A stretch of DNA of 64,000 nucleotides from positions 1-64,000 of the forward strand of contig JAJGRE010000001.1 in the NCBI GenBank assembly GCA_021083345.1. Direction: 5' to 3'. The translations under genes and the position numbers were made by a program. The DNA comes from Calditrichales bacterium MX18-03 (GTDB lineage: Bacteria > Bacillota > Clostridia > Lutisporales > Lutisporaceae). The notes under the pieces are model-generated. The model searched no databases. It worked only from the letters and a program-made list of their open reading frames with translations, and had not been told where the DNA came from. Positions 1 to 64,000 of the stretch are shown here, in pieces; the first letter of the stretch is position 1; each line of letters opens with the position of its first letter.

Positions 1-36
1 AGATCCTCTAGGATAAAACCTAGAGGATCTTTTTCA
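1..36 (+). terminator. Rho-independent terminator of an upstream gene outside the window
   Basis: A perfect 12-bp stem (AGATCCTCTAGG with its complement, loop ATAAAA) is followed by a T-run on the plus strand. It would end a rightward gene lying left of the window. A second perfect hairpin (GAAGTTTGC, AA, GCAAACTTC, 41-60) lies between it and the hflC stop; it has no T-run on either side. Confidence 0.8.
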
Positions 37-68
37 TTTGGAAGTTTGCAAGCAAACTTCATATCTCT

Positions 69-980
69 CTATCTGCCTAATAGATACTTAGCATAAGGCG
101 AATCAATGGGAAGGATGATGGTTGTCTTTCCTTTCAGCGTTTTCTTGTAGGATTCAAGGGTTCTGACGAATCGATAAAACTCAGGATCCTGGTTATAGCT
201 TTTCGAGTATATCCGCGCTGCATCCGCATCGGCTTTTCCTTTTAACTGCTCAGCTTCGGCTGATGCCTTAGCCAAAAGGATCTTTGCTTCCTTGTCGGCT
301 TCTGCTTTGATCTTGTCGGCCTCATACTCGGCCGATGCTATATATTGCTTGGCTGCTTTATCTCTCTCGGTTTTTATTTTTGAGAACAAGGCTTCCTCAT
401 CCTCAGAGGACAATTGACAGTTCGTCAACTGTATATCCAGCATCTCAATACCGAGGCTGTTAAGCTGCTTGTTGATCATTTCGGTTAGCGCTTGGCCGGA
501 ACGCGATCCCACAAGCTTATCATTGATGATCTGGTCCAATGACATTGCATTGTAGTAAGTCCTTACAGCTGAATAAATGGCACTTTCTACCCGTTTTTCG
601 GCACTGTTGACCGATTGAAGGTTTCTGATAAAGACGGAAGCATTGCTGATTCGCCACAAAGCGTAGTCTGTGATGATCAGGTTTCTCTTATCTTTGGTGA
701 ATACCTTGATCGGTTGTGTTTCAAGATGCATCATTTTCTTCGAGAGAACTGAGGTCGTCTGAATGAAAGGAAGCTTAAAGTAAAAACCGGGTGCTTCAAT
801 GATTCTTACGATTTTACCGAACTCTTTAATCGTCACCAGCTCGTCTTCATGAACAATCAGCATGTTGGCAAAAAGTGCCGTTATCAGGGTGACAAACACG
901 AGGACGACGACAAGACGTTTAATAATGGTATATAGGAATATATTGCCATTGTTTTTATCAAGGTTGTTGGATGTATTCAT
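69..980 (-). CDS. hflC: HflC-type SPFH/band 7 membrane protein
   Basis: Partner of HflK in the membrane complex that surrounds and modulates the FtsH protease in species where it has been studied. The 303-residue protein has one N-terminal membrane segment (about residues 20-45), an SPFH domain (about 50-220) and an Ala/Glu/Lys-rich coiled coil (about 205-260). The C-terminal stretch with FYRFVRTLESYKK and the ILP motif is typical of HflC. Its ATG directly follows the hflK stop codon and its GGAGG lies inside the end of hflK, so the two are translationally linked. Family assignment is strong; the link to FtsH in this organism is inferred. Confidence 0.93.
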   Translation of the reverse strand: MNTSNNLDKNNGNIFLYTIIKRLVVVLVFVTLITALFANMLIVHEDELVTIKEFGKIVRIIEAPGFYFKLPFIQTTSVLSKKMMHLETQPIKVFTKDKRNLIITDYALWRISNASVFIRNLQSVNSAEKRVESAIYSAVRTYYNAMSLDQIINDKLVGSRSGQALTEMINKQLNSLGIEMLDIQLTNCQLSSEDEEALFSKIKTERDKAAKQYIASAEYEADKIKAEADKEAKILLAKASAEAEQLKGKADADAARIYSKSYNQDPEFYRFVRTLESYKKTLKGKTTIILPIDSPYAKYLLGR

Positions 981-1925
981 CTAGTTGCCGCCTCCTTTTT
1001 CTTCCACAGGAAGATAGCGTATTTCTCCTGAAGAATCATCCATGATATAGACGTTGCTGGCGGGCAGAACCTCTTCCATGGTTTCGATCAGCAGCCGCGT
1101 GCGGGTCACATCTTTGCCCAAACGATATTCATTATATAGCGCATCGAAGCTGCCGGCTTCTGCCGTTGCCTTTTCCAACCGCTCTTCATAATAAGCTTCC
1201 GCCTGCTGATGCATTTTTTTTGCTTCATTTTCAACGTCGGCCAATTTCTGGTTTTTATAATCCTCAGCCTTTCGAACCAGAATGTTCTTCTGTTCTCTGG
1301 CACTGTTCACGCTCTCAAAGGCTTTGGCAACCTGAGAGGGCGGCTCCGAGCCCTGAAGCTTGATATCCAGCACTTCTATCCCAATGCTGTATTTATCCAT
1401 CAGTTGGTCCAGCATTTCTTTGATCCGAAATTGGACATCGATTCTCCCGTCTGTCAGAACGGTATCAACCTGAGTACTGCCGATGACCGATCGAAGACTG
1501 GCCGCTATGGCATCATGGAGTATGGCATCGGGGTCCTTGGCGTTTATCAAATAGGCTTTGGGGTCAGCTATACGCCACTCTACCAATATATTCACCCAGA
1601 CCAGGTTCTGATCACTGGTGAGAAAAACTGCTTCTCTGTCAAGCACATCCGCCTTTTTATCCCTTGTTTCTTCAATGCCAATTTCTATGATATTTGCTTT
1701 GTTTATATTAATGGAGTCGGCTTGCTGGAACGGATACGGCAGCTTAAAGTGGATGCCCGGCTGCTCAATCTTCGTTATCTTGCCGAAGGTTCTCAGTATT
1801 CCAACTTCGTCCTCATTAACCGTATATACCGAAGTAAAGGTACAAAATACCAGCAGCAGCGCAAGCAATATCGTTATAAGCCTGGACAGACTGAACAGCT
1901 CTGTCAGGATAACCTGATGTTTCAT
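981..1925 (-). CDS. hflK: HflK-type SPFH/band 7 membrane protein
   Basis: First gene of an hflK-hflC pair; together they form a membrane-anchored SPFH assembly that binds FtsH in studied bacteria. I start it at the ATG of MKHQVIL because AGAGGTG sits 6 nt upstream; an ATG 9 codons earlier has no comparable site. The 314 residues hold one membrane segment (about 15-35), an SPFH domain with the motif GILRTFGKI, and a charged coiled coil (about 205-260). The tail reads VYIMDDSSGEIRYLPV. It is divergent from hflX, with about 250 nt between them. Confidence 0.92.
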   Translation of the reverse strand: MKHQVILTELFSLSRLITILLALLLVFCTFTSVYTVNEDEVGILRTFGKITKIEQPGIHFKLPYPFQQADSININKANIIEIGIEETRDKKADVLDREAVFLTSDQNLVWVNILVEWRIADPKAYLINAKDPDAILHDAIAASLRSVIGSTQVDTVLTDGRIDVQFRIKEMLDQLMDKYSIGIEVLDIKLQGSEPPSQVAKAFESVNSAREQKNILVRKAEDYKNQKLADVENEAKKMHQQAEAYYEERLEKATAEAGSFDALYNEYRLGKDVTRTRLLIETMEEVLPASNVYIMDDSSGEIRYLPVEEKGGGN

Positions 1926-2178
1926 AGAATCACCTCTGATCAATAAAATCAATATACCTCTGTATTATCTCAAAAAAAACCGCTGATTTCAATGACATGC
2001 TCCAAATAGTCAAGCTGTTCTAAGGTTCGACGCTTTCTAAGGATAGTATTCGTTTTGCTGTTTTATTTGATTCTAGTGGGTTTCATAATTTTAGCTTATA
2101 TAACACCATGGATTATGATAGAATAATCATATGGAAAATGCAAACGATGAGAATTGTAAGAGGAACTGAGGTGTCATT

Positions 2179-3954
2179 ATGGAAGGTATTGCAGGAATAA
2201 AAAAATCAATCATAGCCAGGCTGGAAGCCATTGAAAATACGAGTATCGATAAGAACTTGCTGGTTTCAGCGGAAATAATTGAAGAAATATGTGATATAAC
2301 GGAAGAACTGGGTAAAGAGGTTGCCGTTTTTATTGACAGAAAAGGGGATGTTGCAGGTGTTAGCATCGGTGATGAAGATACCGTTGCCTTAAAGGACTTT
2401 GACAAGCGCCGCGGAACGGAAAGCTTAAGCACAGTCCGATGCATTCACACACATCCCAATGGGAATGGCATGCTTTCCGACGTGGACTTATCCGCATTGA
2501 AGAAAATGCGGCTGGATGCAATGGCGTCCATAGGCGTAAAAGAAGGGAAGATGACCCATGCCTTTGTTGCTTTTCTGAACGCGGATGAGACATCGGAGCT
2601 GAGACCTGTAGCAGTGGGTCCGTATAATATGTCAAAACTGCTGAAAATCGATATACAAATGGTCATCCAGGACGCAGAAAGCAGCCTGCGTCAGAATAAA
2701 AGGACAGGAAAAGCGGTAGAAAGCGTAATTGAGCGTGCCGTACTGGTGGGAATCGAAAGTGAAGAAGACCTGGATGAGCTCAGTGAGCTGCTTAAAACGG
2801 CTGGAGGCGTTGAAATTAGCCGGCTGGTTCAAAGCAGAGATAAAAAAGATACAGCATTCTTCATCGGTAAGGGTAAGCTTAAGGAATTGACGCTGCTGGT
2901 GCAGAGTGTCAATGCAAACCTGGTTGTCTTTGATGAAGAGCTTTCCGGTGCTCAGACCAGGAACCTCGAAGAGGCAATAGGGGTCAAAGTCATCGATCGG
3001 ACACAGCTGATTCTCGACATATTTGCACAGCGTGCAAAGTCCAGAGATGGCAAGCTTCAGGTGGAACTGGCCCAAATGAAATACATGCTGCCGAGGTTGA
3101 TCGGACTAGGTGCGCAGATGTCGAGAACCGGCGGCGGAATTGGAACCAGGGGACCTGGTGAAAAGAAGCTTGAGATAGACAGACGCAGAATCAGGGACAG
3201 GATTCATGACTTAACCAACGAGATAAAAGAAATCAAGAAGCAGCGTGAACTGCACAGGGAAAACAGGATCAACAACACGGTGTTCCAGGTTTGCCTGGTG
3301 GGCTATACCAATGCCGGGAAATCAACCTTGCTGAATAGCCTTGCCAATGCCGATATTTATGCGGAGGACCAGCTGTTTGCGACCCTGGATCCTACAACGA
3401 GGAAAGTTGTGCTGCAAGGGGGAAAAGAGGTGCTGGTAACCGATACCGTAGGTTTTATAAGAAAGCTGCCTCATGACCTCATCGATGCATTTAAGTCCAC
3501 TTTGGAGGAAGTGCTCTATGCAGATCTGCTGATCCATGTTGTTGATAGGAGCAACGATGAGTATGAGGTGCAGATGAAAACGGTGCTGGAAGTTCTGGCT
3601 GAACTGGGAGCTGAGAATAAAACCATCGTTACAGCCTTTAATAAAACAGATAAGGTGCTGGACCTGTCCGAGGATGAGAGAGCCGGCGGCAGCTCGTGTG
3701 ACGCCGTGTACATATCTGCAAAGAATAGAATCGGCCTGGAGGCTTTGCTGGATAAAATGGAAGCTCATGCCTCCCAGCACGCTAAGACAGTGGAATTGCT
3801 TATTCCCTATACCCTGGGGAATCTGTTGTCATTGGTTCACGAGCAGGCAGACTCAGTGCTCAATGAAGACTATCTGCCTGAAGGAGTTTTTATAAAAGCC
3901 GTTGTTCAAAACAGAGTTTTGGGCAAGGTTGCTGAATATCAGATAAAGCAATAA
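2179..3954 (+). CDS. hflX: GTPase HflX with an N-terminal JAMM-like domain
   Basis: Ribosome-associated GTPase that splits or rescues stalled ribosomes in studied bacteria. At 591 residues it is about 170 longer than typical HflX. Residues 1-170 carry H90-x-H92-P and D103, spaced exactly as in the JAMM/MPN+ zinc motif (HxH, ten residues, D). The HflX N-terminal region and coiled linker follow (about 180-365, with GGGIGTRGPGEKKLE), then the G domain with the P-loop GYTNAGKST at 375-383, DTVGFI and NKTD. The GAGGTG ribosome site fixes the start. Clostridial HflX proteins of this length are known to me; the role of the extra domain is not. Confidence 0.95.
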   Translation: MEGIAGIKKSIIARLEAIENTSIDKNLLVSAEIIEEICDITEELGKEVAVFIDRKGDVAGVSIGDEDTVALKDFDKRRGTESLSTVRCIHTHPNGNGMLSDVDLSALKKMRLDAMASIGVKEGKMTHAFVAFLNADETSELRPVAVGPYNMSKLLKIDIQMVIQDAESSLRQNKRTGKAVESVIERAVLVGIESEEDLDELSELLKTAGGVEISRLVQSRDKKDTAFFIGKGKLKELTLLVQSVNANLVVFDEELSGAQTRNLEEAIGVKVIDRTQLILDIFAQRAKSRDGKLQVELAQMKYMLPRLIGLGAQMSRTGGGIGTRGPGEKKLEIDRRRIRDRIHDLTNEIKEIKKQRELHRENRINNTVFQVCLVGYTNAGKSTLLNSLANADIYAEDQLFATLDPTTRKVVLQGGKEVLVTDTVGFIRKLPHDLIDAFKSTLEEVLYADLLIHVVDRSNDEYEVQMKTVLEVLAELGAENKTIVTAFNKTDKVLDLSEDERAGGSSCDAVYISAKNRIGLEALLDKMEAHASQHAKTVELLIPYTLGNLLSLVHEQADSVLNEDYLPEGVFIKAVVQNRVLGKVAEYQIKQ

Positions 3955-3966
3955 GGGTGATTATCA

Positions 3967-4881
3967 ATGTATTATAAAAAAATAGGCTATTTGTATACCA
4001 TATTGGCTGCAACATTTTTTGCATTGATTGCCGTTATCGGCAAGACAGCCATCAATACCGGATTATCGGTATTTGATCTGTTCATCATGCAGAATGTTCT
4101 GGCTTTTCTGGTGTTATTCATCTATTTCTCATGTAAGGGGTTAAAACAGTTAACCGTCAGCAAGATCACCATGCGGCATATAGTGATTCAGTCGCTTGTA
4201 GGCAGCGGGACTACGGTGTTTTTTTATCTGGCATTGGATAAAGTGAATGCAGGAATTGCATCTATGCTGCTTTTCACCAATCCGGTTTGGGTATTTCTTT
4301 ACTTTATACTGACCAGGACACGTAAGATGAATACCGTTAATAATGTTGCACTGGTTTTAGCGGTACTGGGAAGTGCAATGGTCATCAATATTTTTGGCGC
4401 AGATGTGCAGCACATGCCAACTATCGGCATCCTATACGGACTGGCGGCCAGTTTTTGCTACGCCTTCTACAACGTATTTGCGGACCTTAAATTGAGCCAG
4501 GTGGAACCACTGGTCATTACCTTTTATTCCTCTATTGTCAACCTTATGGTATCTTTGGCTATCAATTTCGACTTTATCGCCAATGGTGTGACGATTACAC
4601 AGCAATCCTTCATCTATGCCGCAGAATTAGCCGTCATTTCCGGCATATTGCCTATATATTTTCTTTATAAAGGCATCGCCAGGATCGGGGCAGACAAAGC
4701 GAGCATCGTCGCAACGGCTGAACTTCCTATCACACTGGTATTCGCGTTTCTGGCGCTGGGTGAGAGAATGAGCGTCTTCCAGCTGTCCGGTGTGTTTCTC
4801 ATCCTGTTTTCTGTCATCATACTTCAGAAGGAATCCGATATTATGGCGGTTTTCAGTATTCCCCCCGATCATCATGACTGA
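3967..4881 (+). CDS. EamA/DMT-superfamily permease
   Basis: Probable metabolite or drug exporter of the drug/metabolite transporter superfamily. The 304-residue protein has about ten hydrophobic segments in two repeated EamA halves (about 10-140 and 150-290), the usual architecture. Substrate cannot be deduced. It begins 12 nt after hflX behind AAGGGTGA, so it is probably co-transcribed with it. Its 3' end overlaps a small convergent ORF on the other strand by 29 nt. Confidence 0.85.
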   Translation: MYYKKIGYLYTILAATFFALIAVIGKTAINTGLSVFDLFIMQNVLAFLVLFIYFSCKGLKQLTVSKITMRHIVIQSLVGSGTTVFFYLALDKVNAGIASMLLFTNPVWVFLYFILTRTRKMNTVNNVALVLAVLGSAMVINIFGADVQHMPTIGILYGLAASFCYAFYNVFADLKLSQVEPLVITFYSSIVNLMVSLAINFDFIANGVTITQQSFIYAAELAVISGILPIYFLYKGIARIGADKASIVATAELPITLVFAFLALGERMSVFQLSGVFLILFSVIILQKESDIMAVFSIPPDHHD

Positions 4882-5008
4882 TATCGTTGACGCGGAAATA
4901 GTTCTCGCATAACTCATTGTCTTTTTTATACGCTTTCTGCCTTTTATTTCTATAAGCCATGACATTCCTGGCAAGGAGGTAACCACTGATCATACTTTTT
5001 ACTTTCAT
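4853..5008 (-). CDS. Small basic protein, unknown function
   Basis: A 51-residue reading frame starting MKVKSMISG and ending DDRGEY, rich in Lys, Arg and Tyr in the middle. It has a strong ribosome site (GAGGTGG, 5 nt before ATG) and lies 11 nt after the second TSUP half gene on the same strand, so it fits as the last gene of that operon. The last 29 nt overlap the convergent EamA gene. No family recognised and no membrane segment. Reality rests on the ribosome site and position only. Confidence 0.5.
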   Translation of the reverse strand: MKVKSMISGYLLARNVMAYRNKRQKAYKKDNELCENYFRVNDISHDDRGEY

Positions 5009-5019
5009 GTCAACCACCT

Positions 5020-5376
5020 CTATTTTTTACATTTTGACCGGATTTCGTACAGACCCATTGCGAATAAAAAGAACCCGAATATCTTCTTTAACAACTCCGA
5101 GTCAAGATTGACAGCCATGAGGGAACCTAGAACAGAGCCGATGCTTCCCAAAGCAACCAGCTTTAGAAGCAGATGCTTCTCAATGTTCCCTTTTCTGATA
5201 TGAACAGTGAGTGCAACGACAGCAGAGGGAATGAAGACCAGCAGATTAACGCTTTGAGCGATCTGCTGCCTGGCACCGGCAAAGAAGACCAAGGTCGGAA
5301 TCAGTATGGTGCCGCCTCCAATTCCCATGCCGCTGATGATGCCGGAAAGGAATGCGATCAGTGTTATCAACATCAC
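5020..5376 (-). CDS. TSUP-family half-transporter, second subunit
   Basis: TSUP (UPF0721/TauE) proteins move sulfur compounds or organic anions. Most are about 250 residues with two similar halves; this is one half, 118 residues and about four hydrophobic segments, with the family signature GMGIGGGTILIPTLV near the N-terminus. Its ATG overlaps the stop of the preceding half gene (ATGA), so the two are coupled and probably assemble. The substrate is unknown. Confidence 0.85.
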   Translation of the reverse strand: MMLITLIAFLSGIISGMGIGGGTILIPTLVFFAGARQQIAQSVNLLVFIPSAVVALTVHIRKGNIEKHLLLKLVALGSIGSVLGSLMAVNLDSELLKKIFGFFLFAMGLYEIRSKCKK

Positions 5377-5735
5377 AACACCATCCTTGCAGCTGCCACA
5401 ATCATCACAATGCCGAATACTTTCCGGAGCAGATAGATGGGAACCCTGTTTAGCAGCAGAGAACCGGCCAGCGCACCTGCTACGGACCCGACTGCCGTCT
5501 TCAGAGTCAACGGCAGGTCAGTAACCTGATACCGGTAGTATACGACAGCACTGATAATAGACATAGGCAAAATGACGGATATTGCTGTCGCATGGGCTTT
5601 GTGATCCTCTACACCCAGTAGGAATACTAGGCAGGGTACCAGAAGAGTGCCGCCTCCTGAACCAAAAATGCCGTTGATAATACCGGTCAGCAGACCAATC
5701 AATAGGATCTTCATGGAGCAATTCATTTTTCTCAT
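5373..5735 (-). CDS. TSUP-family half-transporter, first subunit
   Basis: First of two adjacent half-length TSUP permease genes. The 120 residues carry the signature GIFGSGGGTLLVPCLVF, matching the one in the following gene, and about four hydrophobic segments. The start is uncertain: MRKM, MNCS and MKIL are all possible and the ribosome site (GGTGA) is weak and very close to MRKM. Together the two products would rebuild a full-length transporter. A long inverted repeat lies upstream at 5766-5810. Confidence 0.82.
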   Translation of the reverse strand: MRKMNCSMKILLIGLLTGIINGIFGSGGGTLLVPCLVFLLGVEDHKAHATAISVILPMSIISAVVYYRYQVTDLPLTLKTAVGSVAGALAGSLLLNRVPIYLLRKVFGIVMIVAAARMVL

Positions 5736-5765
5736 ACATCACCATAAGCATTCATCCTTATTCCA

Positions 5766-5810
5766 ATAAATCACGCTATTGATCTTACAATAAAACGATG
5801 CGTGATTTAT
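5766..5810. repeat. 11-bp inverted repeat upstream of the TSUP operon
   Basis: ATAAATCACGC (5766-5776) is repeated inverted as GCGTGATTTAT (5800-5810), separated by 23 nt. It lies 30-75 nt upstream of the first TSUP gene and could be a two-site operator or a leader hairpin. The rest of the 5736-6040 gap holds a weaker inverted pair, AACGCAT and ATGCGTT, near 5828 and 5875, and the yebC promoter. Confidence 0.5.
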
Positions 5811-5977
5811 AAGACAGCCAACGCCTAACGCATAGAGACTTTAATAGTGCTGCTTCATGCATGTATACGATTAAATGCGTTGTCTATATATATAATTTCT
5901 GCAGGAGAAGTCAGATTATAGCTTGAAAATATTGACATGCATCGCACTTTGACCTCTAGAAGCTGGAACAGCGGGGT

Positions 5978-6006
5978 TTGCATCTGAAACGGCTTTGTGA
6001 TAAAAT
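5978..6006 (+). promoter_or_regulatory. Sigma-A-type promoter of yebC
   Basis: TTGCAT (5978-5983), a 17-nt spacer and TAAAAT (6001-6006), placed 35 nt before the yebC ATG and followed by AGAGGAGG. Match to the vegetative consensus is good but not perfect. Confidence 0.55.
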
Positions 6007-6040
6007 ATTACGTGTTAATTTAGTAAGAGGAGGTTGACCT

Positions 6041-6775
6041 ATGTCCGGTCATTCCAAATGGGCGAATATCAAGCATAAAAAAGGCAGACAGGATGCCTTG
6101 AGAGGTAAAATATTTACGAAGCTGGGCAAAGAAATTGCCATGGCGGCCAAGGGCGGCGCCGATCCCAGCACCAACACCCGGTTAGCGGATGTCATTGCAA
6201 AGGCAAAAGCAAACAATATGCCCAATGATACCATCAACAGGGCTGTCAAAAAAGGCTCTGGAGACATGGAAGGCGTTAACTATGAAGAAATGGTTTATGA
6301 AGGCTACGCGCCCGGCGGTGTCGCCGTCATCGTGACTTCATTGACCGACAATCGGAACAGAACGGCGGGCGACATACGCCACATTTTTGATAAAAATGGG
6401 GGCAGCATGGGTGCCAGCGGATGTGTCGGTTATATGTTCGACAAGAAGGGCGTCATCATCGTTGAGAAGGATGGAAAGCTTGACGAGGATGAGCTGATGA
6501 TGCAGGCCCTTGACGCAGGTGCAGAAGATTTCTCGGCAGAAGAAGATTCCTTCGAAATATTGACGGACCCCAATAGCTTTTCAGAAGTCAGGGCAAAGCT
6601 GGAAGAGGCTGGAATCCCCATGGCATCAGCGGAAGTCACCATGATACCGCAGAATTATGTCAGCGTCACCGAACCGGATGACATCAAGAAGATCAACAAG
6701 ATGCTGGATATGTTCGACGACAACGATGATGTTCAGGACGTCTACCACAACGCAGAACTGCCAGACGAAGATTAA
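6041..6775 (+). CDS. yebC: YebC/PmpR family DNA-binding regulatory protein
   Basis: Member of the YebC/TACO1 family; members have been described as transcriptional regulators and as factors that relieve ribosome stalling. The 244 residues start with the hallmark [15 protein letters not shown] and contain the conserved DNRNRTA and [10 protein letters not shown] blocks; length is normal. The start is set by AAGAGGAGG 9 nt upstream. A sigma-A-like promoter precedes it, and the editing-protein gene follows after 26 nt. Confidence 0.95.
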
Positions 6776-6801
6776 TAGGCTGAACAAAGGAGACTAACCG
6801 T

Positions 6802-7290
6802 ATGAGAGCACAAGAAAAAGTTTTTGAGAGACTGGATTCCCTCGGTATACAGTATCAGGTTATGAACCATCCTGCCGTATATACGATTGAAGAGATGGAC
6901 AACCTTGGCATTTCTGAACACGGAGATGTCTGCAAGAATCTGTTCCTGAGAGATGCAAAAGGGACAAGGCATTTCCTGGTTGTACTGCTGAAGGATAAGA
7001 AAGCCGATATAAAAAACATTCAGAAGCAGCTGGGCTGTACCAATCTCAGCTTTGCATCGGAAGAAAGACTGAGCAAGCACTTGCAGCTGCAAAAAGGAGA
7101 GGTGACCCCTCTTGGCATTATCAATGATGCAAGTGGTACAGTCGAACTGGTGTTGGACAAAGACCTGAAAGGCCGGGAGAAGCTGGGTGTACACCCCAAC
7201 GACAACACGGCAACCGTTTGGATTTCATTTGACGACCTGAAAAAAGTTATTGATCATAACGGCAACAAGATCCACTACGTCACAATCTGA
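6802..7290 (+). CDS. YbaK/ProX-type prolyl-tRNA editing protein
   Basis: Free-standing trans-editing domain that hydrolyses mischarged aminoacyl-tRNA, usually Ala-tRNA(Pro). 162 residues, the normal size. The N-terminal helix region with NHPAVYTIEEMD, the VVLLKDKKADIK strand and the GEVTPLGIINDA and GVHPNDNTATVWIS blocks are those of the PrdX/ProXp group found in many Clostridia. It starts behind AAAGGAG. Its last 11 nt overlap the convergent sulfatase gene. Substrate is taken from the family, not shown here. Confidence 0.88.
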   Translation: MRAQEKVFERLDSLGIQYQVMNHPAVYTIEEMDNLGISEHGDVCKNLFLRDAKGTRHFLVVLLKDKKADIKNIQKQLGCTNLSFASEERLSKHLQLQKGEVTPLGIINDASGTVELVLDKDLKGREKLGVHPNDNTATVWISFDDLKKVIDHNGNKIHYVTI

Positions 7291-9211
7291 TCATCAGATA
7301 ATCGGGAATGGACCGGAGCAGATGAATGATTCGCTTTGCAAAGCCTGCTTTTGACCAGGCAAAGGACTCTACCGCCATATCCTGTGGAATCTTTCCGATC
7401 AGGTTGTTCGACAGGATGTATTCCGATTCCCGAATCTCCCGAATAGCTCTCCTATAACCTGGAACGCATTCGGACACCGGTATCGGCTCTTTCGTTGCCA
7501 GCTTCCAGGCCAGGCTGTTTTCGAAAACGCCGTCCCGTGACCTGACAAATATCTTCTCATGATCTATAAAAGAACCTTCCAGCATGACGGTCTGGAATGC
7601 GATAAAGCTATCATTGGTGTTATTGAGATCCCGCCCGAAGAATTTGGTGCGGGATTCTTCTATTCCCAGAAGGTTCAGCAGGGTGGGAAGAAAGTCGATA
7701 TGACCGCCGATGGTTTCGTTGGTTTCGCACAGGTCTGAACCAGGAATATGGATGATAAGCGGTACATTGAGGGATTCATCATAATCGAAGTTGTAACCCA
7801 GCAGATTGCTGACATGCCGCTTATCCAGCGGAACTTGATTATCGATTGCACGGTGGTCGCCATATATCGCAATGATTGAATTGCCATACAGCTTCCTGTC
7901 TTTTAGTTCCTGTATGAACAAGCCCAATGCCGCATCCGTATAGTTGATGGTCTGGAAATATCGTCCCAGCAAGGTACTGTAATGCTCCGGCATCAGCTTT
8001 ATTTTTTTGTGTTTCTCCGGCAGCGCATAAGGGTGATGGCTAGACAAGGTTATCAGAAATGACAGGAAGGGCTGCTTGACCTCTGACAGGTACTTTGCAG
8101 ATTGCTTGAAAAAGGATCTATCACTTACACCCCAACCAATGATATCATCATGTACAAAATCCTTCTTGCTGTAAAAGCGGTCATAGCCTAATATGGGATA
8201 GATGGTGCTCCTGTTCCAGAATTCGGGCTTATAGCCGTGAAAGGCAACGGCGGTGTAGCCTTTTTCCTTCAAGATCCTTGGAAGTCCCAGGAATTCATTG
8301 CCGATATACCGCTTGTATGAGTAGACATTCATGGAAGGATATAGAGAATTCTGAGTGACAAACTCTGCGTCGGAGGTACCTCCTCTACCGATTTGCTGGT
8401 AATACCGGCTGAAATAGATGGTATCCTGCTTCAGGAGGCTGTTCAGGTTCGGTGTCAGTTCCTGCCCGTTATAGCTCATGTTCAGTACAAAATCCTGCAG
8501 TGCTTCTACTTGAATAACGATAACATTTCTTCCTTCAGCTATCTTTTCATATCTACGTGCGAGGGCAGTTTTTTTTGGAACGTCCGCTATAGGCTGCGTT
8601 GGGGCAGCATCACCCTCATGCTTGCTAGAATTACTCATAAAAAGTTTACTGATTTGTTCATAAAAAATGCCGTGAGTATGAAACAGCTTTTCCTTTTCCC
8701 CCCCAAAACTCACTTTAAGGTCCAGCGCCAGGGGTGTTAGAAGCAATACAAATAATAGGACGGCATAAATAGGATGCAATACGAAGCGGCTGCTGCACAA
8801 GCATTTCTGCAGCATTGGCAATGAAAAAAGAAAGAGATCCGCGAATACCAACAGGTATTGGAATCTGAAAAGCACAGCAATGCTTTCCAATATGGAGGGC
8901 AGCGTATTGACCAGCATCAACTCGTTTACGGTAGGGAATATGTTGAAATGCTTGTAATAAAGAATATCCGCAAAGATGATGAGGGAGAGCAGAAAATGAA
9001 TACAAAGTACCAAATAATAATGTCGCCTGTCTGAAATAAGCGCTGTCAGCAAATAAAGAAGAAACAACACAAGTATTGTCCTTAAGGATGAAGAAACGAT
9101 CTGTCCCGGGATAACAGTCACTTGGTAAAGGAATTGCAGTTTGCAAACAGTGGAAAGCGTCATGGCCAGAATCAACAGGACCGGTGCCCCCGGTGCTTTT
9201 AAATTTATCAT
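7280..9211 (-). CDS. LTA synthase-like membrane sulfatase (alkaline phosphatase superfamily)
   Basis: Probable phosphoglycerol transferase acting outside the membrane on a teichoic-acid-like polymer. 643 residues: five hydrophobic segments in residues 1-165, a linker, then an extracellular sulfatase-fold domain from about 228. Metal and catalytic residues seen are E236 (VIQVEAL), T279 in GRGGTSDAEF, corresponding to the LtaS threonine nucleophile, and the DHRAIDNQ block with its Asp-His pair. AGGTGACA precedes the ATG. The C-terminal region after the DHRA block is long, as in LtaS. It is a single gene without cell-wall neighbours, so the polymer it builds is unknown. Confidence 0.85.
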   Translation of the reverse strand: MINLKAPGAPVLLILAMTLSTVCKLQFLYQVTVIPGQIVSSSLRTILVLFLLYLLTALISDRRHYYLVLCIHFLLSLIIFADILYYKHFNIFPTVNELMLVNTLPSILESIAVLFRFQYLLVFADLFLFSLPMLQKCLCSSRFVLHPIYAVLLFVLLLTPLALDLKVSFGGEKEKLFHTHGIFYEQISKLFMSNSSKHEGDAAPTQPIADVPKKTALARRYEKIAEGRNVIVIQVEALQDFVLNMSYNGQELTPNLNSLLKQDTIYFSRYYQQIGRGGTSDAEFVTQNSLYPSMNVYSYKRYIGNEFLGLPRILKEKGYTAVAFHGYKPEFWNRSTIYPILGYDRFYSKKDFVHDDIIGWGVSDRSFFKQSAKYLSEVKQPFLSFLITLSSHHPYALPEKHKKIKLMPEHYSTLLGRYFQTINYTDAALGLFIQELKDRKLYGNSIIAIYGDHRAIDNQVPLDKRHVSNLLGYNFDYDESLNVPLIIHIPGSDLCETNETIGGHIDFLPTLLNLLGIEESRTKFFGRDLNNTNDSFIAFQTVMLEGSFIDHEKIFVRSRDGVFENSLAWKLATKEPIPVSECVPGYRRAIREIRESEYILSNNLIGKIPQDMAVESFAWSKAGFAKRIIHLLRSIPDYLMIRL

Positions 9212-9372
9212 TCAATGTCACCTGCTCATTTTAATGTTCCATTTATTATATTCATACCTATGTTTGTGGAAGAACCGGGATTTGCCGTATAAAAGCTGCC
9301 GTTTTGTAAAGAATAAGTCTCATAACAAGGCGAGAAGGACCTGATTGACAGGCATAAAACAGGAGGATGAAG

Positions 9373-9537
9373 ATGAACAAGAAACAGGCGACTTTGATCA
9401 ACGAATTGAAAAACGTACTGGAAGAAATAGATATGCAGTGTATCGAAGATGAGGATTTTTCAGATAAGGTCATGGGCATGGACATTTTCTCCCGCAATAT
9501 TAATGACATCGTAGAGGATCTGACGACAGCCGATTAA
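9373..9537 (+). CDS. Small acidic protein, unknown function
   Basis: A 54-residue frame beginning MNKKQATLINELKNVL and ending VEDLTTAD; mainly helical and acidic, with one Cys. A perfect AGGAGG lies 6 nt before the chosen ATG (9373); an ATG two codons earlier abuts the ribosome site. It precedes a DUF1653 gene by 87 nt. No family recognised. Confidence 0.6.
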   Translation: MNKKQATLINELKNVLEEIDMQCIEDEDFSDKVMGMDIFSRNINDIVEDLTTAD

Positions 9538-9624
9538 GGGCTTCAAGAAGTATAGAAAATGAGGTAGAATAGTATAGTAAATGACTATTCTGCTTTTTAT
9601 TTTTTGGATGAGGAGGATGTACGG

Positions 9625-9846
9625 ATGGAAGAGAGAAAGGTCAAAATTGGAGGACGATACCGCCATTTCAAAGGCAATGAATACCTGGTGCTTCACATTG
9701 CCAGACACTCAGAGACGCTGGAGCTGTATGTGGTATACCAAGCCCTTTATGGAGAAATGGGTATCTGGATCAGACCGATGGAAATGTTTCTGGACAGGAA
9801 GGAAGTTGAGGGAGAGCTTGTCTACCGCTTTGAGGAATTGACATAA
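9625..9846 (+). CDS. DUF1653 protein
   Basis: 73-residue member of the DUF1653 family, small beta-rich proteins of unknown function. The motif GGRYRHFKGNEYLVL, then YVVYQALYGE and IWIRPMEMFLD, spans the family domain. I start at the ATG 8 nt after AGGAGG instead of the upstream TTG. It converges on uvsE with 1 nt between the stop codons. Confidence 0.85.
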   Translation: MEERKVKIGGRYRHFKGNEYLVLHIARHSETLELYVVYQALYGEMGIWIRPMEMFLDRKEVEGELVYRFEELT

Positions 9847-9847
9847 G

Positions 9848-10738
9848 TCAGTCCTGGTTGAATTTGATTTGTGCCATGATGTCTAGGACCGCAAGGTCTT
9901 TTTCTTTTGCCTCCAGCATCATGTCGAAGGTATCGCCAACCAGGCCATATGCCCTCGAATAATCCTCAAATCGTATAAAATCCCCATGGCTCCTGTCGTT
10001 AGGACGGCTTTTGCCGCTGCTGAGGTGCAGCTTAGGCTTTCTGCCTTGCCACGTATCCAGGATTCCTGGAATTAAGGCTTCAAGCTTTTCTTCGCAAGGA
10101 TTGCAGACATGGTGATGGACGTCCAGAACCATGGGTATGTGCAAGCGCTGGCATAACTTAAGCACATCTGAGGTGGTGAAGGTTTTGTCATCGTTTTCCA
10201 ATACGATTTTCCGTTGTATATCATTGTCAAGCATGCAGAATGCCCGCTCAAAACGCTCAATAGCCGTTGGCTTTCCTCCTGCAGCACTGCCCACATGCAG
10301 CACCAAGGTTTCATTGCCGATGAGATTGGAAAACCGGTTATGATGCACCAGTATGCCGATGCTGCTTTCGACAACCTGAGGCTTTTCCGAATTCAATACG
10401 CAAAATTGGTCGGGATGCATGCTGATCCGGACAGATTTTGAAACTGCCGCCTCCTTGATCCTATTGCAATAGTTTAGGATGTCAGGATCCTCCCACCACT
10501 GCCATTGGTTCAGATAAGTGGCAAGTGGTATCAAATCCGAGCTGAAGCGGTATAAAAGGATCTGGTTTTCAGCGCACCAATCCAGAATCTTTCTGCAGTT
10601 GAACAGATTATCCACGGCGATGCTCCGAAGTCTCTTCAGCCTATCATCTTCTTTTAATCCCAAATAAGTTTTCAGTGTGACGGTCCTGAACTTCCCATTT
10701 TCCTTCAGGCTTTTACAAATGCAAGCGAATCCCAGCAT
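9848..10738 (-). CDS. uvsE: UV damage endonuclease UvsE/UvdE
   Basis: Nicks DNA 5' to UV photoproducts and other lesions, starting an excision repair route independent of UvrABC. A TIM-barrel metal enzyme; visible blocks are MLGFACICKSL, RFSSDLIPLA, SMHPDQFCVLN, LVLHVGSA, VLENDDKTFT and VLDVHHHVCNP, which hold the metal ligands. I start at MLGF (296 residues) because AAAGGAGG lies 9 nt upstream; the ATG nine codons earlier precedes this site. Single-gene unit with a divergent membrane protein gene upstream. Confidence 0.93.
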   Translation of the reverse strand: MLGFACICKSLKENGKFRTVTLKTYLGLKEDDRLKRLRSIAVDNLFNCRKILDWCAENQILLYRFSSDLIPLATYLNQWQWWEDPDILNYCNRIKEAAVSKSVRISMHPDQFCVLNSEKPQVVESSIGILVHHNRFSNLIGNETLVLHVGSAAGGKPTAIERFERAFCMLDNDIQRKIVLENDDKTFTTSDVLKLCQRLHIPMVLDVHHHVCNPCEEKLEALIPGILDTWQGRKPKLHLSSGKSRPNDRSHGDFIRFEDYSRAYGLVGDTFDMMLEAKEKDLAVLDIMAQIKFNQD

Positions 10739-10918
10739 GGGGATCAACCTCCTTTTAAGCATCAAACAATCTAATAACAGTTTGATATATGTATTTCTTT
10801 TTTTAAGGTTTTGTATACCTAAAGGATGTTTAGCACAAATATTGTTTCAAATATTTTTAATGAAGAAATTACATGCTTGATTGCGTATATATAGTGAGTG
10901 AAATTTAGGAGGGTTAAC

Positions 10919-11614
10919 ATGAAAGAAAATAGAAAGACGTCAGCCGGTTTTTTTGATGTAGTTGTAGAAAAGCAGACCTATTTGAATATTCTTTACCTGA
11001 TGGTGTCATTTCCATTAGGCATCGCTTATTTCATTTTTCTGACCACAGGACTGTCTCTGGGATTGGGATTATCCATCCTTTTTGTAGGTTTGCCGGTAAT
11101 TTATCTTGTTTTTGTCATATCAAGCAAGTTGATGAGATTCGAACAGAAGCTGGCAGAAATCTTTTTGGGTATGAGATTTGTTTATACGAATGAAACTAGA
11201 CCCAGAGCCATTGGTTTTCTAAGAAACTTTAGGGAGACGATATTTGATGTGGACATTTGGCGGTCTATGATGTACCTGATATTTAAGTTTTTTATTGGTA
11301 TGCTCATCTTTTCAATTGCGCTTGTGCTGATTAGCCTCAGCTTGGGCCTTATGAGTGTGCCGGTATTGTATCAGCTCGCTGAAAGCGGCATTTTCATAGA
11401 ACTTCATGGTTTTCATGGTATAACAGATTATCTGGATCTCGGCATTTCCCCATATCAAGAGTCGATCATCTGGATGATTACCGGTATTTTTCTGGGAATA
11501 GCCAGCCTTCATATCTTTAATTTGATGGCATTCGTTTCCGGACAGATTCTGCACTATATGTCGCCTGTGCAAAAAAAAATAAAGAAAGAAAAAGCATTGA
11601 TTTTAGTAAAATAA
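10919..11614 (+). CDS. Membrane protein with a stand-alone putative sensor domain
   Basis: 231 residues with four main hydrophobic segments (about 24-75 as a pair, about 125-155, about 190-215). The arrangement, with paired helices, a loop containing MRFEQKLAEIFLG and a second helix pair, resembles the Pfam Sensor domain (PF13796) usually fused to histidine kinases or found alone. There is no kinase or DNA-binding domain in the protein. Start is the ATG after TTAGGAGGG. Function unknown; family assignment from memory. Confidence 0.6.
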   Translation: MKENRKTSAGFFDVVVEKQTYLNILYLMVSFPLGIAYFIFLTTGLSLGLGLSILFVGLPVIYLVFVISSKLMRFEQKLAEIFLGMRFVYTNETRPRAIGFLRNFRETIFDVDIWRSMMYLIFKFFIGMLIFSIALVLISLSLGLMSVPVLYQLAESGIFIELHGFHGITDYLDLGISPYQESIIWMITGIFLGIASLHIFNLMAFVSGQILHYMSPVQKKIKKEKALILVK

Positions 11615-11685
11615 GTGTAGCCTGCATATAAAAAAGGGGTGGTGACAAAATAACATAAAAGCTATAAAATGGAGGTAATCAACCG

Positions 11686-11895
11686 ATGAGCAACACATAT
11701 GAAAAAGTCGCCACTGGCCGGGATTTGAACCGCATCTTCAGCGGCAAGCTGGATATCTTTGAAAATTACTTGGTTCATGTAGAGACGGTGGACGGTACGC
11801 AAAACAATTACATAAACAGCATGAAGGACGGCAGTACCAAGATCAAGGACCTTCATGTGACCGGGAATAAACTAAGTGAATTAAAGACTGTCTGA
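11686..11895 (+). CDS. Hypothetical protein, 69 residues
   Basis: Starts MSNTYEKVATGRDLNRIF behind TGGAGG. Soluble, no Cys, no membrane segment; alternating hydrophobic residues in the middle (FENYLVHVETVDG) suggest a small beta-rich fold. It lies 71 nt after the sensor-domain gene and 37 nt before a small Cys-rich gene. Family not recognised. Confidence 0.65.
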   Translation: MSNTYEKVATGRDLNRIFSGKLDIFENYLVHVETVDGTQNNYINSMKDGSTKIKDLHVTGNKLSELKTV

Positions 11896-11932
11896 ACACA
11901 GTAAGGGGGTAGTCTGACTGGCTGAAGAAAGA

Positions 11933-12103
11933 GTGAACTGCATGCGCTGCAGGCATTATTATGTCACTTGGGATAAGCACTTCCCAAAGGGCTGCAGGTT
12001 GTTTGAATTCAAGACTGCCAGGCTTCCCTCCCACGTTGTTCAGGAAGCGACAGGCAGCCGATGCAGGCAATTTGAGGAAAAAGACCTTCGAAAGAAATCC
12101 TAG
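11933..12103 (+). CDS. Small CxxC protein with the VTWD...FP.GC motif
   Basis: Not an obvious long ORF but clearly coding: NCMRCRHYYVTWDKHF, then PKGCRLFEFKTARLPS and TGSRCRQFEEKD. The pattern C-x2-C, YVTWD, P-x-GC, PS and C-x2-FE is that of a widespread family of roughly 50-60-residue proteins that is sometimes mislabelled uracil-DNA glycosylase. Four Cys suggest a metal site. I use the GTG at 11933 (56 residues); a CTG at 11918, 8 nt after GGGGG, would add five residues and has the better ribosome site. Confidence 0.75.
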   Translation: MNCMRCRHYYVTWDKHFPKGCRLFEFKTARLPSHVVQEATGSRCRQFEEKDLRKKS

Positions 12104-12250
12104 TTGGTATAAAATTAAATATTATGGAAATAATACCCTCCAGAAATAGTTTTGAGCTGTATCCAATGTAGCACAGACCTATGCGGGGCAATAGATTATA
12201 TTAGGGACATGATAAATGTAATCCAAAGCCACAATTCTGGAGGGAAATTT

Positions 12251-12907
12251 ATGTTTGAAGATAAACGAAAAAAAAGGAAAAGGCGCTATATCTTATTGCT
12301 GCTTCTCTTTTTCTTTATGGTCGCCGCCTTTGGGGTGGGATACTATTTCAATTCCGGTGACCCGGAGAACATCCTGAAACCCGCAAGCGATCCCAATACA
12401 CAGCTCAAAATTCCGGACAGCCTGATCAATCCGCCGGCATCCAAGACCGCTTCGGAAGAGGTAGATGATCTGCAAGAGACACAGGAGATCTCCAATATTC
12501 CGGTCAGCGATGTGGTGACCCCGCAGACTGCCTTTATATTCAAGACCCGCTTCACCTTGTGCGGGCATGTGGTCGAAAAATCCGCCGCTGCAGAAGCTGA
12601 GATCAATATGACAGAAGCCGAGCTGCAAAACCGATATCATGGATGGAGTATAACGCGTTTTACGCCACAGCTGGTGCAAATGGAGAAAAATATCGCGACC
12701 CATTGTCCAAGGCACTATATACTCGGCATCGACAGCGGAAACATTGCGATTTTTCAATATAATGATGAAGGCAGGAAAGTACTGCTGGAGCGGACAGACA
12801 TTTCTGTTTCCACTCTAACGCCGGAGGATCAGAAGAGCCTGGAAAGCGGAATCATCGCGGATACCGAAGACGATTTGAATCTTAAGCTGGAGGGCTTCAG
12901 CGATTAA
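12251..12907 (+). CDS. BofC-like protein, membrane-anchored
   Basis: BofC is a forespore-secreted protein that delays sigma-K activation through the SpoIVB checkpoint in Bacillus. This 218-residue protein has a basic N-terminus, one membrane segment (about 14-32), a low-complexity linker (about 35-100), and a C-terminal domain (about 100-218) with CGHVV, LGIDSGNIAIFQYNDEG and LTPEDQKSLESGI, which I recognise as the BofC C-terminal domain. Start is the ATG behind GGAGGG, not an ATG 33 codons upstream. A strong terminator follows. Checkpoint role is inferred only. Confidence 0.75.
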   Translation: MFEDKRKKRKRRYILLLLLFFFMVAAFGVGYYFNSGDPENILKPASDPNTQLKIPDSLINPPASKTASEEVDDLQETQEISNIPVSDVVTPQTAFIFKTRFTLCGHVVEKSAAAEAEINMTEAELQNRYHGWSITRFTPQLVQMEKNIATHCPRHYILGIDSGNIAIFQYNDEGRKVLLERTDISVSTLTPEDQKSLESGIIADTEDDLNLKLEGFSD

Positions 12908-12940
12908 GTAGTGCTTCAGACCATTTTGAAACAGAACCAT

Positions 12941-12976
12941 AAAGCAGAAACGGCCAATTTCTGCTTTATTTTTTTG
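12941..12976 (+). terminator. Terminator after the BofC-like gene
   Basis: AAAGCAGAAA pairs with TTTCTGCTTT (loop CGGCCAA), followed by ATTTTTTT. It separates the BofC-like gene from the ruvC group. The following 145 nt to ruvC show no gene. Confidence 0.85.
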
Positions 12977-13122
12977 TAAAAAAAGGTTATAGTATATAGA
13001 TAATGCAGCCTATAGCTGAAAATAGGAATAGCGATAGGGCGTTATCCCAAATATCATAGAGACTATTGACCCGAAGGAATACTTTTTAGTTTACAGTGTC
13101 TTAGATATAAGGGAGCGAATAT

Positions 13123-13632
13123 ATGTTTGGGGGCGGTTTGTTGATCATCATGGGAATAGATCCCGGTATAGCCATTCTGGGGTTCGGTATTGTAAAATAC
13201 CAAGCAAACAAATTTACAGTTATGGATTACGGTGCCGTGACGACAGCGGCTGGAACACCGATGTCGGAAAGGCTTAAGATTTTATACCGGGAGCTTACGG
13301 AGATCATAGCGGAGCATCAGCCGGATGCCTTTGCAGTTGAGGAGCTGTTTTTCAACAAGAATATCAAGACTGCCCTGACAATCGGACATGCAAGAGGGGT
13401 CACTGTGCTGGCTGCTGCCAATTCATGTGTGCCCATCTATGAGTATACGCCCCTTCAAGTGAAGCAAGCGGTTGTCGGTTACGGGAGAGCCGAAAAAAAG
13501 CAAGTCCAGCAAATGGTAAAAATTTTGCTGAATCTACGCGAAGTACCCAAGCCCGACGACGTGGCGGATGCTTTGGCTGTCGCAATTTGTCACGGACATT
13601 CCTCGAATTTTGCGGATCAGTTCCGCTTGTAA
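13123..13632 (+). CDS. ruvC: Holliday junction resolvase RuvC
   Basis: Endonuclease that cleaves Holliday junctions moved by RuvAB. Acidic catalytic residues are visible in MGIDPG, VEELFF and [14 protein letters not shown]; length 169 fits. The annotated ATG follows AGGGAG by 7 nt; a TTG at 13141, just after GGGGGCGG, gives MIIMGIDPG and is an equally plausible start. First gene of ruvC-ruvA-ruvB-queH. Confidence 0.95.
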
Positions 13633-13644
13633 AGGTGGTATTGT

Positions 13645-14229
13645 ATGTACGAATATATCAGCGGCAAGCTGGATAATACCGGCGAGGATTATATCGTCAT
13701 TGATGTAACCGGCATCGGCTATAAGCTTTTTACCTCACAGAATACGATCAAGATAATGCGCAAAGGCGATATGGTAAAGGCGTATACCCATTTGATTGTA
13801 AAAGAGGATGATCTGGTCCTATACGGCTTTGCCGACAGGGATGAGCTTCATATGTTCAAACTGCTCCTGTCGGTTTCAGGCGTGGGCCCAAAGGCCGGTG
13901 TTTCACTCTTGAGCCAGTATAAGGCCAACGAAATAGCAACTGCCATCATCAGCAAGGACATTGTCAAGCTGACCAAGGCATCGGGTATTGGCAAGAAAAT
14001 AGCAGAGCGGATCGTGCTGGAACTAAAGGACAAGATTGATACCGAAAGCGCCATTGCCGCAGTGGAAAATGTTGGCGGCGACAGCGACGCGGCTCAGGTT
14101 ATTGAAGCATTGACAGCCTTAGGCTATAATTATACCATGGCTACCAATGCAGTCATGAAGATAGCCGACACCAATAAGCCCATTGACATGATGATCAAAG
14201 ATGCATTGAAGATGCTTTCAAGGGCATAA
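13645..14229 (+). CDS. ruvA: Holliday junction branch-migration protein RuvA
   Basis: Junction-binding tetramer that loads the RuvB motor. 194 residues: an OB-fold domain (about 1-62, starts MYEYISGKLD), helix-hairpin-helix pair (GVGPKAGVSLLS and GIGKKIAERIVLELKDK, about 72-130), an acidic linker and the C-terminal RuvB-binding three-helix domain (about 148-194). It starts 12 nt after ruvC behind AGGTGG and precedes ruvB by 12 nt. Confidence 0.96.
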   Translation: MYEYISGKLDNTGEDYIVIDVTGIGYKLFTSQNTIKIMRKGDMVKAYTHLIVKEDDLVLYGFADRDELHMFKLLLSVSGVGPKAGVSLLSQYKANEIATAIISKDIVKLTKASGIGKKIAERIVLELKDKIDTESAIAAVENVGGDSDAAQVIEALTALGYNYTMATNAVMKIADTNKPIDMMIKDALKMLSRA

Positions 14230-14241
14230 GAGAGGTAAATG

Positions 14242-15237
14242 ATGGACGATAGATTGATTACCGCAAAGCTTATGGAAGAGGATGCTGAAGCAGATTCCAG
14301 CCTAAGACCCAAAAACCTGGACGAATACATCGGTCAAACCAGTGTCAAGGAAAAAATCAACATCTTCATACAGGCAGCCAATCAGCGGCGCGAGACCCTG
14401 GACCATGTCCTGCTTTACGGTCCGCCGGGGCTGGGAAAGACAACCTTGGCCAATATCATTTCCAATGAACTAGGTGTCAACATACGCATCACTTCAGGTC
14501 CGGCCATTGAGAAACCTGGAGATCTGGCTGCCATTCTGACGAACCTGAACCAGAACGATGTGCTGTTCATTGATGAAATCCACCGTCTGAATCGAAGTGT
14601 GGAAGAGATACTCTATCCTGCAATGGAGGATTATGCCTTGGACATCATTATCGGCAAAGGTCCCAGCGCAAGGTCCATCCGGTTGGACCTGCCCAGGTTT
14701 ACAATGATCGGTGCGACTACAAGAGCCGGTATGCTGACCTCTCCGCTGAGGGACCGGTTCGGCGTCATTTGCAGGCTGGATTACTATTGTAACGAAGAAT
14801 TGTACAAAATAATCATACAATCCGCGAGAAAGCTTCGGATAAAAGTAGAAGAACAAGGGGCAATGGAGATCGCGCGACGTTCCAGAGGCACGCCGCGTAT
14901 AGCCAACCGATTGCTGAAGCGTGTCAGAGACTACGCCCAGGTGAAGGGCGACGGCATCATCGACCGCATTACGGCAGACCGGGCGCTTAAGATGCTGGAG
15001 GTAGACGACATCGGCTTGGACGAGATCGACAAGAAAATGCTGCTTACAGTCATCCGGAAGTTCGACGGGGGACCTGTTGGTCTTGATACGCTGGCTGCCT
15101 CCATCGGAGAAGACAGTGGAACCATTGAAGATGTATATGAGCCTTATCTGCTTCAGATCGGGTTTATCAACAGGACACCGCGGGGCAGGACGGCAACCAA
15201 GTCTGCCTATGCGCATTTCGGTATTGAGAGGGACTAA
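14242..15237 (+). CDS. ruvB: Holliday junction ATP-dependent helicase RuvB
   Basis: AAA+ motor that drives branch migration with RuvA. Walker [10 protein letters not shown], Walker B DEIH, sensor motif [18 protein letters not shown], and the C-terminal winged helix (about 255-331) with the ending PRGRTAT are all present. Of two adjacent ATG codons I take the second (331 residues), 6 nt after AGAGG. Normal length. Genes follow at 14 nt spacing into queH. Confidence 0.97.
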
Positions 15238-15251
15238 GCGGAGGTGTAACG

Positions 15252-15803
15252 ATGAAAGTCTTGCTTCATATGTGCTGCGGCCCTTGTGCTGTGTATCCAG
15301 CGGAGGTTCTTTCGATAGAACACGATGTGACAGGCTTGTTTTACAACCCCAATATTCATCCATATACAGAGTACAAAAAGCGGCTTGAGACAGCGCAGAC
15401 TTATGCAGAGAAAGCGGGCATCAGGCTTATCGTCATTGATGATTACAAGCTTGATGAATTCTTGCGCAATGCGGCTTTCAGGGAGAGTCAGCGCTGTATG
15501 ATGTGCTACGCAGACCGGTTGGAAAGGACTGCATCGGCAGCCAAGAAAGGCCAATTCGATGCTTTTACCACCACTTTGCTTGTCAGTCCGTTTCAAAAGC
15601 ATGACCTGATTAGGCGTATTGGTGAGGACGCTGGAAAGAAATACGGCGTACCCTTCCTATACAAGGATTTCAGAGAGGGCTTCAAGGAAGGCGTAGAGAA
15701 ATCCAAGCAGCTGGAGCTGTACAGACAGCCTTATTGCGGTTGTATTTACAGTGAAAGGGACCGGTATATCCCTAAAAGAAAAGGTGATAGCATATCTATT
15801 TAA
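15252..15803 (+). CDS. queH: Epoxyqueuosine reductase QueH
   Basis: Reduces epoxyqueuosine to queuosine in tRNA, the non-B12 alternative to QueG. 183 residues with the Cys motifs that hold a [4Fe-4S] cluster and adjacent metal site: CCGPC at 8-12, RCMMCYADRLERTA near 75-90 and QPYCGCIYSERD near 160-172. It lies with queA and tgt, which carry out earlier queuosine steps, within 5 kb; the operon links tRNA modification with ruvABC. GGAGGTG sets the start. Confidence 0.93.
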   Translation: MKVLLHMCCGPCAVYPAEVLSIEHDVTGLFYNPNIHPYTEYKKRLETAQTYAEKAGIRLIVIDDYKLDEFLRNAAFRESQRCMMCYADRLERTASAAKKGQFDAFTTTLLVSPFQKHDLIRRIGEDAGKKYGVPFLYKDFREGFKEGVEKSKQLELYRQPYCGCIYSERDRYIPKRKGDSISI

Positions 15804-15881
15804 AGTATTGGAAAAGCTGCGCTGAAAGCAGTGGAAATCTTTATCAATAAAATTGGCATGGCTGATGAGAGGAGTTGTATT

Positions 15882-17546
15882 ATGATTCGCAGAATACGTG
15901 CGTTTATCATCGCAATAGTAGTAGCAGCTGCATCAATAGGCTTTTCTACGGACATGAATTCGGTGTATGCCGAGGCTGCCGTCCCACAGAAGGTTATCAT
16001 AGGCCTGAGCTTCGGACAGAATGCCACAAACCTTTTCAAGCTATCCAGTGAAACAGGTATTGTTTTGACCAAAACGGAAGGTGGAAATACCGTTACGGTT
16101 TTGAATTTCGATGCACCTGGGGGCATCACTGTCAGAAGGGATGCCTATTATAATATTGTCAAAGGGATTATTACCGCTGTCAATTTTAACAAGGCAACGA
16201 AATACGAAGGGGAAGTCATAGGACCCTACCATATTCAGGTCGGCGATACTTATCCGGATATGGAGACTGCAAAGAAAGTTGCCGGACAGGTTGCTTCCTC
16301 TGCTCCCGCAGCCTTTATTGCTTATGAGGATGGGTGGCGCGTCTGGGCGCAGCTCTTTTTGGACGAGGGTGAGTGCAGCAAGCAAATCGAGCTTCTGAGC
16401 AATGAATTGAAGGACTTTGCCTTCTCTGTAGTTCGACCGGACCGCAAGCGCATACACATATTGGATGCGGTGACCGGGCAAATACTGCTGGCTGTCAATA
16501 GTGAAACCCCTGTTATCGTCAATGGCAAGGCTGCACAGAATTCCGACTGCACAATACAGTACGGAAGTACCAAATACAGAGGTACTATTATTCTGCAGAG
16601 TCAGCAGGATAGTGATATAAGCGTTGTTAATGAAGTGCCTTTTGAGCAATATCTATATGGCGTTGTCCCCTCGGAGATGCCCAGTTCCTGGCACCCGGAA
16701 GCATTGAAGGCACAGGCAGTTGCAGCAAGGAATTATGCACTGGTCTCCATGGGCAAGCACAAAGGGCAGGGCTTTGACCTGTGCAACTCCGATCATTGCC
16801 AGGTTTACAAAGGCTTCAGTAATGAGAAAAAATCTACCAACGATGCCGTTGCTGCCACCGCAGGCAAACTCCTTTACTATAAGGACAAGCTGGTTTCTAC
16901 CATCTATCATTCCAGCAGCGGCGGACATACGGAAAACAGTGAGAACATATGGTACGACACATTGCCGTATATACGTGCAGTAGATGACAGATTCGGCCTT
17001 GGCAGCCCTTATGATCATTGGTCAAACCAGATTAACCGTGCGGGCATCAGGGAAAAAATGACTCAGGCCAATTTGGGCGTAGGGGACATTCTGGACGTGG
17101 TACCGATTCAGACCAGCCAGTACGGCCGGGTTCAAAAGGTTGAAATAAAGGGGACGGAGGGCAGCAAAGTGCTGGAAAAGGAAAAGATTCGCTGGGTTCT
17201 GAGCAATGCGGTACTTAAAAGCATCTGGTATCAGGTTAAGACCGATGCAGATGTCTTTATCCGGAGCAGCATGGATGCAGCACCTTCCTTGAAAAGACCG
17301 TCCGGCATGTATGTGGCTGGTGCAAAAGGGACGGTAAAGCTGTCAAGTCCGGTAAACAAGCTATTTGTGAAAAACTATACCAATACGGCTGCCTATAACA
17401 TCATACCCGATGTATATACCTTTTCGGGCAAAGGCTGGGGTCACGGCCTGGGAATGAGCCAATACGGTGCGAAAGGGATGGCGGAAGCCGGTTATAACTA
17501 TGCGCAGATTCTGGAATACTACTACAAAGACACTAAAGTGAAGTAG
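15882..17546 (+). CDS. SpoIID/LytB-domain protein with a SPOR-like region
   Basis: Secreted peptidoglycan lytic-transglycosylase-type protein related to SpoIID and LytB. 554 residues: signal peptide (1-34, cut after YAEA), an N-terminal part with a SPOR-like repeat (about 112-175, YHIQVGDTYPDMETAKKVA), and the SpoIID domain (about 225-554) with catalytic Glu in VPSEMPSSWHPEALKAQAVA and the ending GKGWGHGLGMSQYGA. Start is the ATG behind AGAGGAG, 17 codons inside the longest frame. The context (queH, queA, tgt) is housekeeping, so this is a SpoIID paralog, not necessarily spoIID of engulfment. Confidence 0.88.
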   Translation: MIRRIRAFIIAIVVAAASIGFSTDMNSVYAEAAVPQKVIIGLSFGQNATNLFKLSSETGIVLTKTEGGNTVTVLNFDAPGGITVRRDAYYNIVKGIITAVNFNKATKYEGEVIGPYHIQVGDTYPDMETAKKVAGQVASSAPAAFIAYEDGWRVWAQLFLDEGECSKQIELLSNELKDFAFSVVRPDRKRIHILDAVTGQILLAVNSETPVIVNGKAAQNSDCTIQYGSTKYRGTIILQSQQDSDISVVNEVPFEQYLYGVVPSEMPSSWHPEALKAQAVAARNYALVSMGKHKGQGFDLCNSDHCQVYKGFSNEKKSTNDAVAATAGKLLYYKDKLVSTIYHSSSGGHTENSENIWYDTLPYIRAVDDRFGLGSPYDHWSNQINRAGIREKMTQANLGVGDILDVVPIQTSQYGRVQKVEIKGTEGSKVLEKEKIRWVLSNAVLKSIWYQVKTDADVFIRSSMDAAPSLKRPSGMYVAGAKGTVKLSSPVNKLFVKNYTNTAAYNIIPDVYTFSGKGWGHGLGMSQYGAKGMAEAGYNYAQILEYYYKDTKVK

Positions 17547-17558
17547 AGGAAGACAGCA

Positions 17559-18584
17559 ATGAACCTTAAGGATTTTTATTATGATCTGCCGGAAGCTTTG
17601 ATTGCGCAGGAGCCTTTAGCCGAAAGGGACATGTCTCGGCTGATGGTTATGGACAAAGTAACCGGCGAACTCCGACATCATATTTTCAGAGATATTACCA
17701 GCTATTTGAGGAAGGGCGACTGTATCGTGCTGAATAATACGCGGGTCATTCCGGCTCGGCTTTTCGGCATAAAAAAGGACAGTACCGGTGCAATTGAGTT
17801 CCTTCTACTGAATCGAAGGGAAAGAGACATTTGGGAAGTTATGCTGAGGCCGGGCAAGCGTGCTAAAACAGGTGCGCGTTTTGTTTTCGGAAACGGCGAA
17901 CTGGAAGCGGAGATACTGGATATCATCGAAGGCGGCAACCGCATCGTGCGGTTTTACTACCAGGGCCTGTTCGAGAATGTCTTGGACAGATTGGGAAATA
18001 TACCGCTGCCGCCCTATATCACAAAACACCTCGAAGACCGCGAACGTTATCAGACGGTTTATTCGAAATACGAGGGCTCTGCGGCAGCGCCGACCGCCGG
18101 ACTGCACTTTACCCGGGAGCTGATTGGCCAAATCGTAGCAATGGGCATATACGTAGCTTACGTCACACTTCATGTGGGCTTGGGCACCTTCAGGCCGGTC
18201 AAAGTCCGGAATATTGAAGAACACCAGATGCATGCCGAATACTATGAGTTGGATCAGGAAAACGCTGCGATGATCAATAAGACGATAGCCGAGGGCGGCA
18301 GAATCGTCAGTGTGGGCACCACCTCTACAAGAACGCTGGAATCCATAGCTGCAAAGCATGGGCAGATCAAAGCAGACAAGGGATGGACGGACATATTCAT
18401 TTATCCCGGCTACAAGTTTGCGGTTATCAACGGGCTGATTACCAACTTTCATCTGCCCGAATCCACCTTGATCATGCTGGTCAGTGCATTTGCGGGTAGG
18501 ACAAATGTCATGCATGCATACCAGGAAGCCGTCAGACAGGAATACCGTTTTTTCAGCTTTGGAGATGCGATGCTGATTATTTAA
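17559..18584 (+). CDS. queA: S-adenosylmethionine:tRNA ribosyltransferase-isomerase QueA
   Basis: Transfers and isomerises the ribosyl part of S-adenosylmethionine onto 7-aminomethyl-7-deazaguanine in tRNA, giving epoxyqueuosine. 341 residues starts [19 protein letters not shown]; contains [31 protein letters not shown] and [11 protein letters not shown], all family blocks. It lies 12 nt after the SpoIID-like gene. Product of this step is the substrate of the QueH encoded upstream. Confidence 0.97.
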
Positions 18585-18606
18585 TTAATTTTATGGGAGA
18601 GCATTT

Positions 18607-20369
<1,763 letters not shown>

Positions 20370-20464
20370 TAAATTCGTTCAATCCAAAGAAGGATTTTTA
20401 CAGCCGATATGGAATAATTAAATGGGTGAAAAACCAATCATAAAGACAAAGGAGGGTGACATTC

Positions 20465-20731
20465 ATGGAGCAGGTAGGATGGCTTTTACCGTACATAATC
20501 GTCATTGCGGCTTTTTACTTCTTTTTGATCAGACCGCAGCAGAAGAGGGAAAAGGATACCAAGAACATGCGCAGCAATCTGGAGGAGGGCAATGAGATCG
20601 TTACCATCGGCGGAATATACGGAAAAATCGTCAGCATCAAAGATGACATGGTGACCATTGAAGTCGGCGCCGACAAGGTTAAGCTGAAAATTGCGCGCTG
20701 GGCTGTAGGGAAAGTTGTCGAAAACAAATAG
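20465..20731 (+). CDS. yajC: Preprotein translocase subunit YajC
   Basis: Small membrane protein associated with SecDF. 88 residues: one membrane segment (about 5-25, ending FFLIRPQQKREK, the family signature) and a cytosolic domain with GNEIVTIGGIYGKIVSI. AAAGGAGG lies 9 nt before the chosen ATG. The secD-secF pair lies 2 kb downstream, separated by the SCIFF gene region. Confidence 0.94.
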   Translation: MEQVGWLLPYIIVIAAFYFFLIRPQQKREKDTKNMRSNLEEGNEIVTIGGIYGKIVSIKDDMVTIEVGADKVKLKIARWAVGKVVENK

Positions 20732-20745
20732 TAGTCTATTTCTGA

Positions 20746-20778
20746 AAGTAACTTGTGAACAAGTTACTTTTATTTTTT
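20746..20778 (+). terminator. Terminator after yajC
   Basis: Perfect 10-bp stem AAGTAACTTG/CAAGTTACTT with loop TGAA, followed by TTATTTTTT. It ends the queA-tgt-yajC transcript. Confidence 0.88.
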
Positions 20779-20886
20779 CATTCACCCTATTCGGATAGTA
20801 CAAAACAATGAATAAATAAGCATGTTGCAGAATAGATTTAATAAGAACAAAATCTGTCATACAAAAATGAATAGGGGGTCAAAAAA

Positions 20887-21303
20887 ATGAAAATGGTCAA
20901 GAGTTGTCCTAAATCAACTCAAGCTGAAGAAAAAAGTAAGAGCAGTACATATACCGTCTTTCTTAAATCTCTCGCACTGTGCTTCGCTATATCTTTTCTC
21001 CTCATCATCATATATGCCTTGATCCTGTCCTTCACCAGCATGAGTGATGCATCCATGGCAGTAGTCACACAGAGCATCATCATCCTCAGTATAACCATCG
21101 GCAGCATTTACGGTGCAAAGAAGCAAATGAACAAAGGCTGGCTCTTCGGAATTGTTTTGGGATTACTGTTCACCATTGTGTTGATCCCGCTCAGCATGGG
21201 CTTCGGACAAAGCTTTTCCTTTGACAAGTATTTTACCGCCAAGCTGGGGATGGGCGCTTTTGTAGGACTGATCGGCGGCGTCATTGGCGTTAACCTGAAT
21301 TAG
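20887..21303 (+). CDS. TIGR04086 family membrane protein
   Basis: 138-residue protein with a hydrophilic N-terminus and four membrane segments (about 22-45, 54-76, 82-103, 115-136). This small Clostridia family is commonly found between yajC and the SCIFF locus, and that placement holds here. Function not known. AGGGGGT lies upstream of the ATG. Confidence 0.82.
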   Translation: MKMVKSCPKSTQAEEKSKSSTYTVFLKSLALCFAISFLLIIIYALILSFTSMSDASMAVVTQSIIILSITIGSIYGAKKQMNKGWLFGIVLGLLFTIVLIPLSMGFGQSFSFDKYFTAKLGMGAFVGLIGGVIGVNLN

Positions 21304-21362
21304 GAACAACCAAATAATATTGGATGTTCTTAGAAAAATGACTTTTCCAAAAAAAACTATTG

Positions 21363-21371
21363 TGGTATAAT
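21363..21371 (+). promoter_or_regulatory. Extended -10 promoter of scfA
   Basis: TGG followed by TATAAT, an extended -10 element, 34 nt upstream of the scfA ATG. No good -35 is visible, which is tolerated with an extended -10. Confidence 0.5.
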
Positions 21372-21404
21372 TTTAGAGGTAAAAAACAATGAGGAGGAAA
21401 ATAG

Positions 21405-21590
21405 ATGAAGCATATCATAACAGTCAATAATAAGACACTTTGCGAAAGTGCAGTAAACGGCGGCTGCGGCGAATGTCAGAATTCCTGTCAGTCAGCCTGC
21501 AAGACTTCCTGTACAGTAGCGAATCAGAGATGTGAAAATGTAGAAAACAGCAGAGTAAAAGCAGCACCGTCACACAAGAACAGCTTATAA
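21405..21590 (+). CDS. scfA: SCIFF ribosomal peptide precursor (six cysteines in forty-five)
   Basis: Precursor of a ranthipeptide conserved across Clostridia. 61 residues starting MKHIITVNNKTLC; Cys at 13, 21, 24, 28, 32, 36 and 43, in the order CGEC, SCQSACKTSCT. C32 and T37, the pair joined by a thioether in the studied SCIFF peptide, are both present. It has one Cys more than the usual six and about 15 extra C-terminal residues (ENVENSRVKAAP). GAGGAGG gives a strong start. The radical SAM maturase gene that normally follows is not here; a carbonic anhydrase gene is. Confidence 0.93.
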   Translation: MKHIITVNNKTLCESAVNGGCGECQNSCQSACKTSCTVANQRCENVENSRVKAAPSHKNSL

Positions 21591-21607
21591 TTTCTATCTG
21601 TACATAG

Positions 21608-21668
21608 GCAGTAACAATATTGTATGGATATGGCTTCCATCATATCTATAGAGCAGTATTGTTACTGC
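21608..21668 (+). terminator. Long hairpin after scfA
   Basis: GCAGTAACAATA (21608-21619) pairs perfectly with TATTGTTACTGC (21657-21668), with a 37-nt interior that can form an inner stem (GATATGG with CCATCATATC region). Only TTTATAAT follows, so it is a weak terminator or a stabilising structure for the short scfA mRNA. Confidence 0.6.
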
Positions 21669-21699
21669 TTTATAATATCTAAGATTATTTGGAGGAATT

Positions 21700-22218
21700 A
21701 TGCTGATAGAATACGAAGGATGCATACCCAATGTACATCAGGACGCTTACCTGGCTCCCAACAGTACGCTCATAGGCAAGTGTGCTGTTGAAGAGAACTG
21801 CAGCATTTGGTTCAATGCCGTTCTGAGAGCGGACGTTAATACCATCACTGTCGGAAAGAACTCCAATATACAGGACAATACGGTGGTTCACTGTGACCGG
21901 GGTTATCCTACTTCAATCGGAGAAAATGTAACCATAGGCCATAATGCCATCATCCATGGGTGTACGATCGGAAGCTGCTGCATAATCGGGATGGGGACAA
22001 CCATTCTGGACGGTGCAAGCATCGGAAGCAACTGCATTGTGGGTGCCAATTCCCTTATCACTTCGGGGAAGAGCATTCCCGAAGGCGTTTTGGTGATGGG
22101 GGCTCCAGCCAAGGTTGTGAGAGCGCTGACGGAAGCTGAGATAGAATCTATCCGGCATTCCACTGAAGGTTACGTAAAATTGTCCAGACAGTATATGTCG
22201 TCCAAGTGCCATGTATAA
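21700..22218 (+). CDS. Gamma-class carbonic anhydrase-like hexapeptide-repeat protein
   Basis: Left-handed beta-helix trimer of the gamma carbonic anhydrase family, presumed to hydrate CO2 with a metal between subunits. 172 residues; hexapeptide repeats from about 15 to 135, with the three metal-ligand positions in VVHCD, GHNAIIHG. Normal length. TTTGGAGGAATT precedes the ATG. Many members are poorly active, so enzyme activity is not certain. It occupies the position expected for the SCIFF maturase. Confidence 0.88.
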   Translation: MLIEYEGCIPNVHQDAYLAPNSTLIGKCAVEENCSIWFNAVLRADVNTITVGKNSNIQDNTVVHCDRGYPTSIGENVTIGHNAIIHGCTIGSCCIIGMGTTILDGASIGSNCIVGANSLITSGKSIPEGVLVMGAPAKVVRALTEAEIESIRHSTEGYVKLSRQYMSSKCHV

Positions 22219-22323
22219 TCTAAACAGATTTGACAAAAATAACTTTATGTACCCTGATGGGTGCTTGGCATAAGGGTTATTACTGGCCAGGAAAATGTCG
22301 ATTTCTGGCGGTTTTGCTTTTGA

Positions 22324-22352
22324 TTGACTACCTTTTGCAAAAGTAATATAAT
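22324..22352 (+). promoter_or_regulatory. Sigma-A promoter of secD-secF
   Basis: TTGACT (22324-22329), exactly 17 nt, then TATAAT (22347-22352), 35 nt before the secD ATG. Near-consensus vegetative promoter. Confidence 0.8.
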
Positions 22353-22387
22353 AACCATTGTGAACTTAAATAAGGGGGAATACACGA

Positions 22388-23635
22388 ATGAAAGTCAAGA
22401 ATTTAGTTACGTTTTTGCTCATCACCTTATTGATTCTGTCTGCCGTGTACATCGCGGTATATGGACTTCATATAGGAAAATGGGAAGTGGTTCCTGTAAA
22501 GCAACAGATCAGGCTGGGATTGGATTTAAGAGGCGGCGTCACCGTCTTGCTTGAAGCTCAGGACACACCCAATGATCCTGTTGATGATAAAAAGATGGAA
22601 AGAGCCATCGCGACCATCCGTCAGCGTATCGACTCTCTGGGTGTAACAGAGCCTGTCATCGCCCAACAGGGTAAGAAGCGGATTGAGGTACAGCTGCCGG
22701 AAGTCAAGGATCCCCAGAGGGCCTTGGAGATCATCGGCAAAACGGCACAGCTTGAGTTCAGAGAAGAAAACGGCGATATCGTCATAACAGGAAATGATAT
22801 TAAAAAAGCAGAAGCAGACTACTCAAGCTCCGACGGACTGGGCCAACAGCCTGTGGTTACATTGGAGCTTTCATCGGAAGGCGCGAAGAAATTTGCTGAT
22901 GCAACCTCAAGGAACATCGGAAAAATAATCGGCATCTACCTGGATGATCAGCCGATTTCCCTACCAACAGTGCAGACTGCCATAACGGAAGGGAAAGCAA
23001 TCATTACTGGTTCTGCAACAATTGATGAAGCAGCTGACTTAGCGACTTTAATCAGAGCCGGTGCACTGCCGGTGGAACTGAAAACGCTTTCGGTTACGGC
23101 TGTTGGGCCGCAGCTAGGAGCGGATTCCTTTGAGAAGAGTATTGCAGCCGGACAGATAGGCATTATTCTGGTCTTATTATTCATGCTGGTATATTATAGG
23201 CTGCCAGGACTGGTATCCGGCATAGCACTTGCATTGTACACCATTATCGTCCTGTTTGTATTGGCAGGCTTCAAAGCAACCTTGACACTGCCCGGTATTG
23301 CAGGAATCATCCTTTCAATCGGTATGGCCGTAGACGCCAACGTCATCATATTTGAGAGGATCAAGGAAGAGCTGAAGATTGGCAAGACCATCAGGGCTGC
23401 TATCGACTCCGGCTTTAGAAGGGCATTCCTGACCATATTTGACTCCAACATCACAACGCTTATAGCTGCCGGCGTATTATTCTACTTCGGAACAGGACCG
23501 ATCAAGGGCTTTGCTGTAACACTGTCCATCGGTATCCTCTCCAGTATGTTTACTGCTATTGTCGTTACGCGGCTGCTGCTGAAAATGCTTGTTGGCAGCA
23601 ATATGATCAAGAACATGAAGTTGTTCGGTCTATAG
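22388..23635 (+). CDS. secD: Protein translocase subunit SecD
   Basis: Helps drive late steps of Sec-dependent export using ion flow, together with SecF. 415 residues: one N-terminal membrane segment, periplasmic-type domain with the D1 motif LGLDLRGGVTVLLEA, and five membrane segments at about 245-405 with the family blocks GMAVDANVIIFERIKEEL. This is the separate SecD form, not a SecDF fusion. TAAGGGGG lies upstream. The secF gene follows by 15 nt. Confidence 0.96.
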   Translation: MKVKNLVTFLLITLLILSAVYIAVYGLHIGKWEVVPVKQQIRLGLDLRGGVTVLLEAQDTPNDPVDDKKMERAIATIRQRIDSLGVTEPVIAQQGKKRIEVQLPEVKDPQRALEIIGKTAQLEFREENGDIVITGNDIKKAEADYSSSDGLGQQPVVTLELSSEGAKKFADATSRNIGKIIGIYLDDQPISLPTVQTAITEGKAIITGSATIDEAADLATLIRAGALPVELKTLSVTAVGPQLGADSFEKSIAAGQIGIILVLLFMLVYYRLPGLVSGIALALYTIIVLFVLAGFKATLTLPGIAGIILSIGMAVDANVIIFERIKEELKIGKTIRAAIDSGFRRAFLTIFDSNITTLIAAGVLFYFGTGPIKGFAVTLSIGILSSMFTAIVVTRLLLKMLVGSNMIKNMKLFGL

Positions 23636-23650
23636 GAGGGAGTGCTTAAG

Positions 23651-24532
23651 ATGAAGATATATGATTTCATGAAACACAGGAAGCTCTGGTTCACCATTTC
23701 CGGTGCCTTAATCGCTATCGGGCTGATATTTGCCATCATAAACGGCGGTCTCAACTTCGGCATCGATTTCACCGGCGGTACATCCATACAGGCCAACATG
23801 GGAAAAGACTTTTCCATCGAGGATGTCAGAGCAATTATAGAGCCTTTGGATAAAGAAGCCGTTATCACTTATGCCGGCAACGACAATGAGATGGCGCTGG
23901 TCAAGACAAAGGTGGCTTTCACCGTAGAACAGCAAGGTCAGGTGGTTCAGTCCTTTAAGGATAAGTTCAACCTGGAACAGACCAATATCCAATTTGAAAC
24001 CATTGGACCGACAATTGGAAACGAATTGAAAAGACAGGCTGTGCTGGCACTTCTGCTGGCAAACCTCGGCATTCTGATTTATGTTTCCTTCAGGTTTGAG
24101 TGGAAGTTCGGTGTGGCAGCGATTGTTGCACTGATACATGACGTAGCTATGATGCTGGTGGTGTATGCCGTGTTGCAGATTCCGGTCAACGTTTCATTTA
24201 TTGCAGCCATATTGACGATTGTCGGTTACTCCATAAACGATACTATTGTTGTTTTCGATAGGATCCGAGAAAACAAGAAACTGGCTAAGAGAGTAGACCC
24301 CTATAAGCTCGTAAATGAAAGTACGTCGCAGACGATGGCCAGATCCATCAATACATCTCTGACAACCTTGATTACGATCCTGGCACTCTATATACTGGGC
24401 GTACCCGCAATACGGGATTTTGCCCTGCCATTGATCGTAGGGATCCTCAGCGGAACGTACTCCTCCATATTTATAGCCAGCCCTATGTGGGTCTTCCTGA
24501 AGGAAAGGATCAAATCCCACCAGACAGCTTAA
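23651..24532 (+). CDS. secF: Protein translocase subunit SecF
   Basis: Partner of SecD. 293 residues: one N-terminal membrane segment, an extracellular domain beginning FGIDFTGGTSIQA, and five more membrane segments with VGYSINDTIVVFDRIREN. The ATG at 23651 is about 10 nt after AGGAGGG and is preferred to a GTG three codons upstream, which is too close to that site. Followed by a terminator. Confidence 0.96.
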   Translation: MKIYDFMKHRKLWFTISGALIAIGLIFAIINGGLNFGIDFTGGTSIQANMGKDFSIEDVRAIIEPLDKEAVITYAGNDNEMALVKTKVAFTVEQQGQVVQSFKDKFNLEQTNIQFETIGPTIGNELKRQAVLALLLANLGILIYVSFRFEWKFGVAAIVALIHDVAMMLVVYAVLQIPVNVSFIAAILTIVGYSINDTIVVFDRIRENKKLAKRVDPYKLVNESTSQTMARSINTSLTTLITILALYILGVPAIRDFALPLIVGILSGTYSSIFIASPMWVFLKERIKSHQTA

Positions 24533-24538
24533 CGGCAG

Positions 24539-24573
24539 ATAGGCAACAGGTAAAGCTTGTTGCCTATTTTTAT
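24539..24573 (+). terminator. Terminator after secF
   Basis: ATAGGCAACA pairs with TGTTGCCTAT across a 9-nt loop and is followed by TTTTATC. Confidence 0.85.
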
Positions 24574-24657
24574 CTCAATATATAGCTATACAACGCAAGC
24601 CAGTTATGCTATTATTATTTTGTTCGAAATCAAATAAATCTTGGGAGAGGATAAGCC

Positions 24658-24996
24658 ATGCAGATTATCATCGTATTTTCCATGGTTTTTTCTGTGCTTA
24701 TAGCCTTGTTTGCCGTACAGAACGCCGAAGTTGTAACCATCAACCTGCTCTGGTACCATATAGGGCTGTCGCAGGCAGTGGTCATTCTGGGGTCAGCTCT
24801 GTTCGGTGTATTGATCATGCTTCCCTTTGATATTTTTAGAGGCGTCAAGAACAGGCTAAGGCAAATGGAACTGCAAAACGAAATAAAGAAACTGAAGGAT
24901 GAACTGAATAAAGAGAATCCGACAGTTGAAGCGTCTGCCGATCCAAAGCCGGTTGAGCCTGCAGACGGCATGGAACATGCTGCTCCGCGGGAATAA
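24658..24996 (+). CDS. lapA: LapA domain (DUF1049) membrane protein
   Basis: 112 residues: two membrane segments (about 3-22 and 37-58) around the family block FAVQNAEVVTINLL, then an amphipathic coiled coil (about 65-90) and an acidic, Pro-rich tail. In enterobacteria LapA/YciS acts with LapB in envelope assembly; no LapB is visible here, so the role is open. It is probably transcribed with recJ, which starts 33 nt later. Confidence 0.82.
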   Translation: MQIIIVFSMVFSVLIALFAVQNAEVVTINLLWYHIGLSQAVVILGSALFGVLIMLPFDIFRGVKNRLRQMELQNEIKKLKDELNKENPTVEASADPKPVEPADGMEHAAPRE

Positions 24997-25029
24997 AACG
25001 ATAAATGATGCAGGGTATGTGGTGTATTT

Positions 25030-26730
25030 GTGAATAAGAAATGGATTGCCCATGACAGGGATTACTTTTTACTAAACGATATACAGGATTATTTCGGTAT
25101 TTCCGAATTGGTTGCCCGGGTGCTTGTAAACCGTGAAATCGATACCCATGAAAGAATCGAACGGTTCCTGAACACCAATATGGATCATCTGCACGATCCC
25201 TATCTCTTAAAGGGTATGAAGCAGGCAGTTGACCGGATTGCATTGGCAGTCAGGAACAGGGAAAACATCTGTATTTATGGGGACTATGATGTAGACGGCA
25301 TTACTTCTACCTCCGTACTGGTGAAGCTCATCAAACGGCTGAACGGGAATGTCACCTATTACATACCGAATCGGATGGAAGAAGGCTACGGCTTGAGTCA
25401 GGCTGCCGTCGAAAAACTGATCGGATCCGGTATTGATCTGATTGTAACGGTGGATTGCGGGATACGTTCCATTGAAGTGATACAATATGCCCGTGAACAC
25501 CTTGTGGATGTTGTCGTGACGGACCATCATGAATGCGAAGGACCGCTGCCTAATGCCAACTGTATAGTCAACCCGCTGCAGTATGGCTGCGGGTACCCCT
25601 TCAAAGAGCTGGCAGGCGTTGGTGTGGCTTTCAAGCTGGGCTGCGCGCTGGCAGAACACTTCAACTGCAATACCTTCGTTGATGATGTGCTAGATATTGT
25701 GGCTGTCGGCACCATTGCCGATGTTGTAGCCCTTGTTGATGAAAACCGTATTATAGTAAAAAACGGCCTTGAATATATCAGCAATACGCAGAACGTTGGC
25801 TTGAAGGCTTTGCTTGAAGTCAGTGGAATAAAGGATAAAAGCATCAATGCTTACCACATTGCGTTTATGCTTGCACCCAGGATCAATGCGGCAGGCCGTA
25901 TTGCCGATGCATCCCTTTGTGTAGAGCTGCTCCTGACTGACAGTCCTGAGCGTGCAGTGGAGATTGCAAAGAAACTGGATGGCGATAACCGTGAAAGACA
26001 GGCTATTGAGAATGAGATCCTCAATACGGCATTGGACAAAATTTCAGCTATCGATCTGGACCATGAAAAAGTCATCGTACTGGATGGCGAGGATTGGCAT
26101 GCCGGGGTTATCGGCATTGTAGCCTCCAAGATCGTGGACCGCTACCACCTTCCCACCGTCATGATTTCCAGGGAAGGTGAGCTTAGCAAAGGTTCAGCCA
26201 GAAGTATTCCAAGATTCAATATCTATGAGGCCATGTCCCGCTGCGGAGAGCTTTTTGAGAAATTCGGCGGTCATGAGCTTGCTGCCGGTTTTACGCTGAA
26301 GAGCGAGAGGATACCGGCCTTGCGGGAAAGGCTTGGTGAAGAAGCCCGCAGCATATTCGGCGATCAGCCCGTCATGCCTGAAATCATGGTAGACTACCGG
26401 CTGACCCCGAAGGACATTTCCTTTGATACCATCAAGCAGCTGAAGCTTCTGGAGCCCTTCGGCATCGGAAATCCATGTCCCTTGTTCGTATACAGGGGAT
26501 TGAAACTGTTGACTGCAAAGACAGTGGGCTTCGACCACAAGCATCTTGCTGTCAGCGTTTTCGACGGAATCAATGAAATCAAGTGTATCGGATATAATCT
26601 GGGCAGGCTTTACCCGATGCTGGCGGCCTGCAAGAAAATAGACGTCATATGCAGTATTGAAACCAATGTGTGGAACAATAAAGAAAGTATTCAATTGAAT
26701 ATCAAAGATATCAAAACTTCAAGAAATTAA
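25030..26730 (+). CDS. recJ: Single-stranded-DNA-specific exonuclease RecJ
   Basis: 5'-3' single-strand exonuclease of DHH family used in recombination and repair. 566 residues from a GTG start; DHH motifs are seen in GDYDVDGITST, VTVDCGI and VVTDHHEC, the DHHA1 region in WHAGVIGIVASKIVDRYHLPT and GGHELAAGFTL, and the C-terminal OB fold at about 460-566. The ribosome site is weak. It is slightly shorter than Bacillus-type RecJ, which carries an extra C-terminal domain. Confidence 0.95.
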   Translation: MNKKWIAHDRDYFLLNDIQDYFGISELVARVLVNREIDTHERIERFLNTNMDHLHDPYLLKGMKQAVDRIALAVRNRENICIYGDYDVDGITSTSVLVKLIKRLNGNVTYYIPNRMEEGYGLSQAAVEKLIGSGIDLIVTVDCGIRSIEVIQYAREHLVDVVVTDHHECEGPLPNANCIVNPLQYGCGYPFKELAGVGVAFKLGCALAEHFNCNTFVDDVLDIVAVGTIADVVALVDENRIIVKNGLEYISNTQNVGLKALLEVSGIKDKSINAYHIAFMLAPRINAAGRIADASLCVELLLTDSPERAVEIAKKLDGDNRERQAIENEILNTALDKISAIDLDHEKVIVLDGEDWHAGVIGIVASKIVDRYHLPTVMISREGELSKGSARSIPRFNIYEAMSRCGELFEKFGGHELAAGFTLKSERIPALRERLGEEARSIFGDQPVMPEIMVDYRLTPKDISFDTIKQLKLLEPFGIGNPCPLFVYRGLKLLTAKTVGFDHKHLAVSVFDGINEIKCIGYNLGRLYPMLAACKKIDVICSIETNVWNNKESIQLNIKDIKTSRN

Positions 26731-26748
26731 TAAATGGGGGTTTTAGGA

Positions 26749-27261
26749 ATGGATTTGGACAAATACATCAGAGTCATTGAGGATTTTCCCAAGGAGGGCA
26801 TCAGCTTCAAGGATGTAACCACATTGCTGAAGGAAGGGGAAGCCTATAGATATGCCATTAAAGCCATAGCAGATAAGATCAGACCCTTGGATGTGGACGT
26901 CATCGTAGGTCCCGAAGCAAGAGGGTTCATATTCGGTGCGCCTGTGGCTTATGAGCTGGGCGTCGGTTTTGTTCCTGTAAGGAAACCCGGAAAGCTGCCT
27001 GGCGAAACCGTCCGGTATGAATATCAGCTGGAATACGGAACCGACATCCTTGAGATCCACAAGGATGCGATCAAACCAGGCGCAAGGGTTGCCATGGTGG
27101 ATGACCTGCTTGCTACAGGAGGAACCATACAATCCGCCGTGAAGCTTGTAGAAAGCCTTGGCGGTGCCGTGGTGCATATCGGATTCCTGATAGAGCTGGG
27201 CTTCCTGAACGGACGTGACAGGCTGGACGGATACGACGTCAGCGCCTTGATTCAGTATTAA
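26749..27261 (+). CDS. apt: Adenine phosphoribosyltransferase
   Basis: Makes AMP from adenine and PRPP, purine salvage. 170 residues starts [26 protein letters not shown] site [13 protein letters not shown] and GPEARGF are intact. The ATG at 26749 is chosen over a frame start 5 codons upstream because GGGGG lies before it. The order recJ-apt-rel is common in Clostridia. A terminator follows at 27330. Confidence 0.97.
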
Positions 27262-27329
27262 GGAACAAATGAATCAATTTGGAATTGATTCGTGTCAAGA
27301 AATATACTAAAATGAGTATAATGAAATCA

Positions 27330-27353
27330 AAGCTGGTTAAACCCAGCTTTTTT
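27330..27353 (+). terminator. Terminator after apt
   Basis: AAGCTGG pairs with CCAGCTT, followed by TTTTTT. A TATAAT at 27317 just upstream would be terminated at once and is not called a promoter for rel. Confidence 0.8.
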
Positions 27354-27435
27354 AGCAGCTTTTCTAAGCTTGCATCTTTATTCGTTCCGGAAAAAATCCC
27401 AGTAGCGTTGATTTTGTATAAAGTTGGTGTTGTAT

Positions 27436-29616
27436 ATGATCCAGGATTTGATTTCAATTATAAAAAAGAATAACCCGTCCAGTGATACGGAAATTGTTGA
27501 GCGGGCTTATAATTTGGCACTAAAGGCCCACGAAGGACAGAAGCGGAACTCCGGAGAAGATTATGTGGTGCATCCTACCGAGGTCGCCGAGATCCTTGCG
27601 GAGCTTTGCCTTGACAATACAACCATAGCGGCAGGGATCCTGCACGATGTGGTGGAGGATACGAAGTATACCTATGAAGACATCAAGACACTGTTCAACG
27701 AAGAAATTGCCATGCTGGTAGACGGCGTTACCAAATTGGGAAAACTGGAATACAAGACCAAAGAAGAACAGCAGGCCGAAAGCTTGAGGAAAATGTTTAT
27801 CGCCATGGCGAAGGACATACGCGTTATATTGATCAAGCTGGCCGATCGGTTGCACAATATGCGTACCTTGAAATACATGCCCCCCGAGAAACAAAGGGAA
27901 AAATCCAAGGAAACTATTGAGATCTATGCGCCCATCGCTCACCGGCTGGGTATATCGAAAATCAAGTGGGAGATGGAAGACCTGGCACTGCGCTATCTTG
28001 AGCCGAAAGATTACTATGAGCTGGTGGACAAGGTAGCAAAGAAGCGGCAGGAGCGGGAGGACGAGATCAATCATGTCATTGAGCTTTTAAAGCAGAAGAT
28101 GAAGGAAGTGGGGATTGAAGCCCATATTGAAGGACGTCCCAAGAGCTTTTACAGCATCTATCGAAAAATGTACTACCAGAATAAAACCTTTGAGCAGATA
28201 TTTGACCTGACAGCCATCCGTATTATCGTAGACACCGTAAAAGACTGCTATGGCGTCCTGGGCATTGTGCATACACTATGGAAGCCTATTCCAGGTCGTT
28301 TCAAGGATTATGTCGCTATGCCAAAACCTAATATGTACCAGTCCCTGCATACCACACTGTTCGGCGCCGGGGGGCAGCCCTTCGAGGTCCAGATACGGAC
28401 CTGGGAGATGCACAGAACCTCCGAAATCGGTATTGCCGCACATTGGAAGTATAAGGAAGGCAAGGCCAATCCCAGTGATTTTGATGAAAAGCTGAAATGG
28501 CTGAGGCAAATGCTGGAGTGGCAGAATGAGGTCAGGGATACCAAGGAATTCATGGAAACCCTCAAAATTGACCTTTTTACCGACGAGGTATATGTCTTCA
28601 CGCCGAAAGGTGATGTTGTGGATCTGCCGGTGGACTCAACACCTATCGACTTTGCCTATAAGATACACAGTCAGATCGGCAACAAATGCATCGGTGCGAA
28701 GATCAATGGGCGGATCGTGCCCATAGACTACAAGCTGCAAAACGGAGATATTGTTGAGATCATCACTTCGGCCAACTCTAACGGTCCCAGCCGAGACTGG
28801 CTGAAGATAGCAAAAAGCTCCCAAGCTAAGCAAAAGATCAAGAACTGGTTTAAAAAAGAAAAAAGAGAAGAGAATATCATCAAAGGCAGAGAGCTTCTGG
28901 AAAAAGAGATCAAACGACATGGGTTTACGACTGTGCAGCTCCTGAAACCGGAGTGGCTGGAAGTGATCTACAAGCGGTTCAGCCTTCACAGTATCGATGA
29001 CCTGTATTCCTCTATCGGCTTCGGTGGTCTGACGACCAATCAGGTTATCAGCAAACTGAAGGAAGAATACAAGAAAACGCAAAAGCCCGATGAAAAAGAT
29101 GAAGAAGCCCTTGAGAAGCAGGTTGAAAAGCAAGCGGAAAAAACCCGGGAACGCAGCCGCCGGCACAACACCAACGGCATCAAGGTCAAAGGCATTGAGA
29201 ATATCATGGTCCGTTTCTCAAAGTGCTGCAATCCCGTACCGGGAGATGAAATAATAGGCTATATCACCAAAGGCCGGGGCGTATCGGTACACCGTAGGGA
29301 TTGCCCCAACCTGGAAGAGCTGTATTCCGAGGCTGAAAGGCTTATCGAAGTAGAATGGAGCGCCGAGACCAAGGTAGCGTATAATGCCGACATTGAGGTG
29401 AGGGCAAATGACCGTAAGGGCCTGCTGGCTGAGATTACAGCCATAATTGACGAAAACAAAATCAACATCGTATCCTTTCACTCCAGAACCACCAAGGACC
29501 GTTTGGCCATCACTAATTTTGTCCTTGAAATCAATGATATTGAGCAAATGAACAAGCTCATAAGGAAATTCAGGAAGATTGAAGGGGTGCTGGATGTCTA
29601 CCGGGCGAAGCAATAA
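27436..29616 (+). CDS. rel: Bifunctional (p)ppGpp synthetase/hydrolase of the RelA/SpoT (Rel) family
   Basis: Stringent-response enzyme that makes and destroys (p)ppGpp. 726 residues: HD hydrolase domain (about 20-180) with intact HPTEVAEI and LHDVVEDT, synthetase domain (about 210-340) with [12 protein letters not shown] and TAIRIIV, TGS domain (about 385-450, [14 protein letters not shown]), a helical and zinc-finger-like region ([10 protein letters not shown]), and a C-terminal ACT domain (about 650-726). Both catalytic halves look functional. The start is the ATG of MIQDLIS; upstream TTG/GTG codons are possible. A terminator follows directly. Confidence 0.96.
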
Positions 29617-29630
29617 TCTGTTTCATGATC

Positions 29631-29652
29631 ATGCGGCTTTGCCGCATTTTTT
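29631..29652 (+). terminator. Terminator after rel
   Basis: ATGCGGC, loop TTT, GCCGCAT, then TTTTTTC. Confidence 0.85.
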
Positions 29653-29684
29653 CTTTCTCCCTTTATATGAGCAAGGAGGTAATT

Positions 29685-30134
29685 ATGAGAGCAGTCGTTC
29701 AGAGAGTTTCTAGCGGAAGTGTCGTAGTAGATAATCAGACGGTAGGCAGCATCGGGAAGGGGTTTGTTGTCCTGCTAGGGGTCAGCGAAAAGGACACCGA
29801 CCAGGATGTGGCCTATATGGTGGATAAAATTGTGAATCTGAGGATTTTTGAAGACCAGGAAGAGAAAATGAACCTGTCTCTGCTGGACGTAGGCGGCGAG
29901 ATGCTGGTGGTTTCGCAGTTCACACTTTACGGTGACTGCCGTAAGGGAAGGCGGCCCAACTTCATGAGTGCTGCAAGACCTGAAAAGGCTGTAGCCCTTT
30001 ATGAAGAATTCGTCAGTAAGTGCAGCGCATTGAATGTCAAGACGGAAACAGGCACCTTCCAGGCCTATATGCAGGTACAAATCGTCAATGACGGCCCAGT
30101 CACCGTCATTGTGGACAGCGAAAAGCTAATTTAG
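29685..30134 (+). CDS. dtd: D-aminoacyl-tRNA deacylase
   Basis: Removes D-amino acids (and Gly from tRNA-Ala) from charged tRNA. 149 residues starting [13 protein letters not shown], with the active-site motifs SQFTLYGD and GxFxAxMQV ([19 protein letters not shown]). AAGGAGG lies 7 nt before the chosen ATG; longer in-frame starts lie in the terminator region. Relevant context: the cell makes D-ornithine and D-alanine in the ornithine pathway encoded downstream. Confidence 0.96.
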
Positions 30135-30156
30135 ATCAGTTTTCAGGAGGGAATAT

Positions 30157-30777
30157 ATGCAATTTATAAAACGCCCTTTGGGCATTTACCAAGCCAATTG
30201 TTATGTCATCATAGACGAAGAGACAAAGTCATGTGCTGTCATAGACCCGGGCGGCGACTTTGCGGAATTGAAGAGCATGATAGAAGAAGAGACGCTTCAG
30301 GTCAAGTATATCATCCTGACCCATGGCCATGGAGACCATATCGGTGCCGTTCCTGAGCTGAAGCAATATACAGGTGCACAGGTGCTGATCCATCAAGGAG
30401 ACGCCGACATGTTGAGAAACAGCAAAAAGAATCATTCTGTCATGATTGCCAATGAGAAAATAGAATTGAATGCCGACCAGCTATTGGAGGACAAGGAAGT
30501 CTTAAAGATTGGGAATACGGAGCTTGAAGTGATCCATACGCCAGGCCATTCCCAAGGCAGCATCTGCATCAGATGCGGTGCACATATTTTCTCAGGTGAT
30601 ACTTTGTTTGCCTGCTCCATAGGACGAACGGATCTGGAGGGCGGTTCCTTTGATGCCATCATCGAGTCCATAAAAGATAAACTTCTGGTTTATCCCGACG
30701 AGACCAGGGTTTATCCGGGCCATGGTCCCGCAACCACCATCCTGACGGAAAAAAAGAGAAATCCATTCTTGCAATAG
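30157..30777 (+). CDS. Metallo-beta-lactamase fold hydrolase, glyoxalase II-like
   Basis: 206 residues with the metal motif THGHGDHIGA, later His/Asp ligands in HTPGHSQGSIC, FSGDTLF and YPGHGPATT. The family includes hydroxyacylglutathione hydrolases and bacillithiol or persulfide-related enzymes; substrate unknown here. CAGGAGGG precedes the ATG, 22 nt after dtd; the dtd-MBL-hemZ order is typical of Clostridia. Confidence 0.9.
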   Translation: MQFIKRPLGIYQANCYVIIDEETKSCAVIDPGGDFAELKSMIEEETLQVKYIILTHGHGDHIGAVPELKQYTGAQVLIHQGDADMLRNSKKNHSVMIANEKIELNADQLLEDKEVLKIGNTELEVIHTPGHSQGSICIRCGAHIFSGDTLFACSIGRTDLEGGSFDAIIESIKDKLLVYPDETRVYPGHGPATTILTEKKRNPFLQ

Positions 30778-30898
30778 CAGGAGCTCACAAATTAAATACG
30801 CCGTCATTTTTAATGTGTATATTGCCCCTTCTATCGGTAACACTATGGTTAGGGAATGGCCCTGTGTCTCATAAATGTTACCAAGAGGAGGAATAACG

Positions 30899-31078
30899 AT
30901 GAATAGGTCCGTAAGAAAAACCATGTCCATCAAACATCGGTTGAATTCCGGCACCGGTTACAATGAGATCGTCGACATGCTGGAATCAGGCATGGAGGAA
31001 CAGGAGATCGCAGCAGAGCTGGGCTTGCCGCTGGACCATCTGAGAGAAATCAATAATGGTATGATGAGAGATAATTAA
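30899..31078 (+). CDS. Small helix-turn-helix-like protein
   Basis: 59 residues starting MNRSVRKTMSIKHRLNSG. The segment EIVDMLESGMEEQEIAAELGLPLDHLREI has the helix-turn-helix spacing of small DNA-binding or sigma-like domains. A strong AGAGGAGG lies upstream. It sits 10 nt before hemZ. The 120-nt gap before it includes a hairpin with GGTAACA/TGTTACC ends (30837-30883). Function unknown. Confidence 0.68.
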   Translation: MNRSVRKTMSIKHRLNSGTGYNEIVDMLESGMEEQEIAAELGLPLDHLREINNGMMRDN

Positions 31079-31088
31079 GAGGGTCAAC

Positions 31089-32594
31089 ATGATTTTTGTT
31101 AAATTGGAGAACCACGCTTACTTTTATGAGCTGTCCGACATAATCAGAATGTATTTTGGCAAGGTTGAAATCACACTGCTGGACTGTTTGGATAGCGGTT
31201 GTCTGCAGCAGGCTGAGGAAAATGATGTTTTGCTGATAAGCTCAATTCAGGCTGATGATGATGTTCTAGCCTGCAAGTGCGAATACCGCACGCATGGCTT
31301 GCAACGACATCAAGTCAGCGAGTCGGTTGAAGCTGTTGATTCGCTTTATGAAAAGGAAGCAAAGCGATTGGTCAAAAAAACAATGTACAAGCTATTGTCG
31401 GAAGTGCTCAATCGTGAATACCCCTGGGGCATTTTGACGGGCATCCGGCCTGTCAAGCTGGTACATGAGCTGTTGGAGCAAGGACGGACGGAAGAAGATA
31501 TACATAACCAGCTGCAAACTCGATATCTGGTATCGGAAGACAGGATTGCTCTTGGCATCGAAATAGCAAAAACCGAAAGGCCCATCATTTACCCCATCCG
31601 TGAAAAGTCGGTCAGCATCTATGTTGGCATACCGTTTTGCCCCAGCCGCTGCTATTATTGCTCCTTTACCTCCAATGACATACGAAAATGCAAAGCACAA
31701 GTTGATCCATATCTGAACAGCCTTGAAAAGGAAATAAAAGCGGTTTCCCACTATCTTCGGAATAAAAAGGCAGCCGTCCAGACAATATATCTGGGAGGTG
31801 GCACACCTACCGCTCTGGGGGTTGCAGATCTGGATCGGGTTATTTCCGCCATCAATGAAGGCTTTGGCAGCACCTGTGAAGAGTTCACCTGCGAAGCTGG
31901 AAGGCCGGATTCGATTACTGCAGAAAAACTGCGGATCATAAAGGAAGGAAAGGTTACCCGGATCAGCATCAATCCACAGACGATGAATGACGTAACGCTG
32001 GCCAGGATCGGCAGAGCACATGATTCCCGCCAGATTGTGGCGTGCTTTGAAATGGCCAGGCATCTTGGCTTCGACAATATCAACACGGATCTGATACTGG
32101 GCCTGCCAGGGGAAGGTGAAAAAGAGCTGGCACATACGTTGAGTGAAATCCGGCTGCTGAATCCCGAATCCGTCACGGTTCATGCCATGGCAATCAAGCG
32201 GGCTTCCATCCTCAATGAAAAAGCGGAAAGCTTCCCTTCAGCAAAGGAACAAAATGCCACCGCTTTGATGGATCAGGCAAAATTGCAGCTCAAGGAAATG
32301 GGTCTATACCCTTATTATCTTTACAGACAGAAGCATATGGTGCAGAACCTCGAAAACATCGGGTACAGCAAAAAGGGTTTTGAGTGCATTTATAATATTC
32401 AGATCATCGAGGAAAAGCAAAGTATCGTTGCTTTTGGTGCAGACGCCGTTACCAAGGCCGTTTTCAACAGAGAAAACAGGCTTGAAAGGCAGCACAATAT
32501 AAAGGACATCCGGCTGTATATCCAAAACATCGACAGGCAGATCGACAGCAAGCTGAAACTGCTGGAAGATATGTTCAATGCTGCCGAGCAGTAA
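31089..32594 (+). CDS. hemZ: Radical SAM coproporphyrinogen dehydrogenase-like protein HemZ
   Basis: Oxygen-independent coproporphyrinogen III oxidase-family protein. 501 residues: a variable N-terminal domain (1-165, ending WGILTGIRPVKLVHELL) and the radical SAM barrel with the cluster motif CPSRCYYC (about 185-192), GGGTPTALG and a C-terminal HemN-like part. Many anaerobes carry hemZ without a full haem pathway, so the true substrate may differ. Followed by the hisS promoter. Confidence 0.9.
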   Translation: MIFVKLENHAYFYELSDIIRMYFGKVEITLLDCLDSGCLQQAEENDVLLISSIQADDDVLACKCEYRTHGLQRHQVSESVEAVDSLYEKEAKRLVKKTMYKLLSEVLNREYPWGILTGIRPVKLVHELLEQGRTEEDIHNQLQTRYLVSEDRIALGIEIAKTERPIIYPIREKSVSIYVGIPFCPSRCYYCSFTSNDIRKCKAQVDPYLNSLEKEIKAVSHYLRNKKAAVQTIYLGGGTPTALGVADLDRVISAINEGFGSTCEEFTCEAGRPDSITAEKLRIIKEGKVTRISINPQTMNDVTLARIGRAHDSRQIVACFEMARHLGFDNINTDLILGLPGEGEKELAHTLSEIRLLNPESVTVHAMAIKRASILNEKAESFPSAKEQNATALMDQAKLQLKEMGLYPYYLYRQKHMVQNLENIGYSKKGFECIYNIQIIEEKQSIVAFGADAVTKAVFNRENRLERQHNIKDIRLYIQNIDRQIDSKLKLLEDMFNAAEQ

Positions 32595-32608
32595 ATTCCA
32601 AATAAATG

Positions 32609-32637
32609 TTGACATAGCGGGATATGGATATTAAAAT
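32609..32637 (+). promoter_or_regulatory. Sigma-A promoter of hisS-aspS
   Basis: Perfect TTGACA (32609-32614), 17-nt spacer, TAAAAT (32632-32637), just upstream of the T-box leader. Confidence 0.8.
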
Positions 32638-32654
32638 ATAAAATAATGATTGGA

Positions 32655-32906
32655 AAAGACGAAGACGGGGACAGTAGAACGTTGATGCTTGACAGAGAGA
32701 GGATGCCGCATGATCCTTATGGTAATGTGGGTGAAAGCATCCCAAAGCTTAAACCTTTGAAAGACACCCCTGAGTCCGGCTGCTGAAGCTTTATAGGCAG
32801 CTGCGCTACTCGGCGTTACTGAGTTGAGTTGGTTTAGGCCAAACAGGGTGGCACCGCGGGAATACGCTCTCGTCCCTGACAGATTGTCGGGTACGGGAGT
32901 TTTTTA
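32655..32906 (+). promoter_or_regulatory. T-box leader, histidine type, with terminator
   Basis: Transcription attenuator that senses uncharged tRNA(His). The conserved T-box AGGGTGGCACCGCG is at 32845-32858. Upstream, AGAGAG (32695 onwards), GGTGAAAGC (about 32729-32738) and the distal stem GGATGC/GCATCC match stem I of T-box RNAs. The specifier position after TTTGAAAGA reads CAC (32765-32767), a His codon, matching the downstream hisS. The terminator is CTCTCGTCCCTGAC (32867-32880) pairing with GTCGGGTACGGGAG, followed by TTTTTT. This accounts for the 360-nt gap between hemZ and hisS. Confidence 0.9.
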
Positions 32907-32957
32907 TTTTCATTATTGTAGAAGAATAGTAACAAATGGAAGAATGGAGGTAACAGT

Positions 32958-34217
32958 ATGCTGACTCAAGCACCAAAGGGCACAAAAGACATTTTGCCTT
33001 CCGAGGTATACAAATGGCATTATGTTGAAGGACTGATCAGGGAAATATGCGACTTGAACGGCTACAAGGAAATGAGGACGCCGGTTTTTGAACACACCGA
33101 GCTATTTCAGAGAAGCATAGGCGAAACCACGGATGTAGTGCAAAAGGAAATGTACACCTTCAAGGATAAGGGAGACCGAAGCATCACGCTGAAACCGGAG
33201 GGAACAGCACCCTTTGTCAGAGCATTTATCGAGCACAGCCTTTTCAACGAGGTTCAGCCTATTAAGGGATATTATATCATTCCCTGCTTCCGGTATGAGC
33301 AGCCTCAATCTGGCAGGCTGAGGGAGTTTCACCAATTCGGAATCGAAGCCTTCGGCACCAAGGATCCTTCCATCGATGCAGAGGTCATCTGGGTAGCCAT
33401 GATACTCTTCGGCAAGCTTGGCATCAAGAACCTTGAGGTTCGGATCAACAGTGTGGGATGTCCCAAGTGCAGGAAGGAATACAACGAGCTTTTGAGGGGG
33501 TACTTGGCGCCCAAGCTGCCGGACCTTTGCAACACCTGCAAGGACAGGTACATTAAGAATCCATTGCGTATCATCGACTGCAAGGAAGAGAAATGCAAAG
33601 CACAGCTGACCGACATCCCCTTCATGCTGGATCACCTTTGTCCGGATTGCAGCGAACACTTTGAAGGCCTGAAGCAATCCTTGACGATCCTCGGGATTGA
33701 CTATATCATCGACAGGAAGATCGTTCGTGGCCTTGACTATTACACAAAGACTGCTTTTGAGATCGTATCCAACGATATCGGTGCCCAGGGAACGGTATGC
33801 GGCGGAGGCCGTTACGACGGGATGATAGAAGAATGCGGCGGACCCGATACGCCGGGCATCGGTTTTGGACTGGGTCTGGAGCGGCTGCTGATGGTAGCGG
33901 AAAACCAAGGGATTGTGATCCCTAAACCGGTTGCCATGGATGTCTATATTGCCAACCTGGGTGAGGTGGCTGCAAAAGAAGCGCTGCGGTTGCTCAGCCT
34001 CCTTCGCAATAACGGCATCAAAGCGGAAAAAGATTATATGTCACGAAGTCTGAAGGCTCAGATGAAGTATGCCAACAAAATGAATGCACGCTACGTTGCG
34101 GTAATCGGAGAAGACGAAATCGCGAATAACCGCGTCAAAGTCAAAAATATGAGCGACGGTATGGAAGAAGAGATTGTCTTGAGTGAACTTACTGCATACC
34201 TGAAGAATAAATTATAG
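32958..34217 (+). CDS. hisS: Histidyl-tRNA synthetase
   Basis: Charges tRNA(His). 419 residues, class II: motif 2 with PCFRYEQPQSGRLREFHQFGIEAFG, the His-specific blocks RKIVRGLDYYTKTAFE and GGGRYDGM, motif 3 GIGFGLGLERLL, and the C-terminal anticodon-binding domain (about 325-419). An insertion with CPKCRKEY and CNTCKDRY Cys pairs is seen at about 170-215, as in many bacterial HisRS. Regulated by the T-box leader; aspS follows after 12 nt. Confidence 0.97.
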   Translation: MLTQAPKGTKDILPSEVYKWHYVEGLIREICDLNGYKEMRTPVFEHTELFQRSIGETTDVVQKEMYTFKDKGDRSITLKPEGTAPFVRAFIEHSLFNEVQPIKGYYIIPCFRYEQPQSGRLREFHQFGIEAFGTKDPSIDAEVIWVAMILFGKLGIKNLEVRINSVGCPKCRKEYNELLRGYLAPKLPDLCNTCKDRYIKNPLRIIDCKEEKCKAQLTDIPFMLDHLCPDCSEHFEGLKQSLTILGIDYIIDRKIVRGLDYYTKTAFEIVSNDIGAQGTVCGGGRYDGMIEECGGPDTPGIGFGLGLERLLMVAENQGIVIPKPVAMDVYIANLGEVAAKEALRLLSLLRNNGIKAEKDYMSRSLKAQMKYANKMNARYVAVIGEDEIANNRVKVKNMSDGMEEEIVLSELTAYLKNKL

Positions 34218-34229
34218 GAGGCGTTTTAA

Positions 34230-36002
34230 ATGATAAGGCTTAAGAGGACTCATTATTGCGGCGACCTGAATCTGAATAATTTGGACCAGCAGGTTATCGT
34301 TACCGGCTGGGTTCAGAAGAGAAGAGACCTGGGGGGCTTGATTTTCATCAACCTGAGAGACCGTTCCGGCATCATCCAGACGGTTGTCAACAAGGATGTA
34401 ACAGAAGATTTGTTTAATGAAGCCCAGAAGGTCCGCAGTGAATTTGTTGTCGCTATAAAGGGTGAAGTCGTCAAGCGTGCAGAAAACGCAATCAACCCCA
34501 AAATGGCAACCGGCAGCATCGAACTGGCTGTCAGCGATATGCAGATCATCAGTAAAGCTGAAACAACACCGATCTATATTGAGGATGACCTGGATGCCTC
34601 TGAACCGCTGCGACTGAAATACAGGTATCTTGACCTCAGAAGACCTTGCATGCAGAAGATTCTTTTTACCAGGCACAAGACAGCAAAGGTTGTACGGGAT
34701 TATATGGACCAGAACGGGTTTATTGAGGTGGAAACCCCTATGCTGACAAAAACAACACCTGAAGGCGCCAGGGATTACCTGGTACCCAGCCGGGTGCAGC
34801 CGGGCAGCTTTTTTGCACTGCCTCAGTCACCTCAGCTTTTTAAGCAGATATTGATGGTCTCGGGCTTCGACAGGTATTTCCAGATCGTGAAATGCTTCAG
34901 GGACGAGGACTTGAGAGCCGACAGGCAGCCCGAATTCACGCAAATAGACCTTGAAATGTCCTTTGTGGACTGTGATGATGTCATGGCCATCAATGAAGGC
35001 TTGATGAAGCATGTTTTCAAGCAGATATTGAATGTGGAGATACAGCTGCCGCTGAAAAGGCTGACCTACAAAGAAGCCATGGAGCGTTATGGCTCCGATA
35101 AGCCGGATACGCGTTTCGGCTTGGAGCTTCGTGATATAGGTAACGCGTTAGCCAATAGCGAGTTTAAGGTGTTCTCTGATACCCTTGCTAACGGCGGCAT
35201 CATAAAAGCCATCAATGCCCAAGGTCTGGGTGAAAAGCTCAGCCGTAAGGAAATCGACAGCCTTGGCGAGTTCGTAAAAACTTATAAGGCAAAAGGGCTG
35301 GCATGGATCAATATAACGGCGGAAGGCATCAAGTCACCCATTGCCAAGTTCCTGAAGGAAGAAGAGCTGAACGGTATAATCGAAAGTGTTGGTGGAAAAA
35401 TAGGAGATATCATCTTTATTGTTTCCGACAAGGCAAAAGTGGTGTATGACGCGCTGGGCCAGCTGCGTCTTGAACTGGCCAGGCGCTTTGAACTGATTGA
35501 CAAGAGCAGGTACGACCTTCTCTGGGTTACGGAGTTCCCGCTGCTTGACTTCGATGAGGAAGACAACCGGTATGTGGCAATGCACCACCCGTTTACAAGC
35601 CCGATGGATGAAGATATCGCGCTGCTGGATACAGATCCGCTCAAGGTCAGGGCAAAAGCATATGATATCGTGTTAAACGGCTATGAACTGGGCGGCGGAA
35701 GTATCCGAATCCATAACCAGGAGCTGCAGGAGAAAATGTTCGGCATGCTGGGCTTCAGCCATGAGCAGGCATGGAGTAAATTCGGATTCCTTCTGGAAGC
35801 CTTCAAGTACGGGACACCGCCCCACGGCGGATTGGCTTTCGGGCTGGACAGATTGGTCATGCTGCTGACGGGCACCGACAATATCCGGGACGTCATTGCA
35901 TTCCCCAAGACTCAGACAGCCAGCTGCCTGATGACCAATGCGCCATCACCGGCAGAGGAGAAACAGCTTCAAGAGCTGCATATCAAGCTGCAATTGGATT
36001 AG
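34230..36002 (+). CDS. aspS: Aspartyl-tRNA synthetase
   Basis: Class II synthetase, bacterial type, 590 residues: anticodon-binding OB fold (about 1-110), catalytic domain with [25 protein letters not shown] and [18 protein letters not shown], the bacterial GAD insertion (about 300-420), and motif 3 [21 protein letters not shown] precedes the start. It shares the hisS promoter and T-box, the usual hisS-aspS pair of Bacillota. Whether it charges only tRNA(Asp) cannot be told by eye. Confidence 0.97.
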
Positions 36003-36010
36003 TAAAACAC

Positions 36011-36044
36011 ACTGAAGGGAGTTTGGTTTCAAACTCCCTTCAGT
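36011..36044 (+). terminator. 15-bp perfect hairpin after aspS
   Basis: ACTGAAGGGAGTTTG pairs without mismatch with CAAACTCCCTTCAGT across a GTTT loop. No T-run follows (ATCAAAAAGG), so it may be a poor terminator or an mRNA end structure. Confidence 0.65.
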
Positions 36045-36049
36045 ATCAA

Positions 36050-36107
36050 AAAGGGACATTCCTTAACATAAAAGGAATACCAATGATTCAGGAGGGTGTG
36101 TCCCTTT
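36050..36107 (+). other. Structured intergenic segment before tcdA
   Basis: AAAGGGACA (36050-36058) pairs with TGTCCCTTT (36099-36107) and encloses a second hairpin, ATTCCTT/AAGGAAT (36058-36078). An AGGAGGG lies inside the closed region. The element ends 20 nt before the tcdA ATG. It may act in the leader of tcdA; no known riboswitch class recognised. Confidence 0.5.
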
Positions 36108-36126
36108 ACATTAATAGGAGGTACAT

Positions 36127-36882
36127 ATGAATTGCTTTTCTAGGACTGAGCTTTTGATTGGCAGAGAAGGCATCGAAAAGCTGAAGAACAGCAAGATTGC
36201 CATTTTCGGTATTGGCGGTGTCGGCGCCTTTGCTGCGGAAGCTTTGGGAAGGTGCGGCGTTGGTTCTCTGGTTCTGGTGGACTATGACGATGTCTGCATC
36301 ACCAATATTAACCGGCAGATTCACGCTACAAGAAAAACGGTAGGAAAATCCAAAGTAGACGTCATGAAGGAACGGCTTCTGGACATCAATCCCAATGCGG
36401 AGATAACAGCTTTAAAAGAAATGTATAAAGAAGAAAATGCAGATCGGCTGCTGCTTCCGGATTATGATTATGTAGTGGATGCCATTGATATGGTGTCCTC
36501 GAAGATCAACCTGGTCGTGAAATGCACGGAAATGAATATTCCGGTAATCAGTTGTATGGGGGCCGGCAACAAGCTGGATCCAACAAAGCTGGAGATCACC
36601 GATATCTATAAGACCTCCGTCTGTCCTTTAGCGAAGGTGATGCGCTATGAGCTCAGAAAGCGCGGAATAAAAAAGCTGAAGGTGGTTTATTCAAAGGAAG
36701 AGCCTTTAACGCCTCTTGAAAATGTAGCAAATTGCAAGACCAATTGCGTCTGCACAAATAAAGAGACAGCACACTGTACCAAACGGCGGCAGATACCAGG
36801 CAGCATCTCCTTTGTTCCATCAGCTGCCGGATTAGTGCTAGCTTCAGCAGTTGTGCGGGATCTATTAGCGATAGAATATTAA
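36127..36882 (+). CDS. tcdA: tRNA threonylcarbamoyladenosine dehydratase (TcdA/CsdL), ThiF/E1-like
   Basis: ATP-dependent enzyme that cyclises t6A37 of tRNA to ct6A; E1-like fold. 251 residues: nucleotide motif GIGGVGAFAAEALGRCGVG (about 28-46), the VDYDDVCITNINRQIHA block, and a C-terminal Cys-rich segment CKTNCVCTNKETAHC not needed in all members. Preceded by TAGGAGG. Followed by the csoR-like promoter. Confidence 0.9.
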   Translation: MNCFSRTELLIGREGIEKLKNSKIAIFGIGGVGAFAAEALGRCGVGSLVLVDYDDVCITNINRQIHATRKTVGKSKVDVMKERLLDINPNAEITALKEMYKEENADRLLLPDYDYVVDAIDMVSSKINLVVKCTEMNIPVISCMGAGNKLDPTKLEITDIYKTSVCPLAKVMRYELRKRGIKKLKVVYSKEEPLTPLENVANCKTNCVCTNKETAHCTKRRQIPGSISFVPSAAGLVLASAVVRDLLAIEY

Positions 36883-36895
36883 ACCTCTGAATGTA

Positions 36896-36946
36896 TTGAC
36901 ACCGGTATGAATTTGATGTATGATTAATATACCGGTACGGGGTATG
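36896..36946 (+). promoter_or_regulatory. Promoter and probable operator of the CsoR-family gene
   Basis: TTGACA (36896-36901), 17 nt, TATGAT (36919-36924). Immediately downstream is ATACC-N5-GGGGTAT (36929-36945), the GC-rich, A/T-flanked imperfect palindrome type bound by CsoR-family proteins, so the gene is probably autorepressed. A second ACCGGTAT lies in the promoter spacer. Confidence 0.7.
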
Positions 36947-36959
36947 GGAGGCGATGCGA

Positions 36960-37235
36960 TTGACGAATGAAAAGCAGGTCAACAAGGAAGACATAGTGAA
37001 CCGGTTGAAAAAAATCGAAGGCCAGGTAAAGGGCATACAGAAAATGATTGATGAGGATAAGTGCTGCAGCGAGGTCATGGTTCAGATTTCTGCCATCCGT
37101 TCTGCGATAAACCGGGTAGGCGGTCTGATCATGGACCGTTATATCAAGGAATGCCTGAAAGATTCTTTATACAGCGGTAAAAATGACGACGATATCGAAA
37201 CCGTGATTGAAACCATCGTAAAATACGTGAAATAA
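36960..37235 (+). CDS. CsoR/CstR-family transcriptional repressor
   Basis: Four-helix DNA-binding repressor that responds to copper, other metals or sulfur species. 91 residues from a TTG 8 nt after GGGAGG; an ATG two codons earlier is too close. The copper triad C36-H61-C65 of CsoR appears here as C36, Y61 and C65, with an extra C35. Loss of the His argues against Cu(I) sensing and resembles persulfide-sensing CstR proteins, which keep two Cys. It heads a short run with rseC and trx, which supports a thiol or redox role; this is inference. Confidence 0.88.
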   Translation: MTNEKQVNKEDIVNRLKKIEGQVKGIQKMIDEDKCCSEVMVQISAIRSAINRVGGLIMDRYIKECLKDSLYSGKNDDDIETVIETIVKYVK

Positions 37236-37247
37236 GTAGGAGTCCAT

Positions 37248-37709
37248 ATGAGAGAAACGGGTAGAGTCATTGAACTGAAGGAAGGAACCGCAAAGGTCCG
37301 GATCAATAGAAGCACCGCCTGCGGAGACTGCGGTGCCTGCCAGGTCGGACGTGAAAAGCTGGAAATGATATTGACAGTGGAAAACCATATCGGTGCGAAG
37401 GTTGGAAATGATGTGGAAGTCGATATCGAAAACACAAACTTCCTGACAGCTGTACTGATCGGCTACGGCATACCATTGCTTGGATTGCTGTTCGGTGTCC
37501 TTCTTGGGTATTATGGTGCACCTTTGCTGGGTTTTGGCTATAATACAAGCCAGGGCATCGCAGGCATAACAGGATTGATTTGTATGGGGGCTGGCTATTA
37601 TCTGATCAAGCTGAACGAGCATCAGATCAAGAAGCTCAAAAAATTCCATCCGGTGATTGTCAGAATCGTCAATGAAGTAGAAAACCATGGGGAGTCTGTC
37701 AAACCTTAA
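37248..37709 (+). CDS. rseC: RseC/SoxR-reducing-system family membrane protein
   Basis: 153 residues: N-terminal cytosolic part with GRVIELKEGTAKVRI and the Cys cluster CGDCGAC (about 25-31), then two membrane segments (about 67-90 and 100-123) and a basic tail. RseC-like proteins are linked to the Rnf/SoxR electron-transfer system. It starts 12 nt after the CsoR-family gene and probably shares its promoter. Confidence 0.85.
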   Translation: MRETGRVIELKEGTAKVRINRSTACGDCGACQVGREKLEMILTVENHIGAKVGNDVEVDIENTNFLTAVLIGYGIPLLGLLFGVLLGYYGAPLLGFGYNTSQGIAGITGLICMGAGYYLIKLNEHQIKKLKKFHPVIVRIVNEVENHGESVKP

Positions 37710-37808
37710 CTCAGTAAATTTTATCGGAATGGTTAAAATAACATTACGTGGCGAATAAAATTAAAATTAGGCGTAATAGATCAATACGACATTGAAAGGA
37801 GTTATCCA

Positions 37809-38135
37809 ATGAGTAGGAACGTTCATATCGTGAATCAGGACAATTTTGATAATGAGGTCTTAAAGGCAGAGAAGCCGGTGCTGGTAGATTTCTGGGCTGC
37901 ATGGTGCGGTCCCTGCAGGATGGTATCCCCGGTCATAGACCAGATTGCAGAGCAGTATGACGGCAAAATTAAAACGGTAAAGATTAATGTTGATGAAAAC
38001 CCGGAGTTAGCCGGAAAATACGATATTATGAGCATCCCGTCTGTTTTCCTTTTTGATAAGGGCCATAAGGTGGACGGCATTATCGGAGCAAGACCCAAGC
38101 AGGCGTTTGAAGATATGTTAAAAAAGCACGTATAA
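37809..38135 (+). CDS. trxA: Thioredoxin
   Basis: 108-residue thioredoxin with the active site WCGPC in FWAAWCGPCRMVSP and cis-Pro in SIPSVFLF. It has an AAAGGAG site and a 100-nt gap before it, so it may have its own promoter. No thioredoxin reductase is adjacent. A terminator follows. Confidence 0.95.
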   Translation: MSRNVHIVNQDNFDNEVLKAEKPVLVDFWAAWCGPCRMVSPVIDQIAEQYDGKIKTVKINVDENPELAGKYDIMSIPSVFLFDKGHKVDGIIGARPKQAFEDMLKKHV

Positions 38136-38158
38136 GCGGAAGTGAATAAAGCAATGTT

Positions 38159-38190
38159 AAAAGCATCGGGGAGAACCTGGTGCTTTTTAC
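38159..38190 (+). terminator. Terminator after trxA
   Basis: AAAAGCATC pairs with GGTGCTTTT (one G-T pair) across an 11-nt loop, followed by T residues. Confidence 0.75.
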
Positions 38191-38316
38191 TTTGATCGCA
38201 TAAGCGGTCCTAATAGTACTATAATTTATTCTAATGGTTTGATTTCTATCAATTTAACATGAAGACGTTTGGTTATGATATAATCAGACTTAATATTTAG
38301 CATTTGTGGTAGTTTG

Positions 38317-38355
38317 TACTAGATGCAATACTCTGACAGTATTTCGCATCTGGTA
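38317..38355 (+). other. Leader hairpin upstream of glyA
   Basis: TACTAGATGC pairs with GCATCTGGTA and AATACT with AGTATT, giving about 16 bp around a CTGAC loop with a 2-nt bulge. It lies 38 nt before the glyA ATG and downstream of a TATAAT (38279-38284), so it would be in the 5' leader. No known riboswitch motif seen; no T-run on the plus strand close by. Confidence 0.5.
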
Positions 38356-38392
38356 TTAATAATATATTTTAAAATTTACAGGAGGACACATT

Positions 38393-39640
38393 ATGAATTT
38401 GGACATCATCCGAGAAGTTGACAGCGAAATTGCCGAATCAGTCCGGCTGGAGCTTCTAAGAGAGCGCAGCAAGATCGAAATGATCGCATCCGAAAACTTT
38501 GCCTCATCTGCCGTCATTGCGGCATTGGGAACCGTTATGACCAACAAGTATGCGGAAGGCTATCCCGGAAAGCGTTACTATGGTGGTTGTGAATATGTAG
38601 ACATCGCAGAAAACATAGCAAGAGATAGATTGAAGAAGATTTTTGGTGCAGATCATGCCAATGTTCAGCCCCATTCGGGATCAAGTGCCAACGAGGCTGT
38701 CTATCTGACAGTTCTGGAGCCCGGCGATACCGTACTGGGAATGGACTTGTCCCACGGCGGCCATCTGACTCATGGCAGTCCCGTCAATATTTCCGGCAAA
38801 TATTTTCAGTTCTCGCACTACGGCGTTTCTAAGGAATCCGGCAGGATCGATTATGAAGCTGTAAGGAAAAAGGCATTGGAGATATCCCCCAAGCTGATCG
38901 TAGCAGGCGCAAGTGCATATCCCAGAATCATCGACTTTGCCGCTTTCAAGGAAATTGCAGAGGAAGCCGGTGCCCTTTTCATGGTCGATATGGCGCATAT
39001 AGCCGGCTTGGTTGCGGCAGGACTTCATCCCAATCCCGTACCTCATGCGGATTTTGTTACGACGACTACCCATAAGACCCTCAGGGGTCCAAGAGGTGGT
39101 GCAATCCTATGCAAGGAGCTTTATGCCAAGGCAATCGACAAATCGGTATTCCCGGGGATGCAAGGGGGTCCGCTTATGAATGTCATTGCTGCCAAAGCCA
39201 TAGCATTTAAAGAAGCAATGACGGAGGATTTCAATACATACCAGAAGCAGGTGGTAAAGAACGCCGCAGTATTGGCGCAGGCACTGACGGATAGAGGCTT
39301 TGACCTGGTATCCGGCGGTACGGACAATCATCTGATGCTTCTGGACCTGAGAAACAAGAATATTACCGGAAAGGACGCCGAGTTCCTATTGGACGAAATC
39401 GGTATCACCACCAACAAAAATGCCATCCCTTATGATCCCACAAGTCCTTTCATTACCAGCGGCATCCGGATCGGTACGCCTGCGGCAACCACCAGAGGCT
39501 TTAAGGAAGCAGAAATGGAAGAAATTGCCGATATCATGGCGGTAGTGATCGAGGATCCGCAAAAGCATGAACAAGCGGCCTCGCGGGTCATGGCTTTGTG
39601 TGATAAACACCCTTTGTATCCTGAGTATAAATACGAATAG
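38393..39640 (+). CDS. glyA: Serine hydroxymethyltransferase
   Basis: PLP enzyme that interconverts serine and glycine with tetrahydrofolate. 415 residues; the PLP-Lys motif is [13 protein letters not shown] (about 222-234), with [20 protein letters not shown] and SGSSANEAV upstream. Normal length. CAGGAGG precedes the ATG. It is a single-gene unit ended by a hairpin terminator. Confidence 0.97.
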
Positions 39641-39666
39641 TTGAAACCCAAACCTTATGTTATAAT

Positions 39667-39706
39667 AAGTATGTTGGACAAATTCTTGTCCGGCATACTT
39701 TTCTTT
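39667..39706 (+). terminator. Terminator after glyA
   Basis: AAGTATG and GGACAA pair with TTGTCC and CATACTT (2-nt mismatch between), loop ATTC, followed by TTCTTTAT. Confidence 0.78.
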
Positions 39707-39749
39707 ATATATGATTCATAAAATTTTCCTTATATAGGATGTGATCAAG

Positions 39750-41168
39750 ATGACGATGAACCTGATATATAAGTCCATCATCGAAACAATTATCAAGAAT
39801 ATCGATATCGGCATCAATGTCGTGGACGACAGCGGCAGAACCATTATATACAATCAGGCCATGGCCGATCTGGAAGGCCTGGACAGCAATGAGGTGATGG
39901 GAAAGAGCATTTTGGAGATATTCCCCAGCTTGACCCCTGAGACCAGTACCATGCTGACTGTCCTTAAGACAAGGAAGCCTATTTATGACCGGTATCAGAC
40001 CTATCTGAACAATAGGGGAAAACAGATAACCACCATCAACAGTACGATTCCCATCATGATTGCGCCGTCAAAGTACGGTGCCCTGGAGATTGCTAAGGAT
40101 ATTACCCAGGTTAAAGAACTTTCGGAAAGAGTGGTATACCTTCAGCAGGAGCTTGCAAATGCAGATCTGGATGATAAGAACCTGAAGGGGTATACCTTTA
40201 AGAACCTTATCGGTGCGGATGAGCGTTTTCTCGATACCATTGAGATTGCCCAAAAAGCGGCCAAGTCGTCTTCCACAGTGCTGGTTTTCGGAGAGACCGG
40301 TACAGGGAAAGAATTGTTCGCACAGAGCATACACAACGAGAGTATCCGGAAAAACAAGCCTTTTATTGCTCAAAACTGTGCCGCGCTGCCGGAATCCCTT
40401 CTGGAAGGCATCCTATTCGGGACGGTAAAGGGTAGTTTTACCGGTGCCATCAACCGACCCGGCTTGTTTGAACAGGCTAACGGCGGAACGCTGCTCCTGG
40501 ATGAGATCAACTCGATGGGCCTGCAGCTGCAGGCAAAGCTATTGAGAGTCCTGCAGGAGAGCTGCGTCCGTAGAATAGGCGGACTGAGCGACGTGCCTGT
40601 GGATGTCAGGATCATCGCAACGACAAATGAAGCGCAATCCGTTATCCTCAACAAAGGGATACTGAGGAAGGATTTGTATTACAGGCTGAATGTCATTTCG
40701 GTCAACATTCCCGCCCTCAGGGAACGAAAAAGCGATATACCGCTTTTGATAGACCATTTTATCAAGAAGTATAATTCCATCCTCAGTAAAGATGTCTGGT
40801 ATATATCCAATGAAGTGAAGGAAGCCTTCCTTCACTATGACTGGCCGGGCAATGTGAGGGAACTGGAAAACCTCATAGAAAGCGCCATCAATATGATCAA
40901 TAAGGGGCATGTCATAAAACCGGAGCATTTTTCCCAGGATGTCTATGGCATTCTCTTTTCCGCCCACAAGCAGAAATACAAGCTGGAGCTTAGTGAGAAC
41001 AAGAACCTGGACCAGGTCCTTGAAGAAGTGGAAAGGTCGCTGATCCTGGATGCGCTGTACAAATGCGGGAACAATATCTCAAAAGCGTCAGAGAATTTGG
41101 GGATCAAGCGCCAAACGCTGCAGCACAAGCTGAAGAAGTACGGTATGAATATGAAGATAGGGGACTGA
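39750..41168 (+). CDS. PAS-containing sigma-54-dependent activator of ornithine catabolism
   Basis: Enhancer-binding protein that uses ATP to open sigma-54 promoters. 472 residues: PAS domain (about 12-110), AAA+ domain with Walker A GETGTGKE at 181-188, the sigma-54 contact loop as GSFTGA at 228-233 (usual GAFTGA), Walker B LLLDEI, and a C-terminal Fis-type helix-turn-helix (about 425-470, ISKASENLGIKRQTLQHKLKKYG). RocR-like layout. It lies directly before the sigma-54 promoter of ord, the likely target. I start at the ATG after AGGATGTGATC; the GTG three codons earlier is within that site. Confidence 0.93.
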   Translation: MTMNLIYKSIIETIIKNIDIGINVVDDSGRTIIYNQAMADLEGLDSNEVMGKSILEIFPSLTPETSTMLTVLKTRKPIYDRYQTYLNNRGKQITTINSTIPIMIAPSKYGALEIAKDITQVKELSERVVYLQQELANADLDDKNLKGYTFKNLIGADERFLDTIEIAQKAAKSSSTVLVFGETGTGKELFAQSIHNESIRKNKPFIAQNCAALPESLLEGILFGTVKGSFTGAINRPGLFEQANGGTLLLDEINSMGLQLQAKLLRVLQESCVRRIGGLSDVPVDVRIIATTNEAQSVILNKGILRKDLYYRLNVISVNIPALRERKSDIPLLIDHFIKKYNSILSKDVWYISNEVKEAFLHYDWPGNVRELENLIESAINMINKGHVIKPEHFSQDVYGILFSAHKQKYKLELSENKNLDQVLEEVERSLILDALYKCGNNISKASENLGIKRQTLQHKLKKYGMNMKIGD

Positions 41169-41190
41169 GCTCAGTTGCCTATCTTTTTTT
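41155..41190 (+). terminator. Terminator of the sigma-54 activator gene
   Basis: AGATAGG pairs with CCTATCT, with an inner ACTGAGCTCAGT palindrome, followed by TTTTTT. The stem overlaps the stop codon. Confidence 0.85.
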
Positions 41191-41299
41191 ATAAAATTAG
41201 CTCTTTTCCGGATGACAATTCAAGCAGTTTTTTAGTCTGTTCATATAAAAGGTATATATATGTAATAATACTCTATCAATATACACAAACTGTCAGTTG

Positions 41300-41323
41300 G
41301 ATATGCAAATATATTTGCATATC
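41300..41323. promoter_or_regulatory. Upstream activator site 1 of the ord operon (24-bp perfect palindrome)
   Basis: A perfect palindrome with core GCAAA-TATA-TTTGC (41305-41318), extended by GATAT on both sides through T-A. It shares GCAAA-N4-TTTGC with two further sites downstream and lies about 240 bp before the -24 element, a normal enhancer distance for sigma-54 activators. Confidence 0.72.
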
Positions 41324-41397
41324 TTCATCCATTTCTCTCATTTTTTTTTAATAGCACCAAAATTTATATTGAAAACAGTGATTTTCGTAATATGCCT

Positions 41398-41411
41398 GCA
41401 AATAATTTTGC
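41398..41411. promoter_or_regulatory. Upstream activator site 2 of the ord operon
   Basis: GCAAA-TAAT-TTTGC, the same inverted repeat and spacing as site 1, centred about 150 bp before the -24 element. Confidence 0.68.
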
Positions 41412-41417
41412 TACAGT

Positions 41418-41431
41418 GCAAAAATGTTTGC
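41418..41431. promoter_or_regulatory. Upstream activator site 3 of the ord operon
   Basis: GCAAA-AATG-TTTGC, centred 20 bp (two helical turns) from site 2. Such in-phase pairs are typical of cooperative activator binding. Confidence 0.68.
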
Positions 41432-41549
41432 TCTAAAATCAAGTTTTTAAATATACAGATAAATGAAATATCAAAATTCAATTTAAAAGAAGTGAGTCAT
41501 TCCAAGGCTTTAGCCGTTTCAACCTTGATATACATATTTATTATTCAGT

Positions 41550-41565
41550 TGGCACGGAGCTTGCT
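41550..41565 (+). promoter_or_regulatory. Sigma-54 (-24/-12) promoter of the ornithine operon
   Basis: TGGCACG-GAGC-TTGCT, a full match to the sigma-54 consensus TGGCACG-N4-TTGCW. It lies 45 nt before the ord ATG, giving a leader of about 34 nt. No sigma-A promoter of similar quality is visible in the 440-nt gap. Confidence 0.92.
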
Positions 41566-41610
41566 ATTAATAAGAATGTCAAATCAATATTATTAGGAGG
41601 GTACTAATTC

Positions 41611-42657
41611 ATGAGAAAAGAAAACGTAAAGGTCATTATCTGGGGCTTAGGCGCGATGGGCAAGGGTATGGCAGAAATGCTCCTGAAGAAAAAGGGTGTT
41701 GATATTGTCGGCGTAGCAGGCAGAGGCGCCAAAATCGGAAAGAGCATGTATGAGTTCCTTGACGTAGAAAGAGGTAACAGACCTGACGTTATCATCGGAT
41801 CACCCGAAGATGTCATCACTGAAAAGGCTGCAGACGTCGTTCTCTGCTGCACCGATTCCTTTACCAAAAACGCATTTGATAAGATAAAATTCGTGTTGGA
41901 AAAGAAAATCAACGTGGTTTCCAGCGCAGAAGAAATGGCATATCCGATGGCACAGGAACCGGAGCTTGCTAAAGCGTTGGACCTGATCGCCAAGGAAAAC
42001 GGCGTAACTGTTCTGGGAACAGGCATCAACCCGGGCTTGATGATGGACTTGCTTGTTGTTATATTCACAGGCGCTTGTGAAGAAGTTGAGCATATTACGG
42101 CAAGAAGAGTCAACAGCTTGTCACCTTTCGGACCTGCTGTTATGGAAGAGCAGGGTATCGGTATCACAGTTGACGAATTCAAAGAAGGCGTCAAGACCGG
42201 TAAACTGGCAGGACATGTCGGATTTGAAGAATCCATCAATATGATCGCTGACGCTATCGGCTGGAAGGTCGAGAAAGTGGAAACATCCATGGAGCCTATC
42301 GTTACAGAAGTTGACAGAAAGTCACCCTATGGCTTTGCAAAGGCAGGAGATGTTGCCGGCTGCGCCATGAGGGGCTTCGGCTATGTAGACGGACAGCTCA
42401 AGATAGAAATGGATCATCCGCAGCAGATCGAGCCGCATCTTGCAGGCGTTGAGACTGGCGACTATGTTATCATAAAGGGTACTCCCAATGTCAATATGGC
42501 CAACAACCCCGAGATTCCAGGCGGAATCGGAACCATCGCAATGTGCGTCAACATGATTCCTCATGTTATCAACGCAAGAGCAGGTCTCAAGACAATGCTC
42601 GACCTGCCGGTGCCGAGAGCCATCATGGGCGACATGAGAGCCATGATCGAAGAATAA
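41611..42657 (+). CDS. ord: 2,4-Diaminopentanoate dehydrogenase
   Basis: NAD(P)-dependent oxidative deamination of 2,4-diaminopentanoate to 2-amino-4-ketopentanoate in ornithine fermentation. 348 residues: N-terminal Rossmann motif GLGAMGKGMAEMLLKKKG (about 10-27), dihydrodipicolinate-reductase-like fold, and a catalytic part with GTGINPGLMMDL. TAGGAGGG lies before the ATG. First gene of the sigma-54-driven operon. A 207-nt structured gap follows before ortA. Confidence 0.94.
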   Translation: MRKENVKVIIWGLGAMGKGMAEMLLKKKGVDIVGVAGRGAKIGKSMYEFLDVERGNRPDVIIGSPEDVITEKAADVVLCCTDSFTKNAFDKIKFVLEKKINVVSSAEEMAYPMAQEPELAKALDLIAKENGVTVLGTGINPGLMMDLLVVIFTGACEEVEHITARRVNSLSPFGPAVMEEQGIGITVDEFKEGVKTGKLAGHVGFEESINMIADAIGWKVEKVETSMEPIVTEVDRKSPYGFAKAGDVAGCAMRGFGYVDGQLKIEMDHPQQIEPHLAGVETGDYVIIKGTPNVNMANNPEIPGGIGTIAMCVNMIPHVINARAGLKTMLDLPVPRAIMGDMRAMIEE

Positions 42658-42671
42658 TAGTATGATGTGAG

Positions 42672-42814
42672 AGGGACGTGGTATAGGATGAAACCGTATG
42701 GCCATGTCCCTTTCAGAGTAAAAATGAACCGATAGAAAATCACCGTGTGGGTTTTCCGCACCGGCAAAAGGCCGCTGTCCAACAAGACGGCCAGGGTTAT
42801 GTGAATGGGATCGG
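42672..42814 (+). ncRNA. Structured intercistronic RNA between ord and ortA
   Basis: A 10-bp stem AGGGACGTGG/CCATGTCCCT (42672-42711) is followed by a closed domain: CCGAT (42729-42733) pairs with ATCGG (42810-42814) around two hairpins, GTGTGG-gtttt-CCGCAC (42745-42761) and GGCC..GTC/GAC..GGCC (42770-42792), like a three-way junction. There is no credible coding frame with a ribosome site here, and the next ATG is ortA at 42865. No T-run ends it. Candidate riboswitch, processing or stability element; class not recognised. Confidence 0.5.
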
Positions 42815-42864
42815 AGCCTGCTGGAGCCCATACAGGTGGTTATATCATATATAAGGAGTGTAAC

Positions 42865-43179
42865 ATGATGGGTGCAGCGAAAAAAGGTGACTGGGTACAG
42901 ATTCACCAGGTTGTATTCAAGCCGGAAGAGAGGGCGCCTCAGGTACCGGAAGACACGAAGCGCGTCGCACTGGAACTGTGGGTCAAGGGTTATGCGCTGC
43001 ATGACGCGGAGGCCGGGCAGGAGGTTCTAGTGGAGACCGTTACCGGCAGAAAAGTCAAGGGTGAATTGATCGAAGTGAACCCAAGATACACACATGATTT
43101 TGGCGACTTCGTACCGGAGCTTCTCAAAATCGACAAGCAGCTTAAAGAATTCCTCTACGGAGGTGCGGACAATGAATAG
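42865..43179 (+). CDS. ortA: 2-Amino-4-ketopentanoate thiolase, alpha subunit
   Basis: Small subunit of the PLP-dependent thiolase that cleaves 2-amino-4-ketopentanoate with CoA to acetyl-CoA and D-alanine. 104 residues, normal for OrtA; starts MMGAAKKGDWVQIHQVV and contains KPEERAPQVPEDTK. AAGGAGTG precedes the first of two adjacent ATG codons. The last 8 nt overlap ortB, indicating translational coupling of the two subunits. Confidence 0.93.
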   Translation: MMGAAKKGDWVQIHQVVFKPEERAPQVPEDTKRVALELWVKGYALHDAEAGQEVLVETVTGRKVKGELIEVNPRYTHDFGDFVPELLKIDKQLKEFLYGGADNE

Positions 43180-44593
43180 GGACTTATCTTATGCAGCAGT
43201 GATGGGAAGAAAAAATGAAATCATGAAACAGGCGATCGGAATCGACTATAGTGTATTCGAATCCGGCAGCATCGCCTTCGATTATGAAAGAATGATGCGG
43301 GAAGCCGGCTATACACTGGAAGAGATTCAGGAAATCCAATCCAGCACTTCCGTCGGCAATACACCCATCATAGAACTTAGAAACCTGACTGCCCTGGCAA
43401 GGAAATTTGCTCCCAAAGGCAAAGGCGCCAGGATTTTTATAAAGGATGAGGCATGCAATCCATCGGGTAGTTTTAAAGCAAGACGGGCTGCCAACGCCGT
43501 ATACCACGCTAAAAAGCATGGCTATAAGGGCGTCATAGCGGCAACCAGCGGCAACTATGGCGCTGCAGTCGCTTCACAGGCTGCGATGCGGGGATTGAAA
43601 TGTATCATCGTGCAGGAATGTTACGACAGCAAAATGATCGGCCAGCCCGAAATACTGGAAAAGCAGAGAGCATGCGAAGCTTATGGGGCGGAAGTCGTAC
43701 AGCTGTCAGTCGGTCCGGAGCTGTTCTACACCTTCCTAACCCTGCTGGAAGACACCGGATACTTCAATGCGTCGCTCTATACGCCCTTCGGCATTGCCGG
43801 CGTGGAAACACTGGGCTACGAGCTGGCGATTCAATTTCGTGAAAAGGTGGGAAAGGACCCCGACAAGGTTGTGGTCACTCACGCCGGCGGCGGTAATGTG
43901 ACAGGAACAGCTAGAGGGCTGATCAAAGCCGGTGCTGAGGGTGTTGAAGTCGTTGGCGCAAGTGTTGATCTATCCGGACTGCACATGGCATCCGATACGG
44001 ATTTCAACAGAAAGTCCTTTACCACAGGCCATACCGGTTTCGGTATCCCTTTTGCTACCTGGCCTGACAGAGCTGATGTTCCAAGGAATGCCGCAAGACC
44101 GCTCCGGTATCTGGACCGGTACGTACTGGTCAGACAAGGCGAGGTCTTCTATATGACGGAAGCACTGTCAGTGCTGGAAGGTCTGGAACGAGGCCCGGCA
44201 GGCAATACGTCTCTTACGGCAGCCTTCATGCTGGCCCAGGAAATGGATGAGGATCAGATCATCGTCGTGCAGGAAACTGAGTACACCGGTGCCGGAAAGC
44301 ACCCGCTGCCGCAGCTCAGCTTTGCAAAGAAGAACGGCATCGAAATCCTTTTCGGCAACCCCGATACCGAGATGCCGGGTAAAAACATCGTGTTCCCTGA
44401 AGATCCTTCCATGATCAAAGTAAGAGACTTCGATCTGGATAAAGCCAGAACGTCCTATATAAAGAACTGCATCACAAACAACAAGGTATCCGAGGTTACG
44501 AAGGAAGATTTAGAGTTCCTTGCAGCAGATACCAAGACGGATGAAAGGTTTGTGCTGAATATCCTTACTGAGTTAGGCGTTAAAGTGAAATAA
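43172..44593 (+). CDS. ortB: 2-Amino-4-ketopentanoate thiolase, beta subunit
   Basis: Catalytic PLP subunit of the thiolase. 473 residues from the ATG behind GGAGGTG inside ortA; the open frame extends further upstream but that part is ortA sequence. Fold-type II PLP enzyme related to threonine synthase: PLP lysine in NPSGSFKARRAANAVYHAKK, phosphate loop TSGNYGAAVASQ and AGGGNVTGTARG. The stop is followed 36 nt later by oraS. Confidence 0.95.
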   Translation: MNRDLSYAAVMGRKNEIMKQAIGIDYSVFESGSIAFDYERMMREAGYTLEEIQEIQSSTSVGNTPIIELRNLTALARKFAPKGKGARIFIKDEACNPSGSFKARRAANAVYHAKKHGYKGVIAATSGNYGAAVASQAAMRGLKCIIVQECYDSKMIGQPEILEKQRACEAYGAEVVQLSVGPELFYTFLTLLEDTGYFNASLYTPFGIAGVETLGYELAIQFREKVGKDPDKVVVTHAGGGNVTGTARGLIKAGAEGVEVVGASVDLSGLHMASDTDFNRKSFTTGHTGFGIPFATWPDRADVPRNAARPLRYLDRYVLVRQGEVFYMTEALSVLEGLERGPAGNTSLTAAFMLAQEMDEDQIIVVQETEYTGAGKHPLPQLSFAKKNGIEILFGNPDTEMPGKNIVFPEDPSMIKVRDFDLDKARTSYIKNCITNNKVSEVTKEDLEFLAADTKTDERFVLNILTELGVKVK

Positions 44594-44629
44594 TCCTTTT
44601 TGATAATGAATGAATATGGAGGTATATGT

Positions 44630-44980
44630 ATGAAGCGTGCGGATGATTATGAAGTAAGAAGACAGCACTTGAAGGATATGACCGACGAAGAGCTGAAGCA
44701 GAGGTTCTGGGAGTTGGCAGAGAAGATTGTTGAGCCCATGCTGGAGCTGGGTTACAAGAATACTACCCCTTCCGTCGAACGAAGTGTACTGCTCAGAATG
44801 GGTTTCTCCAGCCTTGAAGTAAAGCCCATCGTTGACGGTGTTATAAAGAAAGGCTTGATGAGCAAAGGTGCAGGTAATGTGGTCTGGCGCCTCTCTAAGA
44901 AGCTGGGCATCTCTGTAAGAGAAGCAGGTGTAGGCCTTGCTGACGGCAAATACTGGGACGATGTCGACGGATTGTTTTAA
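44630..44980 (+). CDS. oraS: D-ornithine 4,5-aminomutase S subunit
   Basis: Small subunit of the B12/PLP enzyme that moves the 5-amino group of D-ornithine to C4. 116 residues starts MKRADDYEVRRQHLKDMTDEEL; the block GYKNTTPSVERSVLLRMGFSS is characteristic. ATGGAGGT lies before this ATG, so the upstream in-frame ATG codons are not used. oraE begins 16 nt later. Confidence 0.94.
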   Translation: MKRADDYEVRRQHLKDMTDEELKQRFWELAEKIVEPMLELGYKNTTPSVERSVLLRMGFSSLEVKPIVDGVIKKGLMSKGAGNVVWRLSKKLGISVREAGVGLADGKYWDDVDGLF

Positions 44981-44996
44981 GAAGGAGGGGAATTAG

Positions 44997-47201
44997 ATGA
45001 AATTAGATTCAAACAAGAAGCTTGATATAAAAGAATTGTTAAAGGACCTTGACAGCTACAGACCCAAGAGACGCGGCTGGCATTGGAGAGAAGGAAGAAA
45101 CGAAGTCAGAACCGTGGGAGACTTTGAATTCCATCAGACTTCGGAAGGCTTAAAAAACTCTATTCCGCTTCCGGGAAGCCGTGGCTTTCATTATATCGAC
45201 CCACAGCCCGACTGCGTCGTCACTACAGAAATCGCATCCGGCAGATTCGAAGATGACGTTAGAAGAATGAGAATGGCGGCGTGGCACGGTGCAGACCATA
45301 TCATGGTCATCAGAACCGCAGGTCAATCCCATATAGACTCCCTGATCGAAGGAACAACACAAGGTATCGGTGGTATTGCAGTTACCAGAAAACAGTGCAG
45401 AGCGTCAAGAAAAGCCCTTGATATGATTGAAGAGGAAGTAGGCAGAGAAATCAACTTCCATTCCTATATCTCCGGTGTTGCAGGCCCGGATATCGCTGTT
45501 ATGTTTGCAGAAGAAGGCATCAACGGCGCACACCAGGACCCGCAGTACAATGTCCTTTACAGAAATGTCAACATGGTAAGAAGCTTCACGGATGCTTGTG
45601 AAGCGAAAAAGATCATGGCATGGGCCGACATGCTGCAGATCGACGGTGCGCACAACGCCAATGCGACGGCCATGAAAGCCTGGAAGGTCAGGCCTGAGCT
45701 TATGGTACAACATGGAATAAATAGTATATTCTCAAGAAAGGTCGGTATCAAACCTGAGAATATAGCACTTTCAACGGTTCCGCCCACTGCACCTCCAGCA
45801 CCCTGCATGAGAATCGACCTGCCTTATGCAGTAGCACTGAGAGACCTCTTCTCTGAATACAAGATGAGAGCACAACAGCATACAAAATATATGGAATCTG
45901 ACATGAGGGAAGCAACGGTTACCCATACAATGAACCTCATGATTTCAAGACTGACCAGCGCCGACGTACAGTCAACCATTACGCCGGACGAAGGCAGAAA
46001 CGTGCCGTGGCATTACAACAACATCGCTGCTCTGATGACAACCAAGCAGGCTATGAACGGTATGGACGGCCTGAAGGAAATGGTCAAGCTGGACAGGGAA
46101 GGGCCTCTTGGCACTGAAGTCAGAGAGCTTAAAGAGAGAGCCATCCTCTTCATGGAAGAAATGCTTGAAGTCGGCGGATACTTTAAAGCAGTTGAAAGCG
46201 GCTTCTTTATCGACAGCGGTTACTATCCTGAAAGAAACGGCGACGGCATACCGAGACAGATCGACGGCGGTATCGGCGTTGGCATGATATTTGAAAGGGA
46301 TAAAGATTACTTTGCGCCTGTATCCGTTCACTACGGCTATAACAATATCCCCGCCGAGCTCAATGGAAAAGCTTCTGCAGCAATAGGCGGAGATACTTTC
46401 GAAGATCCATCCAAAATTGTTTATGTCGATGAGCTGGATGAATTTGATAACGTCAATACAAGACTGAAGGAAGTTGAAAAGTATTACGATACAAACCTGG
46501 TTAAACCGGAAGTCGAGTGGAGAGCGGACGGTATCGTGTGCACAACGATATTCCTTCCTCTGGATGAAAGAACAGCTGAATTTGCAGCAATCAAATGCGG
46601 TGAAAAGCTTGGCCTTGAGGATGTGACAGTCGTTCACAAGCAGGTCCTGCATCCGTCGGAAGGGACTTATGTTGAGATAAAGGGAAAAGTCAAGTTTGAT
46701 ATCAATATCGACGAGCTTGTCATACCAGAAAAAGTACCGGTGCTTTCAGAGGAAGAAATAAGAGACGACATCGCTGTAAGACCTTTATTCGTCGTTGCAG
46801 CCACGGTCGGCCAGGACGAACACTCCGTCGGCCTTAAGGAAACCCTGGATATCAAGCACGGCGGAATCGAAAAATACGGTGTAAAATACCTGTATCTGGG
46901 TACTTCATGCCCGGTAGAAAAGCTTGTTGACGCAGCAATCGAGACAAACGCTGACGCCATACTTGCCAGTACGATCATTACTCATGATGATGTCCACGTC
47001 AAGAATATGAGAAAGCTCCATGAGCTTTGCATCGAGAAAGGTATTCGGGACAGAATCATCATCTGCTGCGGTGGCACTCAGGTAACCAATGAAATAGCCA
47101 AGGAAGCAGGAATGGACGCAGGCTTCGGCAGAGGAACAAAAGGCATAGATGTAGCCAGCTTCATGGTTAAGAGAAGAAGGGAAATGCAGAATGAAAATTA
47201 A
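44997..47201 (+). CDS. oraE: D-ornithine 4,5-aminomutase E subunit
   Basis: Large subunit that binds adenosylcobalamin and PLP. 734 residues: TIM-barrel region with the PHPD-like Cys/Asp-rich core (about 60-430) and a C-terminal Rossmann-like B12 domain (about 590-734). The cobalamin motif D607-E-H609-S-V-G612 is present and K620 lies eleven residues after the His, the same spacing as His618 and PLP Lys629 of the studied C. sticklandii enzyme. Length matches. Its 3' end overlaps the MutL-like gene by 11 nt. Confidence 0.96.
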   Translation: MKLDSNKKLDIKELLKDLDSYRPKRRGWHWREGRNEVRTVGDFEFHQTSEGLKNSIPLPGSRGFHYIDPQPDCVVTTEIASGRFEDDVRRMRMAAWHGADHIMVIRTAGQSHIDSLIEGTTQGIGGIAVTRKQCRASRKALDMIEEEVGREINFHSYISGVAGPDIAVMFAEEGINGAHQDPQYNVLYRNVNMVRSFTDACEAKKIMAWADMLQIDGAHNANATAMKAWKVRPELMVQHGINSIFSRKVGIKPENIALSTVPPTAPPAPCMRIDLPYAVALRDLFSEYKMRAQQHTKYMESDMREATVTHTMNLMISRLTSADVQSTITPDEGRNVPWHYNNIAALMTTKQAMNGMDGLKEMVKLDREGPLGTEVRELKERAILFMEEMLEVGGYFKAVESGFFIDSGYYPERNGDGIPRQIDGGIGVGMIFERDKDYFAPVSVHYGYNNIPAELNGKASAAIGGDTFEDPSKIVYVDELDEFDNVNTRLKEVEKYYDTNLVKPEVEWRADGIVCTTIFLPLDERTAEFAAIKCGEKLGLEDVTVVHKQVLHPSEGTYVEIKGKVKFDINIDELVIPEKVPVLSEEEIRDDIAVRPLFVVAATVGQDEHSVGLKETLDIKHGGIEKYGVKYLYLGTSCPVEKLVDAAIETNADAILASTIITHDDVHVKNMRKLHELCIEKGIRDRIIICCGGTQVTNEIAKEAGMDAGFGRGTKGIDVASFMVKRRREMQNEN

Positions 47202-48546
47202 CGTATTGGTCGCTGAAATAGGCAGCACCACTACGGTAGTCAACGCATTCAATGAAATCAATTGCCCTTGCCCGAATTTTGTCGGGCAAGGGCAAGCCCC
47301 TACTACGGTGCTTGCTGGCGATGTAACCGTAGGACTTAAAGGTGCTGTAGAAGATCTGAAAAAGAACTTGAACATACCGGAATTGGAATGGGATGAATTC
47401 CTGGCTACCAGCAGTGCAGCCGGCGGACTCAGGATGACGGTGCATGGTCTGGTTTACGACATGACGGTGCGTGCTGCCAAAGAAGCTGCCTTGGGCGCAG
47501 GAGCCATCATCAAGCATGTGACGGCAGGAAAGCTCAGGCGGACAGACCTGAAAAAAATCCAGGACATCAATCCCAACATCATACTGGTTGCAGGCGGTGT
47601 TGATTACGGTGAGCGGGAGACTGCGCTGCACAACTTTGAAATGATTGCATCCCTGAATCTGAATATACCGGTCATCTATGCGGGAAATATCGAAAACCAC
47701 GATGAAATCCGCCTCATCGCTGAGGATTCAGGTGTAAGGGTCTATATCGTTGAAAATGTCTATCCCAAAGTCGATATGCTGAACGTTGAGCCCACCCGGA
47801 AGGTCATACAGGAAGTGTTTGAGGAACATATTATTCATGCACCCGGAATGACAAAGGTAAGGGAAATGGTCAACGGACCCATCATTCCCACACCGGGTGC
47901 CGTGATGGAAGCGGCCAAGGTATTGAAAGCTCATATCGGTGATCTGGTAGTGTTCGATGTCGGTGGTGCCACAACCGATGTCCATTCCGTGACAGAAGGC
48001 TCTGAGGAGATCAGCAGGATCCTCATCAGTCCGGAGCCGGTGGCAAAGCGTACGGTGGAGGGGGATTTGGGTGTTTATGTGAACCTGCTCCACATCATCG
48101 AAAAGATCGGCTTGGAGAATTTGAAAAAGGAATTTGAGGATGCCGAGGAATTGATCCGGAATGCAAAGCCGATTCCTCAATCGGATCGTGAAAAGCAGTT
48201 CATTGAGAGACTGGCAAAAGAAGCAGTGCTGACCTCTCTGGAAAGGCATGCTGGCAGCTTACGGCATCTGTATGGTTCCACAGGGAAGAAGACCGTTGCC
48301 GAAGGCAAGGACCTGACTGATATCAAGTATATCATCGGTACTGGCGGTGCACTGACCAGGCTGCCTGAACGGGTGGAAATCCTTAAGGCTGTGGGTAGGC
48401 ATAGCAAGGGTATAGAACTGTACCCCGGCAAAGAGGCGGAAATCCTGATTGACAACTATTATATCATGGCGTCATTGGGTGTGCTTTCAAAACGCTTTCC
48501 GGAAGCCGCATTGTCCCTTCTGCTTGAAAGCACGGGGCTCAAATAG
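47191..48546 (+). CDS. MutL/GlmL-family ATPase associated with ornithine aminomutase
   Basis: 451-residue protein of the GlmL/MutL family (ASKHA fold), found beside B12-dependent mutase genes and thought to protect or reactivate the mutase. ATPase blocks: VAEIGSTTTVV (about 7-17), ATSSAAGGLRM, VFDVGGATTDVHSV, IIGTGGALTRLP. AAGGGA precedes the ATG, which overlaps oraE. Residues about 24-36 are encoded by a perfect 14-bp inverted repeat. Role in this pathway is inferred from linkage. Confidence 0.88.
   Translation: MKINVLVAEIGSTTTVVNAFNEINCPCPNFVGQGQAPTTVLAGDVTVGLKGAVEDLKKNLNIPELEWDEFLATSSAAGGLRMTVHGLVYDMTVRAAKEAALGAGAIIKHVTAGKLRRTDLKKIQDINPNIILVAGGVDYGERETALHNFEMIASLNLNIPVIYAGNIENHDEIRLIAEDSGVRVYIVENVYPKVDMLNVEPTRKVIQEVFEEHIIHAPGMTKVREMVNGPIIPTPGAVMEAAKVLKAHIGDLVVFDVGGATTDVHSVTEGSEEISRILISPEPVAKRTVEGDLGVYVNLLHIIEKIGLENLKKEFEDAEELIRNAKPIPQSDREKQFIERLAKEAVLTSLERHAGSLRHLYGSTGKKTVAEGKDLTDIKYIIGTGGALTRLPERVEILKAVGRHSKGIELYPGKEAEILIDNYYIMASLGVLSKRFPEAALSLLLESTGLK
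47262..47295. repeat. 14-bp perfect inverted repeat inside the MutL-like gene
   Basis: TTGCCCTTGCCCGA and TCGGGCAAGGGCAA separated by ATTTTG, in frame, encoding C-P-C-P-N-F-V-G-Q-G-Q. It looks like a dispersed palindromic repeat taken up by the coding sequence, but the GQGQAPTTV part also looks like family sequence, so coincidence is possible. Confidence 0.65.
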
Positions 48547-48572
48547 AAGTAATAATGAAGTGAGGTTTTTTT

Positions 48573-49634
48573 ATGGGCTATCCCGCTTTAATTGTCAACT
48601 ACGAAAAGTTAAAGCATAATACACAATTTTTGATGGAGAAGTGCAGGCGCCACGGCATCGATGTGGTTCCCGTTACGAAGGTTTACTGCGGCGTGCCCGA
48701 GATAGCAAGGGCTTCAGTGGAAGCAGGCGCAAAGATGCTGGCAGACTCCAGGATCGAGAATATAATCAAGATGAAGGACATTCCAGTGCCGAAGGTGCTT
48801 CTGAGAATACCTATGAAGTCACAGGCTGAAGCGGTCGTGGAGCATGTTGATATCAGTTTGAATTCGGAATATGATACCATCAAAGCGATTTCGGATAAGG
48901 CCGTGGAAAAGGGCAAGGTCCATAAGATCGTCCTGATGATTGATATGGGGGACCTGAGAGAAGGTGTATGGCGTGCAGATGCCCTTGCGTTTGCAGGAAA
49001 GATTGTAGCCCTTGAAGGTGTCAAGCTGATCGGCGTCGGAACAAACTTGACCTGCTACGGCGGTGTCATTCCCAGCAAGGATAATCTAGGCAAGCTGGTG
49101 GAGCTGGCTGAAGCCATTGAGAGCCAGTACGGCATCCGGCTCGAGATCATTTCCGGCGGCAACTCAAGCAGCATACATCTGCTGGACAAGAGTGAAATGC
49201 CCAAACGCGTCAACCAGCTCCGGTTGGGGGAATCTATCGTACTGGGCAATGAGACGGCTTATGGTGAACGGATTGAAGGCACTTATGATGATGTTTTCAC
49301 CTTTGCTGCAGAAATCGTTGAGCTTAAGGAGAAGCCATCCATACCGGAAGGCGAGATCGGTATGGATGCTTTTGGTGAAAAACCCGTCTTTACCGACAAG
49401 GGCCTTCGCAGGCGTGCCATTCTGGCAGCCGGCAGACAGGATGCCAAGGTGGACGGTTTGACGCCGACAGATGAACGGATTGCCATTCTGGGAGCAAGCA
49501 GCGATCATTTGATTGTCGATATTACGGACTGCGATACCGAGTACCGGATCGGTGACATCATTACCTTCAAATTAGGTTATGGCGCTTTATTGGCAGCTGC
49601 TACATCGGAGTATGTCAATAAAATCGTTGAATAG
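48573..49634 (+). CDS. orr: Ornithine racemase
   Basis: PLP enzyme converting L-ornithine to D-ornithine, the substrate of OraS/OraE. 353 residues of the alanine-racemase-like fold-type III family; PLP lysine in VVPVTKVYCGVPEIA (about 26-40), later blocks IDMGDLREGVW, GVGTNLTCYGGV and ISGGNSSSIHLL. GTGAGG precedes the start. In C. sticklandii the orr gene comes first in the cluster; here it is last. Confidence 0.95.
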   Translation: MGYPALIVNYEKLKHNTQFLMEKCRRHGIDVVPVTKVYCGVPEIARASVEAGAKMLADSRIENIIKMKDIPVPKVLLRIPMKSQAEAVVEHVDISLNSEYDTIKAISDKAVEKGKVHKIVLMIDMGDLREGVWRADALAFAGKIVALEGVKLIGVGTNLTCYGGVIPSKDNLGKLVELAEAIESQYGIRLEIISGGNSSSIHLLDKSEMPKRVNQLRLGESIVLGNETAYGERIEGTYDDVFTFAAEIVELKEKPSIPEGEIGMDAFGEKPVFTDKGLRRRAILAAGRQDAKVDGLTPTDERIAILGASSDHLIVDITDCDTEYRIGDIITFKLGYGALLAAATSEYVNKIVE

Positions 49635-49645
49635 TCTATGCAAAA

Positions 49646-49684
49646 GTGCTGAGCTGACAACAGTTCAGCACACCTTTATTTTTT
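49646..49684 (+). terminator. Terminator of the ornithine operon
   Basis: GTGCTGAGCTG pairs with CAGTTCAGCAC (one G-T pair), loop ACAA, followed by CTTTATTTTTTG. Confidence 0.85.
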
Positions 49685-49733
49685 GTCGACATTGAGCTTG
49701 GTATAATATAAAATGGAAATTGGAGGTGATAAA

Positions 49734-51584
49734 ATGACCAGGAAGCTGTTAGCTCTCATTCTGATAATTGGAATGTTCCTGGGTGCCGGCCATGTTGTAA
49801 ATGCTGCCGAGGACAGAAGCTACCATATGAGCAGTTTTATTGTCAATGCAGAACTGGACACCTACGGCAATCTGTCTGTTGAAGAGCAAATCACCTATGA
49901 ATTTGAAGGCAGCTTCAACGGCGTTTACCGGACCCTTCGAACCGCTCAAAGCCACGGAATCGATCAAATCGAAGTTTATGTACTGAGCGGCAATAACTTC
50001 TATGCCCTGACGCAAGACGACTCGGAGGGTGAAAATACATTCCAGCTGCTGCAGGAAAGCGACGGCATCAAGATCAAAGCGTTTTCAAGATCCAGCAATG
50101 AAAGCAAATCCTTTCTTATAAAATATATCGTAATGGGAGCAGCTACCAAATACCAGGATACAGGAGAACTGTATTGGAAGTTCATGGGTACCGAAACCGA
50201 TGTTGATATTCTTGATTTTACCGTCAATATTAAGCTGCCGCAGGATGTACCGGAAGGGAAGCTCAGGGCCTTTGCCCATGGTCCGCTGTCCGGTGCCGTC
50301 AGTTTACCGGATCCTTCCACTGTAACGCTTTTTGTGAAAAAGCTCTTGCCTCATCAATTTGTAGAAGCCCGTATTCTGTTTCCGGAAGTGCTGATTGCAC
50401 AGTCCGACAAGGTCGTTTCTGCAGATGCAATGGAAAGGATTCTTGACGAAGAAGCCGATTGGGCAAACGAAGCCAATGCAAAGCGGTGGCGTGCACGGCT
50501 TGTCATATTCCTGTCGGCACTCTATGCCGTAATTGAGCTTTTTATGATCCTATTCCTTTACTTCAAGTATGATAAAGAGTTTAAGACCCATTTCAAAGGC
50601 GAATACTTTCGGGAACTGCCGGGAAAATATTCGCCCGCGGTGCTGTCTGTACTATGGAATTTTGGTGGAATCCATCCCAAGGATATCACGGCTGTCCTCA
50701 TGGACCTCGTCAGGAGACGTTATCTGCGCTTGATTGCCGAACAAGTGGAAATCAAAGGCTTTATTAAGCATAAGGTAGAGACGGATTATGCTTTTGAGTT
50801 GAATCCCGATGCTGATCCTGAGCAGCTGACAAAGCAGGAAAAGTATTTGATTGACTGGTTGATCACCACGGTTGGTAATGGAAGCCGTGTCACCTTGAAC
50901 CAGATTGAAAGTTCTTCCAAGACTGTCAGTGGCGCCAAAAGCTTCAAGGAAGACTATGATGCCTGGACTGCCTATGTCAGGGAAGAAGCGGAAGAATATG
51001 GCTTCTTCGATAAGAACGCGGTGAAAGGGCAGATATATGGCGTTTTGACAGCCGTTGCAGGTATGGTATTCGGAGGTTACACAGCAGCTGTCCACGGCAA
51101 TATTGCAGGGTTTGTCCTCCTTTTGATTACCTCTTTGGTATTGCTGGTCTATGCACTTTTGATCAAAAAGCGTTCCAAATACGGCGCAGAGCAATTTAAG
51201 ATGTGGAAGGCCTTCAGAAGGTTCCTCCTTCATTTCAGCACCATGGACCAGGCAAAGCTTCCCGCTGTGGTCATTTGGGAACACTATCTTGTCTATGCCA
51301 TCTCGTTGGGCGTGGCAAAGGAGGTCGTTAATCAGCTGAAGCTGGTATTCAGGGAGGAGACCTTCAACAATAGCAGCCTGACCTTTATGTATTACGGCGC
51401 ATACCGGCATCATGACGGATATTTCAATACCCTTAACCATATTACCGATACAATGGTGAAGACCACAGAATCCACCTACACACAAGCCATGTCAAAGCTT
51501 TCTTCAAGCAGCGGCAGCAAAGGCGGCGGCTTCTCCGGCGGCGGAGGCGGCGGCGGTGGTGGCGGTGGAGCCGGTGCTTTCTAA
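49734..51584 (+). CDS. DUF2207 membrane protein with Gly-rich tail
   Basis: 616 residues: signal peptide (1-24, ending VNAAE), an extracellular DUF2207 domain (about 28-225), a membrane segment (about 250-275), a cytosolic part (about 285-430), two further segments (about 435-482), and a C-terminal tail of Ser then almost pure Gly (last 20 residues). The ATG follows GGAGGTG and replaces one seven codons earlier. It is followed by lemA, a pairing seen in many bacteria, and the two products probably work together in the membrane; function is unknown. Confidence 0.88.
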   Translation: MTRKLLALILIIGMFLGAGHVVNAAEDRSYHMSSFIVNAELDTYGNLSVEEQITYEFEGSFNGVYRTLRTAQSHGIDQIEVYVLSGNNFYALTQDDSEGENTFQLLQESDGIKIKAFSRSSNESKSFLIKYIVMGAATKYQDTGELYWKFMGTETDVDILDFTVNIKLPQDVPEGKLRAFAHGPLSGAVSLPDPSTVTLFVKKLLPHQFVEARILFPEVLIAQSDKVVSADAMERILDEEADWANEANAKRWRARLVIFLSALYAVIELFMILFLYFKYDKEFKTHFKGEYFRELPGKYSPAVLSVLWNFGGIHPKDITAVLMDLVRRRYLRLIAEQVEIKGFIKHKVETDYAFELNPDADPEQLTKQEKYLIDWLITTVGNGSRVTLNQIESSSKTVSGAKSFKEDYDAWTAYVREEAEEYGFFDKNAVKGQIYGVLTAVAGMVFGGYTAAVHGNIAGFVLLLITSLVLLVYALLIKKRSKYGAEQFKMWKAFRRFLLHFSTMDQAKLPAVVIWEHYLVYAISLGVAKEVVNQLKLVFREETFNNSSLTFMYYGAYRHHDGYFNTLNHITDTMVKTTESTYTQAMSKLSSSSGSKGGGFSGGGGGGGGGGGAGAF

Positions 51585-51611
51585 GCAAACTCAATAAAGG
51601 AGGCAAGTGAA

Positions 51612-52160
51612 ATGACATTTATGATTCTTCTCGTCATCTCAGCAGTGTTTGTCTTTTTTGTAATCAGCACCTACAATAATCTTGTTGTCAGAAGAAACAG
51701 AGTCAAGAATGCGTGGGCACAGATCGATGTTCAACTGAAGAAACGGTTCGATCTCATCCCGAACCTGGTTGAAACAGTAAAAGGCTATGCCAGGCATGAG
51801 TCAGCCACCCTGGAAGCGGTTGTCAAAGCCAGGAACCAGTATGTAAGCGCTTCCACACCGGCTGATATGATGAATGCCAATGGTGCAATGAGCGGAGCAC
51901 TAGGAAGGCTGTTTGCCGTTGCAGAGAGCTATCCGGACCTCAAGGCAAATACCAATTTCACGGCATTGCAGGGCGAATTGTCGGGTATCGAGGAAAAAAT
52001 CGGGTATTCCCGACAATTCTACAATGATACCGTCCTGATATACAACAACGCCATACAGGTATTTCCGGCCAATCTGTTCGCAGGGATGTTCGGTTTCAGG
52101 GAAGAGCCCTACTTTAAAGCAGATGAAGCAGAACGGCAGAATATTCATGTAAAATTCTAG
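51612..52160 (+). CDS. lemA: LemA family protein
   Basis: 182 residues: N-terminal membrane segment (2-21), then a helical LemA domain with the family pattern YNNLVVRRNRVKNAWAQIDVQLKKRFDLIPNLVETVKGYA, and RQFYNDTVLIYNNAIQVFPANLFAGMFGF near the end. AAAGGAGG precedes it. Function poorly known; linked to the DUF2207 gene 27 nt upstream. Confidence 0.93.
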   Translation: MTFMILLVISAVFVFFVISTYNNLVVRRNRVKNAWAQIDVQLKKRFDLIPNLVETVKGYARHESATLEAVVKARNQYVSASTPADMMNANGAMSGALGRLFAVAESYPDLKANTNFTALQGELSGIEEKIGYSRQFYNDTVLIYNNAIQVFPANLFAGMFGFREEPYFKADEAERQNIHVKF

Positions 52161-52181
52161 CGAGACTTCAGTTGACTTCTA

Positions 52182-52216
52182 AAAGAACGTCCTGTTCGGC
52201 AGCACGTTCTTTTATT
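52182..52216 (+). terminator. Terminator after lemA
   Basis: AAAGAACGT pairs with ACGTTCTTT across a 13-nt loop, followed by TTATT. Confidence 0.72.
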
Positions 52217-52221
52217 GATGC

Positions 52222-52250
52222 TTGAAAAGAACGTATGTTCGTATTATAAT
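52222..52250 (+). promoter_or_regulatory. SOS-controlled promoter of rarA with LexA box
   Basis: TTGAAA (52222-52227), 17 nt, TATAAT (52245-52250). The spacer contains GAAC-GTAT-GTTC (52229-52240), a perfect Gram-positive LexA (DinR) box, so LexA would block polymerase binding directly. Confidence 0.88.
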
Positions 52251-52283
52251 GGGAGTATATTACAGTGTAAAGGAAAGAATGGA

Positions 52284-53618
52284 ATGAAAAACAATCAGTT
52301 CAGCCTGTTTGATATGAACAGGGAAATGGAAATAAAGAAGGACGGTCCATTGGCAATGCGCATGAGACCGGAGACCTTGGAGGAATTTATTGGCCAGGAG
52401 GATATCATCGGGCCGGGTAAGCTTCTGTACCGTGCGATAAAGGCCGATAAGCTGACTTCCCTGGTTTTCTTCGGGCCGCCTGGGACGGGCAAGACGACCT
52501 TGGCAAAGGTGATCGCCAATACCACCCAATCTCACTTCGAGCAGCTGAATGCCGTTACTTCGGGCGTGGCGGATATCAAGAAAGTGGTTGAGGAAGCAAA
52601 AAACCGGCGTGGCATGTACGGAAAGAAAACCATACTATTCGTAGATGAAATACACCGCTTCAACAAATCACAGCAGGATGCCCTGCTGCCCTCAGTAGAG
52701 GACGGCACCTTGACGCTGATTGGCGCAACGACGGAAAATCCGTATTTCGAGGTCAATGATGCCCTGTTGTCGAGATCCACCATATTCAGGCTGCATCCCC
52801 TTAAGGATGACGATATCAGAAAGATTATCCAGCGATGCATCAGCGACGAAAGAAAAGGACTCGGTGCCTACCGGATCGAAATTACACCTGATGCCATGGC
52901 GCATCTGATAAATATCGCAAACGGAGATGCAAGAGCCGCCCTGAATGCACTGGAGCTTGCCGCCCTTACCACAGAACGGAATGAAAGCGACCGTATCCTG
53001 ATTGATTTGAAAATTGCCGAAGAATGCATTCAGAAAAGGGCTATCCATTATGACAAAAAAGGCGAGAACCATTATGACACCATATCCGCTTTCATTAAAA
53101 GCATGCGGGGATCCGATCCCGATGCCGTCCTGCATTATCTGGCCAAGATGCTTTATGCGGGGGAAGACCCGCTTTTTATCATCAGACGGATCATTATCTG
53201 CGCATCGGAGGATGTAGGAAATGCCGATCCCAACGCGTTGGTTGTCGCAGTCGCAGCAGCCAATGCACTGCAGATGGTGGGCATGCCGGAAGGACGGCTG
53301 ATTCTCTCGCAGGCCGCCTTGTATGTTGCTTGTGCTCCCAAGAGCAATACGGCGCTGACCAGCATCATGAAAGCACTTGGAGACATCGAGAGCGGGAACA
53401 CGGGGGCCGTACCGCTTCATTTGCGGAATAATGCTTTCAAGGGTGCAAAGGAATGGGGTTACGGCATCGAATACAAATATCCCCATGACTTCGAAGGAAA
53501 CTATGTCGAGCAGCAATACCTGCCCGATGAGCTGGCCGATAAAAAATACTACTTCCCCTCTGGCAACGGGCAGGAAAAGAAGCATCACGACCTTCCAAAG
53601 CTGAAAAACCGCGGATGA
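52284..53618 (+). CDS. rarA: Replication-associated recombination AAA+ ATPase RarA/MgsA
   Basis: Clamp-loader-like ATPase acting at stalled forks. 444 residues: a PIP-like N-terminus (NQFSLFD), Walker A FFGPPGTGKTT, Walker B LFVDEIHRFNKSQQDALLP, sensor GATTENPYFEVNDALLSR, and the C-terminal tetramerisation part with EDVGNADP. I start at the ATG of MKNNQFSLFD, as upstream starts have no ribosome site and overlap the LexA-controlled promoter. The LexA box makes it an SOS gene here. Confidence 0.94.
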   Translation: MKNNQFSLFDMNREMEIKKDGPLAMRMRPETLEEFIGQEDIIGPGKLLYRAIKADKLTSLVFFGPPGTGKTTLAKVIANTTQSHFEQLNAVTSGVADIKKVVEEAKNRRGMYGKKTILFVDEIHRFNKSQQDALLPSVEDGTLTLIGATTENPYFEVNDALLSRSTIFRLHPLKDDDIRKIIQRCISDERKGLGAYRIEITPDAMAHLINIANGDARAALNALELAALTTERNESDRILIDLKIAEECIQKRAIHYDKKGENHYDTISAFIKSMRGSDPDAVLHYLAKMLYAGEDPLFIIRRIIICASEDVGNADPNALVVAVAAANALQMVGMPEGRLILSQAALYVACAPKSNTALTSIMKALGDIESGNTGAVPLHLRNNAFKGAKEWGYGIEYKYPHDFEGNYVEQQYLPDELADKKYYFPSGNGQEKKHHDLPKLKNRG

Positions 53619-53638
53619 CCAATCCAGCGGTTTTTTTT
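53604..53638 (+). terminator. Terminator after rarA
   Basis: AACCGC and GGAT pair with ATCC and GCGGTT (one bulged A), followed by eight T. It overlaps the end of the rarA frame. Confidence 0.85.
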
Positions 53639-53699
53639 ATCAACATTTAATCTTTCCATATGCTGCTACATATAATGTAAAGATGGGGGAGGTATCCAT

Positions 53700-54065
53700 A
53701 TGACCTGTAAATACTGCGGCAGCAGCCAGACAATTTGCATATACGACTATAGTGAAGTCCGGTTTCAGTGCATTAACGGGCATATCTGGCATGAGCAATA
53801 CAAGGAAGACGGAGGTGCTTTCGACAAGCCGGAAGAAATCACTTACAGCTTTGAGGATACACTTTTTCCATGTGAAAAAGATATATACGCCCAAATCATG
53901 GATGTTTTCCAAAAACAAAAAAGGCACGGTTTCAGTGGGGAGGTGCTCAATGATATACGCGGCGTGCTGAATCGTTCCGGGCTGGATGAGGAAACGGCAG
54001 AAAAGCTGTACAAAAAGATTGTTCACTATAATCCGAATAAATGTATTGAGGGGGGAAAGGAATGA
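53700..54065 (+). CDS. Small zinc-ribbon-like protein, unknown function
   Basis: 121 residues. N-terminal CKYCGSSQTICIYDYSEVRFQCINGHIWHE has Cys pairs and a CxxGH ending like a zinc ribbon. The rest is helical and acidic with DIRGVLNRSGLDEETAEKLYKKI, ending CIEGGKE. GGGGGAGG precedes the ATG. Its last 4 nt (ATGA) overlap the following gene, so the two are co-translated. No family recognised. Confidence 0.7.
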   Translation: MTCKYCGSSQTICIYDYSEVRFQCINGHIWHEQYKEDGGAFDKPEEITYSFEDTLFPCEKDIYAQIMDVFQKQKRHGFSGEVLNDIRGVLNRSGLDEETAEKLYKKIVHYNPNKCIEGGKE

Positions 54066-54370
54066 GCAGAAGTCGAAAACATGTGAAAACAGGGCTCAAT
54101 AAGTCTGTTTCGGGCAATGCATACGGAAAAGCATGTCAAGTGGATAACCATAAAGACACATCGGATGATAAAAAGGAAGCTAGCAGCAGCATAACACCGA
54201 AAGCCAAAGAATCCGTATCCTCCATCAAATGGAACGGACCGGCAGACCGCAATGCGGAGCTCAGCAGATATGAAGAATATGGCATAAAATTCAAGCGGAA
54301 CCAGAACGGTATGAGCATTTTGACTTTATTGGAGAAAATTACAAGAAACAAGAAGAACCGTTCGTTGTAA
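54062..54370 (+). CDS. Hypothetical protein, 102 residues
   Basis: Basic, Ser/Lys-rich and probably disordered in residues 1-60 (MSRSRKHVKTGLNKSVSGNAYGKAC), then a short ordered piece with PADRNAELSRYEEYGIKFKRNQNGMSILTLLEKI. GGGGGGAAAGG lies before the ATG, which overlaps the previous stop. Coupled to the zinc-ribbon-like gene; function unknown. Confidence 0.65.
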   Translation: MSRSRKHVKTGLNKSVSGNAYGKACQVDNHKDTSDDKKEASSSITPKAKESVSSIKWNGPADRNAELSRYEEYGIKFKRNQNGMSILTLLEKITRNKKNRSL

Positions 54371-54393
54371 TAGGAGTTAATTTGCAAACCAGC

Positions 54394-54420
54394 AAAAAAA
54401 CGGATGGTCTGCCACCCGTT
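54394..54420 (-). terminator. Terminator of the minus-strand propeller-like gene
   Basis: Read on the minus strand, AACGGGTGG pairs with CCATCCGTT (loop CAGA, one G-T pair) and is followed by TTTTTTT. It overlaps the stop codon. Confidence 0.82.
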
Positions 54421-56206
54421 ACATATTTTGTTTCAAGAAGTTTCCTAGTTTTTTAAGCAACCCTTGGGACTCTTTTTTGTCCTGAGCAGGCTCATCCTTC
54501 TTAGGACTGATTTCTTCGTTGCGATCATCACGAGCCGGCAAATCTGATGATGATAACATTCCTGCTTCTGTGATTCTATCCGGCTCGGTATTAACTATTT
54601 CACTATAAGGTTTTTTGTCAATTTGAGGAATGGCCACGCCGATTGCGTGTCCCGAAGTATTTGACGTACCGTGATAGGCAGAAGCTGCAACCGTACCGCC
54701 GTATTTCATCTCTCCGTTGATGAATCTCTCTTTAAAGCCCGAGGGTTTGCTGGCTGTTTTTCGGTTCAAGTCTTGATTGATTGTTGATGGCCTATCCATA
54801 AAGACCGGCATCGTACTGCTGTTCATAAACTGCTCTTTAAATTTGCTGTTTCGAAGGTAAGTCCCTTTTTTCATGTCATTTACTTTTGTCTCGCTATCTG
54901 GCGTGTGCGGTCCTTTCATCTCCACAATCTTTTCCGGTTTGTCAGTCAGCTTTGTCTGGATTGTTTTGATGTCTTCTGTTATGGTGCTGATTTGTCTGAC
55001 AAGATAGGGTATCAGTTCTTCCAAGCTCTGAATCGACATAGGTTCCAACGGGTTGCTGCCAATTGCTTCTTCGTTTGCGGAAGCGGTGTCAATTTGTTCT
55101 ATGCTATGAAGGTTCAATTCATCATCAATATAAAGATAACGTATTGTTATCCCAACCCCGTTATCTGATGCTTTCAAATGTTTTACAGCTGCCGGCGGAT
55201 TTTCAAAAGGGATGAGCGTCTGGTCGGACCATGTGCGCGTGTCTTCATCAAAGTGAATTCGAAATAAGTCCTTTTCATAAATCCATTCTGCGAATAATAA
55301 ATCCTCCTGTAAAAAATACGTTGGCTTCTTGAGATGTTCATCCAGTTCAAGCTTACTCATTGTAACAAATTCGAAGCTCTCGTCCAAAACCGATTTCTTC
55401 TGAAAATAGAAAAGGATAGCAAGATTATCTTCAAAGGCATGGCAAAGTAAATGCATCTTGGACCCTTGAGGAAGCAAATCAATACGGATATTGCTGTTGG
55501 ATAGACCTGCAACTTTACTGTGATTCCATTTATCTTCATCAGGAACATAATGATAGAAATTCAATCGGGTGGATTTGCCGTCACTCCAGGTTGCAACAAA
55601 GGCTATTGCGCCATTACTTGCCCTTGCAGCACAAAAGGACTTTTCCAAATCTTCCGAGTATATCTCTGAAATGCTGGTTTTCCTGAAGCTTTCGTCAACA
55701 CGATACAAATGGTATATATTGTAAAAGTTCAAAAGCGGGAGGCTTGTCGCATATAAAACATGGATGCACTGATCCAAGATGAACATATCCAACAATACGA
55801 TATGACTATTGTATTTAAAATTTTCAATGACTTCCATGAGCCAACGCTTCTCTTTATAGCTGAAAAGTATCAACTCTCCATTCCTGCTATGGCACACCAA
55901 GTAGATGGTATTATCCTGATCCATTGACACAAGAAACGGTTCATTTACCTGGTTGATCAGCATAGTATCTCTAGTACTTCCGTCATATGACCTTTCTTTA
56001 AGCAGGATTGCAGAATTTGTATGGTAAAAAAAGTACTTGTTATTCTGAATATCTTCAATTACCGCAGGAAGTCTTGCAGAAAACAATTGAATCACCCCTT
56101 TTTTTGACCTACAAATATATATGTTAATACGCTGCTTTTTATGTCCAAATACCGGCATCAGGTCAATCAGATAAATCTCCTCAATTTTTAAAGAAGTACT
56201 CACCAA
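54419..56206 (-). CDS. Putative beta-propeller protein with disordered tail, unknown function
   Basis: 595 residues, no signal peptide or membrane segment. Residues about 10-375 consist of repeated blocks of alternating hydrophobic strands with aromatic and Asp/Lys turns (for example NTIYLVCHSRNGELILFSYKEKRW and KMHLLCHAFEDNLAILFYF), suggesting a propeller. A short helical segment (about 385-430) and a disordered tail follow, with two copies of FKE-x-F-x-N (NSKFKEQFMNSS and PSGFKERFINGE) and a C-terminal amphipathic piece GLLKKLGNFLKQNM. Start uncertain: TTG at 56206 has no clear ribosome site. Divergent from the paralog pair; a spore role is possible but unproven. Confidence 0.65.
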   Translation of the reverse strand: MVSTSLKIEEIYLIDLMPVFGHKKQRINIYICRSKKGVIQLFSARLPAVIEDIQNNKYFFYHTNSAILLKERSYDGSTRDTMLINQVNEPFLVSMDQDNTIYLVCHSRNGELILFSYKEKRWLMEVIENFKYNSHIVLLDMFILDQCIHVLYATSLPLLNFYNIYHLYRVDESFRKTSISEIYSEDLEKSFCAARASNGAIAFVATWSDGKSTRLNFYHYVPDEDKWNHSKVAGLSNSNIRIDLLPQGSKMHLLCHAFEDNLAILFYFQKKSVLDESFEFVTMSKLELDEHLKKPTYFLQEDLLFAEWIYEKDLFRIHFDEDTRTWSDQTLIPFENPPAAVKHLKASDNGVGITIRYLYIDDELNLHSIEQIDTASANEEAIGSNPLEPMSIQSLEELIPYLVRQISTITEDIKTIQTKLTDKPEKIVEMKGPHTPDSETKVNDMKKGTYLRNSKFKEQFMNSSTMPVFMDRPSTINQDLNRKTASKPSGFKERFINGEMKYGGTVAASAYHGTSNTSGHAIGVAIPQIDKKPYSEIVNTEPDRITEAGMLSSSDLPARDDRNEEISPKKDEPAQDKKESQGLLKKLGNFLKQNM

Positions 56207-56228
56207 AAGTAGGCAGATTCATACTATA
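56202..56228 (+). promoter_or_regulatory. Sigma-K-like promoter upstream of paralog A
   Basis: AC (56202-56203), 16 nt, then CATACTATA (56220-56228), fitting the sigma-K pattern AC-N16-CATANNNTA. The sequence TCACCAAAA at its -35 is shared with the promoter of paralog B. It lies about 120 nt before the gene, a long leader. Confidence 0.5.
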
Positions 56229-56349
56229 TATAATAGAAAAGGTAATAAAAAAATCTTTTCTGTGCCTGTTATTAAATAGCATATGCAACTGCGATGTATT
56301 GCTCTGCTTATGTCACCGAAACAAATAAATATAGGAAGGTGAAACAATT

Positions 56350-57135
56350 ATGCCGCTTCCAACCGTGCCATGTATGGGGAAATGCAGTATTGACGTTACT
56401 TGCGGTGAATCAGCTTCTCCAACTCCAATGAACTTTTTCTTCGAATGCATCAAGGTAAAGAAGGTTTTTGACGAATTCGGCCTGAGAGACTGCGTAGAAG
56501 GGATTCGCTTTGAACTCTGTGAAAAACCCAAGAATGGAGAAATCGAACCCACTCTGATCCTCAGAAACTGTGTTTTGAAAAATGTCACTATAGCCGATGC
56601 CTCCAAGCGGAGCAGCAACGGCTACTTGATAGAAAAAAGACTTCGCTTCAGCGGAAAATGCTGCTGTGAGGTATATGGAAAAGATGTATCCGGAAACATA
56701 ATCCGCATGAAGGTAACGGAGCTTCCTTATGGCACCAAGTTTTCCATTGGACCAGACGGAGAGCTCTGCTACAGCTTCAATGTGAGAAGAGAGTACGTAG
56801 GACCCAACAGCATCTGTCCCGAAGATTTCGAAAAGCTTCTCCATTTTATTGCTGAAGGAAGATTTGAGCTGCAATGCCTTGAAGAAGCCATCATCGATGA
56901 TGAGAACAATGAAACCTGCGATGAAATCCTGACAACAAGCCTCGGATTATTCCTAGTCGTTAAATTCGATACAGAAGTCCAATTGTGCATACCTGTCACC
57001 GGGTATTGCCAAGTCTACGAAGACGAACAGAACATAGAGGAAGGCTTTTGTGATGATACGTTCCCGTGTCTGGATTTCCCGGAATTCAATCCGCCTCAGC
57101 TGTTCGATGCAGATATTCCACCATATTGCGATTAG
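56350..57135 (+). CDS. Cys-rich paralog A, possible spore-surface protein
   Basis: 261 residues, no signal peptide or membrane segment, 14 or so Cys. The block FFFECIKVKKVFDEFGLRDCVEGIRFELCE resembles the SPOCS/DUF3794-type 'ECI.V.KVYD.C' motif of clostridial spore-associated proteins, though I cannot confirm membership. A second domain runs from about 145 (RREYVGPNSICPEDFEKLLHF) and the C-terminus is Pro/acidic. Preceded by ATAGGAAGGTG. Nearly nine of ten residues match paralog B, including the upstream 23 nt, so this is a recent tandem duplication. Function inferred only. Confidence 0.72.
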   Translation: MPLPTVPCMGKCSIDVTCGESASPTPMNFFFECIKVKKVFDEFGLRDCVEGIRFELCEKPKNGEIEPTLILRNCVLKNVTIADASKRSSNGYLIEKRLRFSGKCCCEVYGKDVSGNIIRMKVTELPYGTKFSIGPDGELCYSFNVRREYVGPNSICPEDFEKLLHFIAEGRFELQCLEEAIIDDENNETCDEILTTSLGLFLVVKFDTEVQLCIPVTGYCQVYEDEQNIEEGFCDDTFPCLDFPEFNPPQLFDADIPPYCD

Positions 57136-57197
57136 AGGGAGTCAGGCTCCCTCTTTTCACTACATAGGGGATAAGCACAAGATGTACGGAAAACATC

Positions 57198-57224
57198 ACC
57201 AAAAATAAGGACGCCCATATAATA
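57198..57224 (+). promoter_or_regulatory. Sigma-K-like promoter of paralog B
   Basis: AC (57198-57199), 16 nt, CATATAATA (57216-57224), fitting AC-N16-CATANNNTA. It lies 35 nt before the ATG, a suitable distance. TCACCAAAAATAAGG here matches TCACCAAAAGTAGGC before paralog A. Confidence 0.58.
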
Positions 57225-57259
57225 TATTAAGACTAAAAATATAGGAAGGTGAAACAATT

Positions 57260-58042
57260 ATGCCGCTTCCAACCATGCCATGTATGGGGAAATTCAGTAT
57301 TGACGTTACTAACGCTGAATCAGCTGCGCAGTCTCCAATGAACTTTTTCTTCGAATGCATCAAGGTAAAGAAGGTCTTTGATGAATTCGGCCTGAGAGAC
57401 TGCGTAGAAGGGATTCGCTTTGAACTCTGTGATAAACCCAAAAATGGAGAAATCGAACCCACTCTGATCCTCAGAAACTGTGTTTTGAAAAATGTCATCA
57501 TAGCCGATGCCTCCAAGCGGAGCAGCAACGGCTACTTGATAGAAAAAAGACTTCGCTTCAGTGGAAAATGCTGCTGTGAGGTTTACGGAAAAGATTCCTG
57601 CGGAAACGTTATCCGCATGAAGGTAACGGAGCTTCCTAATGGCACCAAGTTTTCCATCGGACCATACGGGGAACTCTGCTACAGCTTCAATGTAAGAAGA
57701 GAGTACGTAGGACCCAATAGTATCTGTCCCGAAGACTTTGAACGGCTGCTGCACTTTATTGAGGAAGGCCGGTTTGAGCTTCAGTGCCTGGAGGAAGCCA
57801 TCATCGATGATGAAAACAATGAAACCTGTGATGAAGTCCTGACAACGAGCCTGGGATTATTCCTGGTTGTCAAATTCGATACCGAAGTCCAATTGTGCGT
57901 GCCGGTAACCGGGTACTGCCAAGTCTTGGAAGATGAACAAAACATAGAGGAAGGCTTCTGTGAAGATGTTTTTCCGTGTGTGAGCTTCCCGGAATTCAAT
58001 CCCCCTCAGCTGTTCAGTTTTAATGGAGACGCAGATTCTTAA
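57260..58042 (+). CDS. Cys-rich paralog B, possible spore-surface protein
   Basis: 260 residues, almost identical to paralog A through residues 27-235. Differences cluster in the N-terminal 25 residues (TNAESAAQS), one mid-protein loop (KDSCGN for KDVSGN) and the C-terminal tail (LFSFNGDADS for LFDADIPPYCD), which suggests that the ends are under different constraint from the core. Same ribosome site and start as paralog A. It precedes the DUF1858 gene by 26 nt and may be co-transcribed with it. Confidence 0.72.
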   Translation: MPLPTMPCMGKFSIDVTNAESAAQSPMNFFFECIKVKKVFDEFGLRDCVEGIRFELCDKPKNGEIEPTLILRNCVLKNVIIADASKRSSNGYLIEKRLRFSGKCCCEVYGKDSCGNVIRMKVTELPNGTKFSIGPYGELCYSFNVRREYVGPNSICPEDFERLLHFIEEGRFELQCLEEAIIDDENNETCDEVLTTSLGLFLVVKFDTEVQLCVPVTGYCQVLEDEQNIEEGFCEDVFPCVSFPEFNPPQLFSFNGDADS

Positions 58043-58068
58043 GATTCAACATGAAGGTGTGACACAAT

Positions 58069-58272
58069 ATGATAACACAGGATATGAAAGTCCGTGATAT
58101 TATTAGAAAATACCCGAATACGCTTAAGCTGTTAAAGCGGATGCATCTATACCCTTCCGGATGCGGCTGAGGCGGCAGGATGCCCGATTATACGCTGGAG
58201 CAGGCTGCTCGGCTTAAAAAGCTTGATCCCAAGGACATTCTCATAAAACTAAATGCTATAATAAAAAGTTAG
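58069..58272 (+). CDS. DUF1858-domain protein with in-frame UGA, candidate selenoprotein
   Basis: 67 codons from ATG (AAGGTGTGA 8 nt upstream) to TAG, interrupted only by TGA at codon 34 (58168-58170). Before it: MITQDMKVRDIIRKYP to YPSGCG; after it: GGRMPDYTLEQAARLK to DPKDILIKLN. Both halves follow the DUF1858 pattern, in which Cys residues lie at this turn, so UGA sits where a Cys-type redox residue is expected (C32-G-U34). A hairpin fitting a bacterial SECIS lies at 58194-58213. Alternatives are a 33-residue truncation or a mutation of a Cys codon. No selenocysteine genes are in the window. Confidence 0.72.
58194..58213 (+). promoter_or_regulatory. SECIS-like hairpin downstream of the in-frame UGA
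   Basis: GAGCA (58198-58202) pairs with TGCTC (58206-58210) around a GGC loop; GC (58194-58195) with GC (58212-58213) extends it past a small internal loop. The apical G-G is 33-34 nt after the UGA, inside the 16-37-nt range and with G in the first loop positions, as reported for bacterial SECIS elements. Confidence 0.6.
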
Positions 58273-58298
58273 ATTTATTCTAACTTTTTATTATAGCA
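58254..58298. terminator. 19-bp perfect inverted repeat, probable bidirectional terminator
   Basis: The first arm (58254-58272, starting TGCTATAATA) includes the TAG stop of the DUF1858 gene; the second arm (58280-58298) is its exact complement, loop ATTTATT. AT-rich arms supply T-runs on both strands. Confidence 0.75.
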
Positions 58299-58315
58299 AT
58301 AGAAAGAAGATTAAA

Positions 58316-59491
58316 ATGTTTGCCAGCATCATTATTCCCACTTATAATGCATGTGAAAGATTAAAGCTTAATTTGTTTTCGCTGAATTTGCAGAATTGCC
58401 CTCGCAATCAATTTGAAGTGATCGTTATTGAAAACGGTTCTACAGATGAAAGCAGAAGCTTGCTTAAGTCTTTTAACGCTAACTTTGATTTAAGCACAAT
58501 CTTCCTGGATAAGAATATGGGCAGGTCTTATGCCCGAAACCTAGGCATCATCAAAGCAAAAGGAGATCTACTGATTTTTCATGACAGCGATATGATCGCA
58601 GATACGGGTTTTGCCTGGAGTCATATACAATATCATGAAAGAACGCCCGGTGCTGTCATTTGCGGTCCAGGCTGGAGAAGAATATACACGTACTATTACA
58701 AAGCTTTCAAGAAGAAGACCAGAGAAAACTTTTTAAGACAAAAGCATCTATATAAAATTCAAAAAAAAGACTATTACCTCGCTGATAAGTACCAATTATT
58801 AAATGAAAGCGACATTGAAAAAAGCAGCATTTTACATTACAGCTTTCTGCTTGAAATTGAAGAAAAAAAGCTCAGTAACATACTGGAACGATATGGGAGT
58901 GAATTATCAGGCTATTGCTTTCCCTGGCGATTTTTTATGACTAACAATTGTTCAGTGGAAAAAGACGCAGTCCTTCGTGCCGGAATGTTTGATGAAAGCT
59001 TCATTGGCTGGGGCTGTGAGGATCTGGATTTGGGCTACCGCCTCTTTCAGAAGGGCTACCGCTTTGTTAGAGAAAACAAAGTCGTAAGCCTTCATCAGGA
59101 GCATCCGATCAATTACGCCGATACCTCAGGCAATATATATCGTTTTACAAAAAAATACGATACACTTGACTTGCTGCTATTTTACTATGGAAGAGATACA
59201 TGCACAGATGAGCTCTCATTAAACAAGGTTATGGTGGACCTTCAGGAAATGATGAAGATTAAAAAATACGAAGAATTGCTTTCTATTTATAAAGAGAGTT
59301 TAATGCTTGTACGTGAAAGCTGCATCAATCATGCGACATTACAAAAATCAGCTGAAGCAAAGTATGCAAGACAGGTAGTTGAAAAAATGAAGAAACAACT
59401 GGAAATTACTGAGCTAAGAAGGCATTACACATATGCATATGCTGCAATCAATAAGCTGGCAGGTTTTATTCCTACAAAAAGCGGTTCTTAA
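58316..59491 (+). CDS. Family 2 glycosyltransferase with galactosyltransferase-type C-terminal region
   Basis: 391 residues, GT-A fold: N-terminal SIIIPTYNACERLKLNL, VIVIENGSTDESRSLL, metal-binding DSD in LIFHDSDMI (about 84-91), then a long insertion and the acceptor-site block FIGWGCEDLDLGYRLFQKGYRF (about 225-246). The C-terminal 100 residues are helical and basic. The ribosome site AAAGAAGA is modest. First gene of the surface-glycan group; its donor sugar is unknown. Confidence 0.88.
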   Translation: MFASIIIPTYNACERLKLNLFSLNLQNCPRNQFEVIVIENGSTDESRSLLKSFNANFDLSTIFLDKNMGRSYARNLGIIKAKGDLLIFHDSDMIADTGFAWSHIQYHERTPGAVICGPGWRRIYTYYYKAFKKKTRENFLRQKHLYKIQKKDYYLADKYQLLNESDIEKSSILHYSFLLEIEEKKLSNILERYGSELSGYCFPWRFFMTNNCSVEKDAVLRAGMFDESFIGWGCEDLDLGYRLFQKGYRFVRENKVVSLHQEHPINYADTSGNIYRFTKKYDTLDLLLFYYGRDTCTDELSLNKVMVDLQEMMKIKKYEELLSIYKESLMLVRESCINHATLQKSAEAKYARQVVEKMKKQLEITELRRHYTYAYAAINKLAGFIPTKSGS

Positions 59492-59503
59492 GAACCGCTT
59501 TTT
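59476..59503. terminator. Perfect palindromic terminator after the GT2 gene
   Basis: AAAAAGCGGTTCTT and AAGAACCGCTTTTT form a 14-bp perfect palindrome with T-runs in both directions; it overlaps the stop codon. Confidence 0.8.
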
Positions 59504-59578
59504 CGATTTTCGTGTCACTTTCAGTACTATTGCATAATGTGAATTGAGAATAAAAACAAGCTCTCGGGAGGTAATTCG

Positions 59579-60304
59579 ATGAAAGTAGTAATTTTATGCG
59601 GCGGAAAGGGTACGAGGATGAGAGAAGTATCCGACGATACTCCTAAACCATTGGCACTTGTCGGAAATAAGCCGATCCTATGGCATATTATGAACCATTA
59701 CAGCCAGTTTGGTTATAAAGATTTTATACTGCTGCTTGGCTATAAGGGGGAGAAGATTAAAGAATACTTCGTAAACTGCAGCGATAAAGAGCAATGGCAT
59801 ATTACCTTTCTTGATACTGGATTGGAAACAATGACTGGCGGCCGGATCGCACGAGCAGCAAAATTCATTGAGGATGAAACCTTTATGATGACCTATGGCG
59901 ATGGCCTCGCGGATGTCGACATCAAGAATCTTGTGGAACACCATAAGAGCTCGGGAAAGATAGCAACGCTGACAGCTGTAAAGAGGAAAAGCCAGTTTGG
60001 CATACTTCGGATACAAGACGGTATTGTTACTGAGTTTACAGAGAAGCCTGTAACGGATGAATTAATTAACGGCGGTTATTTTGTATTGAATAAAGAGGTC
60101 TTTGGGTATCTGAGGGGTGAAGACAATTGCATCTTTGAAAAAGATCCGATGAAAAAGCTGGCAGAAGAAGGGCAGCTGGCAGCTTACCTGCATGAAGGCT
60201 TTTGGCAGGCTATCGACACTTATAAAGACCTGCTGGAAATAAATGATCGCTATTACAGCGGAATGCTTAACTTTCTTGGAGAAAAGGAGGAAGATTTGAC
60301 TTGA
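59579..60304 (+). CDS. Glucose-1-phosphate cytidylyltransferase-like nucleotidyltransferase (RfbF family)
   Basis: Makes CDP-glucose from CTP and glucose-1-phosphate in RfbF enzymes. 241 residues: VVILCGGKGTRM, TPKPLALVGNKPILWHIM, TMTGGRIARAAKF, MTYGDGLADVDI, GFWQAIDTYKDL, all as in RfbF. The family block between about 60 and 75 is shorter than in enteric RfbF. GGGAGG lies before the ATG. The epimerase/dehydratase at the end of the window may use its product. Overlaps the next gene by 4 nt. Confidence 0.85.
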   Translation: MKVVILCGGKGTRMREVSDDTPKPLALVGNKPILWHIMNHYSQFGYKDFILLLGYKGEKIKEYFVNCSDKEQWHITFLDTGLETMTGGRIARAAKFIEDETFMMTYGDGLADVDIKNLVEHHKSSGKIATLTAVKRKSQFGILRIQDGIVTEFTEKPVTDELINGGYFVLNKEVFGYLRGEDNCIFEKDPMKKLAEEGQLAAYLHEGFWQAIDTYKDLLEINDRYYSGMLNFLGEKEEDLT

Positions 60305-61209
60305 ACCATGCATACTGCACGATCGTTACCAAATCCAGGCTTTATCAGTTCCTTGCCATGCAGGCATCTATGGTAAGGCATATAAAAAGCTTCAAAATCT
60401 TCGTTTTATGTGTTGATGACAGCAGCTACCTGCTTTTAAAAAAATGTATGCTTGATAATACCTCTCTGATTAAGCGCAGTCAGATTGAGAATAAGGAGCT
60501 TTTATCCTTAAGATATAAAAGAAAGCTGAATGAGTATTGCTGGACATTAAAACCATCTTTATTTATTCATCTTTTTGATAGATATAAGCAGTTTGATACC
60601 ATAACCTATATTGATTCAGATATATACTTTTTTTCAGATCCCTCATCTATTTATATTGACGTTCCGGACTTTAACATCCTCCTGACGACACATATCATTC
60701 ATAGAAGGTATAATGCCGGTTTTGTCTGTTTCAGAAGAAGCGAAACAGCAAAATCAGCGCTGGTTTGGTGGCGGAAGCAATGCTATGACTGGTGTTCGGA
60801 GCATCCTAGCGGAGATAAATTTGGGGATCAAGGTTATTTGAATGAGTTGCCAAAGATGTATTCCGGGGTTGAAAATGTAAAGACGCCTGGTGTAAACGTC
60901 GCGCCCTGGAATTACCATATATTCAATATCAGTTCAAATAACGGTATTGTGACTGTAAATGATAAGCCGCTTATTTTTTATCATTTCAGCGGACTCAGGG
61001 TTCTTACAATGAACGAGTTTGCACTGAGACATAAAGATAGAAATAAGGTGATTCCATGCATACACCATACGTACTTTAAACAAATTCAAAGAGTCATTCT
61101 GAATGTGAAGAAAATTAATCCTGGGTTTAATGGTTACGAAAATGAAGCATATCACAGAAGGAGCAGCATGGTATTCCGGCTGAATATTGCAACAGGGAGG
61201 GAAAAATGA
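60301..61209 (+). CDS. GT-A glycosyltransferase, paralog 1 of 3
   Basis: 302 residues from a TTG start 10 nt after GGAGG; the TTGA overlaps the previous stop. N-terminal HAYCTIVTKSRLYQFLAMQASMV, metal motif YIDSDIYFF (about 103-111), later FGDQGYLN, GVNVAPWNY and FYHFSGL. This set is repeated in the two following genes, so all three come from one ancestor. Related to the GT8-like transferases in surface polysaccharide clusters; donor and acceptor unknown. Confidence 0.82.
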   Translation: MNHAYCTIVTKSRLYQFLAMQASMVRHIKSFKIFVLCVDDSSYLLLKKCMLDNTSLIKRSQIENKELLSLRYKRKLNEYCWTLKPSLFIHLFDRYKQFDTITYIDSDIYFFSDPSSIYIDVPDFNILLTTHIIHRRYNAGFVCFRRSETAKSALVWWRKQCYDWCSEHPSGDKFGDQGYLNELPKMYSGVENVKTPGVNVAPWNYHIFNISSNNGIVTVNDKPLIFYHFSGLRVLTMNEFALRHKDRNKVIPCIHHTYFKQIQRVILNVKKINPGFNGYENEAYHRRSSMVFRLNIATGREK

Positions 61210-62150
61210 TGAGGAAATATGCTTATTGTTCCGTTGTCTCAGCCCATCGGCTATTTAAAGCAATTGCCATGCTTGAGAGCTTAAACCAGCATAATGAGGA
61301 TTATCAAATCTATGTTTTATGCACGGATGATGAAGCAAAAAATACATTGACAGAAAAAAATCTCCAGAATATCACTATACTCGACATTGCCTCTATTGAA
61401 GACAACGATTTGAGAAAGGCCAGGTCCAACCGCTCTACGTTGGAGTACAACTGGACATTGAAGCCTGCGCTTTTATACCATGTCGTAAAAACCTATCCAG
61501 GAGCAAAATACTATGCATTATTGGATGCGGATTTGTATTATTTTGAAAAACTGGATCTGATTTTTAATGAGGCACCGAATGCGTCCTTTTATCTAACAGA
61601 TCATAACAACTCAAAGCGGTTTATTCATTTTTACGACCTCTACGGAAGATACAACACAGGTTTTTTAGGCTGTACAAGAAGCAATACAACACTTACACAC
61701 CTCAATTGGTGGAGAAAGAAATGCATTGAGCTTTGCACTGCCAAGCCGGATACACAAAAAAAGCTCCGAGGTACTCAGAGATATATCGAGGACTGGCCAA
61801 AAAAAATTGCCGGTACCCATGTGGTAAAATCGCCAGGTGCAAACACTGCCAGCTGGAATATTGAAAGATATAAACTTACCCGGTTAAATAACCGGCTGCT
61901 TGTTGATAACCAACCATTGGTCTTCTACCACTTTTCCGGTCTAGGCATTTATAATTCAAGGGAATTCAATCTTTCACACTTTCTTAAATTACAAGAAAAC
62001 GTGGTCAATTGGATATATCTTCCATATGTTCATCATCTTTCTAGGATTGTAGAAGAAATATGCACAAATTATCCTGGCTTCTCAAAAGGAATGACAAAAA
62101 GAGGGAGCATAAGGGAATCACACTATTATGCTCTCAAATCTCCCGAATAA
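61206..62150 (+). CDS. GT-A glycosyltransferase, paralog 2 of 3
   Basis: 314 residues. Same plan: KYAYCSVVSAHRLFKAIAMLESL, metal motif LLDADLYYFEKL, SPGANTASWNIERY in place of NVAPWNY, and VFYHFSGLGIYN. FGDQGYLN is replaced by LRGTQRYIEDWP, so it is the most divergent of the three. ATGA overlap with the gene before; GGGAGGG lies upstream, and the second ATG (61209) has the better spacing. Confidence 0.82.
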   Translation: MMRKYAYCSVVSAHRLFKAIAMLESLNQHNEDYQIYVLCTDDEAKNTLTEKNLQNITILDIASIEDNDLRKARSNRSTLEYNWTLKPALLYHVVKTYPGAKYYALLDADLYYFEKLDLIFNEAPNASFYLTDHNNSKRFIHFYDLYGRYNTGFLGCTRSNTTLTHLNWWRKKCIELCTAKPDTQKKLRGTQRYIEDWPKKIAGTHVVKSPGANTASWNIERYKLTRLNNRLLVDNQPLVFYHFSGLGIYNSREFNLSHFLKLQENVVNWIYLPYVHHLSRIVEEICTNYPGFSKGMTKRGSIRESHYYALKSPE

Positions 62151-62167
62151 TCAAGAGAGGTATGCTT

Positions 62168-63094
62168 ATGGATCAAATCTATTGCACGGTACTTTCAAAA
62201 GACCGTTTATATCAGGGCATCGCTTTATATGAATCCATGATGCGGCATATCAAACAGTTTGTTCTCTATATTTTATTCGTAGACAAGGAGTCCAAGCGCA
62301 TCATAGAAAATATGAGATATGAAAATATACTTTACTCTGATGTCTCAGAATTTGAAAACAGATACCCTGACTGCCGTAAAGGGGACAAGAATATTCATGA
62401 GTATTGCTGGATGCTCAAACCTTTTTTGATCGACTATCTTTTTGCAGCTTTCAAAGACTTAAAACGAGTGACGTACTTAGATGCCGATCTATACTTTTTT
62501 TCAAGCCCTGACGTGGTTTTTTTCAGACAAATGAATTGTAGTGTTCTGCTCTCCTTGCATGTTTACCCTGATGATTATAGAAATAGCTGGTATCCCATAT
62601 CCTATGGCAAGCACAATGCGGGCTTTATCAGCTTCAAGAGGGACAAAAACAGCAAGAAATGTCTGAAATGGTGGAGGGCCCGGTGCAGAGACTGGTGCTA
62701 TGCCCGTATTGAAAATGGCAGATATGGTGATCAAGGATACTTGAACCTGATGCCCCAGCTATTCAACGGCGTTTGCGATATTACAACAAAAGGCGTAAAT
62801 ATCGCTCCGTGGAATTATTCATCATACCAGTTCAGTCTGAAGAATAAAAGTGTTTATGTTGACAATGATCCACTGATTTTTTTTCATTTCAGCGGTTTGA
62901 GGATCTTTAACGATAACAAATTCGGATTTCTTTATGAAGATCGCCAGAAGATGATAGAAATCGTTCATGGTGTTTATCTAAGAAAGCTTAAAAACATCGT
63001 AATAGAAACAAAAAGTGTCGATCGGAGTTTCAACGGATACTGCAAGCTGTCTTTCCCGCCTGATTGTATTAGAATCATTAAATTAAAGCGATAG
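62168..63094 (+). CDS. GT-A glycosyltransferase, paralog 3 of 3
   Basis: 308 residues from the ATG 7 nt after GAGAGG; the open frame extends 108 nt upstream into paralog 2. DQIYCTVLSKDRLYQGIALYESMMRH, YLDADLYFFSSPD, YGDQGYLNLMPQL, GVNIAPWNYSSYQ and FFHFSGLRIFND match paralog 1 closely. The three tandem genes would add successive sugars or act on different acceptors; this is inference. Confidence 0.83.
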   Translation: MDQIYCTVLSKDRLYQGIALYESMMRHIKQFVLYILFVDKESKRIIENMRYENILYSDVSEFENRYPDCRKGDKNIHEYCWMLKPFLIDYLFAAFKDLKRVTYLDADLYFFSSPDVVFFRQMNCSVLLSLHVYPDDYRNSWYPISYGKHNAGFISFKRDKNSKKCLKWWRARCRDWCYARIENGRYGDQGYLNLMPQLFNGVCDITTKGVNIAPWNYSSYQFSLKNKSVYVDNDPLIFFHFSGLRIFNDNKFGFLYEDRQKMIEIVHGVYLRKLKNIVIETKSVDRSFNGYCKLSFPPDCIRIIKLKR

Positions 63095-63107
63095 GAGGCG
63101 ACAACGA

Positions 63108-64000
63108 TTGAAACAGGAATTCCATAACTGCTCCTTGAAAGGGAAGCGCATCCTTCTGACAGGAGCAACCGGCTTCATTGGCTCGCATCTTTTACGAAGG
63201 CTGATGGAGGAGGAAGCCGAGGCGTCAGTTATCCTCAGAAGCTCAAATACATGGAGAATTGAAGACGTTTTGAAGGATGCAAATGTCATCCGCTTGGACT
63301 TAAGAAATGATGAAGAGATAAGAAAAGCCCTGATGCTGACAAAACCGCACATAGTTTTTCATCTGGCAGCCTATGGGGTGGAGTTGGGGAATTGCACACA
63401 CCGAGAAGCCATTCTGAATAATGTTCTTGCTACTGCAAATTTGGTGATTGCTTCAGCTGAAGCAGGCTGCCAACGATTTATAAATACGGGTACAAGTATG
63501 GAATATGGATGTCTGGATGACATGATCAGCGAGGACGTCAGCCCTAAACCTGTAAACCTTTATGGCAGCACAAAGGCAGCCTCGACCTTAATAGCACATC
63601 AGGCTGCATTGGAAAGGGACCTACCTATCATAACACTAAGGCCGTTCAATCTTTTTGGCGAGATGGAGGCGAATAACAAGCTGTTCTCTTATATCATTGC
63701 CTCGATTCTGCTGGAAAGGCCTGTCAAGCTGACTGGTTGTGAACAGTACCGGGACTATTGCTACGTGGGGAATATCGTTGACGGCTACATTATGGCAGCT
63801 CTAAACGACACTATAAGGAATGAAATTTACAACATAGGAAGCGGAGAAATTCAGCCGTTGAAATATTATATAAATATGATTTATGAATTGATGCTGCCAG
63901 ATCAAAAACCTGTCTATGGTACACTGCCATACCGTAAAAATGAAATGTGGCGCCCCTGTCCTGATATCAGTAAAATAAAAAGTCAATTGCAGTGGGTACC
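63108..64000 (+). CDS. NAD-dependent sugar epimerase/dehydratase, cut by the window end
   Basis: Extended short-chain dehydrogenase for nucleotide sugars. 297 residues visible, no stop before 64000. TTG start behind ATAGGAGG. GATGFIGSHLLRRL (NAD site, about 19-32), the catalytic pattern NTGTSMEYG and YGSTK (Y and K present), LRPFNLFGEME and the end WRPCPDISKIKSQL are in place. Its neighbour RfbF suggests a CDP- or NDP-linked sugar, but the substrate cannot be read from sequence. Confidence 0.85.
   Translation, partial: MKQEFHNCSLKGKRILLTGATGFIGSHLLRRLMEEEAEASVILRSSNTWRIEDVLKDANVIRLDLRNDEEIRKALMLTKPHIVFHLAAYGVELGNCTHREAILNNVLATANLVIASAEAGCQRFINTGTSMEYGCLDDMISEDVSPKPVNLYGSTKAASTLIAHQAALERDLPIITLRPFNLFGEMEANNKLFSYIIASILLERPVKLTGCEQYRDYCYVGNIVDGYIMAALNDTIRNEIYNIGSGEIQPLKYYINMIYELMLPDQKPVYGTLPYRKNEMWRPCPDISKIKSQLQWV

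Follow-up and report, generated by a model that had tools for sequence, protein, structure and literature searches.

A selenoprotein with the DUF1858 domain has already been catalogued (WP_012065717.1), its selenocysteine (Sec) lying in a CxxU motif (PMC9312934, PMC13188914). The cysteine-containing DUF1858 proteins, including 2k5e, 2k53 and the NCBIfam family TIGR03980 (prismane_assoc), carry CxxC at the corresponding place, and the ScdA_N domain of the iron-sulfur repair proteins ScdA/YtfE (RIC) carries CCGG. The gene described here was found in a window of 64,000 nucleotides, the whole stretch of DNA analysed. Its predicted product shares with the published CxxU form the Pfam domain and a Sec on the second Cys position, but differs in its C-G-U-G-G motif, in belonging to a separate clade and in having its own upstream candidate partner gene. 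The published CxxU motif is absent from this group, which reads C-G-U in 18 of 18 members. CxU is thus a new variant, adding a form to a selenoprotein family catalogued as CxxU only; DUF1858 selenoproteins as a family are already known. The first-pass annotation of this DNA proposed a candidate new selenoprotein. Orthologs, decoding machinery and a SECIS element uphold the selenoprotein part of that proposal; novelty at the level of the family falls away with the catalogued CxxU protein, and the CxU form itself is unlisted.

A DUF1858 reading frame with an in-frame UGA

The features in and around the gene are as follows.

58069..58272, + strand: DUF1858 gene, almost certainly for a selenoprotein, 67 aa (Pfam PF08984 over cut-off, TGA-bearing orthologs, pN/pS)
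58168..58170, + strand: UGA codon 34, in frame, predicted to be decoded as Sec34 (TGA in 18/18 aligned sequences)
58053..58059, + strand: probable ribosome-binding site GAAGGTG, 5' of the ATG (from the sequence)
58194..58213, + strand: putative SECIS hairpin, apical loop AGGCT at 58202-58206 (covariation, RNAalifold, bSECIS rules)
58254..58298, strand unassigned: perfect 20-bp AT-rich inverted repeat, likely terminator, spanning the stop codon (fold, terminator scan)

The frame runs from ATG to TAG with the TGA as its sole interruption, as had been noted from the letters, and with Sec it reads MITQDMKVRDIIRKYPNTLKLLKRMHLYPSGCGUGGRMPDYTLEQAARLKKLDPKDILIKLNAIIKS, placing Sec34 in the context C32-G33-U34-G35-G36. 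The DUF1858 match (E 2.3e-9; 37.7 bits versus a gathering cut-off of 32.2) covers both sides of the UGA, in agreement with the earlier remark that both halves follow the domain pattern. ScdA_N matches the 67-aa protein more weakly (22.0 versus 32.5 bits) and is the second Pfam match in 11/11 members, while the score against TIGR03980, 36.2 bits, is below the curated cut-off of 44.95. The inverted repeat folds at -25 kcal/mol (z -10), with a terminator scan match on the minus strand; a repeat of that 20-bp length is absent from the relatives read. Rfam gave chance-level matches only, all under gathering scores and mostly on this AT-rich palindrome.

The source genome carries the complete Sec machinery that the first-pass annotation had named as a check. 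The genes selA (E 1e-190), selB (372 bits) and selD (390 bits) form a single cluster (C7:1180574-1184980), and the tRNA-Sec found in the same genome has the anticodon TCA (UCA in the RNA). One in-frame TGA is present in selD, within SGUAAK, and one in grdA; selenoproteins are therefore in use here, and the guess that a glycine reductase would be among them proved apt. Reassignment of UGA is ruled out, UGA being an ordinary stop that ends 17 of the 46 long ORFs in the 64 kb. Fifteen of 15 other family genomes tested have selA.

Of the 21 further genomes in this family of Gracilibacteraceae-like Clostridia, 17 have an ortholog with a single TGA, and together with the source genome they span six genera; the search took in 41 genomes and gave no CxU ortholog outside the family. 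Records of the relatives are labelled Gracilibacteraceae (within Clostridia), Clostridiaceae, Clostridia or Bacillota bacteria. Across the resulting 18 rows (source copy plus 17 orthologs) C-G-U-G-G is unchanged, so that the C-x-U arrangement first pointed out in the source copy is invariant, and the codon-34 column holds TGA throughout, never TGC/TGT, TAA, TAG or UGG. Sequencing error, including a misread TGC or TGG, is ruled out as the source of the TGA by its presence in 17 other genomes. For three genera, within-genus pN/pS values are 0.22-0.37 ahead of the UGA and 0.21-0.28 behind it; the region past the UGA is therefore equally selected. No Cys version was found of the CxU orthologous group itself. 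At family level the Cys homologs anticipated for codon 34 do exist: profile alignment pairs Sec34 with the second Cys of CxGC in 2k5e (GC) and with that of CCGG in ScdA.

Contig searches gave no match with a single protein sequence as query, and with a five-row alignment returned four family members together with Cys-containing homologs recorded under Spirochaetia and Euryarchaeota. A C-G-U-G-G-plus-loop pattern, which in its exact form misses the source copy with its extra codon, was present in 14 family genomes and one other among 391 genomes of the class and 398 of the phylum. The displayed bases of that sole outside match (G663) do not suggest a CxU gene. Among roughly 790 sampled genomes, the CxU group was found only in the Gracilibacteraceae-like family.

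An AlphaFold2 model with Cys replacing Sec has four helices and a pLDDT of 84, the Sec loop being its weakest part (pLDDT 57). It superposes on 2k5e (Z 9.9, rmsd 1.6, 62 residues), on 2k53 (Z 9.0, rmsd 1.8, 62 residues) and on YtfE 5fny (Z 8.7, rmsd 1.9, 59 residues). With 2k5e, 2k53 and TIGR03980 the protein shares fold, length and flanking motif, but theirs is CxxC where it has CxU. With ScdA_N it shares the fold and, weakly, the sequence, and its Sec aligns with the second Cys of the CCGG motif of ScdA. Only the N-terminal-like domain of ScdA/YtfE is present: unlike those proteins, this one stands alone and has no hemerythrin-like di-iron domain.

The downstream hairpin and the decoding of UGA34

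A hairpin with G-G at its loop start had been placed 33 nt downstream of the UGA. The hairpin is present; the distance is shorter, 31 nt to the loop A and 32 nt to the first loop G. In the source copy the local MFE is -8.4 kcal/mol and the stem is imperfect, broken by a single bulged G or by a G-G mismatch. Its folding energy alone is not better than that of shuffles (z -0.84), so the evidence for a SECIS comes from the 17 orthologs in other genomes. There the loop is always AGGCT or AGGTT, about nine or ten codons 3' of the UGA, and the six-pair stem has 98% of its cells paired and four pairs with double changes (alignment A4). The covariation score, 0.554, compares with a shuffled mean of 0.260 and was reached by 0 of 500 shuffles, which ignore the relatedness of the sequences; controls with the 3' arm slid by 1-3 columns, which retain it, fall to 0.03-0.15. 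RNAalifold predicted the same helix unprompted. Published rules for bacterial SECIS elements ask for a loop of 3-9 nt with a G within the first two positions, 16-37 nt from the UGA, a stem of 4-16 bp and an MFE of at most -7.5 (PMC13188914), and the source hairpin lies inside these limits (loop AGGCT/GGC, 31-32 nt, -8.4 kcal/mol). The strong covariation and the agreement with published rules support the SECIS-like character first suggested for 58194-58213.

The stem overlies a well conserved protein stretch (E/R/Q-Q-A-A/V) in which Q45 is invariant, and the hairpin might on that account be a by-product of the protein motif instead of an RNA element. This is highly improbable, given how the codons behave. 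Residues 44 and 48 change together with pairing preserved (GAG..CTC, CGG..CCG, CAA..TTG), Q45 is CAG in 18/18 and the third base of codon 46 (GCT/GTT) is always T, synonymous positions being frozen in CAG and GCT only; neighbouring Gly codons, by contrast, use three or four third bases. The loss of covariation on sliding the arm likewise speaks against a by-product. Two other readings concern the codon. UGA commonly ends genes here, and gene finders would stop there, leaving a 33-residue peptide followed by the decaying remnant of a pseudogene; six genera (18 genomes) would then have retained this remnant at pN/pS of about 0.2-0.3 past the UGA, with its frame intact, its stop codon identical and its hairpin covarying, and a true stop is the reading given the least credence of all. 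Cysteine is inserted at Sec codons to some degree in other systems, and the UGA might be read without Sec-tRNA, by near-cognate Trp/Cys insertion or a frameshift, giving a selenium-free product. The genome's complete Sec machinery and other selenoproteins, the fit of the hairpin to the SECIS model, the aligned Cys of homologs and the fact that UGG never substitutes for UGA make this, too, very hard to credit.

Translation through UGA34 would then be carried by SelB and tRNA-Sec, directed by the hairpin, to give a 67-residue DUF1858 selenoprotein predicted to form a four-helix unit like that of 2k5e/2k53 and of the YtfE/ScdA N-terminal domain. Six lines of evidence agree: the machinery, the conserved codon, selection past the UGA, the covarying SECIS, the Cys homologs and the fold. 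On their combined weight the protein at 58069-58272 is almost certainly a real selenoprotein, as judged from comparative sequence data. Gene finders would end the product at residue 33, and annotation is expected to lose or truncate the gene throughout the relatives.

Sec placements among DUF1858 genes

The DUF1858 genes with an in-frame TGA can be sorted by the placement of Sec. Besides the CxU group there is a CxxU-P form (L037-L039), a CxxU-GG form, seen at five loci from other families and also in a source-genome paralog, a CU-GG form (L073) and a UxxC form with Sec in the first position (L092). The placements C-U-G-G and U-x-x-C are likewise unlisted for DUF1858. The source-genome paralog, a second DUF1858 selenoprotein candidate (L101, C7:696578-696760, minus strand), has, in the register seen for the CxU gene, the hairpin ATAGAGC-AGGCT-GCTCTAA.

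Hairpins of like shape, in the register of the CxU gene, are present in the CxxU-GG and CU-GG genes examined, and this match in shape and register suggests that the CxU, CxxU-GG and CU-GG genes are of shared origin. Across these forms the partner Cys can take different places (CU, CxU, CxxU), with Sec-Gly-Gly and the SECIS unchanged in position. A tree built from 29 short sequences, whose 67 columns hold limited signal, joins the CxU group and one CU form in a clade (91/91) that is separate from both CxxU groups.

Gene neighbourhood and possible role

The constant neighbour of the CxU gene offers a handle on the role of the group. Three further features lie upstream.

57260..58042, + strand: cl0, candidate partner gene, 260 aa, about ten family-invariant Cys (adjacency in complete loci)
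56350..57135, + strand: tandem paralog of cl0, 91% identical (alignment A5)
54419..56206, - strand: cl2, conserved divergent gene, 595 aa (in 13/18 loci, divergent to cl0)

In every locus with a complete upstream stretch a cl0 gene (~250 aa) lies directly upstream on the same strand. In the source, 26 nt separate its end from the selenoprotein gene. Most loci have a gap of -4 to 27 nt and one has 66 nt; a computed gap of 124 nt at L108 reflects a TGA interrupting the cl0 frame. Neither Pfam nor NCBIfam matches cl0, and it has no PDB relative by sequence; its model is of middling quality and lacks a convincing fold match, the best having Z 3.1. Relatives of cl0 in other Clostridia are distant only, mostly along the C-terminal third. 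Reading towards the selenoprotein gene, the upstream genes are rarA, the divergent cl2 (which has no Pfam or NCBIfam match) and cl0. Downstream there is either iscR-iscS-iscU-mnmA or a glycosyltransferase/sugar cluster. In the source genome and in G002 the isc genes come after that cluster, which puts iscR-iscS-iscU-mnmA ~10.6 kb downstream of the selenoprotein gene in the source; in several family genomes they are directly downstream.

Sec34 would stand where CxxC (DUF1858) and CCGG (ScdA_N) have their second, conserved Cys, and by alignment Cys32 and Sec34 would make up a C-x-U selenol/thiol redox centre. Given the Cys/Sec pair and the named character of the related families, a redox role via CxU is likely. 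The close, conserved spacing suggests that the selenoprotein gene and cl0 are co-transcribed, and adjacency makes cl0 a tentative partner, a pairing given somewhat less than an even chance. The likeliest role would be that of a small thiol-disulfide (selenylsulfide) carrier, reducing or rearranging cysteines of cl0 or of a linked Fe-S/sulfur pathway. The reading as a whole, centred on read-through of UGA34 to give a CxU DUF1858 selenoprotein, is very probable, its functional part less so. In two genomes of the family, G006 and G013 (L141, L143), cl0 is kept and selA is present with no selenoprotein gene at that site, which indicates that the CxU selenoprotein is dispensable.

Service in Fe-S cluster assembly or repair instead of service to cl0, in the manner of the ScdA/YtfE N-terminal domain, would alter the function only. 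A link to Fe-S is suggested by the similarity to ScdA/YtfE, with ScdA_N as the regular second Pfam match and Z 8.7 to YtfE, and more weakly by the nearby isc genes. Against it, the di-iron domain is absent and the glycosyltransferase cluster separates the isc genes in many members; the rarA-isc order may be general in Clostridia, and the position of iscRSU near the selenoprotein gene may be mere gene order. Dedicated Fe-S service is accordingly a possible but rather unlikely alternative.

For the preferred reading, a CxU redox selenoprotein, a more specific role can be imagined, in which the protein is dedicated to cl0 and controls its cysteines, possibly during spore or cell-surface assembly beside the glycosylation cluster. 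This is improbable; were it true, selenium would be used in disulfide control of surface assembly. A possible kinship of cl0 with the exosporium protein CsxA (PMC7333573) was considered, prompted by the cysteine content of cl0, by the glycosyltransferases and by the divergently oriented neighbour. The csxA gene context was not seen in one distant locus read.

The divergent gene cl2 varies in length from 470 to 600 aa across loci. At L162 a comparable divergent arrangement is present around a cl0 relative.
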